A stretch of 64,000 bases of DNA from Salinibacter sp. 10B. GTDB taxonomy: Bacteria; Bacteroidota; Rhodothermia; Rhodothermales; Salinibacteraceae. Below, in pieces: positions 1-64,000 of this stretch. The stretch spans positions 532,065 to 596,064 of the forward strand of contig NZ_MQWC01000004.1 in NCBI RefSeq assembly GCF_002954405.1, written 5' to 3'. The translations under genes and the position numbers were made by a program. The notes beneath the pieces are model-generated. The model did not search any database and was not told where the DNA came from. It saw nothing but the letters and a program-made list of their open reading frames with translations. The first letter of the stretch is position 1, and every line of letters starts with the position of its first letter.

Positions 1-3000
1 CGATTCTCCGACTCAGCAAAGCTTCCATATCGATGATCGAACTGGTGAAACATTTTCGCCTCGTATAATGGCAGGTACGTATCTTCCTCATTCACAAATC
101 GATTGCCCCGGAGCTCAAATCCCTCCGTCTCCATGTCCTCCCGTGTATAGAAGAGATCGCTATCACTCGACATGTTGAAATGTCCTTGCTTGAACGACAC
201 GCCCCACGGATTTTCATTCTCCTCCTCATTGATGAGTACGGGCGCGGCCCGGTAAAGCTTTTTCGTAAGCTTTGCGTCTTGCTTCGATCGGAAGGTCGGA
301 CAGGTACCAGTATTCGGGTTGATCGTGTACAACTCCTTGCGCGTGAGCGTGAAGTGCCGGTCCTCCTCTGATAGCTGCTCCGGCTGCGTCAGGAAGAAGG
401 CGAAGTCGATCTCCCGCTCTGGCGCACCCAGTCCCGTCAGCGTGAGAAGACAGAACTTCATGCGACTGTCAACACCGTAGAAGAGCTGCTCTCGATTAGC
501 GAAGTCGAAGAGACTCACAAGCTCCCGATTATCTACAATCGCGTTGAAGTAGTCCTGCGTGTAGTAGTCCGTTGCGATCCCGCTCGGCACAATGACGCCC
601 GACCGTCCCTCTGGATCGACAACCTGTCGTACCAGCCCAGCGAAAATCTGGTACACGTTGATCCGGCCCACAGCTGTGAGATCATACCTTCCACTCTTCT
701 TCAGGTAATCTCCCAAGGCGTTGCTGAAATGCTGGGCCTGCTGGTACTCGTCGTAGAGAGGATCACCTTTTTCCTTCAGGTCCTCAATCATTCCCTTTCG
801 CTTAGCAGCCGTATCCGCACCAGCGATTGCCGGTGCCTTCATCGCAAAGAACTCCTTCTCTTCCAACTGAATTTGCTCCCACGGCGGATTGCCGACCACC
901 ACATCGAACCCACCGTCGCCGTTCTCGCCGAAGACCTCTGGAAACTCCAGGTGCCAATGAAAGAAGTTGTATTCCTCGGCCATTTCCTCAACGCGAGCCC
1001 GCTGCTCGTCAGGGATCGCGTTAGGCCCCTGCCGCTGCACGCGAAACAGCTCCCCGTAGGTCGGCGCCCAGTCGGTGCCCTCTGGCATCGGCCAGAAAAA
1101 GGCGGCGGTGTACATGTCTGCCTCCAACTTCGCCTGCCGCCGCTCCTCATCATTTAAGTACTCGGCGTAGATCTGTCGGGCCTGTTTCGGCTTCTCCTGC
1201 GCCACCTGTTCGAAATCTCCGGCCTCGTAAGCTACGCGCGGCTCGGTCGTCACCGCACTCTCGAAGGCGCCCATCTGCACGCCCTGCCCTTCTTTGCTTT
1301 CTCTCCGTTCCGTCTTGGTCTTCTCCCGAAAGGCCTTCGAGGTCTCTCCATCATCACCGGATCGACTCTTGCTTTTCGTGGGAAAGGCCTCATACGGAAT
1401 CCCATCGTCCAAAAGCTCGGGGGTGGCACCAATCAGTGAGTTTCCCTGCTTGATGTGGTGATCGAGGAAGCTGAGCGGCCGGTCCTGAACGCTCGCATTT
1501 ATCCAGAGACTCACCTTGCAGAGCTCCACGGCCATCGGGTTGAGGTCAACCGCATAGATACAGCGGGCCAGCACCGCTCGCTTCGCCTGGCGCACGGCCC
1601 GCTCGGTCGGGTACTCGTCGCCGCTCCGCAGCCGAGCCACCTCCGCCCCCATCACGTCATTGGCCTTCACGAGGAAGTGTCCGCTCCCGGCCGCTGGATC
1701 TACCACGTCCATCGACAATATCGCCTCTTCGCCCGCCTCACGCTCCCCATCGGACAGGTTGGCATACTCCTCCAGAAGACCCGTCGTCACCTCCCCGAGG
1801 TCGTCCTCATCGACCACAGGCAAGCCGCTATCCTGGAGCCGATCTCGCATCACAGGGAGCAGGGCACTTTTCACGAGCTCGTTCACCAGCGAGTCCGGCG
1901 TGTAGTAGGAGCCGCTCTGCTTGCGCTCCAGTCCTCGCGGGTCAAGAATGAACTCGTTCGCCGACACCTCTCGGTCCTCGATCGTCTCCGGGTCCTCCGT
2001 CACGCGGGGCGTGTAGTCGAGCAGATTCTCGTACACGGCACCCAGCTCCTCCACGCCGAGGTCGAGGTACGAGATGCGCTGCTGCACGCCCTCTCGCTCA
2101 ATCAAAGTGAGCTTCTGAATGGCTCGCAGGAGATGCGCGTTGTCACATGCCCGCTGGGGCAGGTACTCGCCCTTTTCCAAGTCAAAGAGCTCGCCGTCGT
2201 ACCCGAACACCCCGAGCGGTTCGGCGCCTTCACTCACCATTTCAAACGTCGCCCGGAGCCCGTGCCAGAGGTCGGAGTGCTCCGCTCGGTCCGGTATATT
2301 TCCTTCCGCCTTTTCCCGAAGCGCGGTGAGGCTGTAGTCGCTCCAGTACACGTCTTTCAGTTCTGCGTCGGCATCCGGAACGAGACCCCGCTGTTCAGCG
2401 AAGAGGAGAAACAGGATGCGGTACACGACCCGCAGAATTTCGCTGTAGAAGTCGCGGGCCGCGTCGGGATCGCCCTGGAGCTCCTCAATCAGTTCTGGGT
2501 CTCCCTGAAGGAAGCCATTCCCCAGGTACTCGATTGCGTCGACGACCTGTGGGCGCAGGTCCTCCCCAATCTTCACGCCGGTGGCACGGGCTGTCTGGTG
2601 AAACTGCTCCAGTGGGAGCTGAGCATCCTCCTCGTCGTCATCCACCGCCGGGCGAAATCGACTGGCGTGAGCCAGCCGGTAGAGCGCACGGAAGTCCGCG
2701 TAGTTGCGGGTCTCGAAGATGCTTTCGAGATCGAACTCGACGTAGCCCTTCGAGAAGGTGTGGTAGTAGTCCCGCAGCAGCCGGAGCGTACGCCCATTGG
2801 AGAGCACGGCCCAGAGGTCGTTCTCATTCACGTTGAGGAAGACCTGCATCATGTCATGGGGCGACTTCGCCTTCGGCCCGCGGCCGGTTCCCTGCCGCTC
2901 GTCGAGGTCCTGCGCCGGAGCGAGCAGGTGCGCGGCCGGCGCATGCTCCCCATCCCATCCGCGATGGGAGATCGGGAAGCGAAGATCATCGTCCTCCGTC

Positions 3001-3329
3001 GGGATCAGGTCCGCTCGCTGAAACTCCGGATCGAAGTCCAGCAGCTGGAGGAGCGGAAGAAGCCACCGCCGCCGCGTCTCGGAGACGTCGAGGTCGTTCA
3101 GTCGGTCGGTGTCCTGCCGAATGCTGTCCCAGCGCTCCTGCAGCAGCTCCCACGCCGCCGCAATTTCCTCTTCGAGTGCGTGGGCGGTATTCGGCGTATC
3201 GGTCCACGGCACCTCGAACGCCGCTGGCCCGGTGTGCGGCCGATCCGTGCTCGGGGTGCGCATCGAGTCGATGAACGCCTCCGTGAGGAGCCCGCCGGAG
3301 GTGGTGATGTGGGAAGTGGATTCGGGCAC
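1..3329 (-). CDS. drmMI: Eco57I-type adenine DNA methylase, DISARM DrmMI-like (C-terminus off window)
   Basis: Probable N6-adenine methyltransferase that marks host DNA for an anti-phage system. The frame is open from a GTG at 3329 to the left edge, about 1109 residues, so the end is missing. A helical N-terminal region opens with the ITTSGGLL segment seen in large methylases of this kind. The SAM-binding motif DPAAGSGHF is near residue 545 and the catalytic NPPW near residue 814, with a YTP segment ahead of motif I, as in Eco57I-type enzymes. No ATG exists in this frame before the GTG, and a stop lies upstream of it, so the GTG is the best start. It follows the PD-(D/E)XK gene by 45 bases on the same strand and is probably the fourth gene of the operon. 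A long open frame on the opposite strand is only its antisense shadow. A type IIG restriction-modification enzyme is the alternative; the DrmD-like neighbour favours DISARM. Confidence 0.72.
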   Translation of the reverse strand, partial: MPESTSHITTSGGLLTEAFIDSMRTPSTDRPHTGPAAFEVPWTDTPNTAHALEEEIAAAWELLQERWDSIRQDTDRLNDLDVSETRRRWLLPLLQLLDFDPEFQRADLIPTEDDDLRFPISHRGWDGEHAPAAHLLAPAQDLDERQGTGRGPKAKSPHDMMQVFLNVNENDLWAVLSNGRTLRLLRDYYHTFSKGYVEFDLESIFETRNYADFRALYRLAHASRFRPAVDDDEEDAQLPLEQFHQTARATGVKIGEDLRPQVVDAIEYLGNGFLQGDPELIEELQGDPDAARDFYSEILRVVYRILFLLFAEQRGLVPDADAELKDVYWSDYSLTALREKAEGNIPDRAEHSDLWHGLRATFEMVSEGAEPLGVFGYDGELFDLEKGEYLPQRACDNAHLLRAIQKLTLIEREGVQQRISYLDLGVEELGAVYENLLDYTPRVTEDPETIEDREVSANEFILDPRGLERKQSGSYYTPDSLVNELVKSALLPVMRDRLQDSGLPVVDEDDLGEVTTGLLEEYANLSDGEREAGEEAILSMDVVDPAAGSGHFLVKANDVMGAEVARLRSGDEYPTERAVRQAKRAVLARCIYAVDLNPMAVELCKVSLWINASVQDRPLSFLDHHIKQGNSLIGATPELLDDGIPYEAFPTKSKSRSGDDGETSKAFREKTKTERRESKEGQGVQMGAFESAVTTEPRVAYEAGDFEQVAQEKPKQARQIYAEYLNDEERRQAKLEADMYTAAFFWPMPEGTDWAPTYGELFRVQRQGPNAIPDEQRARVEEMAEEYNFFHWHLEFPEVFGENGDGGFDVVVGNPPWEQIQLEEKEFFAMKAPAIAGADTAAKRKGMIEDLKEKGDPLYDEYQQAQHFSNALGDYLKKSGRYDLTAVGRINVYQIFAGLVRQVVDPEGRSGVIVPSGIATDYYTQDYFNAIVDNRELVSLFDFANREQLFYGVDSRMKFCLLTLTGLGAPEREIDFAFFLTQPEQLSEEDRHFTLTRKELYTINPNTGTCPTFRSKQDAKLTKKLYRAAPVLINEEENENPWGVSFKQGHFNMSSDSDLFYTREDMETEGFELRGNRFVNEEDTYLPLYEAKMFHQFDHRYGSFAESEN

Positions 3330-3374
3330 GACCCAAAGAAGAGATTTAAATGACAGACAAAAATTCGAGCGGGC

Positions 3375-4496
3375 TCAAGAAGCGTTTCCGAGCACAGGCT
3401 TAAGTCGCTCGGCAATGCGGCTGAGTTGATCGGCGAGGTCATCCAGAACCTCGTCCCGCTCAACCCCGAGCTCTAAGGGAAGAGGAATGAGAATCGATGT
3501 GGGACGTGCCTCCCCACTCCGAACCTGAAACTCCGGCTCCAGCGCCCTCCGTGCTCCACTCTGCTGTTCAGGAGTTTGCGTGTCGAGACGCATCCACAAG
3601 GGCGACCGCCCCTCGCGGGCCCACCACACATACAGCAACCCAAGCGTCACATCGAAGCCATAAAGACTTGTGACGAAGGCATATCGATTCCGACTCGTGG
3701 CCATTCGAGTGTCGGAGTCCCATCCTTCGTCCAGCCGGGCTCGGAGATCCTGAACGATCTGAGTCAACTGACGCACCCGTTTCCCTACATCCTGTCCAAT
3801 CTCGTCTCCGCGAAGCGGATGGAATCCCTCACTACTGTAGCGCTCACACAGGCTCTGGACCTGACGGACATCCTCTAATAGCTCTCGCATTCCACCTTCC
3901 GCTTGGAGCGCAGAGGCTAGTGCATCGAGCACTTCTTTCCACGACCGGAGAAGCAGCGTCGTCTCATTCGACAGCTTCAAAACAAACGAACGATCTTCGG
4001 ACGAGCCATTTGCAGGAATGAATGATGAGGTCGCCCGGTCTCGAATCTTCGGCCAGAGATATTCTCGTCGCGGGTGCGGTACGAGAAAGAGCAGGACACT
4101 ACCGGACGTGTCTGCAAGCTCTCGAAGATACCCGTTCGGTTGGTTTGTGGTAAGACCAGCCCAGAACTTCGACTCGACCAGCAACGGCACACTTCCATCT
4201 TCAGCCATTCCCCGCAGATCAGGCTGACCTTCGCCTTCATCTGTTTGCTCCTGGGTACCGAATCTAAGCGAAGACGATAGCTCCTCACCACTTTGCGTGC
4301 TCAGGTAGTCGATGAATGCCTCCCCGGCGACGCGGTGACGCAGGAGGTGACAGAGTCCCTCTGTAGCGAGATCTTCTGGGCTCTGTCCGAACTTGGTAGC
4401 GACCTGACTGAATAAACGAGTCAAAACAGTAGGGTAGCTTATACGATTTTTGTTCAGGTGCAGGAGCGGTACGTTTTCAATACCTGACGAGCACAC
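3375..4496 (-). CDS. PD-(D/E)XK nuclease-like protein in defence operon
   Basis: Putative nuclease of 373 residues; the family could not be named precisely. A PD-(D/E)XK core is visible: PD at residues 92-93, then a beta strand ending in ESK at 108-110, giving D93, E108 and K110 as candidate metal-binding and catalytic residues. The C-terminal half is helical and acidic. The only early start is a GTG at 4496, so the reading frame overlaps the end of the upstream helicase gene by 43 bases, which suggests translational coupling. No in-frame ATG occurs until about residue 97. The gene sits between the SF1 helicase and the methylase, so a role in the same defence system is inferred from context. 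It could also be an independent nuclease carried in the island. Confidence 0.6.
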   Translation of the reverse strand: MCSSGIENVPLLHLNKNRISYPTVLTRLFSQVATKFGQSPEDLATEGLCHLLRHRVAGEAFIDYLSTQSGEELSSSLRFGTQEQTDEGEGQPDLRGMAEDGSVPLLVESKFWAGLTTNQPNGYLRELADTSGSVLLFLVPHPRREYLWPKIRDRATSSFIPANGSSEDRSFVLKLSNETTLLLRSWKEVLDALASALQAEGGMRELLEDVRQVQSLCERYSSEGFHPLRGDEIGQDVGKRVRQLTQIVQDLRARLDEGWDSDTRMATSRNRYAFVTSLYGFDVTLGLLYVWWAREGRSPLWMRLDTQTPEQQSGARRALEPEFQVRSGEARPTSILIPLPLELGVERDEVLDDLADQLSRIAERLKPVLGNAS

Positions 4497-6982
4497 CGAT
4501 CAGGATCTTCATTAATATCACTCCCCGGGAAGACATTGAAGGTCCAGCCCAATTCCTGCAATTGGTTCCGTGTCCGCCAGTCTCGTTTCCATTGCCCCTG
4601 TCGCAGGTGCCACCGGGCTCCGTCGCAATACACGGCGAGTTTTATGTCGGGAAAGGCAAAGTCCGCCCGGCTTACAATTTGGTCTCCGTTTTTGATAACA
4701 AACTGAGGCTCGATGTCTTCGAGCTCCGGAATTTTCTGCAGTGCATGAAGGAGCTTTTTCTCGATCGGGGATTCGCACTGGCGCAGCTTCGGATCGACTG
4801 CTCGACCGTCCTGGGATGGCGGCTTGACCCTCATCTGCTCCGATGGCGCCCGATCCGTCACGAGCCGCCAGAGCAGTCGGTTATCCACTTGATGGGGACG
4901 TTCCTCGAACCAGGGCCGGTTGGCAAGAACAATGAGCTTCCCCCGGGCGCGAGTTGCGGCCACGTTCACCAGGCGTATTCCCGTATCTCCCCTCAGGAGC
5001 ACTCCTGGACTCGATCGTCCAGGACCGTCGACAACGTCGAAGATCACGACATCGGCTTCACTGCCTTGAAACTGATGGACCGTCCCCACTTCGACCGAGT
5101 CGAAAATTTTGCTCTCGGCTTGACGCTCCTTCTTGATCGCCTCCCGAAGCAAATTCGTCTGGGCCCGGTAGGGAGAGATAATTGCAATTGAGGGAGCCGG
5201 CGTCCCGGCTTCTCCTACGATGGCACTGGCGACCTCCATCGCGAGACCGGCGGTGTACTCGTTCTCCCAGCTTCCTTTCTCTTTCCGACACCGCCCCATC
5301 CCCGCGGTATTGCTGGTGTCGAGAAGGACCACAGGCTTTCCTGACTGCGGGGGAAGGTCGACCAGCTCCTTCCGCTGCACCTCATCCACCTCACTTTCCA
5401 CCCTCGGATAAAGGTGCTGTACTTTTTCCCAAAGTCCCTCCGTACAACGTCGCTGCGCGCGGATTTGGACGAGCGTCGAATCGTCCAGGTCTATCTCGCG
5501 TAGCTCCCCAGTTCCCGACGACACCCCGCTGAAGTCGAAGATGTCGTTTCCCATCCACTGCTGAGCGGTACGACTGCTGGACGCACTGCTCTCAAAAATG
5601 GGTCCCAGTTGTCGAGGATCTCCGGTGACGAGAAACTGCTCTTTCGCGAGGGACCCCAGGAAGACACAGAGCGCTGGGGGAGCCATTGTCGCTTCATCAA
5701 GGATCACCGTATCCCAATCCAACTCCGAAATGGGACTCGATTGCATGTACGCTGAGGTCGTCGTGGTCGCAACGATCCAGCTATCACTCAGATGCTCTCG
5801 TACGCGCTCACGGATCGTTTCCTGCGTTTCGAGGAGCTGGGCTCGAAGCGTAGCGAGTTCTTCGTCCGATGCGTGCTGATCACGCTCCTTCTTCCGTATC
5901 TCTTCCGAAAGCTGCTTCACCTTCCCATTGAGACGGTCCAGCTGCGGCGGACCAAGCAGTTCCGCGTGTTCGAGAATCTCTTGTTTCCGGGGATAGCCGT
6001 ATCGCGTGACTCTCCGATTGCTGATGAGTTTGCTATAGTGCTCATGACCCGCATTGAACTGATCTACCAGCTCTGCAAGGGCAACGTCGACGGCAAGATT
6101 TGATGGAGCAACCATCAGTACACTGTGCCCCGGATCCCGTTGGATCAGCTCCTTGACAAAGTGTGCCACTCCATACGTCTTCCCCGCTCCAGGAGGCCCC
6201 CAGAGGAGTCGTCCCCAGGGCCGCCCGAGTTCAAGTAGTTGATCAGCGACCTCCACGGAGTCTCGGTCCACAACAGCCTCCGTCGCCTCTCGCCGAAAAA
6301 TCTGCTCCACCAACCGAGGAAATCTCCGTGCCTCTTTGAGGGAAACGGCCAATTCCCGAAGCAGGTACCCTCGATCGATGATGAGTTTTGCCCCGGAGGG
6401 ATCTTCTGGAACTCTCTGGTGAAAGGATATGAAGAGCTTACTGCTCTCAGGCTCTTGCCCAACCACCTTTCCTCGAACCATCCGTCCACCGGTCACACGG
6501 AGGTCAACTGGAACCTCGGTTAGATTGACCGCACTTTCTTCCGTTTCTATCTCAACGATTTGAATATGCCGGCCCTGCGTTCGCGTCAAATGCGTCACTC
6601 CATGTACAGTTAGGCTGATGGCTTCCAACCCAGCTGCGTATTCCTTTACCGCCTCCGCGACATGGTCCGCCTGGAACTCAATGTCGTCACCGGTAGAGCC
6701 CGAACCCGTCTCGTCGTTTTCGGCCTCCGACCTGACGAGCCGAGTCCCCTTGGTGGTCAGTTTCACCTTCTTGCCGTTCCGTGATATGACGAAATGTTTT
6801 TCACCCTGCTGGTTGAAGAACTCGGCATATGCTCGAAACTGGTCATCGAGCGACGCTGCCCCAGCGTGCTTCTTTGCAACTTTCCTCCATGTTACCCAAT
6901 CACCTGTGGACTCGGAAATCAACGACGCTATAGTCTGGGCAAGCTTGATCTCGTCTTGCTGTGTAAGATCGTTCTTCCCCAT
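4454..6982 (-). CDS. SF1 (Upf1-like) helicase with C-terminal DUF559 nuclease-like domain
   Basis: Large ATP-dependent DNA or RNA helicase of 842 residues. The N-terminal 250 residues have no motif I can name. Walker A is GPPGAGKT at 262-269, Walker B is DEAT at 429-432, and a motif III-like TGDPRQLGP follows near 453. The later SF1 motifs include VGTVHQFQGSEAD and NVAATRARGKL. From about residue 735 (CESPIEKKLL) it continues into a DUF559/Vsr-like fold with ADF at 773-775 and YCDG at 785-788 followed by RWH. A Tyr stands where many DUF559 proteins have the first acidic residue of the ExD pair. It lies 56 bases downstream of the DrmD-like gene on the same strand. Such helicase-nuclease fusions are common in phage defence; membership of this operon's system is inferred from its position. 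Confidence 0.78.
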   Translation of the reverse strand: MGKNDLTQQDEIKLAQTIASLISESTGDWVTWRKVAKKHAGAASLDDQFRAYAEFFNQQGEKHFVISRNGKKVKLTTKGTRLVRSEAENDETGSGSTGDDIEFQADHVAEAVKEYAAGLEAISLTVHGVTHLTRTQGRHIQIVEIETEESAVNLTEVPVDLRVTGGRMVRGKVVGQEPESSKLFISFHQRVPEDPSGAKLIIDRGYLLRELAVSLKEARRFPRLVEQIFRREATEAVVDRDSVEVADQLLELGRPWGRLLWGPPGAGKTYGVAHFVKELIQRDPGHSVLMVAPSNLAVDVALAELVDQFNAGHEHYSKLISNRRVTRYGYPRKQEILEHAELLGPPQLDRLNGKVKQLSEEIRKKERDQHASDEELATLRAQLLETQETIRERVREHLSDSWIVATTTTSAYMQSSPISELDWDTVILDEATMAPPALCVFLGSLAKEQFLVTGDPRQLGPIFESSASSSRTAQQWMGNDIFDFSGVSSGTGELREIDLDDSTLVQIRAQRRCTEGLWEKVQHLYPRVESEVDEVQRKELVDLPPQSGKPVVLLDTSNTAGMGRCRKEKGSWENEYTAGLAMEVASAIVGEAGTPAPSIAIISPYRAQTNLLREAIKKERQAESKIFDSVEVGTVHQFQGSEADVVIFDVVDGPGRSSPGVLLRGDTGIRLVNVAATRARGKLIVLANRPWFEERPHQVDNRLLWRLVTDRAPSEQMRVKPPSQDGRAVDPKLRQCESPIEKKLLHALQKIPELEDIEPQFVIKNGDQIVSRADFAFPDIKLAVYCDGARWHLRQGQWKRDWRTRNQLQELGWTFNVFPGSDINEDPDRCARQVLKTYRSCT

Positions 6983-7038
6983 GGTCTCTCAGAGTAAGCA
7001 GAACAAAAAATGAGCGGGGGCAACAGTGACCGACATCG

Positions 7039-9918
7039 TTAAGCGGGGTAATATACCGTCATAGCCAGGACGTCGAAGCTCCCCTCGGCAATGTCCGCAA
7101 TGCCTTCGGTCCAGGATGTCACCTGTCCTCCTTCGGTTTCGGCCAACTCTTCCTGCATCGAACGCCGCTCGTGAACGATCTCGGTTCGCCGTTCGTCAAC
7201 GGCCACCCGAAGCTGGTCACTCACGTCCTCGCGAAGCTCGGAGAAATCCTTGAGCGTCTCTCTCACCTCGTCTTCGGTGCGAGTTTGTGCAGTCGGGTCT
7301 GCCTCAATCAGTTGCTGCACCTGCTCCTCAGAGAGAGCTCCCTCGGCGTAAACCGGAAGGCCGACCGGCACCAGTTCCTCTAAAATCGAGGACGACGATC
7401 CGTCGCCGATCGCCACGGCGTAGCGGGCCAGAAGATGAAAGACCATCGCGACCTCCTCGGCTTCGTCAACAACGTAGTAGCTGGTACGGCCGTAGTGCTC
7501 TTCTGAGGGACGAAAGGTCTCTTGCTTCACCAGCTCCACGAGTCGACGAACGAGTGGGTGCCCAAGGTCGAGGACCGTCACGTCCGGATCGTCCAGCCCG
7601 AAAGACGGATCGAAGGTGGCCCGCTCGATCACGCGCCCAACAGACTGCGTGCGGAGCTCCGGATGGGCAATCACAACTCGCAACGAGCCATCACCATTCT
7701 CCTCTACTCGGCATCCAAAGCGGTCTAATCCGCTTCGTACAAAGCGCTCAATCTGCTCGGGTGAGCCGATCGTGCGTTCGGTCTCCTCCAGCCGCTCTTG
7801 AATGTCCGGCAATCGAATGTCGGTCTGGCCGTAGAAGCTGTCGTCCTCGATACGGTCGAGCGTTTCGGTCGAGAACGGATCTTCGACATCGCTCGTCGCC
7901 TCGCTCGATTCGCTGGATTCCTCATCGAAGAGGTGCAGCTGCTGCGGGCCGACCTTGATGTCGTGTTGAGCCAGGAGCTCCATGATGTCGGTCTCCTCCC
8001 CGAAGTACGGCGGCGAAAACCCGTATTGCCGCCGGATCTCCGCGGCCTTGTCGACCAGCACGCTCATGATGCTCGCGTCGAGGGTCTCGTCCATCACCAT
8101 CGTCCGGATGTGGACCGTGTCCTTCTGCTGCCCGAACCGGTCTACCCGCCCGTTTCGCTGCTCCAATCGATTCGGATTCCAGGGGAGTTCGTAGTGGACG
8201 ACCTGCGCCGCCGCGTGCTGGAGGTTCATTCCCTCCGAGATGGCGTCCGTCGCGACGAGGACGGCCTTCTTCGACCGATCGAACGACTGGAAAACCTCCC
8301 GACGCTTGCGCTCGGGGAGGCCGCCGTGGATCGTAAACACGTCCGTGTCGGCAAACCGATTGGAGTCGCCAATCTCCTCGGCCAGGTATTCGAGCGTGTC
8401 GACGTAGCGCGTGAACACGATCACCTTCGGGTCTTCCCGAAGCCGATCCGGCAGGACAACCTCCAGAAGCTTCGTCAACTTGTTGTCTCGGGAGGACGTC
8501 ACGCTGCCGGCCGCCTCGATGGCCTCCTCCAGCTGCTCAAGCTCGTTCTCGATGGCAGCCACGTCTCCGAAGACGGAGCGCTCGGTGCGCTTCGACGCCT
8601 CTTCGCTGTCGAGGCGCTCGCCGGTGTCCTCGTCGAAAACGTTGGCCTTTGCCTCCTCCTCCGAAATCGACACCTCTGCACTCAGCTCCTCCTGAATACG
8701 CTGCTGAAGGCTCTCCTTTCGGTTCTGCAACGACCGGCGCAGGGCCTCCGGCGAGCTGAGGGCACGCTTATGGAGGTGGAGGACGGTCCAGTTTGCCAGT
8801 GTGCGCGTCTGTGCACTTCCCCGTTCGGCACTCGACAAGACCCGCTGCCCGTATTCTTCGACGGCCTCGATCGCCTTCTGCTCGTAGGAGGTCGGCGGTA
8901 CAATAATCTCCTCTTGGTCCCGATCCGGAAAGGGATTGTCGTCTGCGTCTTGGCCAAACCATTCCTGCACGTCCTGCCGCCGGCGCTGGCATACATAGTT
9001 TGCTGCCCGATCCCCGTGAATCGTCGGGTCGTGGGACGGCCCCGTGACGAGCCCTTCTCTGAGCAACCGGAGAAGGCTCGCGAATGAGTCGGTGTATCCG
9101 TTGTGTGGGGTCGCGGTGAGGAGAAGCAGATGTTTGATGCGGTCGCTGTCAGCAACCGCCTGCGCAAACTCCCACCGCTGCGTCGACGCCGATTGGCCCG
9201 GGCTTGACTCGTGCGGCTTCGCGGCAAGGTGCGCCTCATCGAAGAGGGCAACGTCCCAGTCCTGCTCCAGAATCTGATTCTTGACGGCCGGCTGCTTCGC
9301 GTAGTCGATCGAGGTGATCAGCACCGGGAACTGTCCCCACGGACTGGCCCCGGCCGGGAGCTCGCGCTCCATTTCCCGGCGGTGCCGGGACGAGATGATT
9401 CGAGCGGGCAGGTGGAAGAAGTAGTCCAGCGCCTCCCGCCACTGCTCGCGCAGGGCCGCCGGGACGACGACCAGCACGCGAGACGCCCGCTGTCGGGCCA
9501 TGAGCTCCGTGATGATGAGTCCGGCCTCGATCGTTTTCCCGAGCCCCACGTCGTCGGCAAGGAGCATCCGCACCCGCTCCTGCATCTCAAGCGCCATCAC
9601 GACCGGCACCAGCTGGAAGTCCTTCGGGATGACGCGACTCCGCTGCAGGCTCAGGAGCGGGGCCGTGCCGTGTAGCATACTTAGCCGGTGGGCACGAAGC
9701 AGAAGATCCTGGGCCGCCTGGGCGCCGATGAGCTCCCTCGACGGCCAGTCCAGATTGCTCCGATTGACGTCCTCCACCGGAAGATAGAATCGCTGCTGTC
9801 CGGCATCACCGCTATCGATCGGCGTCGCGGTAAGAATCTCGTCGTCTTGCTGGTCGACGCGCCAAAGTCGATCACGGGCGGAGATGACGGTGCCGGGCGA
9901 AAAGCTCTGTTGGGCCAT
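7039..9918 (-). CDS. drmD: SNF2-family helicase, DISARM DrmD-like
   Basis: SF2 helicase of the SNF2/HepA type, 959 residues. After a short N-terminal PGTVISARDRLW segment typical of DrmD-like proteins, the ATPase motifs are clear: DDVGLGKT at 122-129, DEAH at 227-230, TATPHNG at 268-274, and the second RecA lobe with QRNGRVDRFGQ at 587-597. A coiled, Glu-rich insertion occupies roughly 400-480. The C-terminal 300 residues are acidic and unassigned. In class 1 DISARM this protein works with an adenine methylase and the DrmA/DrmB pair to block incoming phage DNA. It is the first gene of the minus-strand defence operon and is preceded by about 300 bases without a gene. A generic HepA-like helicase is the alternative reading. 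Confidence 0.75.
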   Translation of the reverse strand: MAQQSFSPGTVISARDRLWRVDQQDDEILTATPIDSGDAGQQRFYLPVEDVNRSNLDWPSRELIGAQAAQDLLLRAHRLSMLHGTAPLLSLQRSRVIPKDFQLVPVVMALEMQERVRMLLADDVGLGKTIEAGLIITELMARQRASRVLVVVPAALREQWREALDYFFHLPARIISSRHRREMERELPAGASPWGQFPVLITSIDYAKQPAVKNQILEQDWDVALFDEAHLAAKPHESSPGQSASTQRWEFAQAVADSDRIKHLLLLTATPHNGYTDSFASLLRLLREGLVTGPSHDPTIHGDRAANYVCQRRRQDVQEWFGQDADDNPFPDRDQEEIIVPPTSYEQKAIEAVEEYGQRVLSSAERGSAQTRTLANWTVLHLHKRALSSPEALRRSLQNRKESLQQRIQEELSAEVSISEEEAKANVFDEDTGERLDSEEASKRTERSVFGDVAAIENELEQLEEAIEAAGSVTSSRDNKLTKLLEVVLPDRLREDPKVIVFTRYVDTLEYLAEEIGDSNRFADTDVFTIHGGLPERKRREVFQSFDRSKKAVLVATDAISEGMNLQHAAAQVVHYELPWNPNRLEQRNGRVDRFGQQKDTVHIRTMVMDETLDASIMSVLVDKAAEIRRQYGFSPPYFGEETDIMELLAQHDIKVGPQQLHLFDEESSESSEATSDVEDPFSTETLDRIEDDSFYGQTDIRLPDIQERLEETERTIGSPEQIERFVRSGLDRFGCRVEENGDGSLRVVIAHPELRTQSVGRVIERATFDPSFGLDDPDVTVLDLGHPLVRRLVELVKQETFRPSEEHYGRTSYYVVDEAEEVAMVFHLLARYAVAIGDGSSSSILEELVPVGLPVYAEGALSEEQVQQLIEADPTAQTRTEDEVRETLKDFSELREDVSDQLRVAVDERRTEIVHERRSMQEELAETEGGQVTSWTEGIADIAEGSFDVLAMTVYYPA

Positions 9919-10128
9919 CCTGGAGTTGCGAGTCTAACTGATAGGCTCCAGTTGGAGCCAAGAACTGTCGGTGCGTGCTAAAGAGAAGCACTGCCCTCCA
10001 ACATACAACTCTACCACCGCCGTGACAACGACCCTGTATTCCTGACTTCAACCGATCGCGCAACCCAATAGCTCTACTTCGTTGCGGATCGAACGGGAAT
10101 CGGATTTCGGATCTGAATCGACGAGATC

Positions 10129-10145
10129 ACTTGACTTTACTTGAC
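10129..10145. promoter_or_regulatory. Paired ACTTGAC direct repeats in defence operon leader
   Basis: Two ACTTGAC heptamers start at 10129 and 10139, ten bases apart, so they lie on the same helical face. They sit in the 297-base gap (9919-10215) ahead of the DrmD-like gene, about 210 bases from its start codon. Nothing else is recognisable in this gap. A regulator-binding site is possible, but the second copy followed by AAAT also resembles a -35 element of a plus-strand promoter, and no gene lies on that strand. This is inference only. Confidence 0.25.
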
Positions 10146-10215
10146 AAATAATCGCCCCGGCTCCGGCCCACAGCTCTGAAAGTTGTGATCGTGAGTCCGA
10201 CCCATGGCACAGATC

Positions 10216-10653
10216 TCAATCGAGTAGGAATCGAACGTCGAGATGACTGGGGAGATCGGGTTCGTCTCCCTCGACCCTCATGTAGGTTTCCTCATTCAGG
10301 ATGGGAACGTAGCTGCACCGACACCCCTCATTGGCACAGTTCCCGTGAGGAAGTGGTGTTTGGTTACGTGCTTCCTGAATTGTGTACTGCTTGCCATCCC
10401 GCTTCAGGCATGGCGTACACGTGTCCTGATCGCGTCGGGACATAACCATCACTCTGTGTGCTCCGAAGCGCTCCGCTCGATCGAGGAGCTTGGCCGCGAA
10501 CACGTCCGACTCCAATTCCTCGGGAGCCTCTTCTTCCAGGTATTGACCGGATAGAAACTGTTGTGCCTCTTGTCGGGAAAACTCGGTATGAGCCCTTACA
10601 ATCTTCTCGAATTTGCTCTCGGTCGGCCAACCGGGGACCAGGGGAAAATCCAT
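10216..10653 (-). CDS. Hypothetical protein with Cys-rich C-terminal motif
   Basis: Protein of 145 residues that I do not recognise. The N-terminal half is charged and helical. The C-terminal half carries CTPC, then DGKQY, then PLPHGNC and CRCSY, a Cys/His pattern that could hold a zinc ion. A similar CxxC...DGK...P.PH..C.CR arrangement occurs at the ends of phage MuF-type head morphogenesis proteins, so it could be a phage remnant; this is a weak resemblance from memory. It is the last gene before the tRNA-Leu scar, on the same strand as the defence operon but separated from it by about 300 bases. It looks less GC-rich than the chromosome to its right. Confidence 0.5.
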   Translation of the reverse strand: MDFPLVPGWPTESKFEKIVRAHTEFSRQEAQQFLSGQYLEEEAPEELESDVFAAKLLDRAERFGAHRVMVMSRRDQDTCTPCLKRDGKQYTIQEARNQTPLPHGNCANEGCRCSYVPILNEETYMRVEGDEPDLPSHLDVRFLLD

Positions 10654-10800
10654 CGCTCTACGGATGTGTTGAGAAGACGATAGGAGCTTGTATTTCGACC
10701 CATTTCGGAGGTTTTGGGGACGTCATGGGGACGAGATTTTTCGATCACGGCCATATTCGGCATCCTAAGGCCCTGAAAGCCGTTTTGTGGTAACACACCA

Positions 10801-10860
10801 CGTGATTCAGGGTCACGTGGCCTTTACGGCCGTGGAGGTTCGAGTCCTCTCTCGGGCACC
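10801..10860 (+). pseudogene. 3' fragment of tRNA-Leu(CAG), probable island attachment scar
   Basis: The anticodon stem CGTGA/TCACG (10801-10805 and 10813-10817) encloses a loop with anticodon CAG at 10808-10810. A long class II variable arm follows, then a T-arm (GGAGG, TTCGAGT, CCTCT at 10834-10850) and the 3' acceptor strand CTCGGGC with discriminator A (10851-10858). The matching 5' acceptor strand GCCCGAG and the D-arm are absent from the preceding 100 bases, so this is not a working tRNA. A displaced 3' end like this is what remains at the far end of an element integrated into a tRNA gene. The intact tRNA-Leu should then lie left of the window. Confidence 0.75.
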
Positions 10861-10878
10861 GTTTGGAACTCCTCTCTC

Positions 10879-10921
10879 AAACCCCGCTCAGCCCCGTTAT
10901 ACGGCGGTTGAGACGGGGTTT
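10879..10921 (+). terminator. Terminator-like hairpin after tRNA-Leu fragment
   Basis: AAACCCCG pairs with CGGGGTTT and the stem continues through CTCA/TGAG with one bulged base. A short pyrimidine-rich run follows. It lies about 20 bases after the tRNA-Leu fragment and would be the original terminator of that tRNA gene, now stranded with the fragment. Confidence 0.5.
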
Positions 10922-11142
10922 CTCTATTCCCCTTCCCTCTGTGCCCGTTTCTCCCCTCTCCTCGCAAAGCGGGTCATCCCCCCTAATTGTACATCCCACT
11001 GTGTACAGGCTCTTCTCCAGTGCCAGCCGTTGATTGCGACAATTGTGATCGCCCTCAACTCTGGCCGTTCCCCTTTGGACACCTTCCAGGGCCTTCGTCG
11101 TATGTCCCTTCCCCACCAGCGACGTACAAGGCCTTTCTGCTC

Positions 11143-11805
11143 ATGACGACAACCGCAGACGAGTCTTCCCGTCCCGACGCCTTCGCGAATCTGCCCAAAC
11201 ACATCAGCTACGTGCCTCAGGGGGGCGGCTCCGGCCTGCAGGTCCGTATTTGGCGAGACGGGACTACCTACCAGAAGTTTTTTGCCCAAAGCCACTTCGA
11301 CACGGACGAGGACTGCCTCGCTGCCGCCCGGTTTTGGCGCGACCTCAAACTCCAGGAGCTTCCGGCGCCTCAAGGTCCCGGCGTAGAGCAGACGGAGAAT
11401 GTGCGTGAAAAGATCAGCGAGAAGATGACGCGGACCGGCATCCGGGGCCTGGGCTTCCAAGTCGGAAAGAAAAGCGGCACGTTTCGCCTCTACGCAACTG
11501 CCCAGTGGCGAGAGGAAGGACAAAATTGGTCGAGGATGCGCTCCCTACACGCCCATGGGATCGATGGCGCGGCCACTCAACTCTCCAGGATCCTCGTCAC
11601 GCAAATCCCGGAGCACAAAGGAACGAATCCCGCCCAACTGGCAACGGAGTGCGCCCGGGCGCTTCGCCGGCTCATCAGCCGCATCTATCGGTCTGGACGG
11701 TACCCCTCTTCCCGCCATGGTCACGAGGAGGAGCGATATGAGGCCCTTGCCCGGTTCGTCGAGCAGACGGCGTCCCTGCCCGTGGAACCGCCGGACGATG
11801 CCTAA
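11143..11805 (+). CDS. Hypothetical protein with AP2-like segments
   Basis: Protein of 220 residues from the ATG at 11143; the frame is open further upstream, but that part is unlike a normal protein start. The segment LQVRIWRDGTTYQKFF followed by AAARFWRD resembles the three-stranded sheet and helix of AP2/integrase N-terminal DNA-binding domains. A second similar stretch, FRLYATAQWREEG to GIDGAATQL, follows near the middle. The C-terminal part is helical and basic. It stands alone between the tRNA-Leu scar and tRNA-Arg, a position typical of mobile-element cargo. A DNA-binding function is inferred from these patterns; no catalytic motif is visible. Confidence 0.5.
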   Translation: MTTTADESSRPDAFANLPKHISYVPQGGGSGLQVRIWRDGTTYQKFFAQSHFDTDEDCLAAARFWRDLKLQELPAPQGPGVEQTENVREKISEKMTRTGIRGLGFQVGKKSGTFRLYATAQWREEGQNWSRMRSLHAHGIDGAATQLSRILVTQIPEHKGTNPAQLATECARALRRLISRIYRSGRYPSSRHGHEEERYEALARFVEQTASLPVEPPDDA

Positions 11806-11974
11806 CCATTTTGCTTTATACGGCCCCTCTTCGCCGAGCACTGCCCCACACATGCGATCGGAAACCCCTGCCACCGAATGGCCGACAGCAATGAGTCAAT
11901 CGCAGACGCTCGCTCGGTCCGTCCACGACTCCTTTCTTTGGTCCCGCCCGTCCTTCGGCGACTGAGGACATCCA

Positions 11975-12010
11975 ATAAAAACACCCGCTTCCGGCGAGCA
12001 GAAGCGGGGG
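11975..12010 (-). terminator. Rho-independent terminator of tRNA-Arg
   Basis: On the minus strand the stem CCCGCTTC/GAAGCGGG is followed by a run of T residues (AAAAA on the plus strand at about 11977-11981). It begins nine bases beyond the 3' end of the tRNA-Arg gene, so it most likely ends that transcript. Confidence 0.7.
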
Positions 12011-12018
12011 GTTGGTCG

Positions 12019-12092
12019 TGCGCTCGGGAGGATTCGAACCCCCGGCCTTCGGTACCGGAAACCGATGCTCTGTCCGACTGAGCTACGAGCGC
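12019..12092 (-). tRNA. tRNA-Arg (anticodon CCG)
   Basis: A full cloverleaf on the minus strand: acceptor GCGCTCG paired with CGAGCGC, D-arm with AGCTCAGTCGGAC, anticodon stem TCGGT/ACCGA enclosing TTCCGGT, and a T-arm with GGTTCGAATCC. The anticodon CCG reads CGG arginine codons. CCA is not encoded. The gene ends in its own hairpin terminator. Confidence 0.93.
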
Positions 12093-12232
12093 ATCTCTGC
12101 TAATATGCAGTCATGTCCTTCGGGTCACACCCCGAAATGTTCCTGCGTCCTGCGAAGAATCGGCAAAGGGACAAACCGCAGGAGACGCGAGACTTTCAAT
12201 CGTGCACTTCTCATGCTAATACGCTCGTCGCC

Positions 12233-13210
12233 ATGGACGCCGATCGCTCGAATGCCGACGCTTCCACCGCCCCCACGTTGAACGATCAATGGGGGCGACC
12301 GCTGTTCTTGAACGGCCCGCTGGAAACCTCTCGCCGGTCTCCGACGACCCTGCTCGTCATGGGCCTCCTGGGACTGGGGGCTTCCTTCATCCTCTTCCAG
12401 GTGGTCGTAAGCCCCATTCTCCTCTTCGCGCAAATTGGACTGTCGGAAGGCGGACTTTCGAACCTTGGGGATCCCAACGCCCTCCTCACTACCTATACGC
12501 GCGAGCTGATTATCAGCAACAGCGTAGGCCAACTCTTTGGACTCGCTGTTCCCGCCCTCCTGATGGCCCGCCTCCACACTCGGCAGGTCACTAGCTACGT
12601 GCGATTCCGGGCCGTCGACCTCCGGCTCGTGCTTCTGTCGATTGTTGGGGTTCTGGCCCTCCAGCCCGTCGTGCAGTGGCTGGCGCAGATTAACAAGCAG
12701 TTGCCGCTCCCGGAAACCATGCGGATGCTTGAGCAATCGCAGCTTGAACTGATCCAATCCGTCTTGGAAAGCGGGCTCGGGGTGGAGTTCAATCTGGTCA
12801 TGTTGGCCCTCGTCCCAGGAATCTGTGAGGAACTGCTCTTTCGGGGATACGCGCAGCGCCAATTCGAACGGGCGACCGGTGTGGTCGGGGGGATTCTCCT
12901 CTCCGGAATTCTCTTCGGCCTGTACCACCTTCGGCTCTCCCAGCTGCTGCCACTGGCCCTCCTTGGAATTTACCTGGCCTACCTCACCTGGCGTACTGGG
13001 AGCCTCTGGCCTGCCATCCTGGTCCATATGGCACACAATGGGATTGCCGTTCTGGCGGCCCGATACGCCCAACAACACCCGTCCTACGACCTACAGACCC
13101 TAGAGCAAGCATCGATGCCCTGGTATGCTGTCGGGGCCGGATTCGCCATTTTCGGCGGCATCCTCTATGTTTTGCACCCGCTGGCGCACCAGCTTCGCGA
13201 GAACGAGTAG
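12233..13210 (+). CDS. CPBP-family intramembrane glutamic protease
   Basis: Membrane protein of 325 residues belonging to the CPBP (CAAX protease, Abi) family, which cleaves or processes proteins inside the membrane. About eight hydrophobic segments are visible. The conserved motif EELLFRGYAQR supplies the catalytic Glu pair and Arg; a later FGLYHL and HMAHN supply the conserved His residues. The ATG at 12233 is preferred over an upstream in-frame start because the extra N-terminal 40 residues are hydrophilic and unlike the family. It stands alone after tRNA-Arg. The substrate is unknown; in bacteria some family members are linked to bacteriocin immunity, but nothing here points to that. Confidence 0.82.
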   Translation: MDADRSNADASTAPTLNDQWGRPLFLNGPLETSRRSPTTLLVMGLLGLGASFILFQVVVSPILLFAQIGLSEGGLSNLGDPNALLTTYTRELIISNSVGQLFGLAVPALLMARLHTRQVTSYVRFRAVDLRLVLLSIVGVLALQPVVQWLAQINKQLPLPETMRMLEQSQLELIQSVLESGLGVEFNLVMLALVPGICEELLFRGYAQRQFERATGVVGGILLSGILFGLYHLRLSQLLPLALLGIYLAYLTWRTGSLWPAILVHMAHNGIAVLAARYAQQHPSYDLQTLEQASMPWYAVGAGFAIFGGILYVLHPLAHQLRENE

Positions 13211-13328
13211 AATGCCCTCTTTCTGACCGAAAGGACCCCGCAAGGGGCATCGGTTCTATACGAGGCCTAGTTGTGGTGTCGGAGCGCCGGTGTGTTCGCC
13301 GTTGCCAATGAACAACGCTTCTGTTCCT

Positions 13329-13697
13329 ATGAGCAAGCACGAGGACTGGGTGAGCATTTTCCGCACAAGCACCGACTACGAAGCTGATTTGGTCCGCGAC
13401 CGCCTGGATGACAGTGGGATCCCTGCCGTCGTCCTTACGCAGCGCGACCATGCCTTTAACCTCACTGTTGGGGACCTTGCGTCCGTTCACGTCATGGTGC
13501 CGCCCGACCGGGCCGACGATGCTGTTGAACTGCTGGAGCAGCGGCTTGATGACGACGCCCTCGAAGAGGCCGCTCTCGGGGCCGACCCGGACGCGCCCGA
13601 TGCACGCACGCCCGACGAGGAATCAAAACTCGACTCAGGACATGAGCACATGGACCTGGGTCCGCCCGAGGAGGATCCCGAGGAGGAGAACGACTAG
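13329..13697 (+). CDS. DUF2007-domain protein
   Basis: Small protein of 122 residues. The first 75 residues (DWVSIFRTSTDYEADLVRD to VELLEQRL) match the DUF2007 fold, described as a putative signal-transducing domain related to PII-like ferredoxin folds. The C-terminal 45 residues are almost entirely acidic and likely disordered, as in halophile proteins. Two in-frame ATGs lie upstream (one at 13308); the start at 13329 fits the domain boundary best. It is followed by cdsA on the same strand after 137 bases. The function is not known. Confidence 0.7.
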   Translation: MSKHEDWVSIFRTSTDYEADLVRDRLDDSGIPAVVLTQRDHAFNLTVGDLASVHVMVPPDRADDAVELLEQRLDDDALEEAALGADPDAPDARTPDEESKLDSGHEHMDLGPPEEDPEEEND

Positions 13698-13834
13698 GTC
13701 GCTACTCCTCTCCCGTCCGTGGCTCCCCTCCACTCATCCGGGCTCGACGGGCGCCCCCGTGCGATCTGACGGGCGAGTCGCCTTTCTATCCGTCGTTCAC
13801 GGTTCTTCCCACTGACACCGCGTAGCGCGTTCTC

Positions 13835-14653
13835 GTGAGCAACAATCTGCAACGGATCCTAACCGCCCTCGTCGCAGCCCCATTGGTGATTGGTCTCGCC
13901 TATTGGGGCGGCTGGGCCTTTGTGAGTCTCGTCGTACTCATCGGCGTCGTCGGTCAGGTTGAACTCTATCGAATGGCCCGCTCAACCGGCGCCGCCCCCA
14001 ACGACACAGGCGGCCTCGTGCTCGGGACCCTCACCGTGGCAAGCCTGGCCTGGCCGTCGCTCTGGCCCGTCACGGCGGGATGGCTGGTGACCTTCGTCGT
14101 CCTCGCCCCCTTCCTCCTTCCGCAGACCCAGTTTCTTCCAAGCCTCACCACCACTCTAACCGGGGCCATATATCCGTCGGGACTGCTCGGCAGCCTCGTG
14201 CTCCTGCGCACGGCTCGTGCCCCCTCCGTCGACTCAACGACGGCGTTCTGGATGGTCGTGCTTACCTTCCTGCTCGTGTGGGCCACCGACATTTTCGCCT
14301 ACTACGTCGGGAAGTGGATTGGCCACCGATCCCTGGCCCCGTCCATCTCGCCCAACAAGACGTGGGAAGGAACCCTCGGGGGCCTCGCCGCCGCCCTGCT
14401 CGTCGCTGTCGGCATGAAACTCACCGTCCTCCCGTTCCTGACATGGCAACACACCCTTGCGCTTGGCCTCATTGGGGGTGGGGTGAGTCAAATCGGCGAC
14501 CTAATGGAGAGTCAACTCAAGCGATCGACCGGAGCAGATGACTCCAGCTCTCTTCTTCCGGGGCATGGCGGGGTGCTCGACCGCTTCGATGCTATGGTCG
14601 TAGCCGCCCCACTCATCTATCTGTACCTCTCCCAGATCGTCGATCTCTTCTAA
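13835..14653 (+). CDS. cdsA: Phosphatidate cytidylyltransferase
   Basis: Makes CDP-diacylglycerol from phosphatidic acid and CTP, the branch point of phospholipid synthesis, in the inner membrane. The 272 residues form about eight membrane segments. The signature is at the C-terminus: QLKRSTGADDSS followed by LLPGHGGVLDRFD. Asp replaces the Lys of the usual KRx4KD pattern (GADD instead of GxKD); the remaining key residues are kept. SPNKTWEG earlier is also typical. The start is GTG at 13835. It lies downstream of the DUF2007 gene and converges on the ribosomal operon. Confidence 0.9.
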   Translation: MSNNLQRILTALVAAPLVIGLAYWGGWAFVSLVVLIGVVGQVELYRMARSTGAAPNDTGGLVLGTLTVASLAWPSLWPVTAGWLVTFVVLAPFLLPQTQFLPSLTTTLTGAIYPSGLLGSLVLLRTARAPSVDSTTAFWMVVLTFLLVWATDIFAYYVGKWIGHRSLAPSISPNKTWEGTLGGLAAALLVAVGMKLTVLPFLTWQHTLALGLIGGGVSQIGDLMESQLKRSTGADDSSSLLPGHGGVLDRFDAMVVAAPLIYLYLSQIVDLF

Positions 14654-14977
14654 TCCCTCACCTCCTCGCCCGTCTGCGCCTGGACGTTTCCTGGGCCTGC
14701 ACGGCAAAATGATCCGAGAACACACCCCTTCTCCCGCTGAGAATATCCGCCAGTAGACGTCCTCGGGGCCACACGTACGGAAATGAGGGATACCGGTGAC
14801 ACTCCCCGATGCAAAAAGGCGTTAGAAAGACAAAACGAAGAAAATTTGCCTGTCCGTGAGGGTGCCTAAAGCTCACTTCCCGATGATCCTCGGCGGGTTC
14901 TACATCTGGCCAAGAGCCTGCCACTGGGGACTGGACGAGACAACAAGTCCAGCCCCCATGCGGAGGCGTCTACATTC
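14654..14977. other. Intergenic gap between cdsA and rplI
   Basis: A 324-base gap between convergent genes. Short open frames here have no protein-like composition. I saw no strong terminator hairpin, repeat or RNA gene. Confidence 0.5.
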
Positions 14978-15427
14978 TTATCCGGACTCCGGAATGACCT
15001 GGATGTCGAGAGATGCAGTCACATCGTTCCGAAGACTGATCGTCGCGGTATACGCCCCCACGTAGCGGATGTCCTCGTCGAGTTCGATATCGCGGCGGTC
15101 GATATTGAAGCCTCGGTTCGAGAGCTCGACAGCAATCTGCTGGGTCGTCACGGTGCCAAAGATGCGGTTGTCCTCCCCCACCTTGGCCGAAAAGACGACC
15201 TGCATGTCTTCGAGTTCTTTTTTCACCTTCTCGGCCTCCTCCTTCTTGGCCGCCTGCTTCCGGGCCTGTTGCCGCTCCTCATCGCGGAGCTGGCGGATGG
15301 CCCCGTCGGTGGCCACGCGGGCCAGTCCCTGTGGGATAAGATAGTTGCGACCGTAGCCGTCGGCCACCTCGTGGACCTCCCCGGTTTCGCCCAGGTGCTC
15401 CACGTCGTCGAGTAGAATAACCTGCAT
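14978..15427 (-). CDS. rplI: 50S ribosomal protein bL9
   Basis: Large-subunit ribosomal protein of 149 residues, the normal length. The N-terminal RNA-binding domain begins MQVILLDDVEHLGETGEVHEV and contains the conserved GYGRNYLIPQGLA. A long connecting helix follows (residues about 45-75, rich in Glu, Lys and Gln), then the C-terminal domain with DNRIFGTVTTQQI. It is the last gene of the rpsF-rpsR-rplI operon, 52 bases after rpsR. Confidence 0.97.
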   Translation of the reverse strand: MQVILLDDVEHLGETGEVHEVADGYGRNYLIPQGLARVATDGAIRQLRDEERQQARKQAAKKEEAEKVKKELEDMQVVFSAKVGEDNRIFGTVTTQQIAVELSNRGFNIDRRDIELDEDIRYVGAYTATISLRNDVTASLDIQVIPESG

Positions 15428-15479
15428 GGTATCGTCCTGTCACTCAATCGTGTGCGAAAGAATCGTCGTCGCCCGTGGA

Positions 15480-15689
15480 TTACCGGATCGACTCCGATAC
15501 GTAGGGAAGCAGCGCGAGGTGCCGAGCCCGCTTAATCGCCGTCGTAATCTGGCGCTGAACGCGAGCCGGAACCGAATTCACGCGGCGGGGCAGGATTTTG
15601 CCCTGGTTGTTGATAAACTGCTCCAAAAACTCGGTGTCTTTGTAGTCCACGTACTCAATGTGTTCGTAGTCAATGTCTTCGTTGGCCAT
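15480..15689 (-). CDS. rpsR: 30S ribosomal protein bS18
   Basis: Small-subunit protein of 69 residues that pairs with bS6 on 16S rRNA. The core [25 protein letters not shown], read here from residue 14, and [16 protein letters not shown] at the end are characteristic. No zinc-binding Cys residues are present. It lies between rpsF (58 bases upstream) and rplI. Confidence 0.96.
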
Positions 15690-15747
15690 GGGTCGTTAAC
15701 AGATTGGGTTCGACAATCAGTGTAGAAAGCGGGTGGCGGCCGCGGCG

Positions 15748-16128
15748 CTACTCTTCGCCGTTTTCCTCGTCGGCCTCCTCTTCTTCGCGGGCCTCCCGTT
15801 TCTTGCGCTTCTCGTAGTGCCGCTTCATCTTCGCGTCCATCCGAAGCGTGAGGTACCGAAGCACGTCGTCGTTGATCTGCAACTCGCGCTCCAGCCGCTG
15901 GATGAGCGTGCCGGGGGCCTTGAAGTACATGTTGACGTAATACCCGCTCCGCTTGCGGTCAATCTCGTAGGAAAGGCGCTGATTGCCCCACTCGTCGACC
16001 TCAAGAACATCTCCGTCGTTGCTCTCGATGAGATGATTGACCTTGCGGACGATGTCGTCCACCTGATTCTGCTGGACGACCCCACTAATGACGTACGTGA
16101 GCTCGTACTGATACTTGTTGCTTGCCAT
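15748..16128 (-). CDS. rpsF: 30S ribosomal protein bS6
   Basis: Small-subunit protein of 126 residues. The start YQYELTYVISG, central WGNQRLSYEIDRKRSG and YYVNMYFKAPG, and LRYLTLRMD are typical for bS6. The C-terminal 20 residues are a Lys/Arg- then Glu-rich tail, longer and more acidic than in Escherichia coli, as expected in a halophile. It is the first gene of the operon with rpsR and rplI; no ssb lies between rpsF and rpsR. Confidence 0.96.
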   Translation of the reverse strand: MASNKYQYELTYVISGVVQQNQVDDIVRKVNHLIESNDGDVLEVDEWGNQRLSYEIDRKRSGYYVNMYFKAPGTLIQRLERELQINDDVLRYLTLRMDAKMKRHYEKRKKREAREEEEADEENGEE

Positions 16129-16177
16129 AGTCGAATCTCCCTTTGGAATGATCGAAACTCATGCCCCTCGTAGTACC

Positions 16178-16191
16178 CCGACAGTCGTCGG
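16178..16191 (-). promoter_or_regulatory. Hairpin in rpsF leader, possible S6:S18 control element
   Basis: About 50 bases upstream of the rpsF start the minus strand can form CCGAC/GTCGG around a four-base loop, followed by a G-rich stretch. Many bacteria control this operon with an S6:S18-binding leader that includes a CCG element near a hairpin. The hairpin is seen directly; the regulatory role is inference, and the full conserved motif was not confirmed. Confidence 0.3.
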
Positions 16192-16360
16192 CGTGCGGAG
16201 GAGCAGGGATGAGAATGCGAAATGTATGTACGACCGCGTCCGGAAGAGGTCGCACGACTGCCTTGAAAAGGGAGTGAGGATTCGCTAGGAAAGCAGACGG
16301 AACGGATGCAATCCACACGCCCACGAGCGCCTGTGCTCCCCCTTCCCTCCGTGCCAGACA

Positions 16361-17434
16361 CTACAAATTAGCGAGCTTCTCGGCGTTTTCCTCCGCCCGA
16401 AGAGCGTCGATGATCGGATCGAGGTTTCCATCCATGATGGTCTGGAGCGAATGATTCTTCTGTCCCCCCTCTAGCCGGTGGTCGGTGACGCGGTCCTGCG
16501 GAAAGTTGTACGTCCGAATCTTCGCTGATCGATCGCCGCTCCCGACCATCGACCGGCGCGCCTGTTCCCGCTCCTCACGCTGCTCCTGGAGCTTCTTCTC
16601 GTAGAGGCGCGAGCGCATGACCCGCATCGCCTTCGATCGATTCTTGTGCTGGCTCTTCTCGTCCTGGCACGACACCTCAACCCCGGACGGAATGTGCTTG
16701 ATGCGCACTGCCGAGTCGGTGGTGTTTACGGACTGCCCGCCCGGCCCCGTTGCCTTGAACGTTTCGATCTTGAGATCACTCGGATTGATGTCCACGTCCA
16801 CCTCTTCGGCTTCTGGCAGGACCGCCACCGTGGCGGCGGAGGTGTGAATGCGACCGCTCGACTCGGTTTCTGGCACACGCTGTACACGATGCACGCCGGC
16901 TTCGTACTTGAACGTGCCAAACACGTCCTCGCCCTTCACCCCGAAGATGACTTCTCGGAACCCCCCCTGCGTGCCCTGCGACACGTCCATCATCTCGTAG
17001 GTCCAACCGTGCCGCTTGGCAAACTTGGTGTAGAGCTCGAACAGGTCCCCGGCAAAAAGAGCCGCCTCGTCCCCCCCCGCACCGGCTCGAATCTCGATTA
17101 TAGCGTTCTTCTCGTCCTCCGGGTCCTTCGGAATGAGCTTCTGCTTGAGGTCCTCCTCCACCGCCGGCATTCGCTTTTCGAGCTGGTTGAGCTCTTCTTT
17201 TGCCAGCTCCTCCATCTCGCCATTCTCGGTGCGCACCATCTCCTGAAGGTCGTCGCGCTCCTGCAACAGGTTCTCGTAGCGATTAATCGCCTCCACGACC
17301 TCCTCGAGCCGACTGTGCTCCTGGCCCAATTCCTGCATTTGATCCGGATCGGTGGCCACCTCGGGGTCGGCCATCAGGCTCTCGACCTCTTCGAAGCGGC
17401 GTTTCACCTTTTCAAGTTTCTCTAACTCAATCAT
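16361..17434 (-). CDS. prfA: Peptide chain release factor 1
   Basis: Ends translation at UAA and UAG. The 357 residues have normal RF1 length. The GAGGDEAALF segment, RVPETESSGRIHTSA and the catalytic GPGGQSVN loop (GGQ contacts the peptidyl transferase centre) are all present, followed by SCQDEKSQHKNR. The stop-codon recognition tripeptide is PET, a variant of the RF1 PxT motif, which distinguishes it from the SPF of RF2. The start ATG at 17434 gives the usual helical N-terminus. It lies upstream of rpsF on the same strand, with 232 bases between. Confidence 0.96.
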   Translation of the reverse strand: MIELEKLEKVKRRFEEVESLMADPEVATDPDQMQELGQEHSRLEEVVEAINRYENLLQERDDLQEMVRTENGEMEELAKEELNQLEKRMPAVEEDLKQKLIPKDPEDEKNAIIEIRAGAGGDEAALFAGDLFELYTKFAKRHGWTYEMMDVSQGTQGGFREVIFGVKGEDVFGTFKYEAGVHRVQRVPETESSGRIHTSAATVAVLPEAEEVDVDINPSDLKIETFKATGPGGQSVNTTDSAVRIKHIPSGVEVSCQDEKSQHKNRSKAMRVMRSRLYEKKLQEQREEREQARRSMVGSGDRSAKIRTYNFPQDRVTDHRLEGGQKNHSLQTIMDGNLDPIIDALRAEENAEKLANL

Positions 17435-17683
17435 GAAGCGGGGGACATCTATCGAGGCGTATGCAGGTGATGTACGATCCCCTTGGGTTCGAGTTCGTCG
17501 TCAGAACGACCTGTGTCTCAGTTCCGCTCATTCGTCTGGTTTTTTCTTCGCTCTTTCGCCCCCTTTCATCAAGCTTAACAAGAAAGACTTGATGGTAAGA
17601 CGGCCTCCGGCTATCCTCTTTCACAAAAGTGAAGAACAGATTCATGTTGCCCTCGTCATTCTTGAATCTCTCCCATCCTCAGT

Positions 17684-18646
17684 ATGATTGCACGCGTCTC
17701 CGTTCTCACTCTCCTCCTCTCCCTGATGGGACTTATGGGGGGATGCTACTCTCCTCGTCCGTCTTCTTCCCCGGACGCTTCTCTTTCCCCGACTCGGATT
17801 CCCACCACGCCGGATTCACAGGCAACGCTCCCGCGTCCGCTCTTTTACCGGAGCTCATCGCCGATCCCGGCGCGACCGCAGCCGGACGTCCCGACCGAAG
17901 CAAAGCTGGAGACGGCTGCCCACAGGAGCGGCGGGAGAATCCATCAGCATCCCGCCGGAGCCTCGCCTCGTGCCACGGTGGAGGTAATGGGAGGCAGGGA
18001 CACAAGCAAAAGGGCACACTGGGGACTCATGATCCATTCTGTGGTCCCCGATCGCTCTTCGCTGTCCCCCAACTCGTTCGTCAACCTGTTTGGAAAGAAG
18101 ATGATGATGCAGCGGGGGGAATCTTGGCGCACCCTGCAACGGAAAAACGACTCGCTCCATGAAAAGCGATTCGTGCCTCTTTCGGCCCGGGATGTCCACC
18201 GCCTGGCCCACGTCGATACCGTGAGCGTAATCTTGAATCGGACCCACTACCAGTTGCCGTCCCGATTCCGGCGTGAGCTTCATGCATTGCACAAGGCAAC
18301 ACCTGACTCGTTGTCCCCCGATACGGCACAGGTCAACAATCAACTGACCGTCTTCTATTCTCCAGAAAACGATCCGGCCGTTCAGGGAGGCGTGAGCACG
18401 CTGGTCACCGCCATGAGCTATCCTGCAGACGCGCGGAAAGAGCTGCTTGAGGGAACGGTGCAGATTGGATTTCTCATCGAGCCGAACGGCTCCCCCTCCC
18501 ATATTCAGATCCTTCGTCCGGCCCACCCCACCCTCACGGCCGCCGCCGTGCGCGGGCTCAAGCAGCTTCGCTTCACCCCTGGAACCCACGGGGAACGCCC
18601 GGTGCCGGTCTGGCGCACGATGCCCGTTACCTACAACGTCCGCTAG
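17684..18646 (+). CDS. Lipoprotein with TonB C-terminal domain
   Basis: Protein of 320 residues. A lipoprotein signal with lipobox LMGGC at residues about 17-21 predicts anchoring in the cell envelope. A long Ser/Pro-rich linker and a middle region without recognised motifs follow. The last 80 residues (ELLEGTVQIGFLIEPNG, ILRPAHPTLTAAAVRGLKQLRFTPG) match the TonB C-terminal fold, as found in the TonB-family proteins of Bacteroidetes. It lacks the usual TonB membrane anchor, so it is probably not the energy transducer itself. It is transcribed towards glmS and the two genes end 20 bases apart. Confidence 0.72.
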   Translation: MIARVSVLTLLLSLMGLMGGCYSPRPSSSPDASLSPTRIPTTPDSQATLPRPLFYRSSSPIPARPQPDVPTEAKLETAAHRSGGRIHQHPAGASPRATVEVMGGRDTSKRAHWGLMIHSVVPDRSSLSPNSFVNLFGKKMMMQRGESWRTLQRKNDSLHEKRFVPLSARDVHRLAHVDTVSVILNRTHYQLPSRFRRELHALHKATPDSLSPDTAQVNNQLTVFYSPENDPAVQGGVSTLVTAMSYPADARKELLEGTVQIGFLIEPNGSPSHIQILRPAHPTLTAAAVRGLKQLRFTPGTHGERPVPVWRTMPVTYNVR

Positions 18647-18666
18647 TGTGAACGTTTGCCCCCCTG

Positions 18667-20505
18667 CTACTCCACCGTCACACTCTTCGCGAGGTTGCGC
18701 GGCTGGTCCACGTGGCACCCGCGCATGACGGCAATGTGATACGAGAGCAACTGGAGCGGAATCACGGTCAGGAGTGGGGACAAAAATTCCTTGGTCTGGG
18801 GAATATTGATGACGTACTCGCAGAGTGCGTCGAGGTCCCCGTTCTGTTCGTCCGTAATCGCAATCACCGAGCCGTCTCGCGCAGCCACCTCTTCGATGTT
18901 GGAGAGCACCTTGTCGTACGTGCTGTCCTTCATGGCGATGAACACCACCGGCATGAAGCGGTCAATGAGGGCGATCGGCCCGTGCTTCATCTCGGCCGCC
19001 GGGTATCCTTCGGCGTGAATATAGGAAATTTCCTTCAGCTTAAGCGCCCCTTCCAGGGCCACCGGAAAGTTGTACCCACGCCCCAGATATAGAAAGTTGG
19101 AGGCGTACCGGTAGACTTGGGCCATTGCCCGCAGTTCATCGTTATTATTCTCCAGCACGCCTCGGACCTTTTCCGGCACCTCCGAGAGCGCCTGAATATT
19201 GCTGGCCATCTCGGCGGTTGAAAGGGTTCGTCCTTTAGCCAGCTTGAGGGCAATCATGGACAGGACCGTCACCTGTGCCGTAAAGGCCTTCGTGGAGGCG
19301 ACGCCAATCTCGGGTCCGGCGTGCAGGTAGACCCCTGCATCGGTTTCTCGGGCGATGGTGGACCCGACGACATTGCAGATCCCGAAGCATTTCACCCCTT
19401 TGCTCTGTGCCTCCCGGACCGCGGCGAGTGTATCGGCTGTTTCCCCACTCTGGGAAATGACGAGCACCACGTCCCCGTCTCTAAGAATGGGATCACGGTA
19501 GCGAAACTCACTTGCGTACTCCACCTCGACCGGAACCTGAGCAAACGACTCGATCAGATACTCACCCACCAATCCCGCATGCCACGACGTACCGCACGCC
19601 GCGATAATGATCCGGTCAGCATCGTAGAGTTCATCCCACGCGTCGTGGAGTCCTCCGAGCACGATGTCATTGTCCTCAGGCAGCACCCGGCCGCGCATCG
19701 CGTCGGCCATGGCATCGGGTTGCTCCATGATCTCTTTGAGCATGAAGTGGTCGTACCCGCCCTTCTCGATCTCGCTCAGACTCCACTCCAGCTCGTGCAC
19801 TTCTTTTTCCAGAGGCTCATTCTCAATGGTGCGCACCTCATACCCGGAACGCCGCACCTCCACCATTTCTCCGTCGTTCAGATAAACAACCTGCCGCGTG
19901 TGCTCCACCAGCGGCGCCGCATCCGATCCGATGAAGTATTCCCCCTCTCCAACCCCAAGGATGAGAGGACTTCCCTTCCGGGCAGCAAGCAATAAATCGG
20001 GGTCGTCGCGGGACACCACCGCGATGCCATACGCCCCAACGACCTGGGTAAGGGCCTGTCGCACTGCTTCGGGAAGACTCAATTCCGCCTCGTGCTTCAC
20101 CTCTTCAATCAGGTGGACTAGTACCTCCGTGTCGGTCTGGCTATCGAAGGCATATCCCTTCTCCTGCAGCTGCTTCTTGATCGCGCTATGGTTCTCGATA
20201 ATCCCGTTGTGAACCAGCGCAAACGACCCATCCGAGCTGACATGGGGATGGGCGTTTACGTCATTCGGAGCCCCGTGGGTGGCCCATCGCGTGTGGCCGA
20301 TGCCGAGCGTCCCCTTCATCGGTTGCCCGTCCAACGCCCCCCGCAGGTCATCCACCTTCCCCTCCTGCTTCTCAACGCTGAGTCCGTCGTTTCCGACGAT
20401 CGCAACCCCGGCCGAATCGTAGCCCCGGTATTCAAGCCGCTTGAGTCCCGTGAGGAGCACCCCTTCGGCCTGCTCGCTACCGATATACCCGACAATTCCA
20501 CACAT
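18667..20505 (-). CDS. glmS: Glutamine-fructose-6-phosphate aminotransferase
   Basis: Makes glucosamine-6-phosphate from fructose-6-phosphate and glutamine, the first step towards UDP-GlcNAc for peptidoglycan and lipopolysaccharide. The true start is the ATG at 20505, giving MCGIVGYIG with the catalytic Cys as residue 2; a longer frame upstream would bury that Cys. The glutaminase domain shows HTRWATHG, and two SIS domains follow with CGTSWHAG, SQSGETADT and STKAFTAQV. The protein is 612 residues and ends in PRNLAKSVTVE, as expected. The 254 bases upstream, before lptB, hold no gene, and no glmS ribozyme was recognised. Confidence 0.97.
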   Translation of the reverse strand: MCGIVGYIGSEQAEGVLLTGLKRLEYRGYDSAGVAIVGNDGLSVEKQEGKVDDLRGALDGQPMKGTLGIGHTRWATHGAPNDVNAHPHVSSDGSFALVHNGIIENHSAIKKQLQEKGYAFDSQTDTEVLVHLIEEVKHEAELSLPEAVRQALTQVVGAYGIAVVSRDDPDLLLAARKGSPLILGVGEGEYFIGSDAAPLVEHTRQVVYLNDGEMVEVRRSGYEVRTIENEPLEKEVHELEWSLSEIEKGGYDHFMLKEIMEQPDAMADAMRGRVLPEDNDIVLGGLHDAWDELYDADRIIIAACGTSWHAGLVGEYLIESFAQVPVEVEYASEFRYRDPILRDGDVVLVISQSGETADTLAAVREAQSKGVKCFGICNVVGSTIARETDAGVYLHAGPEIGVASTKAFTAQVTVLSMIALKLAKGRTLSTAEMASNIQALSEVPEKVRGVLENNNDELRAMAQVYRYASNFLYLGRGYNFPVALEGALKLKEISYIHAEGYPAAEMKHGPIALIDRFMPVVFIAMKDSTYDKVLSNIEEVAARDGSVIAITDEQNGDLDALCEYVINIPQTKEFLSPLLTVIPLQLLSYHIAVMRGCHVDQPRNLAKSVTVE

Positions 20506-20759
20506 ACCTGAGAGTTGATCTGATGAAAGAGTGACCAGTGAAAGACCCCCGAACTGGGGCTCCCGAAATGAGAAAAGATCGATGCGCACTGCCGAATCTG
20601 GCTAAGCGCCCGTCGCACGTACTGCCGTCCCCCTTTCTGCAAGTGTCGTGCCCAGCTACCGACCCGTGTTCATTTTCGTAGCTGTGGACGGCCTGTTCGG
20701 TCCGGAACGGTCGTGTCTACGGAGACGGATCAGAGCTCAGGGCCCTTACCGATCCTATA

Positions 20760-21536
20760 CTAGTACCGATCCAGAGAAAACTTCTCTCCCAGGTACCGCT
20801 TCCGAACCTCGGGGTCGTCCGCCAACTCTTCGGCCGTGCCCTGCTTCAAGATTTGCCCCTCATACAGCAGGTAGGCCCGATCCGTAATGGCGAGAGTCTC
20901 GTGCACGTTGTGATCGGTAATCAATACCCCGATTCCCCGTGTTTGAAGATCCGCAACGATCTGCTGAATGTCTTCCACTGCAATGGGATCCACCCCAGCA
21001 AAGGGTTCATCCAGAAGAAAGAACCGAGGCTGTGTCGCCAGCGCCCGAGCAATTTCGGTGCGACGTCGCTCTCCCCCAGACAACGAGTAGCCTTTCGACG
21101 ACCGCACCCGGTCCAGCCCGAACTCCTCAATAAGCGACTCGACGCGGGCCTCTCGCTCTTCATCACTGATGGGTTGAAATTCGAGCACTGCGTGGAGATT
21201 GTCCTCCACAGTCAGCTCGCGAAAGACCGAGGTCTCTTGGGCCAGGTATCCAATACCCCGGCGTGCCCGCTTGTACATCGGCAGGCGCGTAATGTCATCA
21301 TCCCCCAGGAGAATGCGCCCCTCGTTTGGACGAGTCATGCCCACAATCATGTGAAAGGTGGTAGTCTTGCCAGCGCCATTGGGTCCCAGCAGGCCAACGA
21401 TTTCTCCCTGCCTCACCTCCAGGCTGACGTCGTCCACCACCGCCCGCTTGTCGTAGCGCTTGGTGAGGCCGCGCGCCGACAACGTCAAGGGAGGCTCGGA
21501 ATCGTCCCGTGATTCGGTTGTTGAGTTCGACGACAT
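20760..21536 (-). CDS. lptB: Lipopolysaccharide export ABC transporter ATP-binding protein
   Basis: Cytoplasmic ATPase that powers lipopolysaccharide transport from the inner membrane. The 258 residues contain Walker [10 protein letters not shown], the Q-loop YLAQETSVF, signature LSGGERRR, Walker [13 protein letters not shown] and the switch His in [10 protein letters not shown]. The overall sequence is close to LptB rather than to other ABC ATPases. The start overlaps the stop of the OstA-like gene in a TAATG, so the two are translationally coupled. The membrane partners LptF and LptG are not in the window. Confidence 0.93.
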
Positions 21537-23725
21537 TATTCTGAATCCGGTTCGGAAGAAGTCGCGGTCGTGTCAGCGGCCTCCGGGCGACGTGCAGGTC
21601 GCTGGAGCGAATCGGGGCGGTACAAACCATCGGACGCCCCCGTCCCCCTGCCCGGCTCCACTTCCTCATCAGCTTTGGACGACGAAGCGGCCCCTTCCTG
21701 CGGTGGCCCCGGTGGTCCCGCCGCCCGGCGCCGCCGATCCAACGGGGGGCGCGACTGCGTATCAAGGCCCAATCGCTCCCGTATCCGCGGCGTGCGGAGC
21801 AGTCCTTGTTTGGTCGGTTTTCGGTCAGGTGTCCACTGAAAGCCCGAAAGCTGAAAGGGATTCGGGATGTCGTCCGGGCTACGGTAGTACGAACTCTCCA
21901 CACCTCCGATTACACTGACGCGCTTCACGCTGTTCTCCCGAAATCGGAGGACAATTCGATCACCCGATGCCTTCGCCGCCCCTTTCAGTGCACCCTGCTC
22001 TGTGGTAAGGAAGCGAATTGCCTGCGCGTTCGGCTCGGCCTGAATGCGTCGAAGCGAGTCGCGACGGAAAAACGCCGTGATGTCTTTTCCCTTAAGTTGT
22101 TGAATGCGATCGATCGTGGTGTCTTGCTGAGCCGCAAAGGCCGCCCCCCGTACGAACACGGTGTCGAGGCTTCGCTCGTGGGCCCGGACCCGAATTGAAT
22201 CTCCCCACACCTGTGCCTGCTCGAACCAGGTCACGGGCGCTTGGAAGAGACGCGTCTCCTCAAGCGGCGTGTCCTCCTCTGATCGAGGCGCAGGACGATC
22301 CCACACGCGGGCACCATGACGAGTGCGAGACGAGGAAGGCCGTCCCTGATCGGGCGCTCGCGAAGACGGGTCCTGCACTTGAGAACGCGATGCACGCCCC
22401 CCCGCATCCGGCGGGGAGACTTGTACGTCTCGGGACGCCGCAACAGTCGAATCGACCGGAGGAGACTGCATCTTAGTCTCTCCCTTCGAGACGGCCACCG
22501 GCCCCGCGAGAGCGGGCGGCTCAGTCTCAGCCACCAGCGAGTCCAAAACACTGGCGTAGGTCTGCTCCGGCGTCGGGGGCGTCGGGTCAGAATCCGGCAG
22601 GGGCGCCGGGGCCCGTGCCGAATCGGCCTCACCGGCCGCCAATACACGATCGTACACGGCGGAATCGGCCACGGCCGCGAGGTCAGACTGCCAGATGCGT
22701 ACCGAGTCGACGGCAATGAGGCGACGGTAGGTCTCAGTTCGGATGGCCTCCAGTTGATGCGCTCGTACCGCCAGCGTATCCTCAGGCGCGCCGGTCGAAT
22801 CCATTCGGACCCGAACGAGGACGGCCCGTCCTTCCACCCGACTATACTGCCGCTGCTCCTGGTTGTCTACCCAGTCCCCAAAGAGATACGTCCGGGACGT
22901 CGTGTCGGCCGAAACGACAGCGGTTGAGTCCGTCCCTTGCTGTCGCCCCTCCGTTTCGTTCGTTTCCTCACGCCGCAGAAACACCTCCCCCACAGCGATC
23001 GATCGGTCTTCGTCCCGGAAATATGTCAGCGAGTCGGACTCCAGATACGTTTCCGGATCGGTAAGACGCACATGTCCTCGAAATTCTGCCCGCTGCTCAT
23101 TGGACCAGTAGGTTCCCATTTGGGCTCGGAGCACGCGACTGCTGTCAACGAGGGTCACGCTGTCGGGAAAGACCGAGCGTTTTTCCCTGGTATAGTAGGT
23201 GGCCCGAGGTGCCCGCACCACCACTTCTCCATCGGTGAGGCGGACGTGGCCCCGCGCATGGCCCACCTTAGTTTGTTTGTTATACCGTACCGTATCGGCC
23301 CGAAGCGTATCTCCACGCTCGTAGATCACCACGTCCCCCGTAAAGAGCACCTCGTCTCGCTCCAGGTATCGCAGGGCAAAGTTGGACCGGAGGCGCGTCG
23401 TGTCGTCCTTGACAAACACGTTGTCCAAAAGCTCCTGAAGACGCTCGCCATCGCGTTGAATCGTACTGAGCGAATCGGCACTCACGTCGTACGTATCTCG
23501 TTGCTCGCCAGCCCCGACGTCTTGCGACCGGACCGAATCGGGCGGGGCAGCCGGCGGTGCGGTAACGGAGTCGTCAGGGAGACTATCAACCGCCGCGGAG
23601 TCTGCTACCTGCGCATGGACACTTTTGCCGCCGAAACTCGCCAAGCAAAGCACCGCCAGGAGCACCGCAACACTCCCCCGCCCCCTCCTCACAATCCCAA
23701 ATGTGATCGTTGGGATACTCATCAT
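21536..23725 (-). CDS. OstA/LptA-like lipopolysaccharide transport protein
   Basis: Periplasmic or outer-membrane-linked protein of 729 residues with an N-terminal signal peptide ending near VHAQ. Residues about 90-260 carry OstA-like beta repeats: [36 protein letters not shown] and [18 protein letters not shown]. Another OstA-like stretch is near residues 540-650. Between them is a long low-complexity segment rich in Pro, Ser, Arg and Asp that looks disordered. Bacteroidetes often have such long OstA proteins in place of a short LptA. It lies between lptC and lptB. Two adjacent Met codons (23725 and 23722) are possible starts. Confidence 0.8.
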
Positions 23726-23825
23726 GCCCGCCGGATGAGGTTGGGCTCAGTTCAAGAAAAACCATCTACGAGCCCCTCCTACACCAAGGACATAGGATGG
23801 GCGTTCCGTAGTCTCGCGTCGCGAG

Positions 23826-24443
23826 TTACTTTTCCGATGGGTCTTCGTCCTCAATCTCCACTTCAGCCTGAAACCGGCCGATCTGGTACGTCTCCAAATC
23901 CTCATCGGCAACCAGTCCATTGCCCCGGACTTCTTCGGTCGGCGTAGTAATGTGTACGAAGCGACGCGTCCGGATCGTCCGATCGATCTGGTTCCACGTC
24001 AGATGCTCACTCTCCAGTCGTCGGTTGTCATCTGTGCGAACCCGGACGTTCCCATAAGCCTCAAAGCGCCCTTCCTGACTGAAAAAGACGACGCTATCAG
24101 CAATGATGGTGGCTGAGGAGTCTCCTGCCGCATCGAACACGTACGAGTGTACACGGGCAGAGTCACTGCGGCCCCGCCAGACCGAATAGGTGCTATCTGC
24201 GGTCTGATACTGTTCCATGTGCTCAGCACGGATCATGGCGCGTGGCTGCCCCCCCTTTCTCAACATAAATCGGGCATCTCGGGTGATCTGCGACGGAGTT
24301 CCAGCCTGTGCCGAATCGGGAGACAACGGCGGCGTCTCTGTGCGCGCCCGAAACTCACACCCACTCACCGCACCAGCTCCCGCAACCCCCCCGAGAAGGA
24401 GCGCACACGTGCCGAGCAAAGAAGCCCATCCCCTGGTTTCCAT
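23826..24443 (-). CDS. lptC: LptC-family lipopolysaccharide export lipoprotein
   Basis: Protein of 205 residues expected to pass lipopolysaccharide from the inner-membrane transporter to the periplasmic bridge. The signal sequence ends with a lipobox-like VSGC at about residues 26-29, so it is probably a lipoprotein rather than membrane-anchored. The beta-rich body (ARFMLRKGGQPRAMIRAEH, VFFSQEGRFEAYGNVRVRT, LTWNQIDRTI) matches the LptC fold. It is the first gene of lptC-ostA-lptB, with a 100-base gap before ostA, and faces a long control region. Confidence 0.83.
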   Translation of the reverse strand: METRGWASLLGTCALLLGGVAGAGAVSGCEFRARTETPPLSPDSAQAGTPSQITRDARFMLRKGGQPRAMIRAEHMEQYQTADSTYSVWRGRSDSARVHSYVFDAAGDSSATIIADSVVFFSQEGRFEAYGNVRVRTDDNRRLESEHLTWNQIDRTIRTRRFVHITTPTEEVRGNGLVADEDLETYQIGRFQAEVEIEDEDPSEK

Positions 24444-25189
24444 CGTGTTGTCTATTGCTTATACTCAGAACCGAACATGGGTGGTGCTATTGAATCAGCA
24501 TGGGATACACTTCCGAGTGTGGGAAATTTCACCGACGTCGCTCTAGACTCTGGTGAGCCAGGTTGAGATCAGAGCTGGAATCCCAATCGGAGAGTCGTTT
24601 TCGCCCTCTGCACATTCCCTCCGGGATGTAGAATCGACAGTACAATTGTATCTTCTCCCTCGAGTATTCTCCAGGGAACGACCGTCTGAGGGTCTTCTTT
24701 TTCAACCTAAACATTCAGGTATTTCTTCCCGTGCCTTTATTCGCAAAAGTCCCCCAGCCGGGTAGGGCTCTCGGACTCTAGGGAAAAGGAGACAAAGGAC
24801 ATGGTCGCCTTTTCTACCCCGATGCGGGAGGAGGGCCTCTCCACTCGATGAGCCCTTCTTCTCGATGGAATGCGATGATTCTGCCAGCGTTGAACCTCCT
24901 CAATCGTTTTCTGATTCGTCCAAATTGACTTGAGGAACGAGCCTAGATGCTCTTTCCCCCCAGGAGGAACCTCCTTCCCCGGTTTGGACAGTTCTCCCGT
25001 GCTGACTCAATGGCACTAGCCTTCGTAGATACTCCCCTCCCCGTTTTACACGCGAACGCTTCTGCCACGGGACTTCAGCAGTCCCGTTGATTCAACTCAC
25101 GTAGCGGTACTTCTGCCCTGCCTTCCGAGCCGTCCTGTACGGCCGGACCGTTCTCTGCCCCTTTCTTTCAGAATAGTACGCTCGTCGCT
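24444..25189. other. Long divergent intergenic region with a hairpin
   Basis: A 746-base gap between divergent lptC and the STAS gene. It must hold promoters for both sides but I could not pick clear -35/-10 pairs. An exact hairpin, ACGGGACT/AGTCCCGT with a five-base loop, lies at 25067-25087, about 100 bases before the STAS gene; no T-run follows. A smaller AGGAGG/CCTCCT inverted repeat is near 24962. No protein-like frame or tRNA was found. Confidence 0.5.
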
Positions 25190-25528
25190 ATGAGCTTTGA
25201 CGTGGAATCCCTCTCTTCCGAAACCGTCGTCGTCCACATGGGCGAGGCCCTCGATTTTCGGAACGCCGATAGTTTCAAATCTACTTTCCAAGCCCACGTC
25301 GAAGACGGCGTCCGCAACTTCATTCTCGATTTCTCGGAGACGGAGGTGCTCGACTCTACGGGACTGGGATCCATCTTTTCGCTCTACCGCGAGATTTCCC
25401 CGGATGACGGGAAGGTGGCATTTGCAGACGTCTCTCGGCCGGTCCAGGTCGTCGTGCAACTGACCCGCACCTACAAGGTTTTTCGCCAGTTCCCGTCGGT
25501 CCAGGCCGCCAAAGAGGCTCTAGCGTGA
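25190..25528 (+). CDS. STAS-domain anti-sigma factor antagonist
   Basis: Protein of 112 residues covering one STAS domain, as in RsbV or SpoIIAA. It would bind the anti-sigma kinase when unphosphorylated and release the sigma factor. The conserved loop TEVLDSTGLGS places the phosphorylatable Ser at residue 56. The next gene, 45 bases downstream, is the matching anti-sigma kinase, then the phosphatase, so the three form a partner-switching module. No sigma factor gene is next to it. Confidence 0.88.
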   Translation: MSFDVESLSSETVVVHMGEALDFRNADSFKSTFQAHVEDGVRNFILDFSETEVLDSTGLGSIFSLYREISPDDGKVAFADVSRPVQVVVQLTRTYKVFRQFPSVQAAKEALA

Positions 25529-25573
25529 GGTCCCTTTTTCCGTAGGTCCCCCCCTGCCGGATCCCCCCATGTC

Positions 25574-26026
25574 ATGAGTACGCTTGCAAAAGAATATACC
25601 GACCTGGACCGCGCACTGGACGAGGTACGCTCAGTGCTGAAAGAGTGGTATAACGAGCAGGCTCCCTCGTCCTCTCCGTCCAGTGAGACCCTCCGCTATA
25701 CCCAACTCGTACTGCATGAATGGATCGCAAATCTCCTACAACACGGGGATTTTGGGCACCGCACCCCCGCTATCGAAATTCGCCTTAAGACCGAAAACCG
25801 GCACGTCGCTTGTGCTGTTATCGATAACTCGACGGGCTTTGACTTCGACGAGCGACTGCCCTCCCGGGATGAGGTGATGGACGAACTCCCGGAACGCGGG
25901 ATGGGCCTCCGAATCATCAACGCCTGCACGGACACCGTTTCCTACCTCCCTACAGACTCGGGGTACTATCGCTTTGAGTTCTCCATTCCTGCCGACCACG
26001 ATCCATGGCTGAGCATGCTATTTTAA
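25574..26026 (+). CDS. Anti-sigma regulatory factor (serine kinase, RsbW-like)
   Basis: Protein of 150 residues with a GHKL/HATPase fold, as in RsbW and SpoIIAB. The N-box is HEWIANLLQH (residues about 48-57), the G1-like motif DNSTGFDFDE near 117 and the G2-like ERGMGLRII near 133. It would phosphorylate the STAS protein and sequester a sigma factor or another partner. Its end overlaps the start of the downstream phosphatase gene by 22 bases, so the two are probably translationally coupled. Confidence 0.87.
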   Translation: MSTLAKEYTDLDRALDEVRSVLKEWYNEQAPSSSPSSETLRYTQLVLHEWIANLLQHGDFGHRTPAIEIRLKTENRHVACAVIDNSTGFDFDERLPSRDEVMDELPERGMGLRIINACTDTVSYLPTDSGYYRFEFSIPADHDPWLSMLF

Positions 26027-27117
26027 TCGTCGAGGACGACAGCACCGTCCGAGAGCTGTTGAAATACCGCCTCGGCAAGCACTATGAGGTCTTTACGGCC
26101 ACGAACGGGGAAGAGGCTCTGCAGGAAATCGACGATCGAATCCCCGACCTCATCATCTCGGACATCATGATGCCGAAGATGGATGGGTTTGCCCTTCAAT
26201 CGGCGCTCCAGGCCGACAAAAACACGCGCGTGATTCCGTTTATTTTCCTGACGGCGCGGGCGGATGAACCGGCCCGTCAGGAAGGGGCGCGCACTGGGGT
26301 CGACGATTACATTACAAAGCCGTTCGACATGGAGCAGCTCCTGTCCCGGGTCGAACGCCTCCTGGAGCGGGTGGAGATGTTTCAAACGCAGCTCGACGCC
26401 GAAATCGGACGAGACTTTTCCAACCGCCTTCTCCCTGATAACGTCCCGTCTGTCGAAGGCTACGAATTCTACTTTCACTCCGAGGCCCACGAGCAAGGCG
26501 GCGGGGATCTCTTCGACTGGAGCGAAACGGACGAGGGAACTTACTTCTTAACGATCGGGGACGTGATGGGCAAAGGCCTTCGGGCAAAGTTTTACGCCTA
26601 CAGCTTTCTCAGCTACGTACGCGGCACCCTCCACACGCTTCTTCAGGAGTCCTCTTCCCCTGCCGCGGTCATGGAGCACATCAACGATATGCTTCTGGAG
26701 GACGAGGTCCTGGAAGATACGTTCGCCTCCTTCCTCCTCATGCACTGGGATCCAGCGGCCCACACGGTCACCTACGCCAATGCGGGCCACTGCCGACCCG
26801 TGCTGCTTACTGAGAACGGCCCCGAGATCGTGGAGCATAGCGACCTGATTCTCGGACTCGAAGCCGATGCCTCTTTTTCGGATGCGACCCTTAGCCTCGC
26901 TCCCAATACGGCCCTCGTGGCTTATACCGACGGCCTCATGGAACTCCCGACCACGAACGGCAACATGCTGGGGGAAGATGGCGTCCTGGAGGCAACGGCC
27001 ACCGCATACGGAAGTGCCAATCCCATCGATACTCTCCATGAGACCGCCCTTGAGCACAGCAGCGAAGACTCGTTTCAAGACGATCTCCTCGTCGTGTGGC
27101 TCCAGCGAGCGAAATAG
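26005..27117 (+). CDS. Response regulator with PP2C (SpoIIE-type) phosphatase domain
   Basis: Fusion protein of 370 residues. The N-terminal receiver domain (about 1-120) has acidic EDD at 10-12, the phosphoacceptor Asp53 in ISDIMMP and Lys105 in ITKPFD. A short helical linker leads to a PP2C-like phosphatase (about 150-370) with QGGGDLFDW (Asp168), GDVMGKGLRA (Asp186) and a final DDLLVV. It would dephosphorylate the STAS antagonist when a sensor kinase activates the receiver. It is the last gene of the three-gene module; its histidine kinase is not in the window. Confidence 0.9.
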   Translation: MAEHAILIVEDDSTVRELLKYRLGKHYEVFTATNGEEALQEIDDRIPDLIISDIMMPKMDGFALQSALQADKNTRVIPFIFLTARADEPARQEGARTGVDDYITKPFDMEQLLSRVERLLERVEMFQTQLDAEIGRDFSNRLLPDNVPSVEGYEFYFHSEAHEQGGGDLFDWSETDEGTYFLTIGDVMGKGLRAKFYAYSFLSYVRGTLHTLLQESSSPAAVMEHINDMLLEDEVLEDTFASFLLMHWDPAAHTVTYANAGHCRPVLLTENGPEIVEHSDLILGLEADASFSDATLSLAPNTALVAYTDGLMELPTTNGNMLGEDGVLEATATAYGSANPIDTLHETALEHSSEDSFQDDLLVVWLQRAK

Positions 27118-27123
27118 TCCCCT

Positions 27124-27738
27124 CTACACCGTGGCTTCTCGGGATCGTCCCTCGGAGGTGGAGTCAAAACGACTCTCGTATTCGTGCTCCAGAAGGCCGA
27201 AAAGCTCTTTGTCCCAATACTCCTCATCACGATACAGGTAATCGCGAGCAGTCCCCTCTTTCTGAAAGCCCAGTCCCTTCACCAAATCGCGCCACGTCGT
27301 GTTGTACTCAAACGTCTCCGCACTTACGCGGTGAAGCTCTAGGGCTTCAAAGCAGTATTCCAGAAGGAGGCGAAGAGACTCCTTGCCGTACCCCTGCCCC
27401 CAGTACGCCCGTTCCCCAATCGTGATGCCCACCAGGGCATGGCGATTGTGCTCACTGATTTGGGTCGCGTACGCCACCCCGATCAACTCCTCTTCCACCC
27501 GGTCGTGAATCTCGAAGTGGCGGTGGCTGCGGGAGGACTCTGTGCAGAGGCGCTCGAACCGCGCCTTGAACGTCCCAAAGGACTCCTCTTCATACGGCAA
27601 TTCACTGTCGAGGCGGTTGAGCTCCGCATCATTATTCCACCGAAAGTGGGTGTGGATATTGTCCATGCGCAGCGGCATGAACCGGACTCGATCTCGTGTG
27701 AGAGGCGTCACTTGCTGAACCGGAAGTGGAGTACTCAT
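27124..27738 (-). CDS. GNAT-family acetyltransferase (RimJ/RimL-like)
   Basis: Protein of 204 residues from the N-acetyltransferase superfamily, using acetyl-CoA. The acetyl-CoA loop is seen in ERAYWGQGYGKESLRLLLEYCF, here quoted only to its core GQGYGKE, followed by LHRVSAETFEYN and LVKGLGFQKEG. This arrangement is typical of RimJ/RimL and related enzymes that acetylate protein N-termini, antibiotics or small amines. The substrate cannot be told from the sequence. It converges on the phosphatase gene with six bases between the ends. Confidence 0.82.
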   Translation of the reverse strand: MSTPLPVQQVTPLTRDRVRFMPLRMDNIHTHFRWNNDAELNRLDSELPYEEESFGTFKARFERLCTESSRSHRHFEIHDRVEEELIGVAYATQISEHNRHALVGITIGERAYWGQGYGKESLRLLLEYCFEALELHRVSAETFEYNTTWRDLVKGLGFQKEGTARDYLYRDEEYWDKELFGLLEHEYESRFDSTSEGRSREATV

Positions 27739-27828
27739 AAAGCAGGAAGCGCTTCCAAATGCAATGCTATCGAATAGGTGCTTTCGTTCCCAACGATGCC
27801 GATCCCGTCATTCAACGATGAGCTTTTG

Positions 27829-29265
27829 CTACTGCCCCCTTCCTACCCCAGAGTCCCGCAACTTGCGTGCCCGTTCTCGGAGTGCCGAACGGTCAATTTT
27901 GAGCCCGTTCGTCTCGATCGATTGGGGGAGAGAATGAAATGCATCCGGTATTTTGAATCCAGGAAGGGACCGCCGCAACTGGACCTCAAGGTCCGAAATT
28001 GTCCCGCCGTCCGCAAGGCGGACAAATGCAACCGGGCGTTGTCCATACTCCTCATCCGGCACCGGCACCACAACGGCCCGCTCTACTTCACCGAGCCGCT
28101 CTAGAGTAGATTCAACCTCCTCCGGCTGGATGTTTTCCCCCCCCGACACGAACATCCGATCAAGGCGACCACGTACGTGCACTCGCCCACTGGCATCGAT
28201 TTGCCCCCGATCACCCGTCTGATACCAGCCGTCGTCGGTGAAGGGGGCCTCGATCCCGTCTTCCGTCACGTAGCCCTGAAAGAGGGGCGCTCCTGCCACC
28301 TGGATTTCCTCATCGACAATGCGAAGGCGACGATGGGGCAACCGGCGACCTGCCGTGAAAAGATCGGCCTGTGGATCGCCCGGAGCCGTGGTCGTCACCT
28401 GAGAGGCCATCTCCGTGCATCCGTAGCTGGTCAGGAGCGGCCACCCCCGGTCATGCCCCCGACGCAGGAGTGCGTCGGGGATTGGACCGCCCCCCAGCAG
28501 AACGCCCCGAAGTGACGACGGGGGAGCTCCCCTCGTAGCCTCTAGTATGCGGCGGAGCTGAGTCGCCACCAGCGAAACGTGTGTCGCCTCCATTGCTCGA
28601 AGCGACTCGTGCAGCGGTGGTTCGTCTCGTGGAAGAGCGACGGCCCCTCCGGCGAGGGCACAGCGGATAAGAATGGCCAGACCACCGACATGGTACAGCG
28701 GAAGTGACAGCAGCCAGCGGTCGCCTCGCCGCACTGGCAAATTTGCGTTCGATCCCTTTGCACTGAACCGGTGATTGGCCCAGGTGTGAAGGGCTGCTTT
28801 CGGCTTCCCGGTACTGCCAGACGTAAAGAGAATGGTGGCAGGCCGATCGTCGGACCCCTCCCGAGCCGGGGTCGTCGCCTGCTGCGCTCCCTCCCTCTGC
28901 ACGAACGCCTCCGGGGAGAACACAGCAAGATCGGACGAGCCGGCGTCAATCTGGTCCCCTGACGTAATGAGGACGGAGCACCCCACCTGTTGCGCTCGTT
29001 GTACGGCTGCTTCGGCCGGCACGCGGGTGCTGATTGGCACGGCAACCGCTCCTTTCTGCCACAACGACCACAGCAGAACGATCATAGACGTTTTGTTCGG
29101 AAGCCGGAGACCGACTCGGGTCCCCTTCTCAATGTTGTGGGTCGATAGTTGGGGAATTGTTTTTGCAATAACGGAACCAAGACCGCCGTAGGTCCACCGC
29201 TTCTTCGATGTCAAAAGGGCGGGCACATCGGGATGTGCCTGGGCATGCCGAAAAACCGGAATCAT
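27829..29265 (-). CDS. menE: o-Succinylbenzoate-CoA ligase
   Basis: Activates o-succinylbenzoate with ATP and CoA in menaquinone synthesis. The AMP-binding motif ILFTSGSTGKPKAA is present, with YGCTEM further on and the C-terminal hinge GRLDRMFVSGGENIQPEE. From the ATG at 29265 the protein has 478 residues; an upstream TTG at 29292 would place the start inside a conserved intergenic repeat and is rejected. It is the last gene of the men block and is separated from menC by a gap that holds two copies of that repeat. The adenylate-forming fold is certain; the substrate is inferred from the neighbours. Confidence 0.9.
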   Translation of the reverse strand: MIPVFRHAQAHPDVPALLTSKKRWTYGGLGSVIAKTIPQLSTHNIEKGTRVGLRLPNKTSMIVLLWSLWQKGAVAVPISTRVPAEAAVQRAQQVGCSVLITSGDQIDAGSSDLAVFSPEAFVQREGAQQATTPAREGSDDRPATILFTSGSTGKPKAALHTWANHRFSAKGSNANLPVRRGDRWLLSLPLYHVGGLAILIRCALAGGAVALPRDEPPLHESLRAMEATHVSLVATQLRRILEATRGAPPSSLRGVLLGGGPIPDALLRRGHDRGWPLLTSYGCTEMASQVTTTAPGDPQADLFTAGRRLPHRRLRIVDEEIQVAGAPLFQGYVTEDGIEAPFTDDGWYQTGDRGQIDASGRVHVRGRLDRMFVSGGENIQPEEVESTLERLGEVERAVVVPVPDEEYGQRPVAFVRLADGGTISDLEVQLRRSLPGFKIPDAFHSLPQSIETNGLKIDRSALRERARKLRDSGVGRGQ

Positions 29266-29449
29266 CTCAGTACGGTTTGTGCTATAGTGCAAAGTACGTG
29301 CGGCACACTGTCAAGTAGCTCCTCACAGGAAACAAACAGCCTCTTTCGTTGCACTAGGCCAGCTAGATGACCTGAAGTGACGGGGGACCATTTCTGTCAA
29401 TTGGAGGAGAAGTCACGTGTCATTGAAAAATAGCATCACGCGTTCTCAG
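29264..29449 (-). repeat. Intergenic repeat, copy A (menC-menE gap)
   Basis: Diverged repeat of about 185 bases related to the copy at 31933-32082. Its minus-strand core TACTTTGCACTATAG (29282-29296) ends 16 bases before the menE start codon. The far end (about 29403-29449) matches the same end of the other copy around CACGTGTCAT and ACGCGTTCTCAG. The unit is bounded on both sides by TCTCAG. The core may act as a promoter for menE, but no properly spaced -35 box was found. Confidence 0.55.
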
Positions 29450-29485
29450 TAGGACTTGATCTATAGCGCAAAGTACCCGTAGTGT
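29443..29485 (-). repeat. Truncated intergenic repeat, copy B
   Basis: The core recurs as TACTTTGCGCTATAG on the minus strand (29461-29475), with the same flank leading into CTGAGA. It directly abuts copy A, so the two look like a partial tandem. The rest of the unit is not recognisable in the 113 bases up to menC, which otherwise hold nothing I can name. Confidence 0.5.
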
Positions 29486-29598
29486 CCTGGATGCATCCCC
29501 TTTTCAAGAAAATACCCCCTCCTCCAACTCTCTCAATCCCAAAGCCTACCCAATCGAACGGTGATCGTACAATACTCCCAGCCGACTGAAGGAAGCTG

Positions 29599-30681
29599 CT
29601 ATTCAACTGCCTCTATTGGCTGAAGACGTGTACTCATGACCGTCGACGCAAATCCCGCCTCGACCGAGACCTCTGCCGTATCCATCGACAGACGGGGGGA
29701 GAGCACATCCGTTTCCAATCGGGAGTACGTGGACAATCCTGCAGGGACCTCCGAAAAGACGGCCGCTAACGCTACTAGCATGCGCGTGCCTACCCCCGAC
29801 TCATACGCGGCACTGAAGACCGGGGTGGCGCCGGCATTCAGGGCATGAATACTCCAGCGTCGCACAAGGCGGATCCCCCCCAGCAGCATGGGCTTGAGGA
29901 CGACGGCAGCAACCTCCTCCAGTTCGTCGAGCATCCCCGGTCCTCCCTCCCGCGTGGTTTCGTCAATCGCCACTGGCATCCCCGTCGCATCTACGAACGC
30001 CGAAAGCCGATCTGCCTGTTCCAGCGGCTCTTCGATATACTCCACCGGTACGTCCTCGATGCGCTCCGCAAAGGCCACCGCCTGCTCGTAGGTCCAGGCC
30101 CGATTGGCGTCCAAGCGCAACGAAATCGCTTCTCCAAGGACCTCTGAAAGCGCCCGCACACGGGCTGCATCCTTCTCAATAGAATGCCGTCCCACCTTTA
30201 GTTTTACCGCCTGAAATCCGGCCGCTTGATACTGCTCGGCGACCTCGGAGAGGGTCGACTCATCATCGGCGATCAATGCATTGATCGGGACCGACTGTGG
30301 GCCCCCACCCAGCGCTGCCGAAACTGTTGTGTCCTGCTGATCCGCCCACAACTCAGCAATCGCGCTCGTCACCGCAAACTGAACAGAGGGCGGCTCTGCA
30401 TCTCCCGCCTGTCGGCGAAGCACGTCGTCAATCACCGAATCCATCAACTCCACCCCGGAAAGTTCTTCAGCCCGTCGACGAAGGTGGTGCGTCGCCTCGT
30501 CCAGCGTCTCCGTACTGAAGCCGGGCAGTGGAGCCGCTTCTCCCCACCCGACCGCTCCGTCCGCGCTCTCCAGGCGCAGTAACAGGCCCCGCCGCTCGTG
30601 CAGCGTGCGGGGCCCCAACGCGAGAGGAGTCCTCAGCGGCAGTGCATACCGAAAGCAATCCGCAGTAGCTATGGTCGTCAT
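29599..30681 (-). CDS. menC: o-Succinylbenzoate synthase
   Basis: Enolase-superfamily enzyme that dehydrates SHCHC to o-succinylbenzoate in menaquinone synthesis. The start at 30681 (MTTIATADCFRYALPL) leaves 25 bases after menA and gives 360 residues; a longer frame would run into menA. Catalytic features are the AVKLKVGRH motif (KxK), LRLDANRAW, YIEEPLE and the IDETTRE metal-ligand region. It lies between menA and menE on the same strand. The superfamily assignment is firm; the reaction is inferred from context and motif spacing. Confidence 0.9.
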   Translation of the reverse strand: MTTIATADCFRYALPLRTPLALGPRTLHERRGLLLRLESADGAVGWGEAAPLPGFSTETLDEATHHLRRRAEELSGVELMDSVIDDVLRRQAGDAEPPSVQFAVTSAIAELWADQQDTTVSAALGGGPQSVPINALIADDESTLSEVAEQYQAAGFQAVKLKVGRHSIEKDAARVRALSEVLGEAISLRLDANRAWTYEQAVAFAERIEDVPVEYIEEPLEQADRLSAFVDATGMPVAIDETTREGGPGMLDELEEVAAVVLKPMLLGGIRLVRRWSIHALNAGATPVFSAAYESGVGTRMLVALAAVFSEVPAGLSTYSRLETDVLSPRLSMDTAEVSVEAGFASTVMSTRLQPIEAVE

Positions 30682-30706
30682 TGTGCCAAGGACGTGGGAG
30701 CGGTTG

Positions 30707-31588
30707 TTAAAGATTCCACCCAAGAGAAAACAGCACGGCCCAGAGGGCCAGAAGTTGTCCGGTCGTCGCCAGTAGCGCATTCAGAGCGTCCGGATCCGTG
30801 GCCCGTAGCATCGTCCGGGCCGCCCCCACCGCAAACGGAATGAGGCCGAGGGTCAACAGACTCCACCAGTGTCCCCCCGTCCAGACCGACAACCCAACCG
30901 GCAGGAGAACGGCGCCGAGAAGACATCCCCCGTACAATATCCGCCCAACCCCGCGGCCGAGTCGCACAACGAGGGTCCGTTTTCCTGCTTCGCGATCATT
31001 AGGCGCATCCCGTACATTGTTTACCAGCAGGATGCCGACCGAAAAGAGGCCCGGACCAGCCCCGGCAACAATCACCTCGGGCGAGCACGAGAGAACTTGC
31101 ACGTAGTAGGTTCCTGCTACCGCCACAGGCCCAAAAAAGACGAAGACGGCAAGGTCGGCCAGCCCAAGCGCAGCAAGGGAGTACGGCCCGGCTGTATACC
31201 AAAAGGCCGTCCCGATCGAGGCCATTCCAATGATGAGAATGGGGAGTCCTCCCCGATAAATGAGATACCCCCCGGCCGCAACGGCGGCGACAAAAACCGC
31301 CACGGTGGCGCGTCGCATCGCCTCCGGGGTCGCAAGTCCGGCCTGCGTCACGCGCATCGGTCCCGTTCGGTCCTCCGTATCGGCGCCCTGCAAATAGTCG
31401 GTGTAGTCGTTATGGTAGTTGACGCCAATCTGAATGAGAGCGGCACTGCACACCGTGAGACTCGCGGCCAGCCAATGCCCGCCTCCGGCTTCTATCGCCA
31501 TCGCCGTTCCCACAAGGACTGGCGCCAATGAAGCCGCCAGCGTCTTGGGACGAGCAGCCAGAATCCAGACTCGAAGTGACTCCCACAT
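30707..31588 (-). CDS. menA: 1,4-Dihydroxy-2-naphthoate polyprenyltransferase
   Basis: UbiA-family membrane enzyme that attaches the isoprenoid side chain to dihydroxynaphthoate. The 293 residues form eight to nine membrane segments. The two Asp-rich metal-binding motifs are NYHNDYTDYLQG with GADTEDRTG, and NNVRDAPNDREAG followed by KRTLVVRLG. It lies between menC (25 bases downstream) and menD, from which it is separated by 548 bases carrying repeats. The start ATG at 31588 gives a normal MenA N-terminus. Confidence 0.92.
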   Translation of the reverse strand: MWESLRVWILAARPKTLAASLAPVLVGTAMAIEAGGGHWLAASLTVCSAALIQIGVNYHNDYTDYLQGADTEDRTGPMRVTQAGLATPEAMRRATVAVFVAAVAAGGYLIYRGGLPILIIGMASIGTAFWYTAGPYSLAALGLADLAVFVFFGPVAVAGTYYVQVLSCSPEVIVAGAGPGLFSVGILLVNNVRDAPNDREAGKRTLVVRLGRGVGRILYGGCLLGAVLLPVGLSVWTGGHWWSLLTLGLIPFAVGAARTMLRATDPDALNALLATTGQLLALWAVLFSLGWNL

Positions 31589-31793
31589 GTTCGAAGTACC
31601 GTCAAGTGAACAGGTTTTCTACAAAAACGTCTCGCGTGAGGCCAGATGCGACTGTCTTCCACAGCACGCAGCCGGCTGAGGTCCGTGCAAAAAATGGAGG
31701 GAAGTCCCCCGATGGCCGTAATACTGCCGAGCCGCGCCGCATTTTCAATACAGCGCTCTCGATCGTCGAAACTGAGAAGCTGTTTTGATTACG

Positions 31794-31932
31794 TACGCTG
31801 TGAGTCCGGCAAGACGCACCGACTGCGGACCCGCTCCTCCCCGCCGGGGAGGCAGTCGTATACGCTCCGATTTCCTTCCGGTCTACGGTCCCATCGGCAT
31901 CGGATCCGGAGACGGACGTTGATGAAAACAGG
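31794..31932. repeat. Intergenic repeat R, copy 1 (menD-menA gap)
   Basis: A 139-base sequence that recurs at 39712-39843. Shared blocks include GAGT-C/T-C/T-GGCA near the left end, ATACGCTCC, ATCGGCATCGG and a terminal ATGAAAACAGG, in the same order and orientation. Both copies lie between minus-strand genes and neither codes for protein. The element directly abuts the other repeat (copy C) on its right. The bases from 31589 to 31793, towards menA, show nothing recognisable. Confidence 0.6.
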
Positions 31933-32082
31933 TTCTGAGAACGGCTTGTGCTATAGTGTAAAGTATGTGCAGCGCTTCAGAAGTAAGTTCCTTCCAAGAA
32001 AATGGCAGGAGCGACGGTGGTGCCTTTTTCTCGGTGGAGGGAGATGCACATGTCATCGACACATTGCACAACGCATTCTGAG
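31933..32082 (-). repeat. Intergenic repeat, copy C (menD-menA gap)
   Basis: Related to copy A at 29264-29449. The minus-strand core reads TACTTTACACTATAG (31951-31965) with matching flanks CACAAGCCG and TTCTCAG. The far end matches around CACATGTCAT and ACGCATTCTGAG. The unit is bounded by TTCTGAG at 31933-31939 and 32076-32082. It lies 55 bases downstream of the menD stop. Confidence 0.55.
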
Positions 32083-32136
32083 CGCCGCCATCGGGCCGCA
32101 TCACAGGCTTCCAACAGCCCAACAAAAGGAATCCGG

Positions 32137-33927
32137 TTAGCAAGCGTCGTCGACACCTGTCCCCCCACCCACGACATCCGCAACCGCCTTCTCAATCTGC
32201 TCGTGAATCTGCCGATTGCTCTCTCGTTCAGTTTTGACTTCGAGAATCGTCGGCTCGCCAGCATCACAGGCGTGTCGATAGGCCTCGATGAAGGCCGAAC
32301 GCGAATCCGGTCGATGGTACGCAAGGGTAAACGTCTCTGCTACAGCTTCGAAGTCCCGGTGCTGAGGCGTCGTAAAGTGGGGATCAAACACATCGTCGTA
32401 TTCCTGAATGGGTAGGAAATGAAAAATTCCGCCCCCATTGTTGTTCAGAACAACCACCACTACCGGCCGGTCTTGAAGCAGGGCCAAACTGTTGAGATCG
32501 TGCCACAACGCCAGGTCGCCAATCAGCAACGTGACGCCCCCCTTTTGGGCCTCGGCCAGGCCCGCCGCCGTGGCAACCGTCCCGTCAATCCCACTCGCCC
32601 CCCGATTGGCGTACACCGGCACGGCCGACCCAGCGGTAGAGGCATGTCGGTTCAAATCGCGGACGGGCATGCTGCTGGCCGCCATGAGTGCGTGATCGGA
32701 CGGCACCTGCCGGGAAAGCAGTGTCGCGACGGACGGCTCCGTCAGGGCCTCGGACTGGGCGTGCTCCTCCACCACCGCCGCCGCCCGTGTGTTGGCTCGC
32801 TCCCAGGCCATCTGCCAGTGAGAGGGTTCGGGAACCGCCCCTACCCGTGCCAGCAACTGTTCTACGAACGAGGCCACGTCGGCCTCCACGTGGTGCGTGC
32901 CCCGATGATCCGGATCAATGCGCGAGGGATCGGGGCGCACGACTGCCCACACGTCCGGATTGGCATCGCGAAGAAAGAGACGAAGCCGCTTCGATGTAAA
33001 CCGCCCTCCCACCTGTACCACTGCCTCGGGACGCTGGGTCTTCTGAAAGTCGTCCGATGTAAGAATCAGATCCCCAAAGGCACAGCGATCAGCACGCGAT
33101 TCAGGTCCCAGACGAAGGCGAGACGTAATATCGGGGAGAAGCGGCCATCCCAGACGCGCGGCGAGGCGACGAGTTGCCTTCACGTCAGCCTCTCGGTCCA
33201 AACGCCCGGCTACGACAAGCCCGTCAAGCCCCCCCTCTACGGCCGATGCCACCGCGTCCACGTCGGGGGCAGACGCGGACGGTACAGGGGTCGGATACGT
33301 CGTAAATGGCGTCTCCTCGCGGGCCCAGTCGGCCACCGGATCAGGCACTTCAATTGACCGATCCGATTCGACGGGCTCCAGGGGTTTTCGGAACCCGCAG
33401 TTCAGGTGAACGGGTCCGGCCGGCACCCGACGCGACTGATGTACAGCTTGATTGGTGGTTGTCAGCACGTACGCCGGATCCACCTCCACAGACGGCGGCG
33501 GTACGTCGACCTGCCAGCGCACGTAGTCGCCAAAGATCTTCACCTGATCGATCGTCTGATTGGCCCCGGTGTCCCGCAGCTCCGGCGGCCGATCAGCCGT
33601 AAGGAGCAGCATCGGCACGCCATCGACAGACGCCTCCACCACTGCCGGCTGCCCGTTTGCCACGGCCGTTCCGGAGGTGGTAATCCACGCCGCCGGCCGC
33701 TGGGTGGCCCGGCCGTACCCAAGCGTCGCAAACGCCGTCCCTCGCTCATCTACGTGCAAAACGACGCGGGCCTCAGGATGCCGAACTGCGGATACGGTAA
33801 GGGGTGTTGACCGGGAGCCGGGGGCCACAAAAAACGTGTCGACCCCGTTTCGGACCAGCTCCTCTATAAGAAGTTGGGTCCAGAGATACGTGACATTTGG
33901 GGCGTCGAGCGGATCGTAAGCCATCAT
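32137..33927 (-). CDS. menD: 2-Succinyl-5-enolpyruvyl-6-hydroxy-3-cyclohexene-1-carboxylate synthase
   Basis: Thiamine-diphosphate enzyme that joins 2-oxoglutarate to isochorismate, committing it to menaquinone. The 596 residues have normal MenD length. The N-terminus FVAPGSRSTPLT is diagnostic, with the conserved Glu in VDERGTAFATLG. The cofactor site is in LLIGDLALWHDLNSL and LNNNGGGIFHFLP. Met codons at 33927 and 33924 are both possible starts. It lies 180 bases after menF on the same strand and is followed by the repeat-filled gap before menA. Confidence 0.95.
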   Translation of the reverse strand: MMAYDPLDAPNVTYLWTQLLIEELVRNGVDTFFVAPGSRSTPLTVSAVRHPEARVVLHVDERGTAFATLGYGRATQRPAAWITTSGTAVANGQPAVVEASVDGVPMLLLTADRPPELRDTGANQTIDQVKIFGDYVRWQVDVPPPSVEVDPAYVLTTTNQAVHQSRRVPAGPVHLNCGFRKPLEPVESDRSIEVPDPVADWAREETPFTTYPTPVPSASAPDVDAVASAVEGGLDGLVVAGRLDREADVKATRRLAARLGWPLLPDITSRLRLGPESRADRCAFGDLILTSDDFQKTQRPEAVVQVGGRFTSKRLRLFLRDANPDVWAVVRPDPSRIDPDHRGTHHVEADVASFVEQLLARVGAVPEPSHWQMAWERANTRAAAVVEEHAQSEALTEPSVATLLSRQVPSDHALMAASSMPVRDLNRHASTAGSAVPVYANRGASGIDGTVATAAGLAEAQKGGVTLLIGDLALWHDLNSLALLQDRPVVVVVLNNNGGGIFHFLPIQEYDDVFDPHFTTPQHRDFEAVAETFTLAYHRPDSRSAFIEAYRHACDAGEPTILEVKTERESNRQIHEQIEKAVADVVGGGTGVDDAC

Positions 33928-34107
33928 CGAAACTCAGTGACCGTGTATGACGACTCGTTCGGATTCGGTCACTGCTCAGTGTGCATCTTAACGAGAGAAC
34001 GCGGACTGGCGGAAGGAGACGACGCTTTCGAAAAACGCCATATTCGTAACCGGAGCATACCTGACGAGGGCTGACCGGTCCCCCGTACGGGGCAGATGCG
34101 GACGCCA

Positions 34108-35601
34108 TCACCGGCTGGGATCCTTTACGCGTGCGCCCAATCCCATCACAGCCGCAAAGTCACCGATCTTCTGCTCGATCTCTTCCCATTCCCGTGCCGG
34201 CACCGATCCCTCCACGATGCCTGCCCCTGAATACAGCGTAAGCTTCTCCTCCTCCGCAAGGCCGGACCGAATCGCCACGGCAAACTCAGCAGCCTCGGGT
34301 CCAACCCACCCCACTGGTCCGGCGTACCAGCCCCGGTCAAACGGCTCCTGCGTCCGAATCGCCGTAAGCGCCTGGTCGGTCGGCACCCCCCCGACCGCCG
34401 GCGTCGGGTGAAGACGATCGAGAAGATCCGTCGTCGCTACCTCCGCCCGCAGCCTGCCCGACAAACGAGCGTGGAGATGGCGTCCCCGTGCAAGCCGCAA
34501 CTCTGAGGGCGTATCCGGCACTTCGACCGACGAACAGAGGCGATCCAACACGTTGCGAATGGCATTCTGCACGAAAGCGTGTTCGCGGCGCTCCTTCGGA
34601 CTGTTTAGCAACTCCTCCCAGAGGGCAGCGTCGGCACTCGGCGTGTCGCCCCGCTCGCCGGTACCGGCCACGGCCTCGCTTACCACCTGTCGTCCCTCCT
34701 GCCGGAACAGGCGTTCCGGGGACGCTCCTAAGAATGCGGGACCGCCCGCCGGAGAGAGAGCAAAATGAAAGCAGCCGGGCGTTGCCGCCTTAAGATGCTG
34801 TAGCACATCAAGTGGGGTGAGCGTCCTCTCGAGCTCCAACGCCACCTTCCGAGCCAATACGACCTTGTCGAGTGCATGGTCTGAAATGGCAGAAAGAGCC
34901 CATTGCACCATGCGGGTCCATTCCTCTTTTTCCGGTGCATCCGTTCGCCCGAGCGGCTTGGGGAGCGAGGGCGAGGCCTCCCGTGTGGGGATCGACAAGA
35001 CCCGGGCCTGTTCGATAAGCGTCTCTGCCCGACCAGCGTCCCGTGGAAAAACGAGATTACACGCCAGCGACACGCCGTCGGGGGCCCGACGAAGCTCAAA
35101 TCGGGGCAAGACGAATCGATAGGTGCCGAAGGGCCTCCAGGGACACTCCGGATTCTCGGTAGTGCGAGACTGCGGTGCATCGAACCGGAGCCCGCCATAG
35201 TAGCGGACCGGGGCCGCCGCCGTGCGAAATCGGTCGTTGAGCGCTCGCTGGAGGCGGTCGTACTCCATCGGCTGCCGGGTGCCAGTAAGCACGTCGGCCG
35301 TACCGGTCGCCGCAACCGCGGGGCGGGACGCCGACGTTTTGGCCTCAGAATGTCCGTTTCCGGAGGGGGAAAACGACGTCGTTTCTGGACTCCGGGGCGC
35401 CCAAAACACCTGCTCCTCGTTCTCCCGTCCCCGAAGCCATTCCAGAAGATTCGCGTTATCGGTCACCGGCACCTGTACCTGCACTGTCCGCTCCGCCCCG
35501 TTTGACCGGTCCGCGCAGGCCGCCCGGATACGGTCTGCAAGGTGTTCGGACGGTGAATCGGCATTGCGGTCGTGCACGAACGGCGAATCCAGATTGGGCA
35601 T
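34108..35601 (-). CDS. menF: Isochorismate synthase
   Basis: Converts chorismate to isochorismate, the first step of menaquinone synthesis. From the ATG at 35601 it has 497 residues. The C-terminal chorismate-binding domain shows ALDKVVLARKVAL, FLGASPERLF, VVSEAVAGTGERG, HPTPAVGGVP and GWYAGPVGWVG. The N-terminal part is variable, as is usual. It is the first men gene on this strand. Anthranilate and salicylate synthases share the domain, but the menD neighbour fixes the assignment. Confidence 0.92.
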   Translation of the reverse strand: MPNLDSPFVHDRNADSPSEHLADRIRAACADRSNGAERTVQVQVPVTDNANLLEWLRGRENEEQVFWAPRSPETTSFSPSGNGHSEAKTSASRPAVAATGTADVLTGTRQPMEYDRLQRALNDRFRTAAAPVRYYGGLRFDAPQSRTTENPECPWRPFGTYRFVLPRFELRRAPDGVSLACNLVFPRDAGRAETLIEQARVLSIPTREASPSLPKPLGRTDAPEKEEWTRMVQWALSAISDHALDKVVLARKVALELERTLTPLDVLQHLKAATPGCFHFALSPAGGPAFLGASPERLFRQEGRQVVSEAVAGTGERGDTPSADAALWEELLNSPKERREHAFVQNAIRNVLDRLCSSVEVPDTPSELRLARGRHLHARLSGRLRAEVATTDLLDRLHPTPAVGGVPTDQALTAIRTQEPFDRGWYAGPVGWVGPEAAEFAVAIRSGLAEEEKLTLYSGAGIVEGSVPAREWEEIEQKIGDFAAVMGLGARVKDPSR

Positions 35602-35633
35602 AGGGCAAAAACTAAACAATAGAAAATGGTCCG

Positions 35634-36320
35634 CTACGACGCGGGGTGCTCTTCGGAGTCGCTGGACGACTCCGACTGTGCGCCCCAGTTGTCCAGAATG
35701 TCACTGGTCATGGCGTCGACCTGCGGAACCGACACTCGGTATTTGAGCGCAGCACGCACGATAAGGCCCCGAAGAACCTGATCGGCGACCGGGAGCGGAT
35801 ACAAGCGACGGCGTACAGATCGGAGGGCCGCTCGCATGGTCCATCCCACAATGCCCCACCGGAAGAGCACAAACGCCGTCAGGCCTACGCCCACGGCTGC
35901 CAGCTGCTCGGCCGTCGCCAGGAAGCTGAGAGTCGCCACGTAGTACCCCCCCTGCAAATACACGTTGCGGAGAACCGATACGACCCGTACGCCCCCTACG
36001 CCCGGAAACGAGGGACTGGCCAGTGTCCACCCACAATACACGCCCACGGCAGCAAGCACCGCCCACTCAAGCGGAACGGCCCACAACAACAGGGGAAGTG
36101 CCCATAGAGTTACGGTACAGGGCGAATCCATCCAGGCATCGGCCCAGCGAATCAACTGATCGAGCGAGACGTGGTCGAGCACCCCTCCGGCGTATTCCCG
36201 TATCCCCTCTTCCGGGATGTGGTACCAGCGCCCCGCCGCCGACATCAATCCGTACGGGGTCGCGACGTACGCCGAGGCGTCGGTACTGGAAGAAGCATGT
36301 GACTCCTCGTCACCGGACAT
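35634..36320 (-). CDS. Hypothetical membrane protein
   Basis: Protein of 228 residues from the ATG at 36320. I do not recognise a family. Four or so hydrophobic segments occupy residues about 75-165 (WALPLLLWAVPLEWAVLAAV, LSFLATAEQLAAVGVGLTAF), and the C-terminus is soluble and ends in a Ser/Glu-rich acidic tail. It precedes menF by 32 bases on the same strand, so it may be cotranscribed with the men genes. No functional motif is visible. Confidence 0.6.
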   Translation of the reverse strand: MSGDEESHASSSTDASAYVATPYGLMSAAGRWYHIPEEGIREYAGGVLDHVSLDQLIRWADAWMDSPCTVTLWALPLLLWAVPLEWAVLAAVGVYCGWTLASPSFPGVGGVRVVSVLRNVYLQGGYYVATLSFLATAEQLAAVGVGLTAFVLFRWGIVGWTMRAALRSVRRRLYPLPVADQVLRGLIVRAALKYRVSVPQVDAMTSDILDNWGAQSESSSDSEEHPAS

Positions 36321-36471
36321 TGCCACTTTGGACTGCGATCATCAACGGTGCGTAGTACGAGCCTCTCGTCACGGCCATACTTAGCGTCTCACTGAGCCGT
36401 TCTGGTCCGCCTCTACTCGACAGGCCACAATAGTTTGGTGAACGTACACGGGACCCGGAAAGCAGTTTCAA

Positions 36472-37194
36472 TCAGTTCTGAAAGTTTTGTCCATCGTTCT
36501 CTTTCGGCACCAGCGAGAGTCGGTCCCCCACCCAGATCCGAAATTGAGGCGCCTCTAGCCCCGTTGCCTTCAGGGGCGGAGTGAGCATCGCCTTTAGGGC
36601 CCGTGCCGTATTCACGCTCGGCTGTGTGGCAGACGCAAGATGGCGCTGAGCCTGCGTTCGAAATGCTTCCTGCACACGTCCCAGGGCTTTCGTCCGCACC
36701 TCCTCGTATACATCCGAGGGGAAAACCCGCATCCATCCCTGGGTTTGACTGCGAACGCGAAGACGCGCCAGATCCGGCTCAACACTGTGCACCGACAACG
36801 CCGGCAGGTCCACGACCACGACATTGCCCTCTTCAATCGCGATCATACGGGGCGAGAGGGCCTGCACGTTGAATCCGTAAGAGACTCGCCCCGGCACCTG
36901 TATGTCGGTACGCGAGGTGCCCTGCAGAAGCGGAAGGGCGGCCGGCTGGGCATACGACAGCACGTGAGTCATCCAATCGGGCGTCAGATACTCAGAGGAA
37001 TCGAGACGAACACGGACGCTGATGTCGAGCGTGCCGGTGACGAGAAAAGACGCCGGCGCTTCTTCCTGTACCGTCGTGATCACGGTTCGCCGCACCTGCT
37101 CCTCGGACGGTTCCTGCGACCACCACAGGCCCACCCCGGCGGCGATCAGGAGCCCGATGAGAATGCCGAGCCCGAGCGACGTGCGACGATTCAT
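36472..37194 (-). CDS. DUF4230-family protein
   Basis: Protein of 240 residues with one N-terminal membrane anchor (GLGILIGLLIAAGVGLWW) and a beta-rich extracytoplasmic body resembling DUF4230. Diagnostic-looking stretches are FLVTGTLDISVRVRLD, VSYGFNVQALSP and VVVDLPALSVHSVEPD. The family has no established function. The gene lies 31 bases downstream of the DMT permease gene on the same strand. Confidence 0.65.
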   Translation of the reverse strand: MNRRTSLGLGILIGLLIAAGVGLWWSQEPSEEQVRRTVITTVQEEAPASFLVTGTLDISVRVRLDSSEYLTPDWMTHVLSYAQPAALPLLQGTSRTDIQVPGRVSYGFNVQALSPRMIAIEEGNVVVVDLPALSVHSVEPDLARLRVRSQTQGWMRVFPSDVYEEVRTKALGRVQEAFRTQAQRHLASATQPSVNTARALKAMLTPPLKATGLEAPQFRIWVGDRLSLVPKENDGQNFQN

Positions 37195-37225
37195 GGCTTA
37201 AGCACCTGCGTCTGTGAAAAATCCG

Positions 37226-38152
37226 TCAGAGCCTCAAAAGCACCAGTGCGACGACCGCACAGCCCATACCGATCTTGTTTTTTGCCGTGAGCTGTTCCCT
37301 CCATCCAAACACCCCAATCCCCGCCGATAACACCATGATGGCAATATTGTTGGCCGGAAATACGAACGGCCCGGGCAGCTCCGCAACGGCGCGCAGCAAG
37401 AATTCCAGCGAGCCGTAGTTGGCAACCCCAAGCACAACGCCCCACCCAACGGTCCGAAGAGACGGCCACGGTTGCCCCCGTAGAATCCGGGCGCCTACGA
37501 TGCCTCCCCCAATCAGAAACGCCATTCCAAACACCAAAAGTAAAAAGAGAACCTGGCTGTTGGCGGCCCCAAAATGCTCCTCGAAGGCCTTCATGGAAAG
37601 GTCCACGCTCCCCCCTCCAATAAAGGTGAGCGCCAGTACTCCAAAAGCATACCAGTCGACCCGCCCTAGTGCAGAACCGACCGGCGGGTCCCGAGCTACG
37701 TCCGCCCCGCCGGCAGGCACCGGTTCGGCCTGCCGCTGTTTCTGGGCAAGCAGAAAAAACGCGCAGGCCGCCAACCCCATGCCTCCTCCCTGCGCAACAG
37801 AAGGGACCTCATGCCACACCCACCAGGAGGCAAGAAATGGAATGACGGCCGAGACCCGCATCACCCCAACTGCGAGCGACATGCCCGCCACCTCTGTCGC
37901 GTACGAGAGCAGAAAGAAGCCGGCAATAAGAAGTACCCCCACACTTCCCCCCAGAGCAAGCAGCCCTGGCGACAAGACCAACCCCGCGTCGGTGGAGCGC
38001 CCCCCTGCCCACATCAATAGGCCTGCTACCCCCACGGCCGCTGCGTAGTTGACAGTGAGTAGTGCCGTTCGATCGACATCCGTAGCACCGGTGTGCTTGA
38101 AAATGGCGCCGATGGCCACACTACAGACCACCGCCAAAGCAAGATTCAGCAT
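37226..38152 (-). CDS. EamA/DMT-superfamily permease
   Basis: Inner-membrane transporter-like protein of 308 residues with about ten hydrophobic segments in two halves, the EamA arrangement. The halves are joined by a hydrophilic stretch around QKQRQAEPVPAGG. The conserved WREQLTAKNKIGMG near the end fits the loop before the last segment. The substrate cannot be predicted. It is followed closely by the DUF4230 gene on the same strand. Confidence 0.75.
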   Translation of the reverse strand: MLNLALAVVCSVAIGAIFKHTGATDVDRTALLTVNYAAAVGVAGLLMWAGGRSTDAGLVLSPGLLALGGSVGVLLIAGFFLLSYATEVAGMSLAVGVMRVSAVIPFLASWWVWHEVPSVAQGGGMGLAACAFFLLAQKQRQAEPVPAGGADVARDPPVGSALGRVDWYAFGVLALTFIGGGSVDLSMKAFEEHFGAANSQVLFLLLVFGMAFLIGGGIVGARILRGQPWPSLRTVGWGVVLGVANYGSLEFLLRAVAELPGPFVFPANNIAIMVLSAGIGVFGWREQLTAKNKIGMGCAVVALVLLRL

Positions 38153-38330
38153 AGACAGGCAGGCATGCGGACAAACCAGTTCACATTCTCCCCCCTCTAC
38201 TCCAGGGCAATTTCAGCGTGATGCCCCCTCCTTCGGGACAATCAGACTGGAAACTCCCTTCCCCCCCTACGCTCCGGACTCTCTCCGCCCATGGCAAGTG
38301 CGTTGCTGCTCGCGCCAAGCACACGCCCAG

Positions 38331-39335
38331 TCAGTCGCTAGACAGGAATGTATAGTACTGTAGACGAGACGGGATGGGCTCCGGATCGCGGATGACAAGA
38401 TCGGAAGGGACGTGGATGTTGGGACGCACGTATCCGGTGGTATCCGACCGAATCTGGCTGTACGAGACTGTCGCAAAAAACTCGGAGGAGCGACGAGACG
38501 CGAACAACTGCCGGAACAGCACCCGGTAGCGAATACGGATGGTCGAAGGCTGTAGGGTCACGAGATCCTGCCCGGCCGGAACGCCCGTTACCTCAACGGT
38601 GACCTCACGGGTTTCTTCCGCAAACTTCCCCGCCCGCGCCGTCACGGTCACCTGTTCGGCACTCTTCTCAACCAGCGGAGACAGTGAATCTCGAAGGGCC
38701 ACCTGGCGGCGAACCGTATCCTGGACGTTCCGCATCACCAGCGAATCTGTGGGCCAGTCCGTAATCGTTCCCACGACAGATTCTGCCCCCCAGACCGTAA
38801 CCGAGTCGGGCTCAACCGTCGGTTGTTCAATAAGCTCATGCGCCGACTCGAGCTGCACGCTCAATCGCGGACGAATCGGAACCGTACGCTGAATGCGCGG
38901 CTCCAGTTGGATGTCGATCACGCCCGGCGCCACACTCTCAATCTGGGCATCATTGGTTCGAGGCAGATTCAGCGTCTCCTGGACGTTTACACGCCCCTGC
39001 CCAGCCTGCACCTGAATCGGGGGCGGGGTAAAAACGAGTCGCAGTAGATCCATTCCCGTGCCGCGCAGCTGAACGGTAACCGAGGACGGAGGGTGCTCAA
39101 CCAACGCCTGCCCGTCTGGGACTCCGGCCACCTCTACCGGAAAGTCGACGCTCACCATGCGCTGCTCCTGTAAGGTGAGCGACAGCCAAAGCACAAAGGA
39201 AAGAAGCACGCAGACGGCCACGGCCATCCCCTGTCGCGGATCCTCATCGCGCTGCTGCATCCCCTCGGACGGTCGAAACAAGGACCGTATGCGCTCCAGA
39301 AAAATCGGGACCTGAGAGTCAGAATCAGACGGCAC
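38331..39335 (-). CDS. YbbR/CdaR-like domain protein
   Basis: Protein of 334 residues with one membrane segment (about 37-58, MAVAVCVLLSFVLWLSLTLQ) followed by YbbR-type repeats. Repeat signatures are FPVEVAGVPDGQALVEHPPS, VTVQLRGTGMDL and VTVEVTGVPAGQDLV. In Firmicutes, CdaR regulates the diadenylate cyclase CdaA next door; no cyclase gene is adjacent here, so that role is uncertain. The start is GTG at 39335. The small gene upstream ends 47 bases away on the same strand. Confidence 0.72.
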   Translation of the reverse strand: MPSDSDSQVPIFLERIRSLFRPSEGMQQRDEDPRQGMAVAVCVLLSFVLWLSLTLQEQRMVSVDFPVEVAGVPDGQALVEHPPSSVTVQLRGTGMDLLRLVFTPPPIQVQAGQGRVNVQETLNLPRTNDAQIESVAPGVIDIQLEPRIQRTVPIRPRLSVQLESAHELIEQPTVEPDSVTVWGAESVVGTITDWPTDSLVMRNVQDTVRRQVALRDSLSPLVEKSAEQVTVTARAGKFAEETREVTVEVTGVPAGQDLVTLQPSTIRIRYRVLFRQLFASRRSSEFFATVSYSQIRSDTTGYVRPNIHVPSDLVIRDPEPIPSRLQYYTFLSSD

Positions 39336-39382
39336 AGCACGAAACCACTACTCAAAAACCGACGCGACCGATGCAAACCCTC

Positions 39383-39628
39383 CTACTCGGCATCCGGCGA
39401 GCCGGAAGAAGGATACTCTTCAAGCACGCGGGCGTCTTCCATATTCGGATCCATCTCTCGATCAAAGGCCTGCTTGGACTCCGCAGCAATCTTGGTTACC
39501 CGCTTGGCTGTCGAGTCAATGAGATTGGCCGTGAGTCGCATGACGGCTCCCCCCACGTAGACGGACTTCCCAAGCCAGTTGAGATCACTGATGTTGACAC
39601 GGCGACGGGGCGACGATTCGTCAGACAT
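39383..39628 (-). CDS. Small hypothetical protein
   Basis: Protein of 81 residues from the ATG at 39628. It is not recognised. An amphipathic helical core (WLGKSVYVGGAVMRLTANL) sits between charged ends, and the C-terminus is acidic. The frame extends upstream but crosses the repeat at 39712-39843, so the later ATG is preferred. It lies just upstream of the YbbR gene and may be cotranscribed with it. Confidence 0.55.
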   Translation of the reverse strand: MSDESSPRRRVNISDLNWLGKSVYVGGAVMRLTANLIDSTAKRVTKIAAESKQAFDREMDPNMEDARVLEEYPSSGSPDAE

Positions 39629-39711
39629 AAGAAATTTGGCACTGGGACGTACAGAAAAATCGGGAGGGGTCCACTGCAGACCCAACAGCTTTAGAAACGG
39701 TGCTCTGTTCA

Positions 39712-39843
39712 TACACTGCGAGTCTGGCAGAGCGCGACGACTGCAGAATCGCTGTCCCCAGCCGAGGAGGCAAACGAATACGCTCCAACGTACGTTCGGA
39801 CTACGCAAATATCGGCATCGGGGGGCGCCTAAATGAAAACAGG
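39712..39843. repeat. Intergenic repeat R, copy 2
   Basis: A 132-base homologue of the sequence at 31794-31932, in the same orientation, keeping ATACGCTCC, ATCGGCATCGG and the terminal ATGAAAACAGG. It lies between two small minus-strand genes. A candidate for a dispersed regulatory or miniature mobile element. Confidence 0.6.
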
Positions 39844-39865
39844 CGCCTCGCCCGGTCCTTGAAAG

Positions 39866-40129
39866 TCAGGACCCGTTCCGGGGAGCCTGTCGCTGGGACG
39901 TCTCCGGCTCTGCGGCCCCCGGTCCCTGTCGTGTGGCGCCAGGCGACTCCGTCCGCGCCCGCCGCAGCACTTCTTCAAGTCCATCGGCCAGCGTCTCGCC
40001 AACCTGGAGCATGCCACGCGCGAGAGTGGACGCAGTGGCCTCCACCAGGAAGCCCGCCTGCTCTTCGATATTAAGCTCGTCGAAGTTGCGCCGAGCCTCG
40101 TCGTACCGGGACGATTTCTTGTCCACCAT
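39866..40129 (-). CDS. Small hypothetical protein
   Basis: Protein of 87 residues, not recognised. The first 60 residues look like two or three amphipathic helices (DEARRNFDELNIEEQAGFLV, LARGMLQVGETLADGLEEVL); the end is Pro/Gln-rich and probably disordered. It starts 124 bases from the rsgA start codon and is transcribed away from it. Membrane segments are absent. Confidence 0.6.
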   Translation of the reverse strand: MVDKKSSRYDEARRNFDELNIEEQAGFLVEATASTLARGMLQVGETLADGLEEVLRRARTESPGATRQGPGAAEPETSQRQAPRNGS

Positions 40130-40253
40130 GAATCGAACCGTTTTCGTTGGGGCACCGTTGAGAACAGTCGCACCGGGCCACCGGACGGTGGCCAGGGAAG
40201 AAAGAGACGCATTGGCCCACAGAATGGTTTCTCTTCACTCGGACGACCTGCGC

Positions 40254-41225
40254 ATGAGCCCTCCGGACACCAACGACACGACTGAGACACAATTGGAGGG
40301 GGTCGTTACCCGCTCCACCGGCAGCTGGTACGACGTACGGGTGGGGGATCAGGTCATTCCCTCCCGCGCACGAGGCAAATTTCGCCTCACGAAGCAGAAC
40401 GTCACCAATCCTGTGGCCGTGGGCGACCGCGTCACGATCCGCCTCAACGATGAGGACAACACAGGACTCATCCTCTCCATCCACGATCGCACAAACAAAC
40501 TCAGTCGACGCGCAGCGGGCCACCGGCGCGGAGAGGAGCACGTGATGGTATCCAACGTGGACCGCGCCTGGATCGTCCAGGCCGTGAAGCGCCCCCAGTT
40601 CAACCCGGCGTTCGTCGACCGGGTGCTGGTCGCCACGGCCGTCAATGAGATTCCGGCCGGCCTCATCATCAACAAGATTGACCTTCTCACGGAGGAGGAG
40701 CGCGCGGCGGTAATGGACGTGCACCTTCGCTACGCCGACCTGGGGTATCCCGTAATCACGACGAGTGCGACGGAGAACCTCGGCCTCGCTCGGCTGGAGA
40801 CGGAGTTGAAGGACCAGGTGAGCGTCATCACCGGCCCGTCGGGCACCGGCAAGTCAAGCCTGCTCAATGCGATTGAGCCCGGACTGGACGTGGAGACGGG
40901 CGAAGTCAGCGAAAGCACACGAAAGGGGACCCACACCACCACCCACGCCGAGCTCCATCCCCTCTCCGTCGGAGGCTACGTGGTGGATACCCCGGGCATC
41001 CGCGAGTTCGGCGTCCGTGACATCCACCCGAAGGATCTCGCTCACTTCTTTCCGGACCTTCGGCCCTACGTCAACGAGTGCAAGTTTCCCGACTGCACGC
41101 ACGACCACGAACCGGGATGTGCGATCAAGGCCGCCGTCGACCGAGACGCCATCCATCCTGCCCGCTACGAGAGCTACCTCCGCATTCTGGACTCCCTGCA
41201 AGAGGAAGAAGAGCAACGGTTTTGA
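40254..41225 (+). CDS. rsgA: Ribosome small subunit-dependent GTPase A
   Basis: GTPase that assists late assembly of the 30S subunit. From the ATG at 40254 it has 323 residues: an OB-fold N-terminus (to about 80), a circularly permuted GTPase domain with NKID at 140-143 before the P-loop GPSGTGKS at 194-201, then DTPGIREFG. A zinc-binding C-terminus follows with CKFPDCTHDHEPGC. An in-frame ATG at 40224 is a possible alternative start. The gene stands alone, divergent from the small minus-strand genes. Confidence 0.94.
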   Translation: MSPPDTNDTTETQLEGVVTRSTGSWYDVRVGDQVIPSRARGKFRLTKQNVTNPVAVGDRVTIRLNDEDNTGLILSIHDRTNKLSRRAAGHRRGEEHVMVSNVDRAWIVQAVKRPQFNPAFVDRVLVATAVNEIPAGLIINKIDLLTEEERAAVMDVHLRYADLGYPVITTSATENLGLARLETELKDQVSVITGPSGTGKSSLLNAIEPGLDVETGEVSESTRKGTHTTTHAELHPLSVGGYVVDTPGIREFGVRDIHPKDLAHFFPDLRPYVNECKFPDCTHDHEPGCAIKAAVDRDAIHPARYESYLRILDSLQEEEEQRF

Positions 41226-41396
41226 GCTCGCCCTCGATACGTTGCGTGAGATCCAACCCAATGGAAGGTGCGACGCTCGACGGTGGAAGGTTGTTGAAGA
41301 AGGCGGAGCGACACGCTGGTGACCGTCCCCCTCCCAGCCTTCAACCTACTCGGGAATGGGCAACTGCTAAAGAACAAGGCTCGCTACGTTTGACAA

Positions 41397-43991
41397 TTAG
41401 CTACGAGCTTTCTTCGTGGCGTTGTCGCCCTTATCGAACAGCAGATCCAGCGCCTCATCCATGGTCAAGGCGTCGATCGACTGGTCGTCCTTGAGCGAGG
41501 CGTTGGTGCCGTCGTGCTTCACGTACGGCCCGTAGCGTCCCTTCCATACCTCAATGGGCTCGCCGCTCTCCGGGTGCTGCCCCAATACACGCTGCGGCTT
41601 GTTTCGGTTTTCTTTCTCCCGAATGAGCTCCATCGCCCGGTCGAGGCCCACCGTAAGCACATCATCGTCGTCCTTCAGAGACGCAAAGGTCCCCTTGTGC
41701 TTCACGTAGGGGCCGTAACGCCCGATGTTGGCCGTAATCGGATTGCCGGTCTCGGGGTGCTCTCCCAGTTCCCGAGGCAGATCGATGATTTGCAGCCCGA
41801 GGTCAAAGTCCACGTCGTCCGGCTCTACGCCCGGGGGAAGCGACACGCGCTTCGGTTTGCCCTCCTGGTCGTCGTCGCCCAGCTGCACGTACGGACCGTA
41901 CGGGCCAGACTTAAGCAGCACCGGCTGGTCGACCTCCGGATGAATGCCAAGAACCCGATCGCCCTGGTTGGCCTCTTCGAGAATGTCCTTGAGCGTCTCT
42001 TCCGTCGTGTCGCCGGGGGCAAGATCATCGGGCAACGAGGCAGTGACGGTGGTGTCGTTCATCGGACCTTCCACATACGGTCCGTATTTGCCCACGCGGA
42101 CCACGTAGTCGCCCCACTGATTCGGAAATGAGATTTCGCTGATCTCGCGCCCATCGATCTTGTCGAGCCCCTCTTCCACCCGCGGCTCGATGCCATCGTC
42201 CCCAAAATAGAAGTCGTGGAGATAGGGATCGGGATCCTTGCGTCCGCGCGCAATCTCGTCGAGCACCTCCTCCATCTCCGCCGTAAAGTGCACGTCCACG
42301 AGCGGCTCGAACTGGGCCTCCAGCAGGTTGTTGGTCGCAAAGGCCGTGAAGGTGGGGACGACCGAACTCCCGTTCTTCCGCACGTAGCCTCGCTTCTGGA
42401 TGGTGTCGATAATGGACGCGTAGGTCGAGGGGCGCCCGATGCCTTCCTCTTCAAGCATTTTGACGAGGGAGGCCTCGGTGTAGCGCGACGGGGGCTTCGT
42501 CTCGTGCCCCAGTGGCTCGATGGAGTGCACAAGGAATCCCTGCTCCCCATTCTCGGCGGCGTTGCCGATCGAGGTCTCTCCCACCTCCAGCGGGGGCAAA
42601 GGACGCTCCTGGTCCTCCAACTCTGCATCGGGATCGTCGCTCCCCTCAACGTAGGCCCGGAAAAAGCCCGGAAAGTCGATGTTCTTGCCCGAGGCCCGGA
42701 ACCGGGCCGCCTCCCCGTCCACGTCGACCTCAAAGTAGACGTTCGTATAGCGAAGCCGTGCGTCGGCCATCTGGGTGGCCACTGTCCGCTTCCAAATGAG
42801 GTCGTAGAGCGCTCCCTGAATGCCCGTCAGCTCAAGCTCCTCTTTCGTTTTCATGTCGGAGCCGGCGGGCCGGATGGCCTCGTGGGCCTCCTGCGCGCTG
42901 TCGGACGAGCTGTACTGCCGCACGCTATCGCTGAGGTACTCTTCGCCGTAGCGCTGCGCCACGGCCCCCCGGGCGCCCTTCACCGCCTCGTCGGCCAGAT
43001 TCGTCGAGTCGGTCCGCATGTACGTAATGAACCCGTTTTCGTAGAGCGTCTGGGCGATGCTCATCGTACGCCCGGACGAGAGGTTGAGCTTGCGGTTGGC
43101 CTCCTGCTGAAGGGTAGACGTGATGAACGGCGCCGCGGGCGACTTCGTCCGCGTCCGCTCTTTCCGATCCACGACCTCCCAGGACTTCTCCGGTAGCTGC
43201 TCGGCAATGGCGGTGGCCGTTTCCTCGTTCAGCAACCGCACGTCCTCTCCCTCGGTCACATCGTCTTTCAAGCGCCCCGTGTCCTCGTCGAAATCCTTCC
43301 CCGACGCGAGCCGGACCCCGCCGAGATGGGTCATGTCTGCTTCGAACTGGAGCCCCTTTCGGAGCTGGGCCTTCAAGTCCCAGTAGGTGGCGGGGACAAA
43401 CGTAATGCGCTCTTTTTCCCGCATCACCAGGAGCCGCACCGCCACGCTCTGGACGCGCCCCGCCGAGAGCTTCGGCTTGATCTTGCGCCAGAGGAGCGGC
43501 GAGATGCTGTAGCCCACCAGACGGTCGAGAATGCGACGCGTCTGCTGCGCTTCTACTAAGTGTTCGTCGATGTCTCGGGTGTCGTCGAGCGCGCGCTGGA
43601 TGGCCTCTTCCGTGATTTCGTGAAAGACCATGCGCCGCACCGGGATATCCGGCTCCAGCACCTTCACCAGATGCCAGCCAATCGACTCGCCTTCCCGGTC
43701 TTCGTCTGTCGCAATGTACAGCACGTCGGCCTCGCGGATGGCCTGCCGGAGCTCCTTCACCACGTCCCGCTTCTTCGATGGAACGACGTACAGAGGCTCA
43801 AAACCGTTGTCGACCTTCACACCCAGACGGGCCCAGTCTTCGTCTTTATGTTCTTTGGGAATCTCTTTCGCAGAGGCGGGCAGGTCTCGAATATGGCCCA
43901 TGCTCGCCTCAATCTGAAAGCCGTCCGACGGGAGAAAAGCACGGATGGTGCGTGCCTTCGTGGGCGACTCAACAACGACTAAGTTTTTCAT
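41397..43991 (-). CDS. topA: DNA topoisomerase I
   Basis: Type IA topoisomerase that relaxes negative supercoils. From the ATG at 43991 (MKNLVVVESPTKART) it has 864 residues; the upstream extension is rejected because that motif is the usual N-terminus. The Toprim acidic residues are in ATDEDREGESIGWHL, and the active-site Tyr is in FITYMRTDST. The C-terminal third contains at least four YGPYVK/YGPYVE/YGPYVQ repeats in place of Cys zinc fingers, the arrangement of Bacteroidetes and some other phyla. The 171 bases towards rsgA hold no clear signal. Confidence 0.96.
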   Translation of the reverse strand: MKNLVVVESPTKARTIRAFLPSDGFQIEASMGHIRDLPASAKEIPKEHKDEDWARLGVKVDNGFEPLYVVPSKKRDVVKELRQAIREADVLYIATDEDREGESIGWHLVKVLEPDIPVRRMVFHEITEEAIQRALDDTRDIDEHLVEAQQTRRILDRLVGYSISPLLWRKIKPKLSAGRVQSVAVRLLVMREKERITFVPATYWDLKAQLRKGLQFEADMTHLGGVRLASGKDFDEDTGRLKDDVTEGEDVRLLNEETATAIAEQLPEKSWEVVDRKERTRTKSPAAPFITSTLQQEANRKLNLSSGRTMSIAQTLYENGFITYMRTDSTNLADEAVKGARGAVAQRYGEEYLSDSVRQYSSSDSAQEAHEAIRPAGSDMKTKEELELTGIQGALYDLIWKRTVATQMADARLRYTNVYFEVDVDGEAARFRASGKNIDFPGFFRAYVEGSDDPDAELEDQERPLPPLEVGETSIGNAAENGEQGFLVHSIEPLGHETKPPSRYTEASLVKMLEEEGIGRPSTYASIIDTIQKRGYVRKNGSSVVPTFTAFATNNLLEAQFEPLVDVHFTAEMEEVLDEIARGRKDPDPYLHDFYFGDDGIEPRVEEGLDKIDGREISEISFPNQWGDYVVRVGKYGPYVEGPMNDTTVTASLPDDLAPGDTTEETLKDILEEANQGDRVLGIHPEVDQPVLLKSGPYGPYVQLGDDDQEGKPKRVSLPPGVEPDDVDFDLGLQIIDLPRELGEHPETGNPITANIGRYGPYVKHKGTFASLKDDDDVLTVGLDRAMELIREKENRNKPQRVLGQHPESGEPIEVWKGRYGPYVKHDGTNASLKDDQSIDALTMDEALDLLFDKGDNATKKARS

Positions 43992-44433
43992 AGGAGGGAA
44001 AATGAAACGGTCGATCGAGAAGCGCAGATACACTCCTTGAAACAGCACGACGACAAATTTCAAGGATCGTAGGCACGCTTGCTGTGGGAAAGTCGTTCCG
44101 GACTGGACTGTAATCTAACGAAGACATCTCTTCGCTCCTCCACTGGCAAGGGGGCGAACTGTCGTTTGCCAACGGTTTTCCCTCGTTCGATCGTACCGGG
44201 ATTCCCAACCAGTCGTGCCGGGGATTTCCCCAATCCTGGTCATTCGAGAACCTACGGTCGAATGCGTCAGCGACGCATCCGGAACGCAGAAGAAAACGAC
44301 ACTCCCGATAGGCGATTTTGTGTTGTTTGTCTTCCAGTTTCCCCAACGTTCGTGATTTCTGCCTCGCAACGAGAGTGCTCCCCACCACCCAATATCGGCC
44401 GTCCCTCCACATGCGCGTCGATCCCATACTGCC
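43992..44433. other. Divergent intergenic region, topA/baeRF
   Basis: A 442-base gap between divergent genes. Open frames crossing it are antisense shadows or lack protein character. A small GAAGA/TCTTC inverted repeat is near 44125. No promoter or RNA could be assigned with confidence. Confidence 0.5.
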
Positions 44434-45657
44434 ATGATTCATCTTCGAGACCTCCCCCTTCCATCCACTGCTCAACGAGAGATCCGTGCGCTTCTCACTG
44501 TGGGCAGTCCCCCCTACGTGTCATTGTACATGCCCCTCCAACGCACCTGGAACGGTTCGCAACACGACCAGACCCTTTTGCGCACGCTGACGGAAACGGC
44601 GCATCGTGCCCTCCGCGACCGGGGGCTCTCGTCCGATACGCCGGATGCGCTCCTCACGCCACTCCACGAGTTTCAAAACACCCCAGAGACATGGCCGACG
44701 GACGCAAACGGACTCGTCTTGTTTGCGGCTCAAGGACACCATGCCGTCTTCCCCCTCCCCACGGCCCCAGAGGCCTCCGTTCACGTGGACGAGCGCTACC
44801 ACATTCGGCCACTCTGGGATATGCTGGCCGTCGACGGCACGTTCTTCGTCCTCGGACTGGCCAAGGGAGGCGTGAAGCTCTTCCGGGGATCACGCCACGC
44901 AATGACCTCGATTCCCCTTTCCGACATTCCCACGAGCCTAGAGGAAGCCACCCAGTACGATGACCCCTCTTCGACCCTCGGCTATCACACGCGGGCCCAA
45001 ACCTTCGGCGGCGGCACCTCCAGCGTTCGAGCCGCCCGATATTTCGGGCAAGAGGACAACCGAACCAATGTGAAGGACCAGATCCTCCAATTCTTCCGGC
45101 AGCTGGACAATGGCGTACAGGAGGAAATGAACAAGCACGTTCCCCGTCCCCCCCTCATCCTGGCCGGCATCGATTACCTGCAGGGCCTCTACCGAAAGGC
45201 CAGTTCCTACGATCCACTGCTCCTCCAGGGCATCGACGGCCCTGCGATCGGTGGCCCCTCGTCGCAAGATTGGAACGAGAATGCCTTGCATGAAGAGGGG
45301 TGGACCATTGCTGCGGATTACTTCAACGCGGAGCGGCAAACGGCCGTCCAGCGACATGAACAATTGCAGGGAACCACGCCCCACCTAACGGCCGCAACGC
45401 TCTCGACGGTCGTTCCGGCGGCCGTACACGGACGCGTCGATACTCTCTTCGTGCCGCTTCACACCGAGGCCTGGGGACAATTCGATCCTCACCGGCACGC
45501 GATGACGATTCGGGATGAGAACGAATCGGCCCCAACCGACACCGAGCTCTACAATCTGGCGACGGCCTCCACGCTTCTCAGCAGTGGAACGGTCTACACG
45601 GAAGCGTCCGACAATGCCAAGGGTGAGTCGTCCATTCGGGCCACACTCCGGTACTAA
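44434..45657 (+). CDS. baeRF-type (bacterial aeRF1-like) protein
   Basis: Protein of 407 residues resembling the bacterial archaeo-eukaryotic release factor families, close in pattern to baeRF3. Points of resemblance are PPYVSLYMPLQRTWNG near the N-terminus, the alternating strand-helix layout, YHIRPLWDMLAVDGTFFVLGL and GVKLFRGS. These proteins have been proposed, from sequence analysis, to act on stalled ribosomes; none of that is shown here. A classic GGQ motif is not present. It is followed after 53 bases by the GT4-GH57 fusion on the same strand, so the two may be cotranscribed. Confidence 0.6.
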   Translation: MIHLRDLPLPSTAQREIRALLTVGSPPYVSLYMPLQRTWNGSQHDQTLLRTLTETAHRALRDRGLSSDTPDALLTPLHEFQNTPETWPTDANGLVLFAAQGHHAVFPLPTAPEASVHVDERYHIRPLWDMLAVDGTFFVLGLAKGGVKLFRGSRHAMTSIPLSDIPTSLEEATQYDDPSSTLGYHTRAQTFGGGTSSVRAARYFGQEDNRTNVKDQILQFFRQLDNGVQEEMNKHVPRPPLILAGIDYLQGLYRKASSYDPLLLQGIDGPAIGGPSSQDWNENALHEEGWTIAADYFNAERQTAVQRHEQLQGTTPHLTAATLSTVVPAAVHGRVDTLFVPLHTEAWGQFDPHRHAMTIRDENESAPTDTELYNLATASTLLSSGTVYTEASDNAKGESSIRATLRY

Positions 45658-45710
45658 AAAAGTGCGTAGAGGACTTCCCTGCCTCTTTCCTCTTCCAATA
45701 AGTCCTGTTC

Positions 45711-48347
45711 ATGCCGCCCTCTCCCCTTCCTTACACCTTTTGCTTTCTTTCCTTTGAGGGACCGGATCTCTACGCCCAGGCCGGAGGCCTCAGCGTGCGG
45801 ATCACGCAGCTTGCGACGCATCTCGCCCAAGAGGGCTACGAGGCGCATCTCTTCTTCGTCGGGGACCCAGAACAGCCGGGCCGAGAGGAGCGGGTGGACG
45901 GGCGCTTGACCCTGCATCGATGGTGCCAGTGGATCAGTGCCTACCACCCGGGTGGGGTGTACGCGGGGGAGGACGAGAAGCTGCAGGATTTTGCGGACTC
46001 CCTCCCCCCCTTCCTCATTGACGAGATTATTCGCCCGGCCCTAAACGCTGGCCGCCTTCCGGTCATCATGGCAGAGGAGTGGCACACGGCGGATACCCTG
46101 ATTCGGCTGCACGACCAACTGTCGGCGGAGGGGCTGCGAGCGCGGTGCTTGCTCCTCTGGAACGCCAATAACACCATGTCCTTCCACCGGGTTGATTGGG
46201 CCCGGTTGCCGCAGGCCGCCACACTCACTGCGGTAAGCCGGTACATGAAGCACATTATGTGGGACTGGGGCGTGAATCCACTCGTCATTCCGAACGGCAT
46301 TCCAGAACGCCTGCTCACACCAGTCTCGAAAGAACGCATCCAAAATCTCCGAGATGCCCTTGCCCTCAGCGACCAGTCGACCCTGCTGTTCAAGGTCGGG
46401 CGCTTCGATCCGGCCAAGCGCTGGCTCATGGCCATTGACACGGCCGCCCGGCTGAAAGCACAAGGGGTCCACGTCGCCTTCGTGCTGTCCGGCGGCGTCG
46501 AATCGCACGGGCACGAAGTCTTTGAGCGAGCGCGATCACAGGGGCTTTCCACCCACCACATTTCCGGCTCGCCCTCGTCGTGGGACGAGTTGCTCTTGAC
46601 CCTTACAGACGCGCCCGCTACTGACATTTACAACCTTGACTACACCCTCACGGAGGAGATGCTGCAAGGCCTCTACGCGGCGTCCGATGCCGTGCTCGCT
46701 AACAGTGGGCATGAACCGTTTGGCCTCGTCGGCCTCGAAGCGATGGCGGCGGGCGGCATCGTGTTCACGGGAACCACCGGGGAAGAGTACGCAACTGGAG
46801 GCGGGGCCTTCGCGCTCGACACGGATACCCCGGCGGAAATCGTAACGCCGCTCCTGCACCTGCACGCTCATCCGGCCGAGGCTCGGGCTCGCCGCAGCGC
46901 AGCACGGCGCAAGGCGGCCGATTTTACCTGGGACCGCGTGTCGGACGTCCTCTTCCGAAAGCTCAACGACCTCGCTGTGCAACAGGGCCTCCTCACCTTC
47001 TCCCCCGACCACACCCTCATGCCTACGCCCCGCGTTCAGGATGTCGTCATCTACACCGTCGTGCACCAGCCGCGCCGCCTCCGCCTGCCCGCCGAGCCAC
47101 TCTCGACCGATGAGCCGACAGCGGTCATTGAAAAGGCTCTGTTCGACGACGACATGAACGAACGCTACTTCCGCAAGGTGGCCGCCAGTAGCTACTGGCC
47201 CGCCACGGAGCGCTTCCTCCGCCTGGTCGACGAGGGCCTCAAACTCAGCATCGGCTTCTCCCTCTCCTTCATCGAGCAGGCCGAGCGGTGGGATTCGGCG
47301 CTCCTGGACCGCTTCCGAACGCTCGTGCAGCACGAAAACGTGGAACTCGTGGCCGTCGAGCCTACACACAGCTTCGTCCTGCTCTGGGACTTGCCGTTCT
47401 TCATTGAACGAATGAGAGAGATCCGCAACCAGCTTGAAGCAACATTCGGAGAGCGGCCGGTCGTGGCCGACACGACGGAGATGATGATGTCTGACGGCAT
47501 CTACCACGCGCTGGAGCAGGCCGGTTTCCGAGCGGGCCTCGTGGACGGGCGCTCGTGGGTGCTGGACTGGCGCCAGCCCACCTACGTGTACCATCACGGA
47601 ACCGGTCAGCTGAAGCTCCTGGCCCGCCACTACACCCTGAGCGACGACGTGGGCTATCGCTTCTCGAACCGCGGCTGGGAGGGGTGGCCGCTCATGGCCG
47701 ACGACTACGCACAGTGGATCGCCAACTCGCCCGGCAATGTCGCGGTCCTGGGGTGGGACTTCGAAACCTTCGGCGAACACCACTCGCCGGAAAGCGGGAT
47801 CTTCGACTTCCTCGACGCCCTCCCCCGTGCCATTCACGACGTCGGACTCTCCTTTGCCACCCCGAGCGAGGCCCTGACCCGCCACGGCGACGACAGCTAC
47901 GACCTCCCGCTTTCCCCCTTCCCCAGCACGTGGGCCGGCAGCGGGGGCCTCGAATTCTTCCTGGGCAACGCCGCCCAACAGGCCGTCCACATGCTCATGA
48001 TTCAGACGTACCAGAAAGCGCGGCTGACCGGAAAGGAACGCTGGATTGACCTTGCAACGTGGCTGGCCCAATCGGACAACCTGCACCTCATTCAGTGGTA
48101 CGGCCGCTACGGATCAGAGGCCGAGGTGTCCGCCTACTTCACGCCCGACGAATGGTGGTCGCTCGGCCCCGACGGCATCATCTGGGAACTGCAGCAGGTC
48201 TACAAGCACGTCATCGCGGCCCTGGATGCCGAGCTGCCGTCCTCCCCGAGTCGGCAGCAGCACGAGGGCGACGGAACCGGGATCCTCGCCCCCCACACGG
48301 CCCTCCGCAAACCGCCGCGAACGCCGTCCCCACCGGAGCGACGATAA
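45711..48347 (+). CDS. GT4 glycosyltransferase-GH57 glycosidase fusion
   Basis: Protein of 878 residues combining two alpha-glucan enzyme domains. The first 430 residues are a GT4-type glycosyltransferase: AQAGGLSVRITQLATHL near the start, VGRFDPAKRW, and the nucleotide-sugar site EPFGLVGLEAMAAGG. From about residue 445 it becomes GH57-like, with TTEMMMSDGIYHAL near 590, which holds a candidate nucleophile Glu, and GWDFETFGEHH near 685, which holds the candidate acid/base Asp. Together it could build, branch or trim a glycogen-like or maltosyl polymer. The C-terminal 30 residues are Pro/Arg-rich. Which reaction it catalyses cannot be told. Confidence 0.75.
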   Translation: MPPSPLPYTFCFLSFEGPDLYAQAGGLSVRITQLATHLAQEGYEAHLFFVGDPEQPGREERVDGRLTLHRWCQWISAYHPGGVYAGEDEKLQDFADSLPPFLIDEIIRPALNAGRLPVIMAEEWHTADTLIRLHDQLSAEGLRARCLLLWNANNTMSFHRVDWARLPQAATLTAVSRYMKHIMWDWGVNPLVIPNGIPERLLTPVSKERIQNLRDALALSDQSTLLFKVGRFDPAKRWLMAIDTAARLKAQGVHVAFVLSGGVESHGHEVFERARSQGLSTHHISGSPSSWDELLLTLTDAPATDIYNLDYTLTEEMLQGLYAASDAVLANSGHEPFGLVGLEAMAAGGIVFTGTTGEEYATGGGAFALDTDTPAEIVTPLLHLHAHPAEARARRSAARRKAADFTWDRVSDVLFRKLNDLAVQQGLLTFSPDHTLMPTPRVQDVVIYTVVHQPRRLRLPAEPLSTDEPTAVIEKALFDDDMNERYFRKVAASSYWPATERFLRLVDEGLKLSIGFSLSFIEQAERWDSALLDRFRTLVQHENVELVAVEPTHSFVLLWDLPFFIERMREIRNQLEATFGERPVVADTTEMMMSDGIYHALEQAGFRAGLVDGRSWVLDWRQPTYVYHHGTGQLKLLARHYTLSDDVGYRFSNRGWEGWPLMADDYAQWIANSPGNVAVLGWDFETFGEHHSPESGIFDFLDALPRAIHDVGLSFATPSEALTRHGDDSYDLPLSPFPSTWAGSGGLEFFLGNAAQQAVHMLMIQTYQKARLTGKERWIDLATWLAQSDNLHLIQWYGRYGSEAEVSAYFTPDEWWSLGPDGIIWELQQVYKHVIAALDAELPSSPSRQQHEGDGTGILAPHTALRKPPRTPSPPERR

Positions 48348-48486
48348 TTTCCCGCGCACTGGATCGATCTCCGATCATTGAAAAGCCGGCTACCGTGGCT
48401 TCTCAGCGCAATCCCTCACATTGTAACAAAAAATATCTAAACGGCACTCCTCGCCTTCCTGCTTCCACCACTGGTTCTCTTTCCAA

Positions 48487-48523
48487 CAAAAAAGCCTGCC
48501 GCCGGGAAAACCGACGACAGGCC
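48487..48523 (-). terminator. Rho-independent terminator of dps
   Basis: On the minus strand GCCTGTCGTCGG pairs with CCGGCGGCAGGC around TTTTCC, followed by a run of T residues (AAAAAA on the plus strand near 48488-48493). It starts 30 bases past the dps stop codon. Confidence 0.85.
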
Positions 48524-48552
48524 CGAAGTATCTCAGATGCCACGCGTAGACC

Positions 48553-49158
48553 TTAGCCCTGGGCGGGCTCATCAGCGCTGAGTCCATACTCCAGCGTGTC
48601 CTCACCGAGGAAGTGGTCGAGGTGGTGGGCGCGATCTTCGGCCTTCGTGAGCACCTTCTCCAGCTCGCGCTTGGTCCCGTGGTCGCCGTGCTCCAGGGCC
48701 ACGTCAATCGTCTCGCGGACGAGGACGGAGAGGATGCGCTCTCCCTCCAGGTCATGCTCCAGCATGGCACGCAGGCGATAGGTGCCTTCCGGCTCGTGCT
48801 CCACATGCGAGAGCTCCGCCTGGTTGGCGGGACTGCTCGTCGGAATGCCGCCGAGGGCCGTGATGCGCTCTGCAATGCGGTCGACGTACTTGTGCACTTC
48901 CTCGTAGTTCTCCTCTAGGAAGTGGTGCAGGTCACGGAACTGCGGGCCCTCCACGAGCCAGTGGTGCTTGTGATACTGGTGATAAAGGGTCCACAGCGTG
49001 CACTGAATCTCGTCCAACTTCGGAATGAGCTCCTCGGTCGCTTCTTCGCTGAGCCCCACGGGATTTTCCTCAATCATTTGCTGGGGGCGCCAGGGATCGC
49101 CGTGACCAGTTTTTTGCTCAGTCGTTTGGGCTGCGTCTTTAGTTTGGGTGGTCGGCAT
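48553..49158 (-). CDS. dps: Dps-family ferritin-like DNA-protection protein
   Basis: Probable DNA-binding ferritin-like protein that oxidises and stores iron and protects DNA from peroxide. Of 201 residues, the ferritin core begins near 45: LDEIQCTLWTLYHQYHKHHWLVEGPQFRDLHHFLEE, cited here by its key HKHHWLVEG and HHFLEE, then YVDRIAERITALGG, the Dps helix pattern with its intersubunit ferroxidase site. A 40-residue polar N-terminal extension is present. It faces a control region rich in TGACAG half-sites and ends in its own terminator. Confidence 0.88.
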   Translation of the reverse strand: MPTTQTKDAAQTTEQKTGHGDPWRPQQMIEENPVGLSEEATEELIPKLDEIQCTLWTLYHQYHKHHWLVEGPQFRDLHHFLEENYEEVHKYVDRIAERITALGGIPTSSPANQAELSHVEHEPEGTYRLRAMLEHDLEGERILSVLVRETIDVALEHGDHGTKRELEKVLTKAEDRAHHLDHFLGEDTLEYGLSADEPAQG

Positions 49159-49281
49159 AATGTGGGCGTCGGGCTTGGTTCAACAAGGACTCGAAGGTGC
49201 TACCGATCCGATCTACATCCTCTCACAATTCGAGGCCCGGATGCGCGAACAGGAATTCGCTTGGACGGACCGGCATCAACA

Positions 49282-49366
49282 TGACAGAACGTTCGTGTCG
49301 TAGCTGTCAGTCCGTCACCGCTGATTGGATGACAGCATGACGGAAAGGGCTGTCAATCTGTGACAG
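49282..49366. promoter_or_regulatory. TGACAG/CTGTCA half-site cluster upstream of dps
   Basis: Five half-sites lie within 85 bases: TGACAG at 49282, CTGTCA at 49304, TGACAG at 49330, CTGTCA at 49350 and TGACAG at 49361. The last two form an exact palindrome, CTGTCAATCTGTGACAG (49350-49366). Spacings of about 20-26 bases put several on one helical face. An AT-rich GTATATTATATG at 49385-49396 could be a promoter -10 region on the plus strand. The cluster is 120-210 bases upstream of dps and 230 bases upstream of the small gene at 49598. A regulator site, perhaps for oxidative or metal stress, is inferred. The remaining gap (49367-49597) shows nothing else. Confidence 0.5.
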
Positions 49367-49597
49367 ATATCGACTATGTGTAGCGTATATTATATGTACA
49401 AACCCAGTGCCAGGCTCCCATGTGGACACCCTCCCTCGAAGCCCTTCCCACTTCGTAACAGGGGTTCGTGTAGGGTAATCTCCCACTCAACACTTCGGGG
49501 GAGCCTGAACCGGCAATGGAAATAAGCGCTTATGTAACACGATCCAGTCCCTCGTACTCTTCTGTTGTTCAGCCTTTTCCACTAGTCCCGAAAGCGA

Positions 49598-49849
49598 ATG
49601 CCCAACAAACGCACTGCTCTCGAGAGCCTTTCTTTCCTCAGCGCCGTTGGCGTCGCTGCCACAACGGCTGTTGGAGTCACCGCCCTTGCCCGAGGACAAA
49701 CGCACGGTGCCCCGGGCGTCACCAAGTCGCTATCGACCCTTGGGAAATCGGTGGGTGGGGGTATGCTTACTGGAGTAGCAGTAGCGGCCGGCAGCGGCGC
49801 ACTCGTCGGACTCACGTTGTACCGCAGCGTTCATTCTGTGAGGTGTTAG
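49598..49849 (+). CDS. Small hypothetical membrane protein
   Basis: Protein of 83 residues, not recognised. Two hydrophobic, Gly/Ala-rich segments (SFLSAVGVAATTAVGVTAL and GGGMLTGVAVAAGSGALVGL) are separated by a polar turn, so a two-segment membrane protein is likely. It lies downstream of the TGACAG cluster on the plus strand and could share its control. Whether the frame is translated is uncertain, as it has no homology I can recall. Confidence 0.4.
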   Translation: MPNKRTALESLSFLSAVGVAATTAVGVTALARGQTHGAPGVTKSLSTLGKSVGGGMLTGVAVAAGSGALVGLTLYRSVHSVRC

Positions 49850-50194
49850 TTCCCTTCCGGTTTGACAGCCCCCAAGACGCATGGGCCCTCTCGGGATCAG
49901 AAGCGCCCTTTCACCAAATAAGACTTATCCGATGAGACGTACTGAGTACGGAAAGACGGCTGCAAGAAGATCGTGCCACGGGGGGCCAGTGCTCGGTTCA
50001 TCACGTGGGACAAGCTCCATCCAATTTCTGATTCGCCGCTACTGCCTTGAAGGAAAAACCCGTGGGGGCTCTCAACCCGAGACTCTTGACGAGGGACCAG
50101 TGGACATCCCCAGGCGGATTTTGCTTCGCTTTTCGGACACCGCGGTTCCCCCTTTCTGTTCGTAACATCCCGTCATAACCGACCCATCTCGACC
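49850..50194. other. Intergenic gap before ppdK
   Basis: A 345-base gap that should contain the ppdK promoter. No clear -35/-10 pair, hairpin or coding frame was found. Confidence 0.45.
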
Positions 50195-52897
50195 ATGAGT
50201 ACAACAACGGATACCAAATACGTTTATCGCTTTGGAAACGGGCGATCTGAAGGCAACCGCCACCAGAAATCTCTCCTCGGCGGCAAGGGGGCCAACCTCA
50301 ACGAGATGAGTGGAATCGGCCTCCCCATCCCGCCCGGCTATACGATCACCACTGAGGCTTGCCGGTATTATGTGGACCACGACGGCGACTGGCCGGCGGG
50401 CATGGAGACTCAGGTGCAAGACGGCATTCAACACCTGGAAGAGGCGATGGATCGGCGCTTCGGAGACCCCGAAAATCCCCTGCTCGTCTCGGTGCGGAGC
50501 GGTGCGGCATTGTCGATGCCGGGCATGATGGATACGGTGCTCAACCTGGGCATTAACGACAAAGTGGCCGCCGGATTCGCGGACGCCACTGGCAACGAGC
50601 GTCTAGCCTACGACGCCTATCGCCGCTTCATCGACATGTTCGGCGACGTGGTCGTCGGCATCGACCGGAGCCGATTTGAGAACGCCATCACCAAGCTGAA
50701 GGAGGAGCGGGGGGTCGAAAGCGACGTGGAGCTCACCGCCGCCGACCTGCGCGACCTCGTCGACCGCTACAAAGCCATTTATCGCAAGGCCACGGGCCGG
50801 ATGTTTCCCGATGACCCGTACAAACAGTTGCACCTTGCTATTAACGCCGTTTTTGGGTCGTGGACAAACGACCGCGCCGTGCGCTATCGGCAGATCAATG
50901 ACATTACCGGCTTGAAAGGCACCGCCGTGAATGTGCAGGCCATGGTGTACGGAAACATGAGCAACAATAGCGCCACCGGCGTCTGCTTCACCCGAGACCC
51001 CGGTACAGGCGAGAATGATCTCTACGGCGAGTTCTTAGTCAATGCCCAGGGCGAAGACGTTGTGGCAGGCATCCGTACCCCTCGCGACATCAGTGAGATG
51101 CAGAAGCTGATGCCCTCGATCTACGACGAGTTGCAGGAGGTATGTGACCACTTGGAGGAGCATTACGGCGATATGCAAGATCTGGAGTTCACCGTGGAGG
51201 AGGGCACACTCTACATCCTTCAGACGCGCGACGGGAAGCGCACCGGTCCCGCCGCCCTCACGATTGCCACCGACATGGTGGACGAGGGACTCGTGAACAA
51301 GGATCACGCGGTTAAGAAACTCGTCGAGCCAGGGCACCTGGAGCAGCTGCTCCACCCGCAGTTTGAGACTGGTGTCGACTATGAGGACGACGTACTCGGC
51401 GAAGGGCTGCCGGCCTCTCCCGGAGCGGCCGTGGGACGGGTCGTGTTCACCGCCGAAGACGCCGAAAACTGGAACGACGACGGGGAGGACGTCATCCTCG
51501 TCCGTGTCGAAACCAGCCCCGAGGATGTCGGCGGCATGGATGCTGCGGAGGGCATCCTTACCTCGCGCGGCGGCATGACCTCACACGCCGCCGTGGTGGC
51601 TCGCGGCTGGGGCAAACCCTGCGTGGCTGGCTGCGACGACATCGTGGTCAACTACGATCAGAAATCGTTCACCAACGGCGAAATTACAGTTCAGGAGGGC
51701 GATTGGATCTCCATCAACGGCTCGACCGGCGAGGTTGTGCTCGGCAAGCAGCCCCTGCGCGACCCGGAGCTGAGCGGCGAGTTTTCACGCTTCATGTCGT
51801 GGGCCGACGAGTTCCGCACGATGGCGGTCCGCACAAATGCCGATACAGGCCCGGATGCCCATCAGGCCCTTGACTTCGGCGCAGAGGGGATTGGCCTCTG
51901 CCGCACCGAGCACATGTTCTTCGGCGAGGAGCGCATCACGGAAATGCGGCGCATGATTCTTTCCGAGAGCGCAGACGAAGAGCAGGCTGCCCTCGAAGCG
52001 CTCCTTCCCTACCAGCGGACAGACTTTGCGGACATCTTCCGGGCGATGGATGGACACCCCGTCACGATCCGTCTCCTCGATCCGCCTCTGCACGAGTTTC
52101 TACCAGACGCTAATGCCGACGGTGAAGTGGAAGAGCTGGCTGAACAGCTCGACCTTGCCCCCGAGGTCATCCGTGAAAAGCTCCGCTCCCATGAGGAATT
52201 CAACCCGATGCTAGGCCACCGGGGCTGCCGCCTTGGGGTCACGCAGCCGGCCATCACGCAAATGCAAGCCCGTGCCCTCTTCGAAGCGGCTCTCGACGTG
52301 CAGGCAGAAGGCGTGGACGTACAGCCGGAAGTCATGGTGCCCCTCGTGTCTACGGTGGGAGAGTTTCGTCACCAGAAGCAAGTCATCGAGGATACCGTAA
52401 ACACCGTCTTCGAAACGCGGAATGACTCGGTTGACTACCAGATCGGTACCATGATCGAAGTCCCCCGGGCGGCCCTGCAGGCCGATCAGATCGCCACGAT
52501 CGCGGACTTCTTCTCGTTCGGCACCAATGATTTGACGCAGATGACCTTCGGCTACAGCCGGGATGATGCCGGCACGTTCCTCCCCCACTACGTGGAAACC
52601 GAAATTCTGGAGAAGGACCCGTTCCAAGCTCTCGACCGGAATGGCGTCGGAGAGCTGGTCGAAATGGGAACAGAACGTGGTCGGTCGGCCGCCCCTGGCC
52701 TAAAGGTGGGCATCTGTGGCGAGCACGGCGGCGAACCGTCGTCGGTGTACTTCTGCTACGAAGCAGACCTCGATTACGTCTCCTGCTCTCCCTATCGTGT
52801 ACCGGTCGCCCGTCTCGCTGCGGCGCAGGCTGCTCTGGTCAATGCTGAGAAGAACGAACCGACCGCTCCTCCGAGTGGAAATGGAGCCGCGGCCTGA
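50195..52897 (+). CDS. ppdK: Pyruvate, phosphate dikinase
   Basis: Interconverts pyruvate, ATP and phosphate with phosphoenolpyruvate, AMP and pyrophosphate, serving gluconeogenesis or glycolysis. The 900 residues are full length. The ATP-grasp domain begins [20 protein letters not shown] and has [19 protein letters not shown]; the swivelling domain carries the phosphohistidine in [21 protein letters not shown] (His in TSHAA); the C-terminal PEP-binding barrel shows GLCRTEHMF and [18 protein letters not shown]. The end is short and polar. It stands alone and is followed by two hairpins. Confidence 0.96.
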
Positions 52898-52934
52898 TCC
52901 GGCGTCCGCGTTCAGAGGAGCAGGACGAACCAGC

Positions 52935-52969
52935 GCAGGGCTTTTTGTGTGCCTACTCACACGCCCTGC
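52935..52969 (+). other. Hairpin after ppdK
   Basis: GCAGGGC pairs with GCCCTGC across an inner GTGTG/CACAC stem. No T-run follows, so it is weaker as a terminator than the next hairpin. Confidence 0.4.
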
Positions 52970-52990
52970 GTCGGTCGTCCTTCCAACCGA

Positions 52991-53024
52991 GGCCCGCCCC
53001 GATGCGTCGGGGCGGGCCGTTTGT
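52991..53024 (+). terminator. Rho-independent terminator of ppdK
   Basis: A 12-base-pair GC-rich stem, GGCCCGCCCCGA with TCGGGGCGGGCC, around a four-base loop, followed by the T-rich GTTTGTGGTTT. It lies about 95 bases after the ppdK stop. Confidence 0.75.
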
Positions 53025-53153
53025 GGTTTCTCCCCAACGGGGAACAAGCATGAGTCCCACGCCTCCATCGTCCTTCCGTTGTCAGGGAAACCTCTCGCCC
53101 CCTCCCCCCCGTTCACGCAATTCGTCGCTCTTCCGTCTCAGTTCTCCCGAGGC

Positions 53154-53603
53154 ATGCGCAGTACCACCCTGATCGACCCAAACGGCCACATGGTTACCGT
53201 GAAGGCACCAGACGACCAGCCGACCAATGATCCGAAGGAAGACACACACCACGATTTCCTTACGGAGCACTGGATGGATGTGGCCGCGGCCTCTTACCTT
53301 GGCTTCAAGCGGCACGGCATCGGCACTGTGGTGGTCAGTGAACGCGATCCGGCCACTGGACGCCTTGACGAAATTCTCAAGACCCACAACCTGATGTACA
53401 GCCCGGCAGAGGGGGGCTGGCTCAAGCAGCAGGAAGAGCGCCTCCCTGCCCAGTGGCTCGACACACGATTCCAGTCATACGATCCCAACGAGACCGCTAT
53501 TGTCGTGCTGGCGGACGGTGACGGGTCGCTCCGTACCTACACGGTCGAAGGCACCCCAGCCCCGCCCCGCGCTTTCGAACTGGTGCAGGCCCGCAGCAAC
53601 TGA
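53154..53603 (+). CDS. Hypothetical protein
   Basis: Protein of 149 residues from the ATG at 53154; the frame is open further upstream, but that stretch crosses the ppdK terminator. It is acidic and without membrane segments. The order of predicted strands (GIGTVVVSERD, TAIVVLADGDGSLRTYTV) suggests a small beta-sheet domain. No family was recognised. It stands between ppdK and a 349-base gap. Confidence 0.55.
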   Translation: MRSTTLIDPNGHMVTVKAPDDQPTNDPKEDTHHDFLTEHWMDVAAASYLGFKRHGIGTVVVSERDPATGRLDEILKTHNLMYSPAEGGWLKQQEERLPAQWLDTRFQSYDPNETAIVVLADGDGSLRTYTVEGTPAPPRAFELVQARSN

Positions 53604-53952
53604 TGGAGCCCCGTCCCGCACACAATGGATCGCGGCGGGCCGCCGTTGGCTCAATGAATCACGAGCCGCCCGTTCCGCCAGGCCCCCGCCCTCCTCAAAC
53701 TGTAGCAGGAGCACTACGTACCGGACAGAGTGCTCAGGGCCCCGAACCTCTCTTCTCCAACCGTCACTCCAGACCCCGATCTAGACCCTCGAGATCGCCA
53801 GAGATTCCTCGGTGCCCAGTCCGGTATCCCGATAGAAGCATTTGTTGTGCCTAAATCAGGGGAACGAATCTGGTATCCGGCCCCTGATGCGGTAGACGAG
53901 CATCGGGCGTGCATTTCCAAATCCGCCCTTGCCCCCGTCGACTCAAGTGCCC
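53604..53952. other. Intergenic gap
   Basis: A 349-base gap between convergent genes. Two short open frames cross it but have composition unlike protein. Nothing else was recognised. Confidence 0.45.
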
Positions 53953-55104
53953 CTAGGCCGGCACCGTTTGTTCTTCCGCAACCGATTCGAAGAGATCGTC
54001 GTAACGCTCTACGTGGCGATCCCAGTCGAGCGGCGCCGGAATTTTGCGGAGCGTTTTCGGCGGCAGTGGGCGCTCGTCTCCTTCCAGAATGCCCCGAAGC
54101 ACCTCAAAACGGTCCTGATCGTCCTCATACAGGATCGGCGCGTGCAGCAAGGGCTTGTGGTGAGACTCCGGGATGAGTTCCGGATAGCTGAGCCGGTTGG
54201 GAAGCACAGGGTGACATCCGCAGTAGATGGCCTCCTGGATGGCCACGCCGAAGAATTCGTGGTGTGCCGTCGAGACGACCACGTCGGCTCGGTGGAGCAG
54301 GCGACTGTACTCGGCAAAGTCCTCGGCGTAGCCGTAGTGCAAGATGCGCTCGGCATAGCGCTCAAAGGCGTGCTCGAACTCCTCTGGCTGCTCGTGAAAG
54401 TGCCTGCCAGCCAGAATGAGCTGAAACGGCACCCCGGCATCGTCGAGCCGGTTCATGGTGTGGAAAAAGGCCGACGGGTTCTTGTCGTACTCCCAGCGCT
54501 GATTCCAGAGCACCACGGGGGGGACTGTGGAGTGTAGCCTCCGCTCCGTGCGTGCCCCTCGATACTCGTCGTGAGCCGCCAGGTCCATGCCCAAATGCAG
54601 CACTGTGCTCTTCTCCCGCAGGTCGCGAACCGTGTGCATGTTCGTAAAGTCGGGGAAGTCCCGCAGCAGCTGCGGAAGGGCCTCAATAAACTCGTCGAAG
54701 TGGGACTGTGAGTTAAACACGACCCGATCAGCCGCGAGGGCCGAGAGGTAATTCGTGATCGAATAGGCTCGCTCTCGCTCCCGGTCCGGCGGAAGCGGGT
54801 ACGTGAGCTGATTTTCGTGAAAATAGAGCACGACCGGCACATCCTGAAGGTGCGGGCGCGTCAGCGACAGGACGGCCGGCAGATTCACCATGTCCGTCGC
54901 GAAGAGCAGATCGGGACGAAAGCCCTCGTCAACTGCGGACCGGACCTTCTTGGCGAGCGTCACGCCGCCGCCTTCCATGCGCCAGCGCCAGAACCGGCCC
55001 GGCATGGTAATGGTCTTGATTTCATGTGTGCTGTGGTCGACGAGACCATCGAGAAAGCGCTCGTGCGAACCGCTGTACCAGGGCTCAAGGGCTAGAATAT
55101 TCAT
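53953..55104 (-). CDS. tRNA-queuosine alpha-mannosyltransferase-like glycosyltransferase
   Basis: GT4-type glycosyltransferase of 383 residues resembling the family once called DUF3524 or GTDC1, whose studied members add mannose to queuosine in tRNA-Asp. Recognised features are the N-terminal ILALEPWYSGSHERFLDGL, YFHENQLTYPL, FNSQSHFDEFI, VLWNQRWEYDKNP, and FGVAIQEAIYCGCHPVLPN in the C-terminal nucleotide-sugar lobe. The assignment rests on these motifs; the tRNA substrate is inferred. No queuosine biosynthesis gene is nearby. A 99-base gap separates it from the next small gene. Confidence 0.8.
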   Translation of the reverse strand: MNILALEPWYSGSHERFLDGLVDHSTHEIKTITMPGRFWRWRMEGGGVTLAKKVRSAVDEGFRPDLLFATDMVNLPAVLSLTRPHLQDVPVVLYFHENQLTYPLPPDRERERAYSITNYLSALAADRVVFNSQSHFDEFIEALPQLLRDFPDFTNMHTVRDLREKSTVLHLGMDLAAHDEYRGARTERRLHSTVPPVVLWNQRWEYDKNPSAFFHTMNRLDDAGVPFQLILAGRHFHEQPEEFEHAFERYAERILHYGYAEDFAEYSRLLHRADVVVSTAHHEFFGVAIQEAIYCGCHPVLPNRLSYPELIPESHHKPLLHAPILYEDDQDRFEVLRGILEGDERPLPPKTLRKIPAPLDWDRHVERYDDLFESVAEEQTVPA

Positions 55105-55203
55105 CAGGGGGGAAGGACCTGTGGATCACGAACCGAAATGGACGTTCTGCACGCACGTGCCTCCGGCTGGTTCACGAGCGTCCCCACCGGTCGGCAAACG
55201 ACG

Positions 55204-55449
55204 TTACGCATCAGATTGCTCGTCGAGGCGCTCCTGTAGAGCCTCTTCCTCCGCCTCCGTGGCAGGCCGGACAATAGAGATGCTTCGTTCCTGGAGGGCC
55301 AACCGCAGGGTCGGATCGCGCACTTCCTCCGGCGTAATGAAGCGCTCCTCTCCTGGCCCGATCCGGAGCTCCCGCGAACCAAGGGATACAGAGACCTCCT
55401 CCGTTCCATTGTTCTTAATCAACATGCCGCGGCGCACGCGATCACTCAT
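55204..55449 (-). CDS. Small hypothetical protein
   Basis: Protein of 81 residues, not recognised. It looks like a small beta domain (MLIKNNGTEEVSVSLGSREL, SISIVRPATEAE), followed by an acidic helical tail. It lies upstream of the queuosine mannosyltransferase-like gene on the same strand and may be cotranscribed with it. No motif points to a function. Confidence 0.55.
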   Translation of the reverse strand: MSDRVRRGMLIKNNGTEEVSVSLGSRELRIGPGEERFITPEEVRDPTLRLALQERSISIVRPATEAEEEALQERLDEQSDA

Positions 55450-55639
55450 AACTGATCCTGATGTCGTTGAACGTCAAGTGCCCTATCATGAATGCCTTGC
55501 AGTATCGTAACCGACGGGGGCGACCGAATCTGTGTCGGGACATGGCTATACTACAAAAACGACGGCGGAAGGCAAAAGGGGCCGCCGTTGGAATTATCGC
55601 AAATCTTTGCCGTCCCTGCCTCCTGTTCCCCCGTCTCCG

Positions 55640-56368
55640 ATGTCCACTTTTTCGCCCCTTTCCTCCCTTCTTTCAGCACTTCAGGGTCCCGTACACGCAA
55701 TCGGCCGCGGCCTTCTGGATCTTCTCTATCCGCCGCGCTGCCTGGGCTGTGGAGCACGTCCCGAGTCGCCTCAACTGCCCCTTTGCCCCCGGTGCCTTCA
55801 GCGAATGGAGCGTGCCCCCAGGATGGCCGTCGCAGCCCGATTGGACCGCCTGCCCGCCGGCCGGGGAATTTTCGAAGCGACCCTGCCCCTCTGGGTGTTC
55901 GATAAGGATGGCACGCTACAGGCCGTACAACACGCAATCAAATACGGCAACCGTCCTCGCTACGGGGTCGCTCTGGGTCACCTTCTCGGGAATGCCTACG
56001 CCGAGGTCGGCCTCGCCCCCGACGGGGTCGTGCCGATCCCCCTGCACCGCACCCGCAAACTTGAGCGCGGCTACAACCAAAGCCGGATGCTGGGAAAAGG
56101 CGTCGCGGAGGCTCTCGACCGCCCCCTCTGCCCCGAGCTCCTCTCTCGCCCCCATCCGACCCGCTCACAGACGGATCTCTCCCGCAAGGAACGGTGGCAG
56201 AATGTTCATAACGCGTTTGCTGCCACTCCCGCCTGTGCCGAGGGGCACTGGCTGATCGTTGACGACGTCCTCACGACCGGCTCCACAGTCGTCGCTGCCG
56301 CTCAGACGTTGGCCAACGCCGGCGCCCACACCCTCTCCCTCGCCACGCTCGCCCTCGCTCGTCAATAG
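55640..56368 (+). CDS. comF: ComF-family phosphoribosyltransferase-like protein
   Basis: Protein of 242 residues in the ComF family, linked to competence and DNA uptake or recombination in other bacteria. An N-terminal zinc-finger-like CLGCG and CPRC pair (residues about 30-50) is followed by a phosphoribosyltransferase fold with the PRPP-binding motif LIVDDVLTTGSTV. RGYNQSRML is also conserved. The start at 55640 is preferred; the frame runs further upstream without protein-like character. It converges on msrA with 51 bases between the ends. Confidence 0.88.
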   Translation: MSTFSPLSSLLSALQGPVHAIGRGLLDLLYPPRCLGCGARPESPQLPLCPRCLQRMERAPRMAVAARLDRLPAGRGIFEATLPLWVFDKDGTLQAVQHAIKYGNRPRYGVALGHLLGNAYAEVGLAPDGVVPIPLHRTRKLERGYNQSRMLGKGVAEALDRPLCPELLSRPHPTRSQTDLSRKERWQNVHNAFAATPACAEGHWLIVDDVLTTGSTVVAAAQTLANAGAHTLSLATLALARQ

Positions 56369-56419
56369 ACGACTGCGGCCTGGTCGTCCCTCCTCTCTGT
56401 ACTATCCATTCTGCTCCCC

Positions 56420-56983
56420 TCACTTCGCACTTGCCAGCTTGTCGGCGTGCTTCTGACGGAGCTTCGTTACCTTCGGGGAGATGACGCTCTGGCAGTAGGC
56501 CTGCGACGGATTATTTCGGTAGTAGTCCTGATGCTCCTCCTCGGCAGTGTAGAACGTGTCAAGTGGCGCCACCTCCGTCACGATCCTGTCGAATACGTCG
56601 TCTTCCTCCAACTCCTCAATGAGAGTGGTGGCCACCTGCTTCTGCTCCTCGTCGTGATGCAGAATGATGGAGCGATACTGCGGCCCAACGTCTGGTCCCT
56701 GGCGGTCCTTCGTGGTCGGGTCGTGGATCGTGAAGAAAATCTCCAGTAGATCGCGGTAGGAAATGGTCGACGGATCGTACGTGATCTGCACAACCTCGGC
56801 GTGTCCCGTGTCACCGGTGCACACCTGGCGGTACGATGGATTGGGCACCTCCCCACCTGCGTAGCCGGATACGACCGATTCGACTCCATCAACTTCCTGA
56901 TACACGGCCTCCAAACACCAAAAGCATCCGCCCCCGAAAGTTGCCGTAGCTGTAGTGGACACAATCAGTCGAGATTTTTTCAT
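56420..56983 (-). CDS. msrA: Peptide methionine sulfoxide reductase A
   Basis: Reduces methionine-S-sulfoxide in proteins to repair oxidative damage. The 187 residues contain the catalytic Cys in TFGGGCFWCLEAVYQ (GCFWC), GYAGGEVPNPSY and the CTGDTGHAEVVQITYDP core, here cited as GHAEVVQ. YHQ-type residues near the end are replaced by the YRNNPSQAYC segment with a possible resolving Cys. No MsrB domain is fused. The start ATG at 56983 gives a short cytoplasmic N-terminus. Confidence 0.95.
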   Translation of the reverse strand: MKKSRLIVSTTATATFGGGCFWCLEAVYQEVDGVESVVSGYAGGEVPNPSYRQVCTGDTGHAEVVQITYDPSTISYRDLLEIFFTIHDPTTKDRQGPDVGPQYRSIILHHDEEQKQVATTLIEELEEDDVFDRIVTEVAPLDTFYTAEEEHQDYYRNNPSQAYCQSVISPKVTKLRQKHADKLASAK

Positions 56984-57229
56984 GGGTAGAAACGCCTTTC
57001 CTCAACGCACCGGTCCACAGGCTGTTGCCCGCCTCTCTTTCGGCATCGCAGACTCGTTACGATGTCCCTCTCCCCAGACTGACCGCAATACGAAATACGC
57101 AATAATCGAACGCCTGTGTAGACCATGGAGCAACGCCCCCCGTTGTATTGCGGTCGATCGTCCCCTACTTTTCATGCGGGTTCAGGGCGGGATCGTTACG
57201 ATTCGTTTTTTTAACCACTGTTAGTACCG

Positions 57230-57670
57230 ATGGCTGTTGAACGCACCCTTGCAATTCTTAAGCCCGACTGCGTCCGCAAGGAACTGGTCGGCGAAGTGCT
57301 GAGCCGCATTCAGGACGCGGGCTTCCAGCTGCGCGCCCTGAAGATGATCACAATGTCGAAGGCCGAGGCCGAAGGCTTCTATTCCGTCCACGAGGACAAG
57401 CCGTTTTTCGACGATCTGACCGACTTCATGTCGAGCGGCCCCTGCATACCGGTCGTGCTGGAAAAGGAGAACGCGATTGAGGACTTCCGCGCCCTGATTG
57501 GAGCCACCGATCCGGAGGAGGCAACCGACGGGACCATTCGAAGCGACTTTGCGGGCTCCATCGAGCAGAACATCGTCCACGGCTCCGATTCTCCTGAGAA
57601 CGGTAAGAAGGAAACCGCATACTTCTTTGCCGAGCACGAGATTGTCGCCAACAAGTCCTCCATGGAGTAA
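57230..57670 (+). CDS. ndk: Nucleoside diphosphate kinase
   Basis: Transfers phosphate between nucleoside tri- and diphosphates. The 146 residues include the start RTLAILKPDCVRKELVGEVL, the catalytic His in NIVHGSDSPE and SGPCIPVVLEKENAIE. The stop codon overlaps the next gene's ATG (TAATG), so the lipoprotein gene downstream is coupled to it. A T-rich stretch (TTCGTTTTTTT) lies about 25 bases upstream of the start. Confidence 0.96.
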   Translation: MAVERTLAILKPDCVRKELVGEVLSRIQDAGFQLRALKMITMSKAEAEGFYSVHEDKPFFDDLTDFMSSGPCIPVVLEKENAIEDFRALIGATDPEEATDGTIRSDFAGSIEQNIVHGSDSPENGKKETAYFFAEHEIVANKSSME

Positions 57671-58956
57671 TGACGTGCCTGCCCCTTTCATTGCGCTGGT
57701 CCCTGCCGTCGTCCGTGCTCGGTCTTTTTCTCGTCCTCAGCATCGCCGGCTGCGGGGCAAACTCGCCCCCCTCTGTCCGGAGCGGAGCCGAGGTGCTGGC
57801 CGCAAACGACTTTGCGGCACTCGACGGCGAGCGGGTGGGCCTCATTGTAAACCACACGGCGCAGGTCGATACGGCCCACCTGATCGATCGAATCGACCGT
57901 GCCCCCAACGTGGAGCTTGGGGCTCTTTTCGGTCCCGAACACGGCCTACGGGGCACGGCCGGGGCCGGGGAGAAAGTCAATGATGGGCGCGACGATCGCA
58001 CCGGGGCCCCCATTTACAGCCTCTATGGCGACTCGCGCACCCCAACGCCGGGTGAGATGGAGGGCCTCGATGCACTCGTGTTCGACGTGCAAGACGTGGG
58101 GGCTCGCTTCTATACCTACATCACCACGATGGGGCTCGCCATGCAGGCCGCGGCGGACGCCGGCCTTCGATTCGTGGTGCTGGATCGGCCCAACCCTTTG
58201 GGAGGCAACTATGTCTCTGGCTTCGTACTGGAGCCCGAGCACAAAACCTTCGTGGGACGATACCCCATCCCCATCGCGCACGGCATGACGGTGGGCGAGC
58301 TCGCACGAATGATTAAAGGAGAGGGTCTCCTGCCCGGCCTCGACGACCTAGACCTGACCGTCGTCTCGATGGAGAACTGGACGCGGGACATGCAGTGGCC
58401 GGACACGAACCGCGAATGGACGCCCCCGAGCCCGAACATTCCCACCTGGGAAACGGCCCTGCTCTACTCGGGCATGTGCTTCTACGAGGGTGTGCGCGTA
58501 AATGAGGGACGGGGAACAGATCATCCCTTTCTCCAGATCGGCCTGCCCTGGTCCCAAGAGGCAGCTCACTCCGTCGTCGACACGCTCCAGGCGCGCTCCC
58601 TTCCGGGCGTCGCCATCGACACGACGTCCTTCACGCCGGAGTCGCGTCCACAGGCGGCCCCCTCACCACGCTTCGAGGGCGAACAGATGCACGGGTTTCG
58701 CGTGCAGGTCACCGACCGGACCACCATCCAGCCGGTCGAGGTGGGAATTCATACTCTACAGGCCAGTTATCAGCAAGCTCAGGTCGAAGGAGATACGAGC
58801 TTCATCAGTCGCCCCGACCACTTCACCCGCCTTGCGGGCACCACTCGGCTCCGGACCCTTCTAGAAGAGGGCGCCTCTGCCCAGACCATCATTGAATCGT
58901 GGGCAGACGACGTACAACAATTCCGGAATCAACGCTCCTCCTACCTGCTCTACTAA
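57670..58956 (+). CDS. DUF1343 (NamZ-like) lipoprotein, putative exo-beta-N-acetylmuramidase
   Basis: Envelope protein of 428 residues with a lipobox-like SIAGC at about 25-29. The DUF1343 body shows GERVGLIVNHTAQVD, ALFGPEHGLRG, VFDVQDVGARFYTYITTMG (cited by core DVQDVGAR), RPNPLGG and the NIPTWETALLYSGMC segment, all typical. Characterised members release N-acetylmuramic acid from cell-wall fragments; activity here is inferred. Its ATG overlaps the ndk stop. With PBP4 and MreD nearby it suggests a cell-wall neighbourhood. Confidence 0.85.
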   Translation: MTCLPLSLRWSLPSSVLGLFLVLSIAGCGANSPPSVRSGAEVLAANDFAALDGERVGLIVNHTAQVDTAHLIDRIDRAPNVELGALFGPEHGLRGTAGAGEKVNDGRDDRTGAPIYSLYGDSRTPTPGEMEGLDALVFDVQDVGARFYTYITTMGLAMQAAADAGLRFVVLDRPNPLGGNYVSGFVLEPEHKTFVGRYPIPIAHGMTVGELARMIKGEGLLPGLDDLDLTVVSMENWTRDMQWPDTNREWTPPSPNIPTWETALLYSGMCFYEGVRVNEGRGTDHPFLQIGLPWSQEAAHSVVDTLQARSLPGVAIDTTSFTPESRPQAAPSPRFEGEQMHGFRVQVTDRTTIQPVEVGIHTLQASYQQAQVEGDTSFISRPDHFTRLAGTTRLRTLLEEGASAQTIIESWADDVQQFRNQRSSYLLY

Positions 58957-58958
58957 CG

Positions 58959-59213
58959 CTACGCCTCCTCCACGGGCTGTGGGGACTCGTCGGGCCGTCG
59001 GAGAATGGCGTAGACCAGCAGGGCGTACCCAGACAGAATGATGATGGGCGAAACCGTTAGAGAGACAAAGCCGAGAAACTGACCGTCCAGGTACATTGCA
59101 ACAAAGCCCACGGCAATGAGAAGCACACTTACGGCCAGAAGCACGTAGTTCTGCTTTCTAAAGATCAGGGCCGACCGGCCTGGACCGCTCGTTCGCTTTG
59201 AGGATTTCGGCAT
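58959..59213 (-). CDS. DUF3098-family membrane protein
   Basis: Protein of 84 residues from the ATG at 59213. It has two hydrophobic segments (YVLLAVSVLLIAVGFVAMYL and LTVSPIIILSGYALLVYAIL) with a polar N-terminus, matching the DUF3098 pattern found widely in Bacteroidetes; in that group the gene is often near ftsX. No function is known. A longer frame upstream is rejected because it lacks membrane character. Confidence 0.75.
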   Translation of the reverse strand: MPKSSKRTSGPGRSALIFRKQNYVLLAVSVLLIAVGFVAMYLDGQFLGFVSLTVSPIIILSGYALLVYAILRRPDESPQPVEEA

Positions 59214-59361
59214 GTCGGGAAAAAACCTCAACAGTCGATACGGACAAACGACGTGATGTACGGCTGGAGGACAACTGTCGACCAGCCGCTGCAGGAAACC
59301 AAGGCTCCCGTCGGTAGGTTCCACTGAAGTTCTTTGCCTCCTCGTGTAATGCTCCTCCCTC

Positions 59362-60801
59362 ATGCGCCGCTCCTGGTTCCTTCTCCCCCTCAGCGTTGTT
59401 CTGCTCTCTGTCCTCGTCGGAGGCTCCACAGCCCCCGCCCCATCGCTCTCCGATGAAATTCAACGCCTTCTCCAGCGCTGGCAGGTCGACCAAGCATTCT
59501 GGGGCATTGCCGTTTACGATCTCGACGCGGAGCAGATGCTCTACAGTCGCAATGCCAGTCAATCCTTCCTCCCGGCCTCGAACCAAAAAATTTTGACCAG
59601 TGCCACCGCGCTGGACGTCCTCGGCAGCACCCATCGGTACGAAACCGTCCTGCACTACAACGGGACCACCAACGGCGCCACCATGCAGGGCGACCTGATC
59701 CTGGAGGGCTCCGGCGACCCCACCTTCGGAAGCACCGAGGTGCGCGGCGAAGATCCACTCAAGGTTTGGGCGCAAAAACTGGCCGACATGGGGGTCGAGC
59801 GCATTGAGGGTCGCCTCATCGGGGATGATAACGTCTTCGACGATCAGCCATACCCCGGTGGGTGGACAGTCGATTACATCACGGAGCAAAAAGGACGATA
59901 CATGGGCAACAGTGCCGGCGGCCTCACCTACCGCGACAACGTAGTGCCGGTCACCGTTCGCGCCACTCGCCCGGGCGCTCCTCCGAGCGTAGAGGTCCAG
60001 CCCGAAAACGCGGTGTCGATCACCAACCGCGCCACGACAAGCTCTCGTTGGCGCGGCAACACCCTCCAGGTCAACCGTACCTTCTCCACAAACGAGCTCG
60101 TGCTGACAGGCTCGGTGGCCCGGTCCTACAGCGGTACGGTCGCGGTACCGGTCAGCGACCCCACTGCATTCGTGCTTCAGAGCTTTGAGCGCCGCCTACA
60201 GGAAGCGGGCATCGAGACGGATCTGGACCTCGTGGATATCGACAATCTGGACGACCGGCCCGATGAAGGATCTCCTCTCTTCGTTGAATACTCCCGGCCG
60301 TTCGCGGAGATCGCAGCGGTCGTCAACAAAGAAAGCAATAACTTCTACGCCGAGCAGGTCTTCCGAAGCTTCGGCTGGGGTGGCTCGGCCCGAGGGGCCT
60401 CGCGCCGTACGAAATCGTTCCTCCGCGAAGCAGACATCAATACACGTAAGCTCCTGATCCACGACGGCTCCGGACTGTCCCGTAAGGACCTCGTGACCCC
60501 ACAGGCCATGGTGAAGCTACTCGCGCACATGAACGAGCACGAGGAACGTGAGGCCTTTCTTGCCTCTCTGCCCCGCGGGGGGGAGCGAAATACGACACTC
60601 GACTACCGGTTGCACCGCACAGACGTGCAGGCCAAAACCGGCTCACTGGAGTTCGTGCGCGCCCTGAGTGGCTACACCGAGCGCCCCAATGGCAACCGCG
60701 TCGCCTTCGCGCTTTTCGCCAACAACTACACCAGCCCGTCCTATCGGATCTCCCGCACGATCGACGACATTGTGCGTGCCGTGGCATCAGGCGGCTCGTG
60801 A
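59362..60801 (+). CDS. dacB: D-alanyl-D-alanine carboxypeptidase/endopeptidase PBP4
   Basis: Penicillin-binding protein of 479 residues with an N-terminal signal peptide. It trims or cleaves peptidoglycan cross-links in the periplasm. The three active-site motifs are in order: SNQK (SxxK, in FLPASNQKILTSA), SNN (in NKESNNFYAEQVF) and KTG (in QAKTGSLEF). The domain between the first two is long, as in PBP4. It is followed after 49 bases by an MreD-like gene. Confidence 0.93.
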   Translation: MRRSWFLLPLSVVLLSVLVGGSTAPAPSLSDEIQRLLQRWQVDQAFWGIAVYDLDAEQMLYSRNASQSFLPASNQKILTSATALDVLGSTHRYETVLHYNGTTNGATMQGDLILEGSGDPTFGSTEVRGEDPLKVWAQKLADMGVERIEGRLIGDDNVFDDQPYPGGWTVDYITEQKGRYMGNSAGGLTYRDNVVPVTVRATRPGAPPSVEVQPENAVSITNRATTSSRWRGNTLQVNRTFSTNELVLTGSVARSYSGTVAVPVSDPTAFVLQSFERRLQEAGIETDLDLVDIDNLDDRPDEGSPLFVEYSRPFAEIAAVVNKESNNFYAEQVFRSFGWGGSARGASRRTKSFLREADINTRKLLIHDGSGLSRKDLVTPQAMVKLLAHMNEHEEREAFLASLPRGGERNTTLDYRLHRTDVQAKTGSLEFVRALSGYTERPNGNRVAFALFANNYTSPSYRISRTIDDIVRAVASGGS

Positions 60802-60850
60802 TCCCTTTCCCACGCCGCTCTGCTCTCTCTGCAGGCCGTCTTCCTAACGG

Positions 60851-61318
60851 ATGTCTTATTCCGCCCGTCGTCTTCTCGTCGCCCTCGGCGTGTTTGCGCT
60901 GCAGTGGCTTCTTCTGGGGCGCCTTCAAATCTACGGCACCTACCCGGACGGCGTGATGCTTTACCTCACGTGGTATGCCCTGCACGAAGGACGGCAGCGC
61001 GGCATGCTCACCGGATTTGGACTGGGGCTTGCAATGGACACGGTCTACGGCACGTGGGGCATTCACATGCTCACCAAAACGCTCGTCGGCTTCATCGTGG
61101 GGACATTTGCCGTCGAGGACCGGAAACCGCTCCTCATTCAGCCTCAGCAGGCCTTCCTCGGGGGGCTCGTGATTGCCCTCCTCCATAACGGTCTTCTGGT
61201 CATCCTGCTGGCCCTGCAGACCGAAGCGACAAACAGCTTTCTGCTCTACGGCCTCTGGCTGGGGGCTGCTCTTTACACGGCCGTTGTGGCCTATATCGCT
61301 TCGCTGTTCATGCAGTAG
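60851..61318 (+). CDS. mreD: MreD-like rod shape-determining membrane protein
   Basis: Membrane protein of 155 residues with about five hydrophobic segments. The pattern of YPDGVMLYLTWYALHEG, MLTGFGLGLAMDTVYGTWGIH and TLVGFIVGT matches MreD of Bacteroidetes. MreD forms part of the rod complex that organises wall synthesis. It lies beside PBP4 rather than beside mreB or mreC, so the call rests mainly on the membrane-loop motif. Confidence 0.65.
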   Translation: MSYSARRLLVALGVFALQWLLLGRLQIYGTYPDGVMLYLTWYALHEGRQRGMLTGFGLGLAMDTVYGTWGIHMLTKTLVGFIVGTFAVEDRKPLLIQPQQAFLGGLVIALLHNGLLVILLALQTEATNSFLLYGLWLGAALYTAVVAYIASLFMQ

Positions 61319-61642
61319 GACGCTGGCCAACCACTGTCCCCATTGCTCCTCGTTTTAGGACCTGGCTTGCCCCCCGGCTGCGATGAGGGGCGGGAACAGA
61401 GGAAACCGGAGCCCCCTAGTGGTCAGTCAAGCGGAGGGCGTCGGGTGCTGAATTGAACACGCTGTGTTGCATCCGGCATTCAGCAGCCTGAGTACTGTCC
61501 ACAAGACTGTCCACAAGTCAGTGTTCTACCCGACATGGAAAACATGTCGCACCACTAGTCGCTGACGGCGCCTGAACGTCGCTGGAGGCAGTGTCTGCCT
61601 TAGCCACTGCGGATTGCTTCTCTCCGCACATGCTCTCGTGTA
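61319..61642. other. Intergenic region with tandem repeat and palindrome
   Basis: A 324-base gap between convergent mreD and dapA. It contains a perfect tandem, ACTGTCCACAAG twice at 61494-61517, and an exact 7-5-7 palindrome, CGACATG/CATGTCG, at 61531-61549. No T-run follows the palindrome, so it is not an obvious terminator. No coding frame was found. Confidence 0.5.
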
Positions 61643-62548
61643 TTACACTTCCACGTCCAGGAACTCCTCGAACGCAGCGAGCACACGTTGGCGGACGGCG
61701 GATCGCTCCTCCATCGGGACAAGCGGCAGCCGCACGTGGGGATCGATAAGGCCCATGGCCGCGCAGACGTCCTTGATCGGCACGGGATTGGTTTCGAGGA
61801 AGCAGGCCCGCATGGCGGGCAGCAGATCGAAGTGGTGCGTCCGCGCCGTGGCGAAATCGCCGTCGAGCCCCGCCCGTACCATGGACGACATCCGCTCCGG
61901 AAGAGCATTGCTAATGACCGACACGACCCCATCCCCTCCCATCGCCAGCAGCGGGAGCGTAATCTCATCATCGCCCGCATAAACGGCAAAATCGTCCGGC
62001 CGGTGGTGAAGAATGTCGCCCACCTGTGCAAGATCCCCGGAGGCCTCTTTTACCCCGACCACCGACGGAACCTCATCGGCCAAGTGGAGCACCGTTTCGG
62101 CCTCAATATTAAAGCTGGTCCGAGACGGAACGTTGTAGAGAATGATGGGCGCATCGGCAGCATCGGCAATCGCTTCGACGTGAGCAATGAAGCCGGACTG
62201 CGACGGCTTGTTGTAATACGGTCCCACCACGAGAAGACCATCGGCCCCCGCCTCCACGGCAGCCGTGGAGTAGGCAACACTTTTCTCCGTATTATTGGTA
62301 CCAGTCCCGACAATCACCGGCACACGCCCGTCCGCCGTGTTGACAGCGATGTCTACCAGTCGGCGACGCTCAGCTTTACTTACCGTTGGATTCTCACCGG
62401 TGGTACCCAATACCACAAGGCCCGAGACGCCCTTGTCAATCTGACGCTCAATGAGCGTGCGGAACGCGGCCTCATCTACGTCATCCTCGTCCGTAAATGG
62501 CGTAACGAGCGCCGGGGCCACGCCCCGAAAGAGAAGATCGGTTGCCAT
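61643..62548 (-). CDS. dapA: 4-Hydroxy-tetrahydrodipicolinate synthase
   Basis: Condenses pyruvate with aspartate semialdehyde, the first committed step to diaminopimelate and lysine. The 301 residues start FRGVAPALVTPF, with the substrate loop LGTTGENPT, the Tyr of YNVPSRTSFN and the Schiff-base Lys in VVGVKEASGD. It is followed on the same strand, upstream in the operon, by dapB, with 53 bases between; the pair is probably cotranscribed. Confidence 0.95.
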   Translation of the reverse strand: MATDLLFRGVAPALVTPFTDEDDVDEAAFRTLIERQIDKGVSGLVVLGTTGENPTVSKAERRRLVDIAVNTADGRVPVIVGTGTNNTEKSVAYSTAAVEAGADGLLVVGPYYNKPSQSGFIAHVEAIADAADAPIILYNVPSRTSFNIEAETVLHLADEVPSVVGVKEASGDLAQVGDILHHRPDDFAVYAGDDEITLPLLAMGGDGVVSVISNALPERMSSMVRAGLDGDFATARTHHFDLLPAMRACFLETNPVPIKDVCAAMGLIDPHVRLPLVPMEERSAVRQRVLAAFEEFLDVEV

Positions 62549-62601
62549 AAAACATCACTATTCAGTTCGAAGTAATTGCAAACGGAGGGGGGGCGCCGTC
62601 C

Positions 62602-63342
62602 CTACCCCGACAGCAAGTCGTCAAGCATGCCGTCAAGCGAATAGAGACCGTGTCGGCCCTCCAGCCACTCGGCCGCCTGTACCGCCCCCGCCGCAAATCC
62701 TTTTCGATTCTTTGCGCGATGGCCCACGGTAATCTGGTCGTACGGACCGTCGAAGGTCACCGTGTGCTCGCCGAAGACCGTCCCGGCTCGGGTCGACGTC
62801 ACGTGCACGGCGGTGGAATCGATCCGCTGGTGCTGCGTCTCGGTTTCGACGTGGTCTTTGCGCTCCAACCCCTCCACGAGGAGCCCGCCCAGCATCTGCG
62901 CCGTGCCACTGGGGCTGTCTACCTTCTTCGTGTGGTGGACCTCTTGAACAAACGGGTCGTAGGCGTCGAGCTCATCGAGCAGGGGCAGTATGCCGGAAAG
63001 GGCTCGCTGGACGACCGACACGCCCATCGAAAAGTTGGGGGCATAGAGAAGTGAGGCCTCATGATCGGCCACCCATTGCTCAACAGTGTCGAGCTCATCG
63101 TACCAGCCGGTCGTCCCGATCACGGCCGGAAGGCCCCACTCACAGTATTGACGGATGTGATCCAGAGCAAGGGAAGGAAGCGAAAAATCGATGGCTACGT
63201 CCGCACCGGCCACGGCAGCGGGCGAGGCCATCTCAAAGGGCCGGTCTGAGCTAAACCGTGCGTGAATGTCGTGCCCCTGTTCGGCGGCAACATGCTCGAC
63301 GGCCGTCCCCATCTGGCCGGTACCCACCAGCGCAATGTGCAT
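62602..63342 (-). CDS. dapB: 4-Hydroxy-tetrahydrodipicolinate reductase
   Basis: Reduces the product of DapA with NAD(P)H. From the ATG at 63342 (MHIALVGTGQMG) it has 246 residues; the dinucleotide-binding GTGQMG, IDFSLPS, IGTTGWYD and the catalytic motif EVHHTKKVDSPSGTA are present. An upstream in-frame start would add a non-homologous leader. It is the first gene of the dapB-dapA pair. Confidence 0.95.
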   Translation of the reverse strand: MHIALVGTGQMGTAVEHVAAEQGHDIHARFSSDRPFEMASPAAVAGADVAIDFSLPSLALDHIRQYCEWGLPAVIGTTGWYDELDTVEQWVADHEASLLYAPNFSMGVSVVQRALSGILPLLDELDAYDPFVQEVHHTKKVDSPSGTAQMLGGLLVEGLERKDHVETETQHQRIDSTAVHVTSTRAGTVFGEHTVTFDGPYDQITVGHRAKNRKGFAAGAVQAAEWLEGRHGLYSLDGMLDDLLSG

Positions 63343-63568
63343 TGTGCAATCAATAGACCGAGTGCGAGAGGATTGAACGTCTAGGCTTAATCTATGCCTT
63401 ACGGGGCCACTTTGCAAAAGCTGAACTGCTCACCCGCATGGACTCACAATTTCTGTGAAACGGCGATTCTGAACAACAAGACCGGAACGCGCCCCTCGCG
63501 CAAAAGTTAGTCGACTGCTACTTAGGAAAGAGGCTGTCCCGAGCACAGGCAGCACACTGAGAGTCTTT

Positions 63569-63641
<73 letters not shown>

Positions 63642-63652
63642 CATTCCTTCTT

Positions 63653-63692
63653 ACGATGCCCCGAGCCCCCGCGGTTCGGGGCATCGTTTTTT
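63653..63692 (+). terminator. Rho-independent terminator of tRNA-Ala
   Basis: Stem ACGATGCCCCGA with TCGGGGCATCGT around an 11-base loop, ending in a run of six T residues at about 63687-63692. Confidence 0.9.
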
Positions 63693-63827
63693 GTCTCCCT
63701 GCGATTCTCTTCCCCTCCTGCCGTCCCCCCAGAACAGCGTGCTCGGTCGGCATTCGCGTCCTCCCAGCCGAACACGAAGGGAGGTCCCCACAACGAGGAT
63801 CCGCTTCTCTTCCAGTATCGGGTCGGC

Positions 63828-64000
63828 TCACAGCGCATCGAGTAGCCAGTCCACCTGCCGCTGGCGCAGACGTCGGACCGCCTGCTGCGAATGCGGATCG
63901 GCGCTGAATTCCGCCCATCGTTCGCTCATGTGTGCGGCGTCGACGGCTGCCCACAGGGGATCGGGATGCGTGCAAGCATGAACCGTCAGCAGACGAGCAG
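63828..64000 (-). CDS. Unidentified protein, C-terminal part only
   Basis: The last 56 residues of a minus-strand gene that enters from the right edge and stops at 63828. The frame is continuously open and has protein-like composition (a helical, basic QQAVRRLRQRQVDWLLDAL at the end), unlike the competing frames here. It is too short to identify. The 135 bases between the tRNA-Ala terminator and this stop hold nothing recognised. Confidence 0.5.
   Translation of the reverse strand, partial: ARLLTVHACTHPDPLWAAVDAAHMSERWAEFSADPHSQQAVRRLRQRQVDWLLDAL

Follow-up and report, generated by a model that had tools for sequence, protein, structure and literature searches.

ARMADA, named in the preprint of Bell et al. 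2025, combines a SNF2 helicase, a PglX-like methylase and a YprA/DruE-like helicase, the last of which carries a C-terminal Vsr-type nuclease (PMC12458937). In Type I operons the YprA gene usually comes first, the order being reversed in many archaea and cyanobacteria, and Type II operons have a fourth gene, ArmD (RelE-UvrD), after ArmC (PMC12458937). The experimental test described in this preprint bears on Type II from E. coli, not on Type I: Type II, including that of strain ATCC 8739, was assayed, protection was direct and did not involve cell death, and none of the four genes could be spared (PMC12458937). ARMADA is a relative of DISARM, and the locus described here, which an earlier note had read as a possible DISARM variant, is not DISARM itself. 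It is very probably an ARMADA Type I operon with the A-B-C order (SNF2 helicase, methylase, YprA/DruE-like helicase) that has taken up two unrelated blocks of defence genes. What stands of the earlier reading is the DISARM-related SNF2/methylase pair with two foreign enzymes between its members.

The window, i.e. the whole stretch of DNA analyzed, is 64,000 nucleotides long (C4:532065-596064 of assembly GCF_002954405.1, genome G000). Its four ORFs of interest, which lie on the minus strand in the order previously reported (SNF2 helicase, SF1 helicase–DUF559 protein, PD-(D/E)XK protein, Eco57I-type methylase), are all intact and co-directional by ORF reading (Table 1). Core gene B starts at 3329, extends 873 bases past base 1 and ends at G000:C4:531191, with no internal stop. 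On this strand, the successive gaps from core gene A to the small cargo helicase gene left of the window are 56, 29, 45, 17, -8, 151 and -4 bases, the cargo genes beginning 17-56 bases from the core genes. The 56- and 45-base spacings agree with the earlier note; the 43-base overlap that it placed between the SF1 and PD-(D/E)XK genes hinges on GTG 4496 being the start codon of the latter (3375-4496, 373 aa). We dropped this start codon since the ATG of the nearest homologue, found in genome G504, aligns to the residue encoded by TTG 4424. With TTG 4424 as the start, the two genes are separated by 29 bases and do not overlap, so that the overlap is probably a start-codon or ORF-calling artefact.

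Table 1. Features of the locus and of its surroundings; positions are given in the window or on contig C4 of genome G000.
Feature	Position	Strand	Remarks
Intact tRNA-Leu(CAG)	C4:513563-513650		Left end of the probable element
Tyrosine integrase	C4:515236-516351		Adjoins tRNA-Leu
Core gene C (ArmC-like)	C4:520673-525877		DEAD helicase with fused MZB/DUF1998, 1,734 aa
Antisense ORF	C4:525984-527009 (= L003:11985-13010)	Antisense	341 aa, GC3 51.8%; between cargo helicase and ArmC
Small cargo helicase	C4:527048-528451	Same as core A/B	
CBS-HEPN protein	C4:528448-529281	Same as core A/B	DS-11 model NF053863, E 4e-31
DarG	C4:529433-530578	Same as core A/B	DarG, E 2e-92
DarT	C4:530571-531173	Same as core A/B	PF14487, E 1e-46
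Core gene B (ArmB-like)	Window 1..3329 (part in window)	-	Eco57I/PglX-type adenine methylase, 1,400 aa
A-B cargo, PD-(D/E)XK nuclease-like protein	Window 3375..4424	-	349 aa from TTG 4424
A-B cargo, SF1-Vsr protein	Window 4454..6982	-	Upf1-like SF1 helicase with C-terminal Vsr/MTES_1575-like nuclease, 842 aa
Core gene A (ArmA-like)	Window 7039..9918	-	SNF2/RapA-type helicase, 959 aa; PADLOC, NCBIfam and E. coli ArmA matches
Right attachment-site-like repeat	Window 10801..10860	+	60 bases long, matching the 3' part of tRNA-Leu(CAG) at 58/60 positions

To the left of the window, where drmA, drmB and drmC had been expected, one finds instead the genes for DarT, DarG, a CBS protein and a helicase, an antisense ORF and the gene for a DruE-like helicase. 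The DarT and DarG genes, which overlap by 8 bases, are both complete, giving a DarTG pair that differs from known ones by being embedded between two ARMADA genes. The CBS protein appears to have a CBS + HEPN architecture like that of DS-11, a CBS-HEPN protein that needs both domains (DefensePredictor, PMC13092281), and displays an RNTVFH motif (RX4-6H, read by eye), although its score against the DS-11 model NF053863 (108 bits) is under the cut-off of 260. The antisense ORF, for which we found no family match, is a candidate defence or regulatory gene. Since this ORF and 1.2 kb separate ArmC from the rest of the operon, ArmC may have its own promoter or be a separate transcription unit. The C-terminus of core gene C gave no direct nuclease profile match; it is homologous (E 5e-7) to the domain of the SF1 protein that resembles MTES_1575 and Vsr, and both have a D...DG motif (read by eye).

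Core protein A matches DrmD best among PADLOC profiles (405 bits, vs 318 bits for BrxHII), its NCBIfam DrmD score of 436 bits being under the cut-off of 610; core protein B matches PADLOC DrmMI (264 bits) and Pfam Eco57I; core protein C reaches 434 bits with DruE vs 52 bits with DrmA (PADLOC), the DrmA match being limited to the helicase part. All three core proteins match the ARMADA proteins of E. coli ATCC 8739, namely ArmA (E 2e-53), ArmB (E 2e-30) and ArmC (E 7e-41, better than DruE III at 2e-33), with 26-38% identity over part of their length only. In a tree of the large helicases, core protein C clusters with proteins from A-B-C loci (haloarchaea, ANME-2, Heimdallarchaeota, Chloroflexi), while ArmC II and DruE III of E. 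coli fall elsewhere, a starred branch separating it from ArmC II; as the two E. coli proteins form long branches, which meet, their exact position is unsure. No RelE-UvrD ArmD gene, the mark of Type II, lies beside ArmC in the element. The DrmB_fam profile, which detected its controls, and the DrmC_I profile, which detected 10 of 14 controls, found nothing in the whole G000 genome, and in the neighbouring proteins submitted to PADLOC neither DruH nor any further Druantia partner was detected. Note that the same genome has a second ARMADA Type I locus (G000:C1:26745-42701, covered by L005 and L008). Its order is C-A-B, its contig is 90 kb long, and small genes and the gene for an E1-E2 (ThiF) protein (PADLOC E1-E2, 5e-154) come after it.

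Altogether, a BrxHII-like helicase, a PglX-like methylase and a YprA-like helicase are present together at the locus, and the YprA homologue, with DUF1998 fused in the same protein, is closer to Druantia than to DISARM. Like class 1 DISARM, the locus has a DrmD-like SNF2 gene beside a DrmMI-like methylase gene, but it has a single DruE-like fusion in place of DrmA/DrmB; this third gene and the lack of DrmB and DrmC in the genome rule out DISARM membership, and a methylase without drmA/drmB beside it is what the earlier note had named as refuting its reading. Likewise, the large helicase best matches the DruE models of Druantia, but its partners are a SNF2 helicase and a methylase. By comparison, the three core genes and their A-B-C order are those of ARMADA Type I in archaea and cyanobacteria, and the carrier is probably a tRNA-integrated element, as shown for E. 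coli ARMADA (PMC12458937). What sets the locus apart is that its operon encloses two blocks of further defence genes; we found no mention of operon-internal cargo in the main text of the preprint (PMC12458937).

The SF1 protein contains an Upf1-like helicase (residues 253-690; Pfam AAA_11/AAA_12) followed by a Vsr/MTES_1575-like nuclease at about residues 730-836 (MTES_1575 below its cut-off, Vsr match 3.5e-3). Like MkoA and MkoC of Mokosh, it joins an SF1 RNA-helicase-like core to a nuclease, but the nuclease is Vsr/MTES-like rather than PLD, and the match to PADLOC MkoA (174 bits) is limited to the helicase part; no PLD domain was found in the SF1 protein or in the neighbours tested. The similarity of this protein to the best relatives found, about 30% identity, is confined to the helicase part, and its phage homologues also correspond to the helicase part only.

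The second protein of this block has no family match among Pfam, PADLOC and NCBIfam profiles. Its alignment with homologues reveals P68-D69, E84-x-K86 and Q95-P96..Y99 as invariant in 8 homologues (numbering from TTG 4424). In its AlphaFold2 model (pLDDT 79), residues 1-184 resemble N.BspD6I (Z 7.4), EcoT38I (7.3), EndoMS (5.5) and YaeQ (5.0) according to VIA-align. The Z values are modest; still, several independent PD-(D/E)XK structures retrieved together, along with the motif, make it likely that the predicted 349-aa protein has a PD-(D/E)XK nuclease-like fold. The top Foldseek rows obtained with the same model were transaminases and were judged meaningless. None of the homologues was found in plasmids or viral contigs, and those found elsewhere in the order (Rhodothermales) stand alone. 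Locus L025:8969-11014 (G246:C118) has a 682-aa ORF, at a contig end, that is apparently a tandem fusion of two copies of this family.

As judged from position and composition, the SF1-Vsr and PD-(D/E)XK genes make up the cargo of the A-B junction, and DarTG, the DS-11-like CBS-HEPN gene and the small helicase gene that of the B-C junction. In the G000 operon, the GC3 of the cargo (SF1 61.9, PD-(D/E)XK 57.4, DarT 56.7, DarG 66.2, CBS 52.9, helicase 55.3%), i.e. 53-66%, is below that of the core (77.5, 72.9 and 78.5%, the SNF2 helicase gene having 77.5%), i.e. 73-79%. The earlier note was close to the mark with its alternative of a nested second system, the extra genes being inserted defence cargo. 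This close form of the operon was seen in just two of 244 genomes of the class, G000 and its closest relative, G504, which belongs to the same family. The G504 locus comprises A, a PD-(D/E)XK gene, B, about six small genes and C, with neither SF1-Vsr nor DarTG, and displays the same GC3 contrast (core 78-80 vs cargo 52-70). The two genomes share 64-69% identity in the core proteins vs 37-38% in the PD-(D/E)XK protein. G504 is the only relative with a PD-(D/E)XK homologue at this A-B position, and the conservation of its place could mean that it is functionally linked to the core and not simply carried along. In contrast, none of the other ARMADA loci examined has the SF1-Vsr gene. More generally, the four-gene order is not repeated in about 100 related loci, and the recurrence of the PD-(D/E)XK gene alone, in a single relative, does not support a conserved variant of DISARM with nuclease effectors.

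The operon is carried by a 29-kb stretch that is probably an integrative element at tRNA-Leu, with the repeat as the element end. The tRNA-Leu gene and its 60-base repeat bracket 29.3 kb containing the integrase gene, a DUF3987 protein gene, the ARMADA operon and a probable phage head-protein remnant. The left flank, up to tRNA-Leu, is syntenic in sister genomes, where the right flank is on other contigs or far away; a clean empty tRNA-Leu site was not seen in them. We also considered tRNA-Arg (12018-12092) as the integration site and rejected it, because its end is not repeated on the left side; tRNA-Leu fits. Region 10216-10653 of the window weakly resembles phage head morphogenesis/minor head proteins (E about 1e-3) and is probably a prophage remnant beside the operon. 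An ORF without family match spans positions 10987-11805; at the nucleotide level it shares 79% identity with part of G515:C8, from the same genus.

We scanned 84,980 species genomes using a methylase alignment, which yielded at least 80 loci. The survey set consisted of the 79 complete loci, taken from the scan matches listed and from other fetched loci, where A, B and C are all present and their order can be read, 27 being A-B-C and 52 C-A-B; an insert was counted if it was at least 500 bp long. Inserts occupy the B-C junction in 21/27 A-B-C loci and the A-B junction in 10/27, vs 6/52 C-A-B loci with an insert (C-A 2/52, A-B 4/52). They contain NB-ARC/TPR, GmrSD/HEC-05, AbiD, NERD-helicase, metallo-beta-lactamase, PDC-M19B, HEPN, Uma2 or DUF2887 genes, among others, mostly differ in content between loci and in some cases lack a recognisable gene (e.g. 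Haloquadratum, 715 bp). The same junctions have repeatedly taken up different genes. Cargo-free A-B-C operons also exist, in Natrinema (gaps under 5 bases), Allomeiothermus, ANME-2, Elusimicrobia and Heimdallarchaeota loci. Fisher's exact test for an association between gene order and cargo gives 6e-9, a value that overstates the association and is not valid here: only about three order changes occurred on the methylase tree, too few for order and cargo to be called independently associated. Viral contigs gave only five distant ARMADA-like methylase matches.

Several other arrangements came to light among these loci. In cyanobacteria (L114:16644-18731, L115:15527-17599, L120:9766-11838 and L122:14973-17091), an ArmD homologue (ParE/RelE-like + UvrD; in L122 it is split) occupies the B-C junction instead of following the YprA helicase as described for Type II. 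Two ARMADA operons have cargo proteins of 734 and 731 aa (L070:18010-20214 and L079:13992-16187) with no Pfam or PADLOC match. In Thermus and Allomeiothermus (L068, L069 and L143), ARMADA comes after a conserved tubulin-like protein, a 689-aa protein and BrxL, which is a BREX-ARMADA hybrid layout; ArmC is followed, in L068 and L069, by an ArmD-related helicase of the UvrD type.

How far the cargo and the core form a unit can be read in several ways. It is possible, though on balance unlikely, that the locus is a mere side-by-side defence island with no unit beyond each single system, its spacing reflecting ordinary island compaction: the element is small and crowded with defence genes, the cargo is seldom the same from one locus to the next, and the link between order and cargo goes back to so few independent order changes. 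Such a view fits poorly with the conservation of the A-B-C core from archaea to bacteria and with the cargo lying 17-56 bases from the core genes on the same strand. The PD-(D/E)XK protein, and possibly SF1-Vsr, might instead be lineage-specific working parts, for example nucleases that ArmA/ArmB translocation would recruit or license, as suggested by the tight placement of both genes between A and B (gaps of 56, 29 and 45 bases), by the PD-(D/E)XK homologue kept in place in G504 despite core and cargo divergence, and by the homology between the Vsr-like domains of SF1 and ArmC. We regard this as rather improbable, given that SF1 is missing from G504 and all other ARMADA loci examined, that PD-(D/E)XK homologues of the order stand alone elsewhere, that the GC3 of both genes is cargo-like and that the PD-(D/E)XK protein has diverged much more than the core between the two genomes. 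The more ambitious proposal that A-B-C ARMADA is a modular platform, with cargo swapped at both junctions under operon control, and that SF1-Vsr and PD-(D/E)XK are core-dependent effectors here, appears more doubtful still. Finally, a class 1 DISARM variant with added nucleases, to which the DrmD and DrmMI matches of the SNF2 helicase and the methylase point, is hardly credible in view of the missing DrmB and DrmC, the DruE-like third gene with its fused DUF1998 and a DrmD score below the NCBIfam cut-off.

With the locus taken as an ARMADA Type I operon carrying two cargo blocks, a plausible working scheme is as follows. ArmB would methylate host DNA as a self mark, and ArmA and ArmC would translocate on incoming unmarked DNA, which the predicted Vsr-like domain of ArmC would cut. 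The cargo would provide separate weapons that share the transcription of the operon and act when the core is evaded. DarTG defence relies on DNA ADP-ribosylation: DarT would modify thymidine in ssDNA in this way, under the restraint of DarG. The CBS-HEPN protein probably cuts RNA upon an adenine-nucleotide signal, and the SF1-Vsr and PD-(D/E)XK nucleases probably attack foreign DNA.

In conclusion, this operon is an added member of the recently named ARMADA family, with an uncommon layout in which two defence blocks are nested in one operon. The part most deserving attention is the recurrence of operon-internal cargo: the survey adds that, in A-B-C ARMADA, various defence genes often split the operon at the same junctions. 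Because of this recurrence, the junctions can be used to find defence genes by position, in a manner comparable to the core-gene-flanked hotspots exploited for defence gene discovery, and the PD-(D/E)XK, SF1-Vsr, 734-aa and 731-aa cargo proteins are concrete defence candidates.
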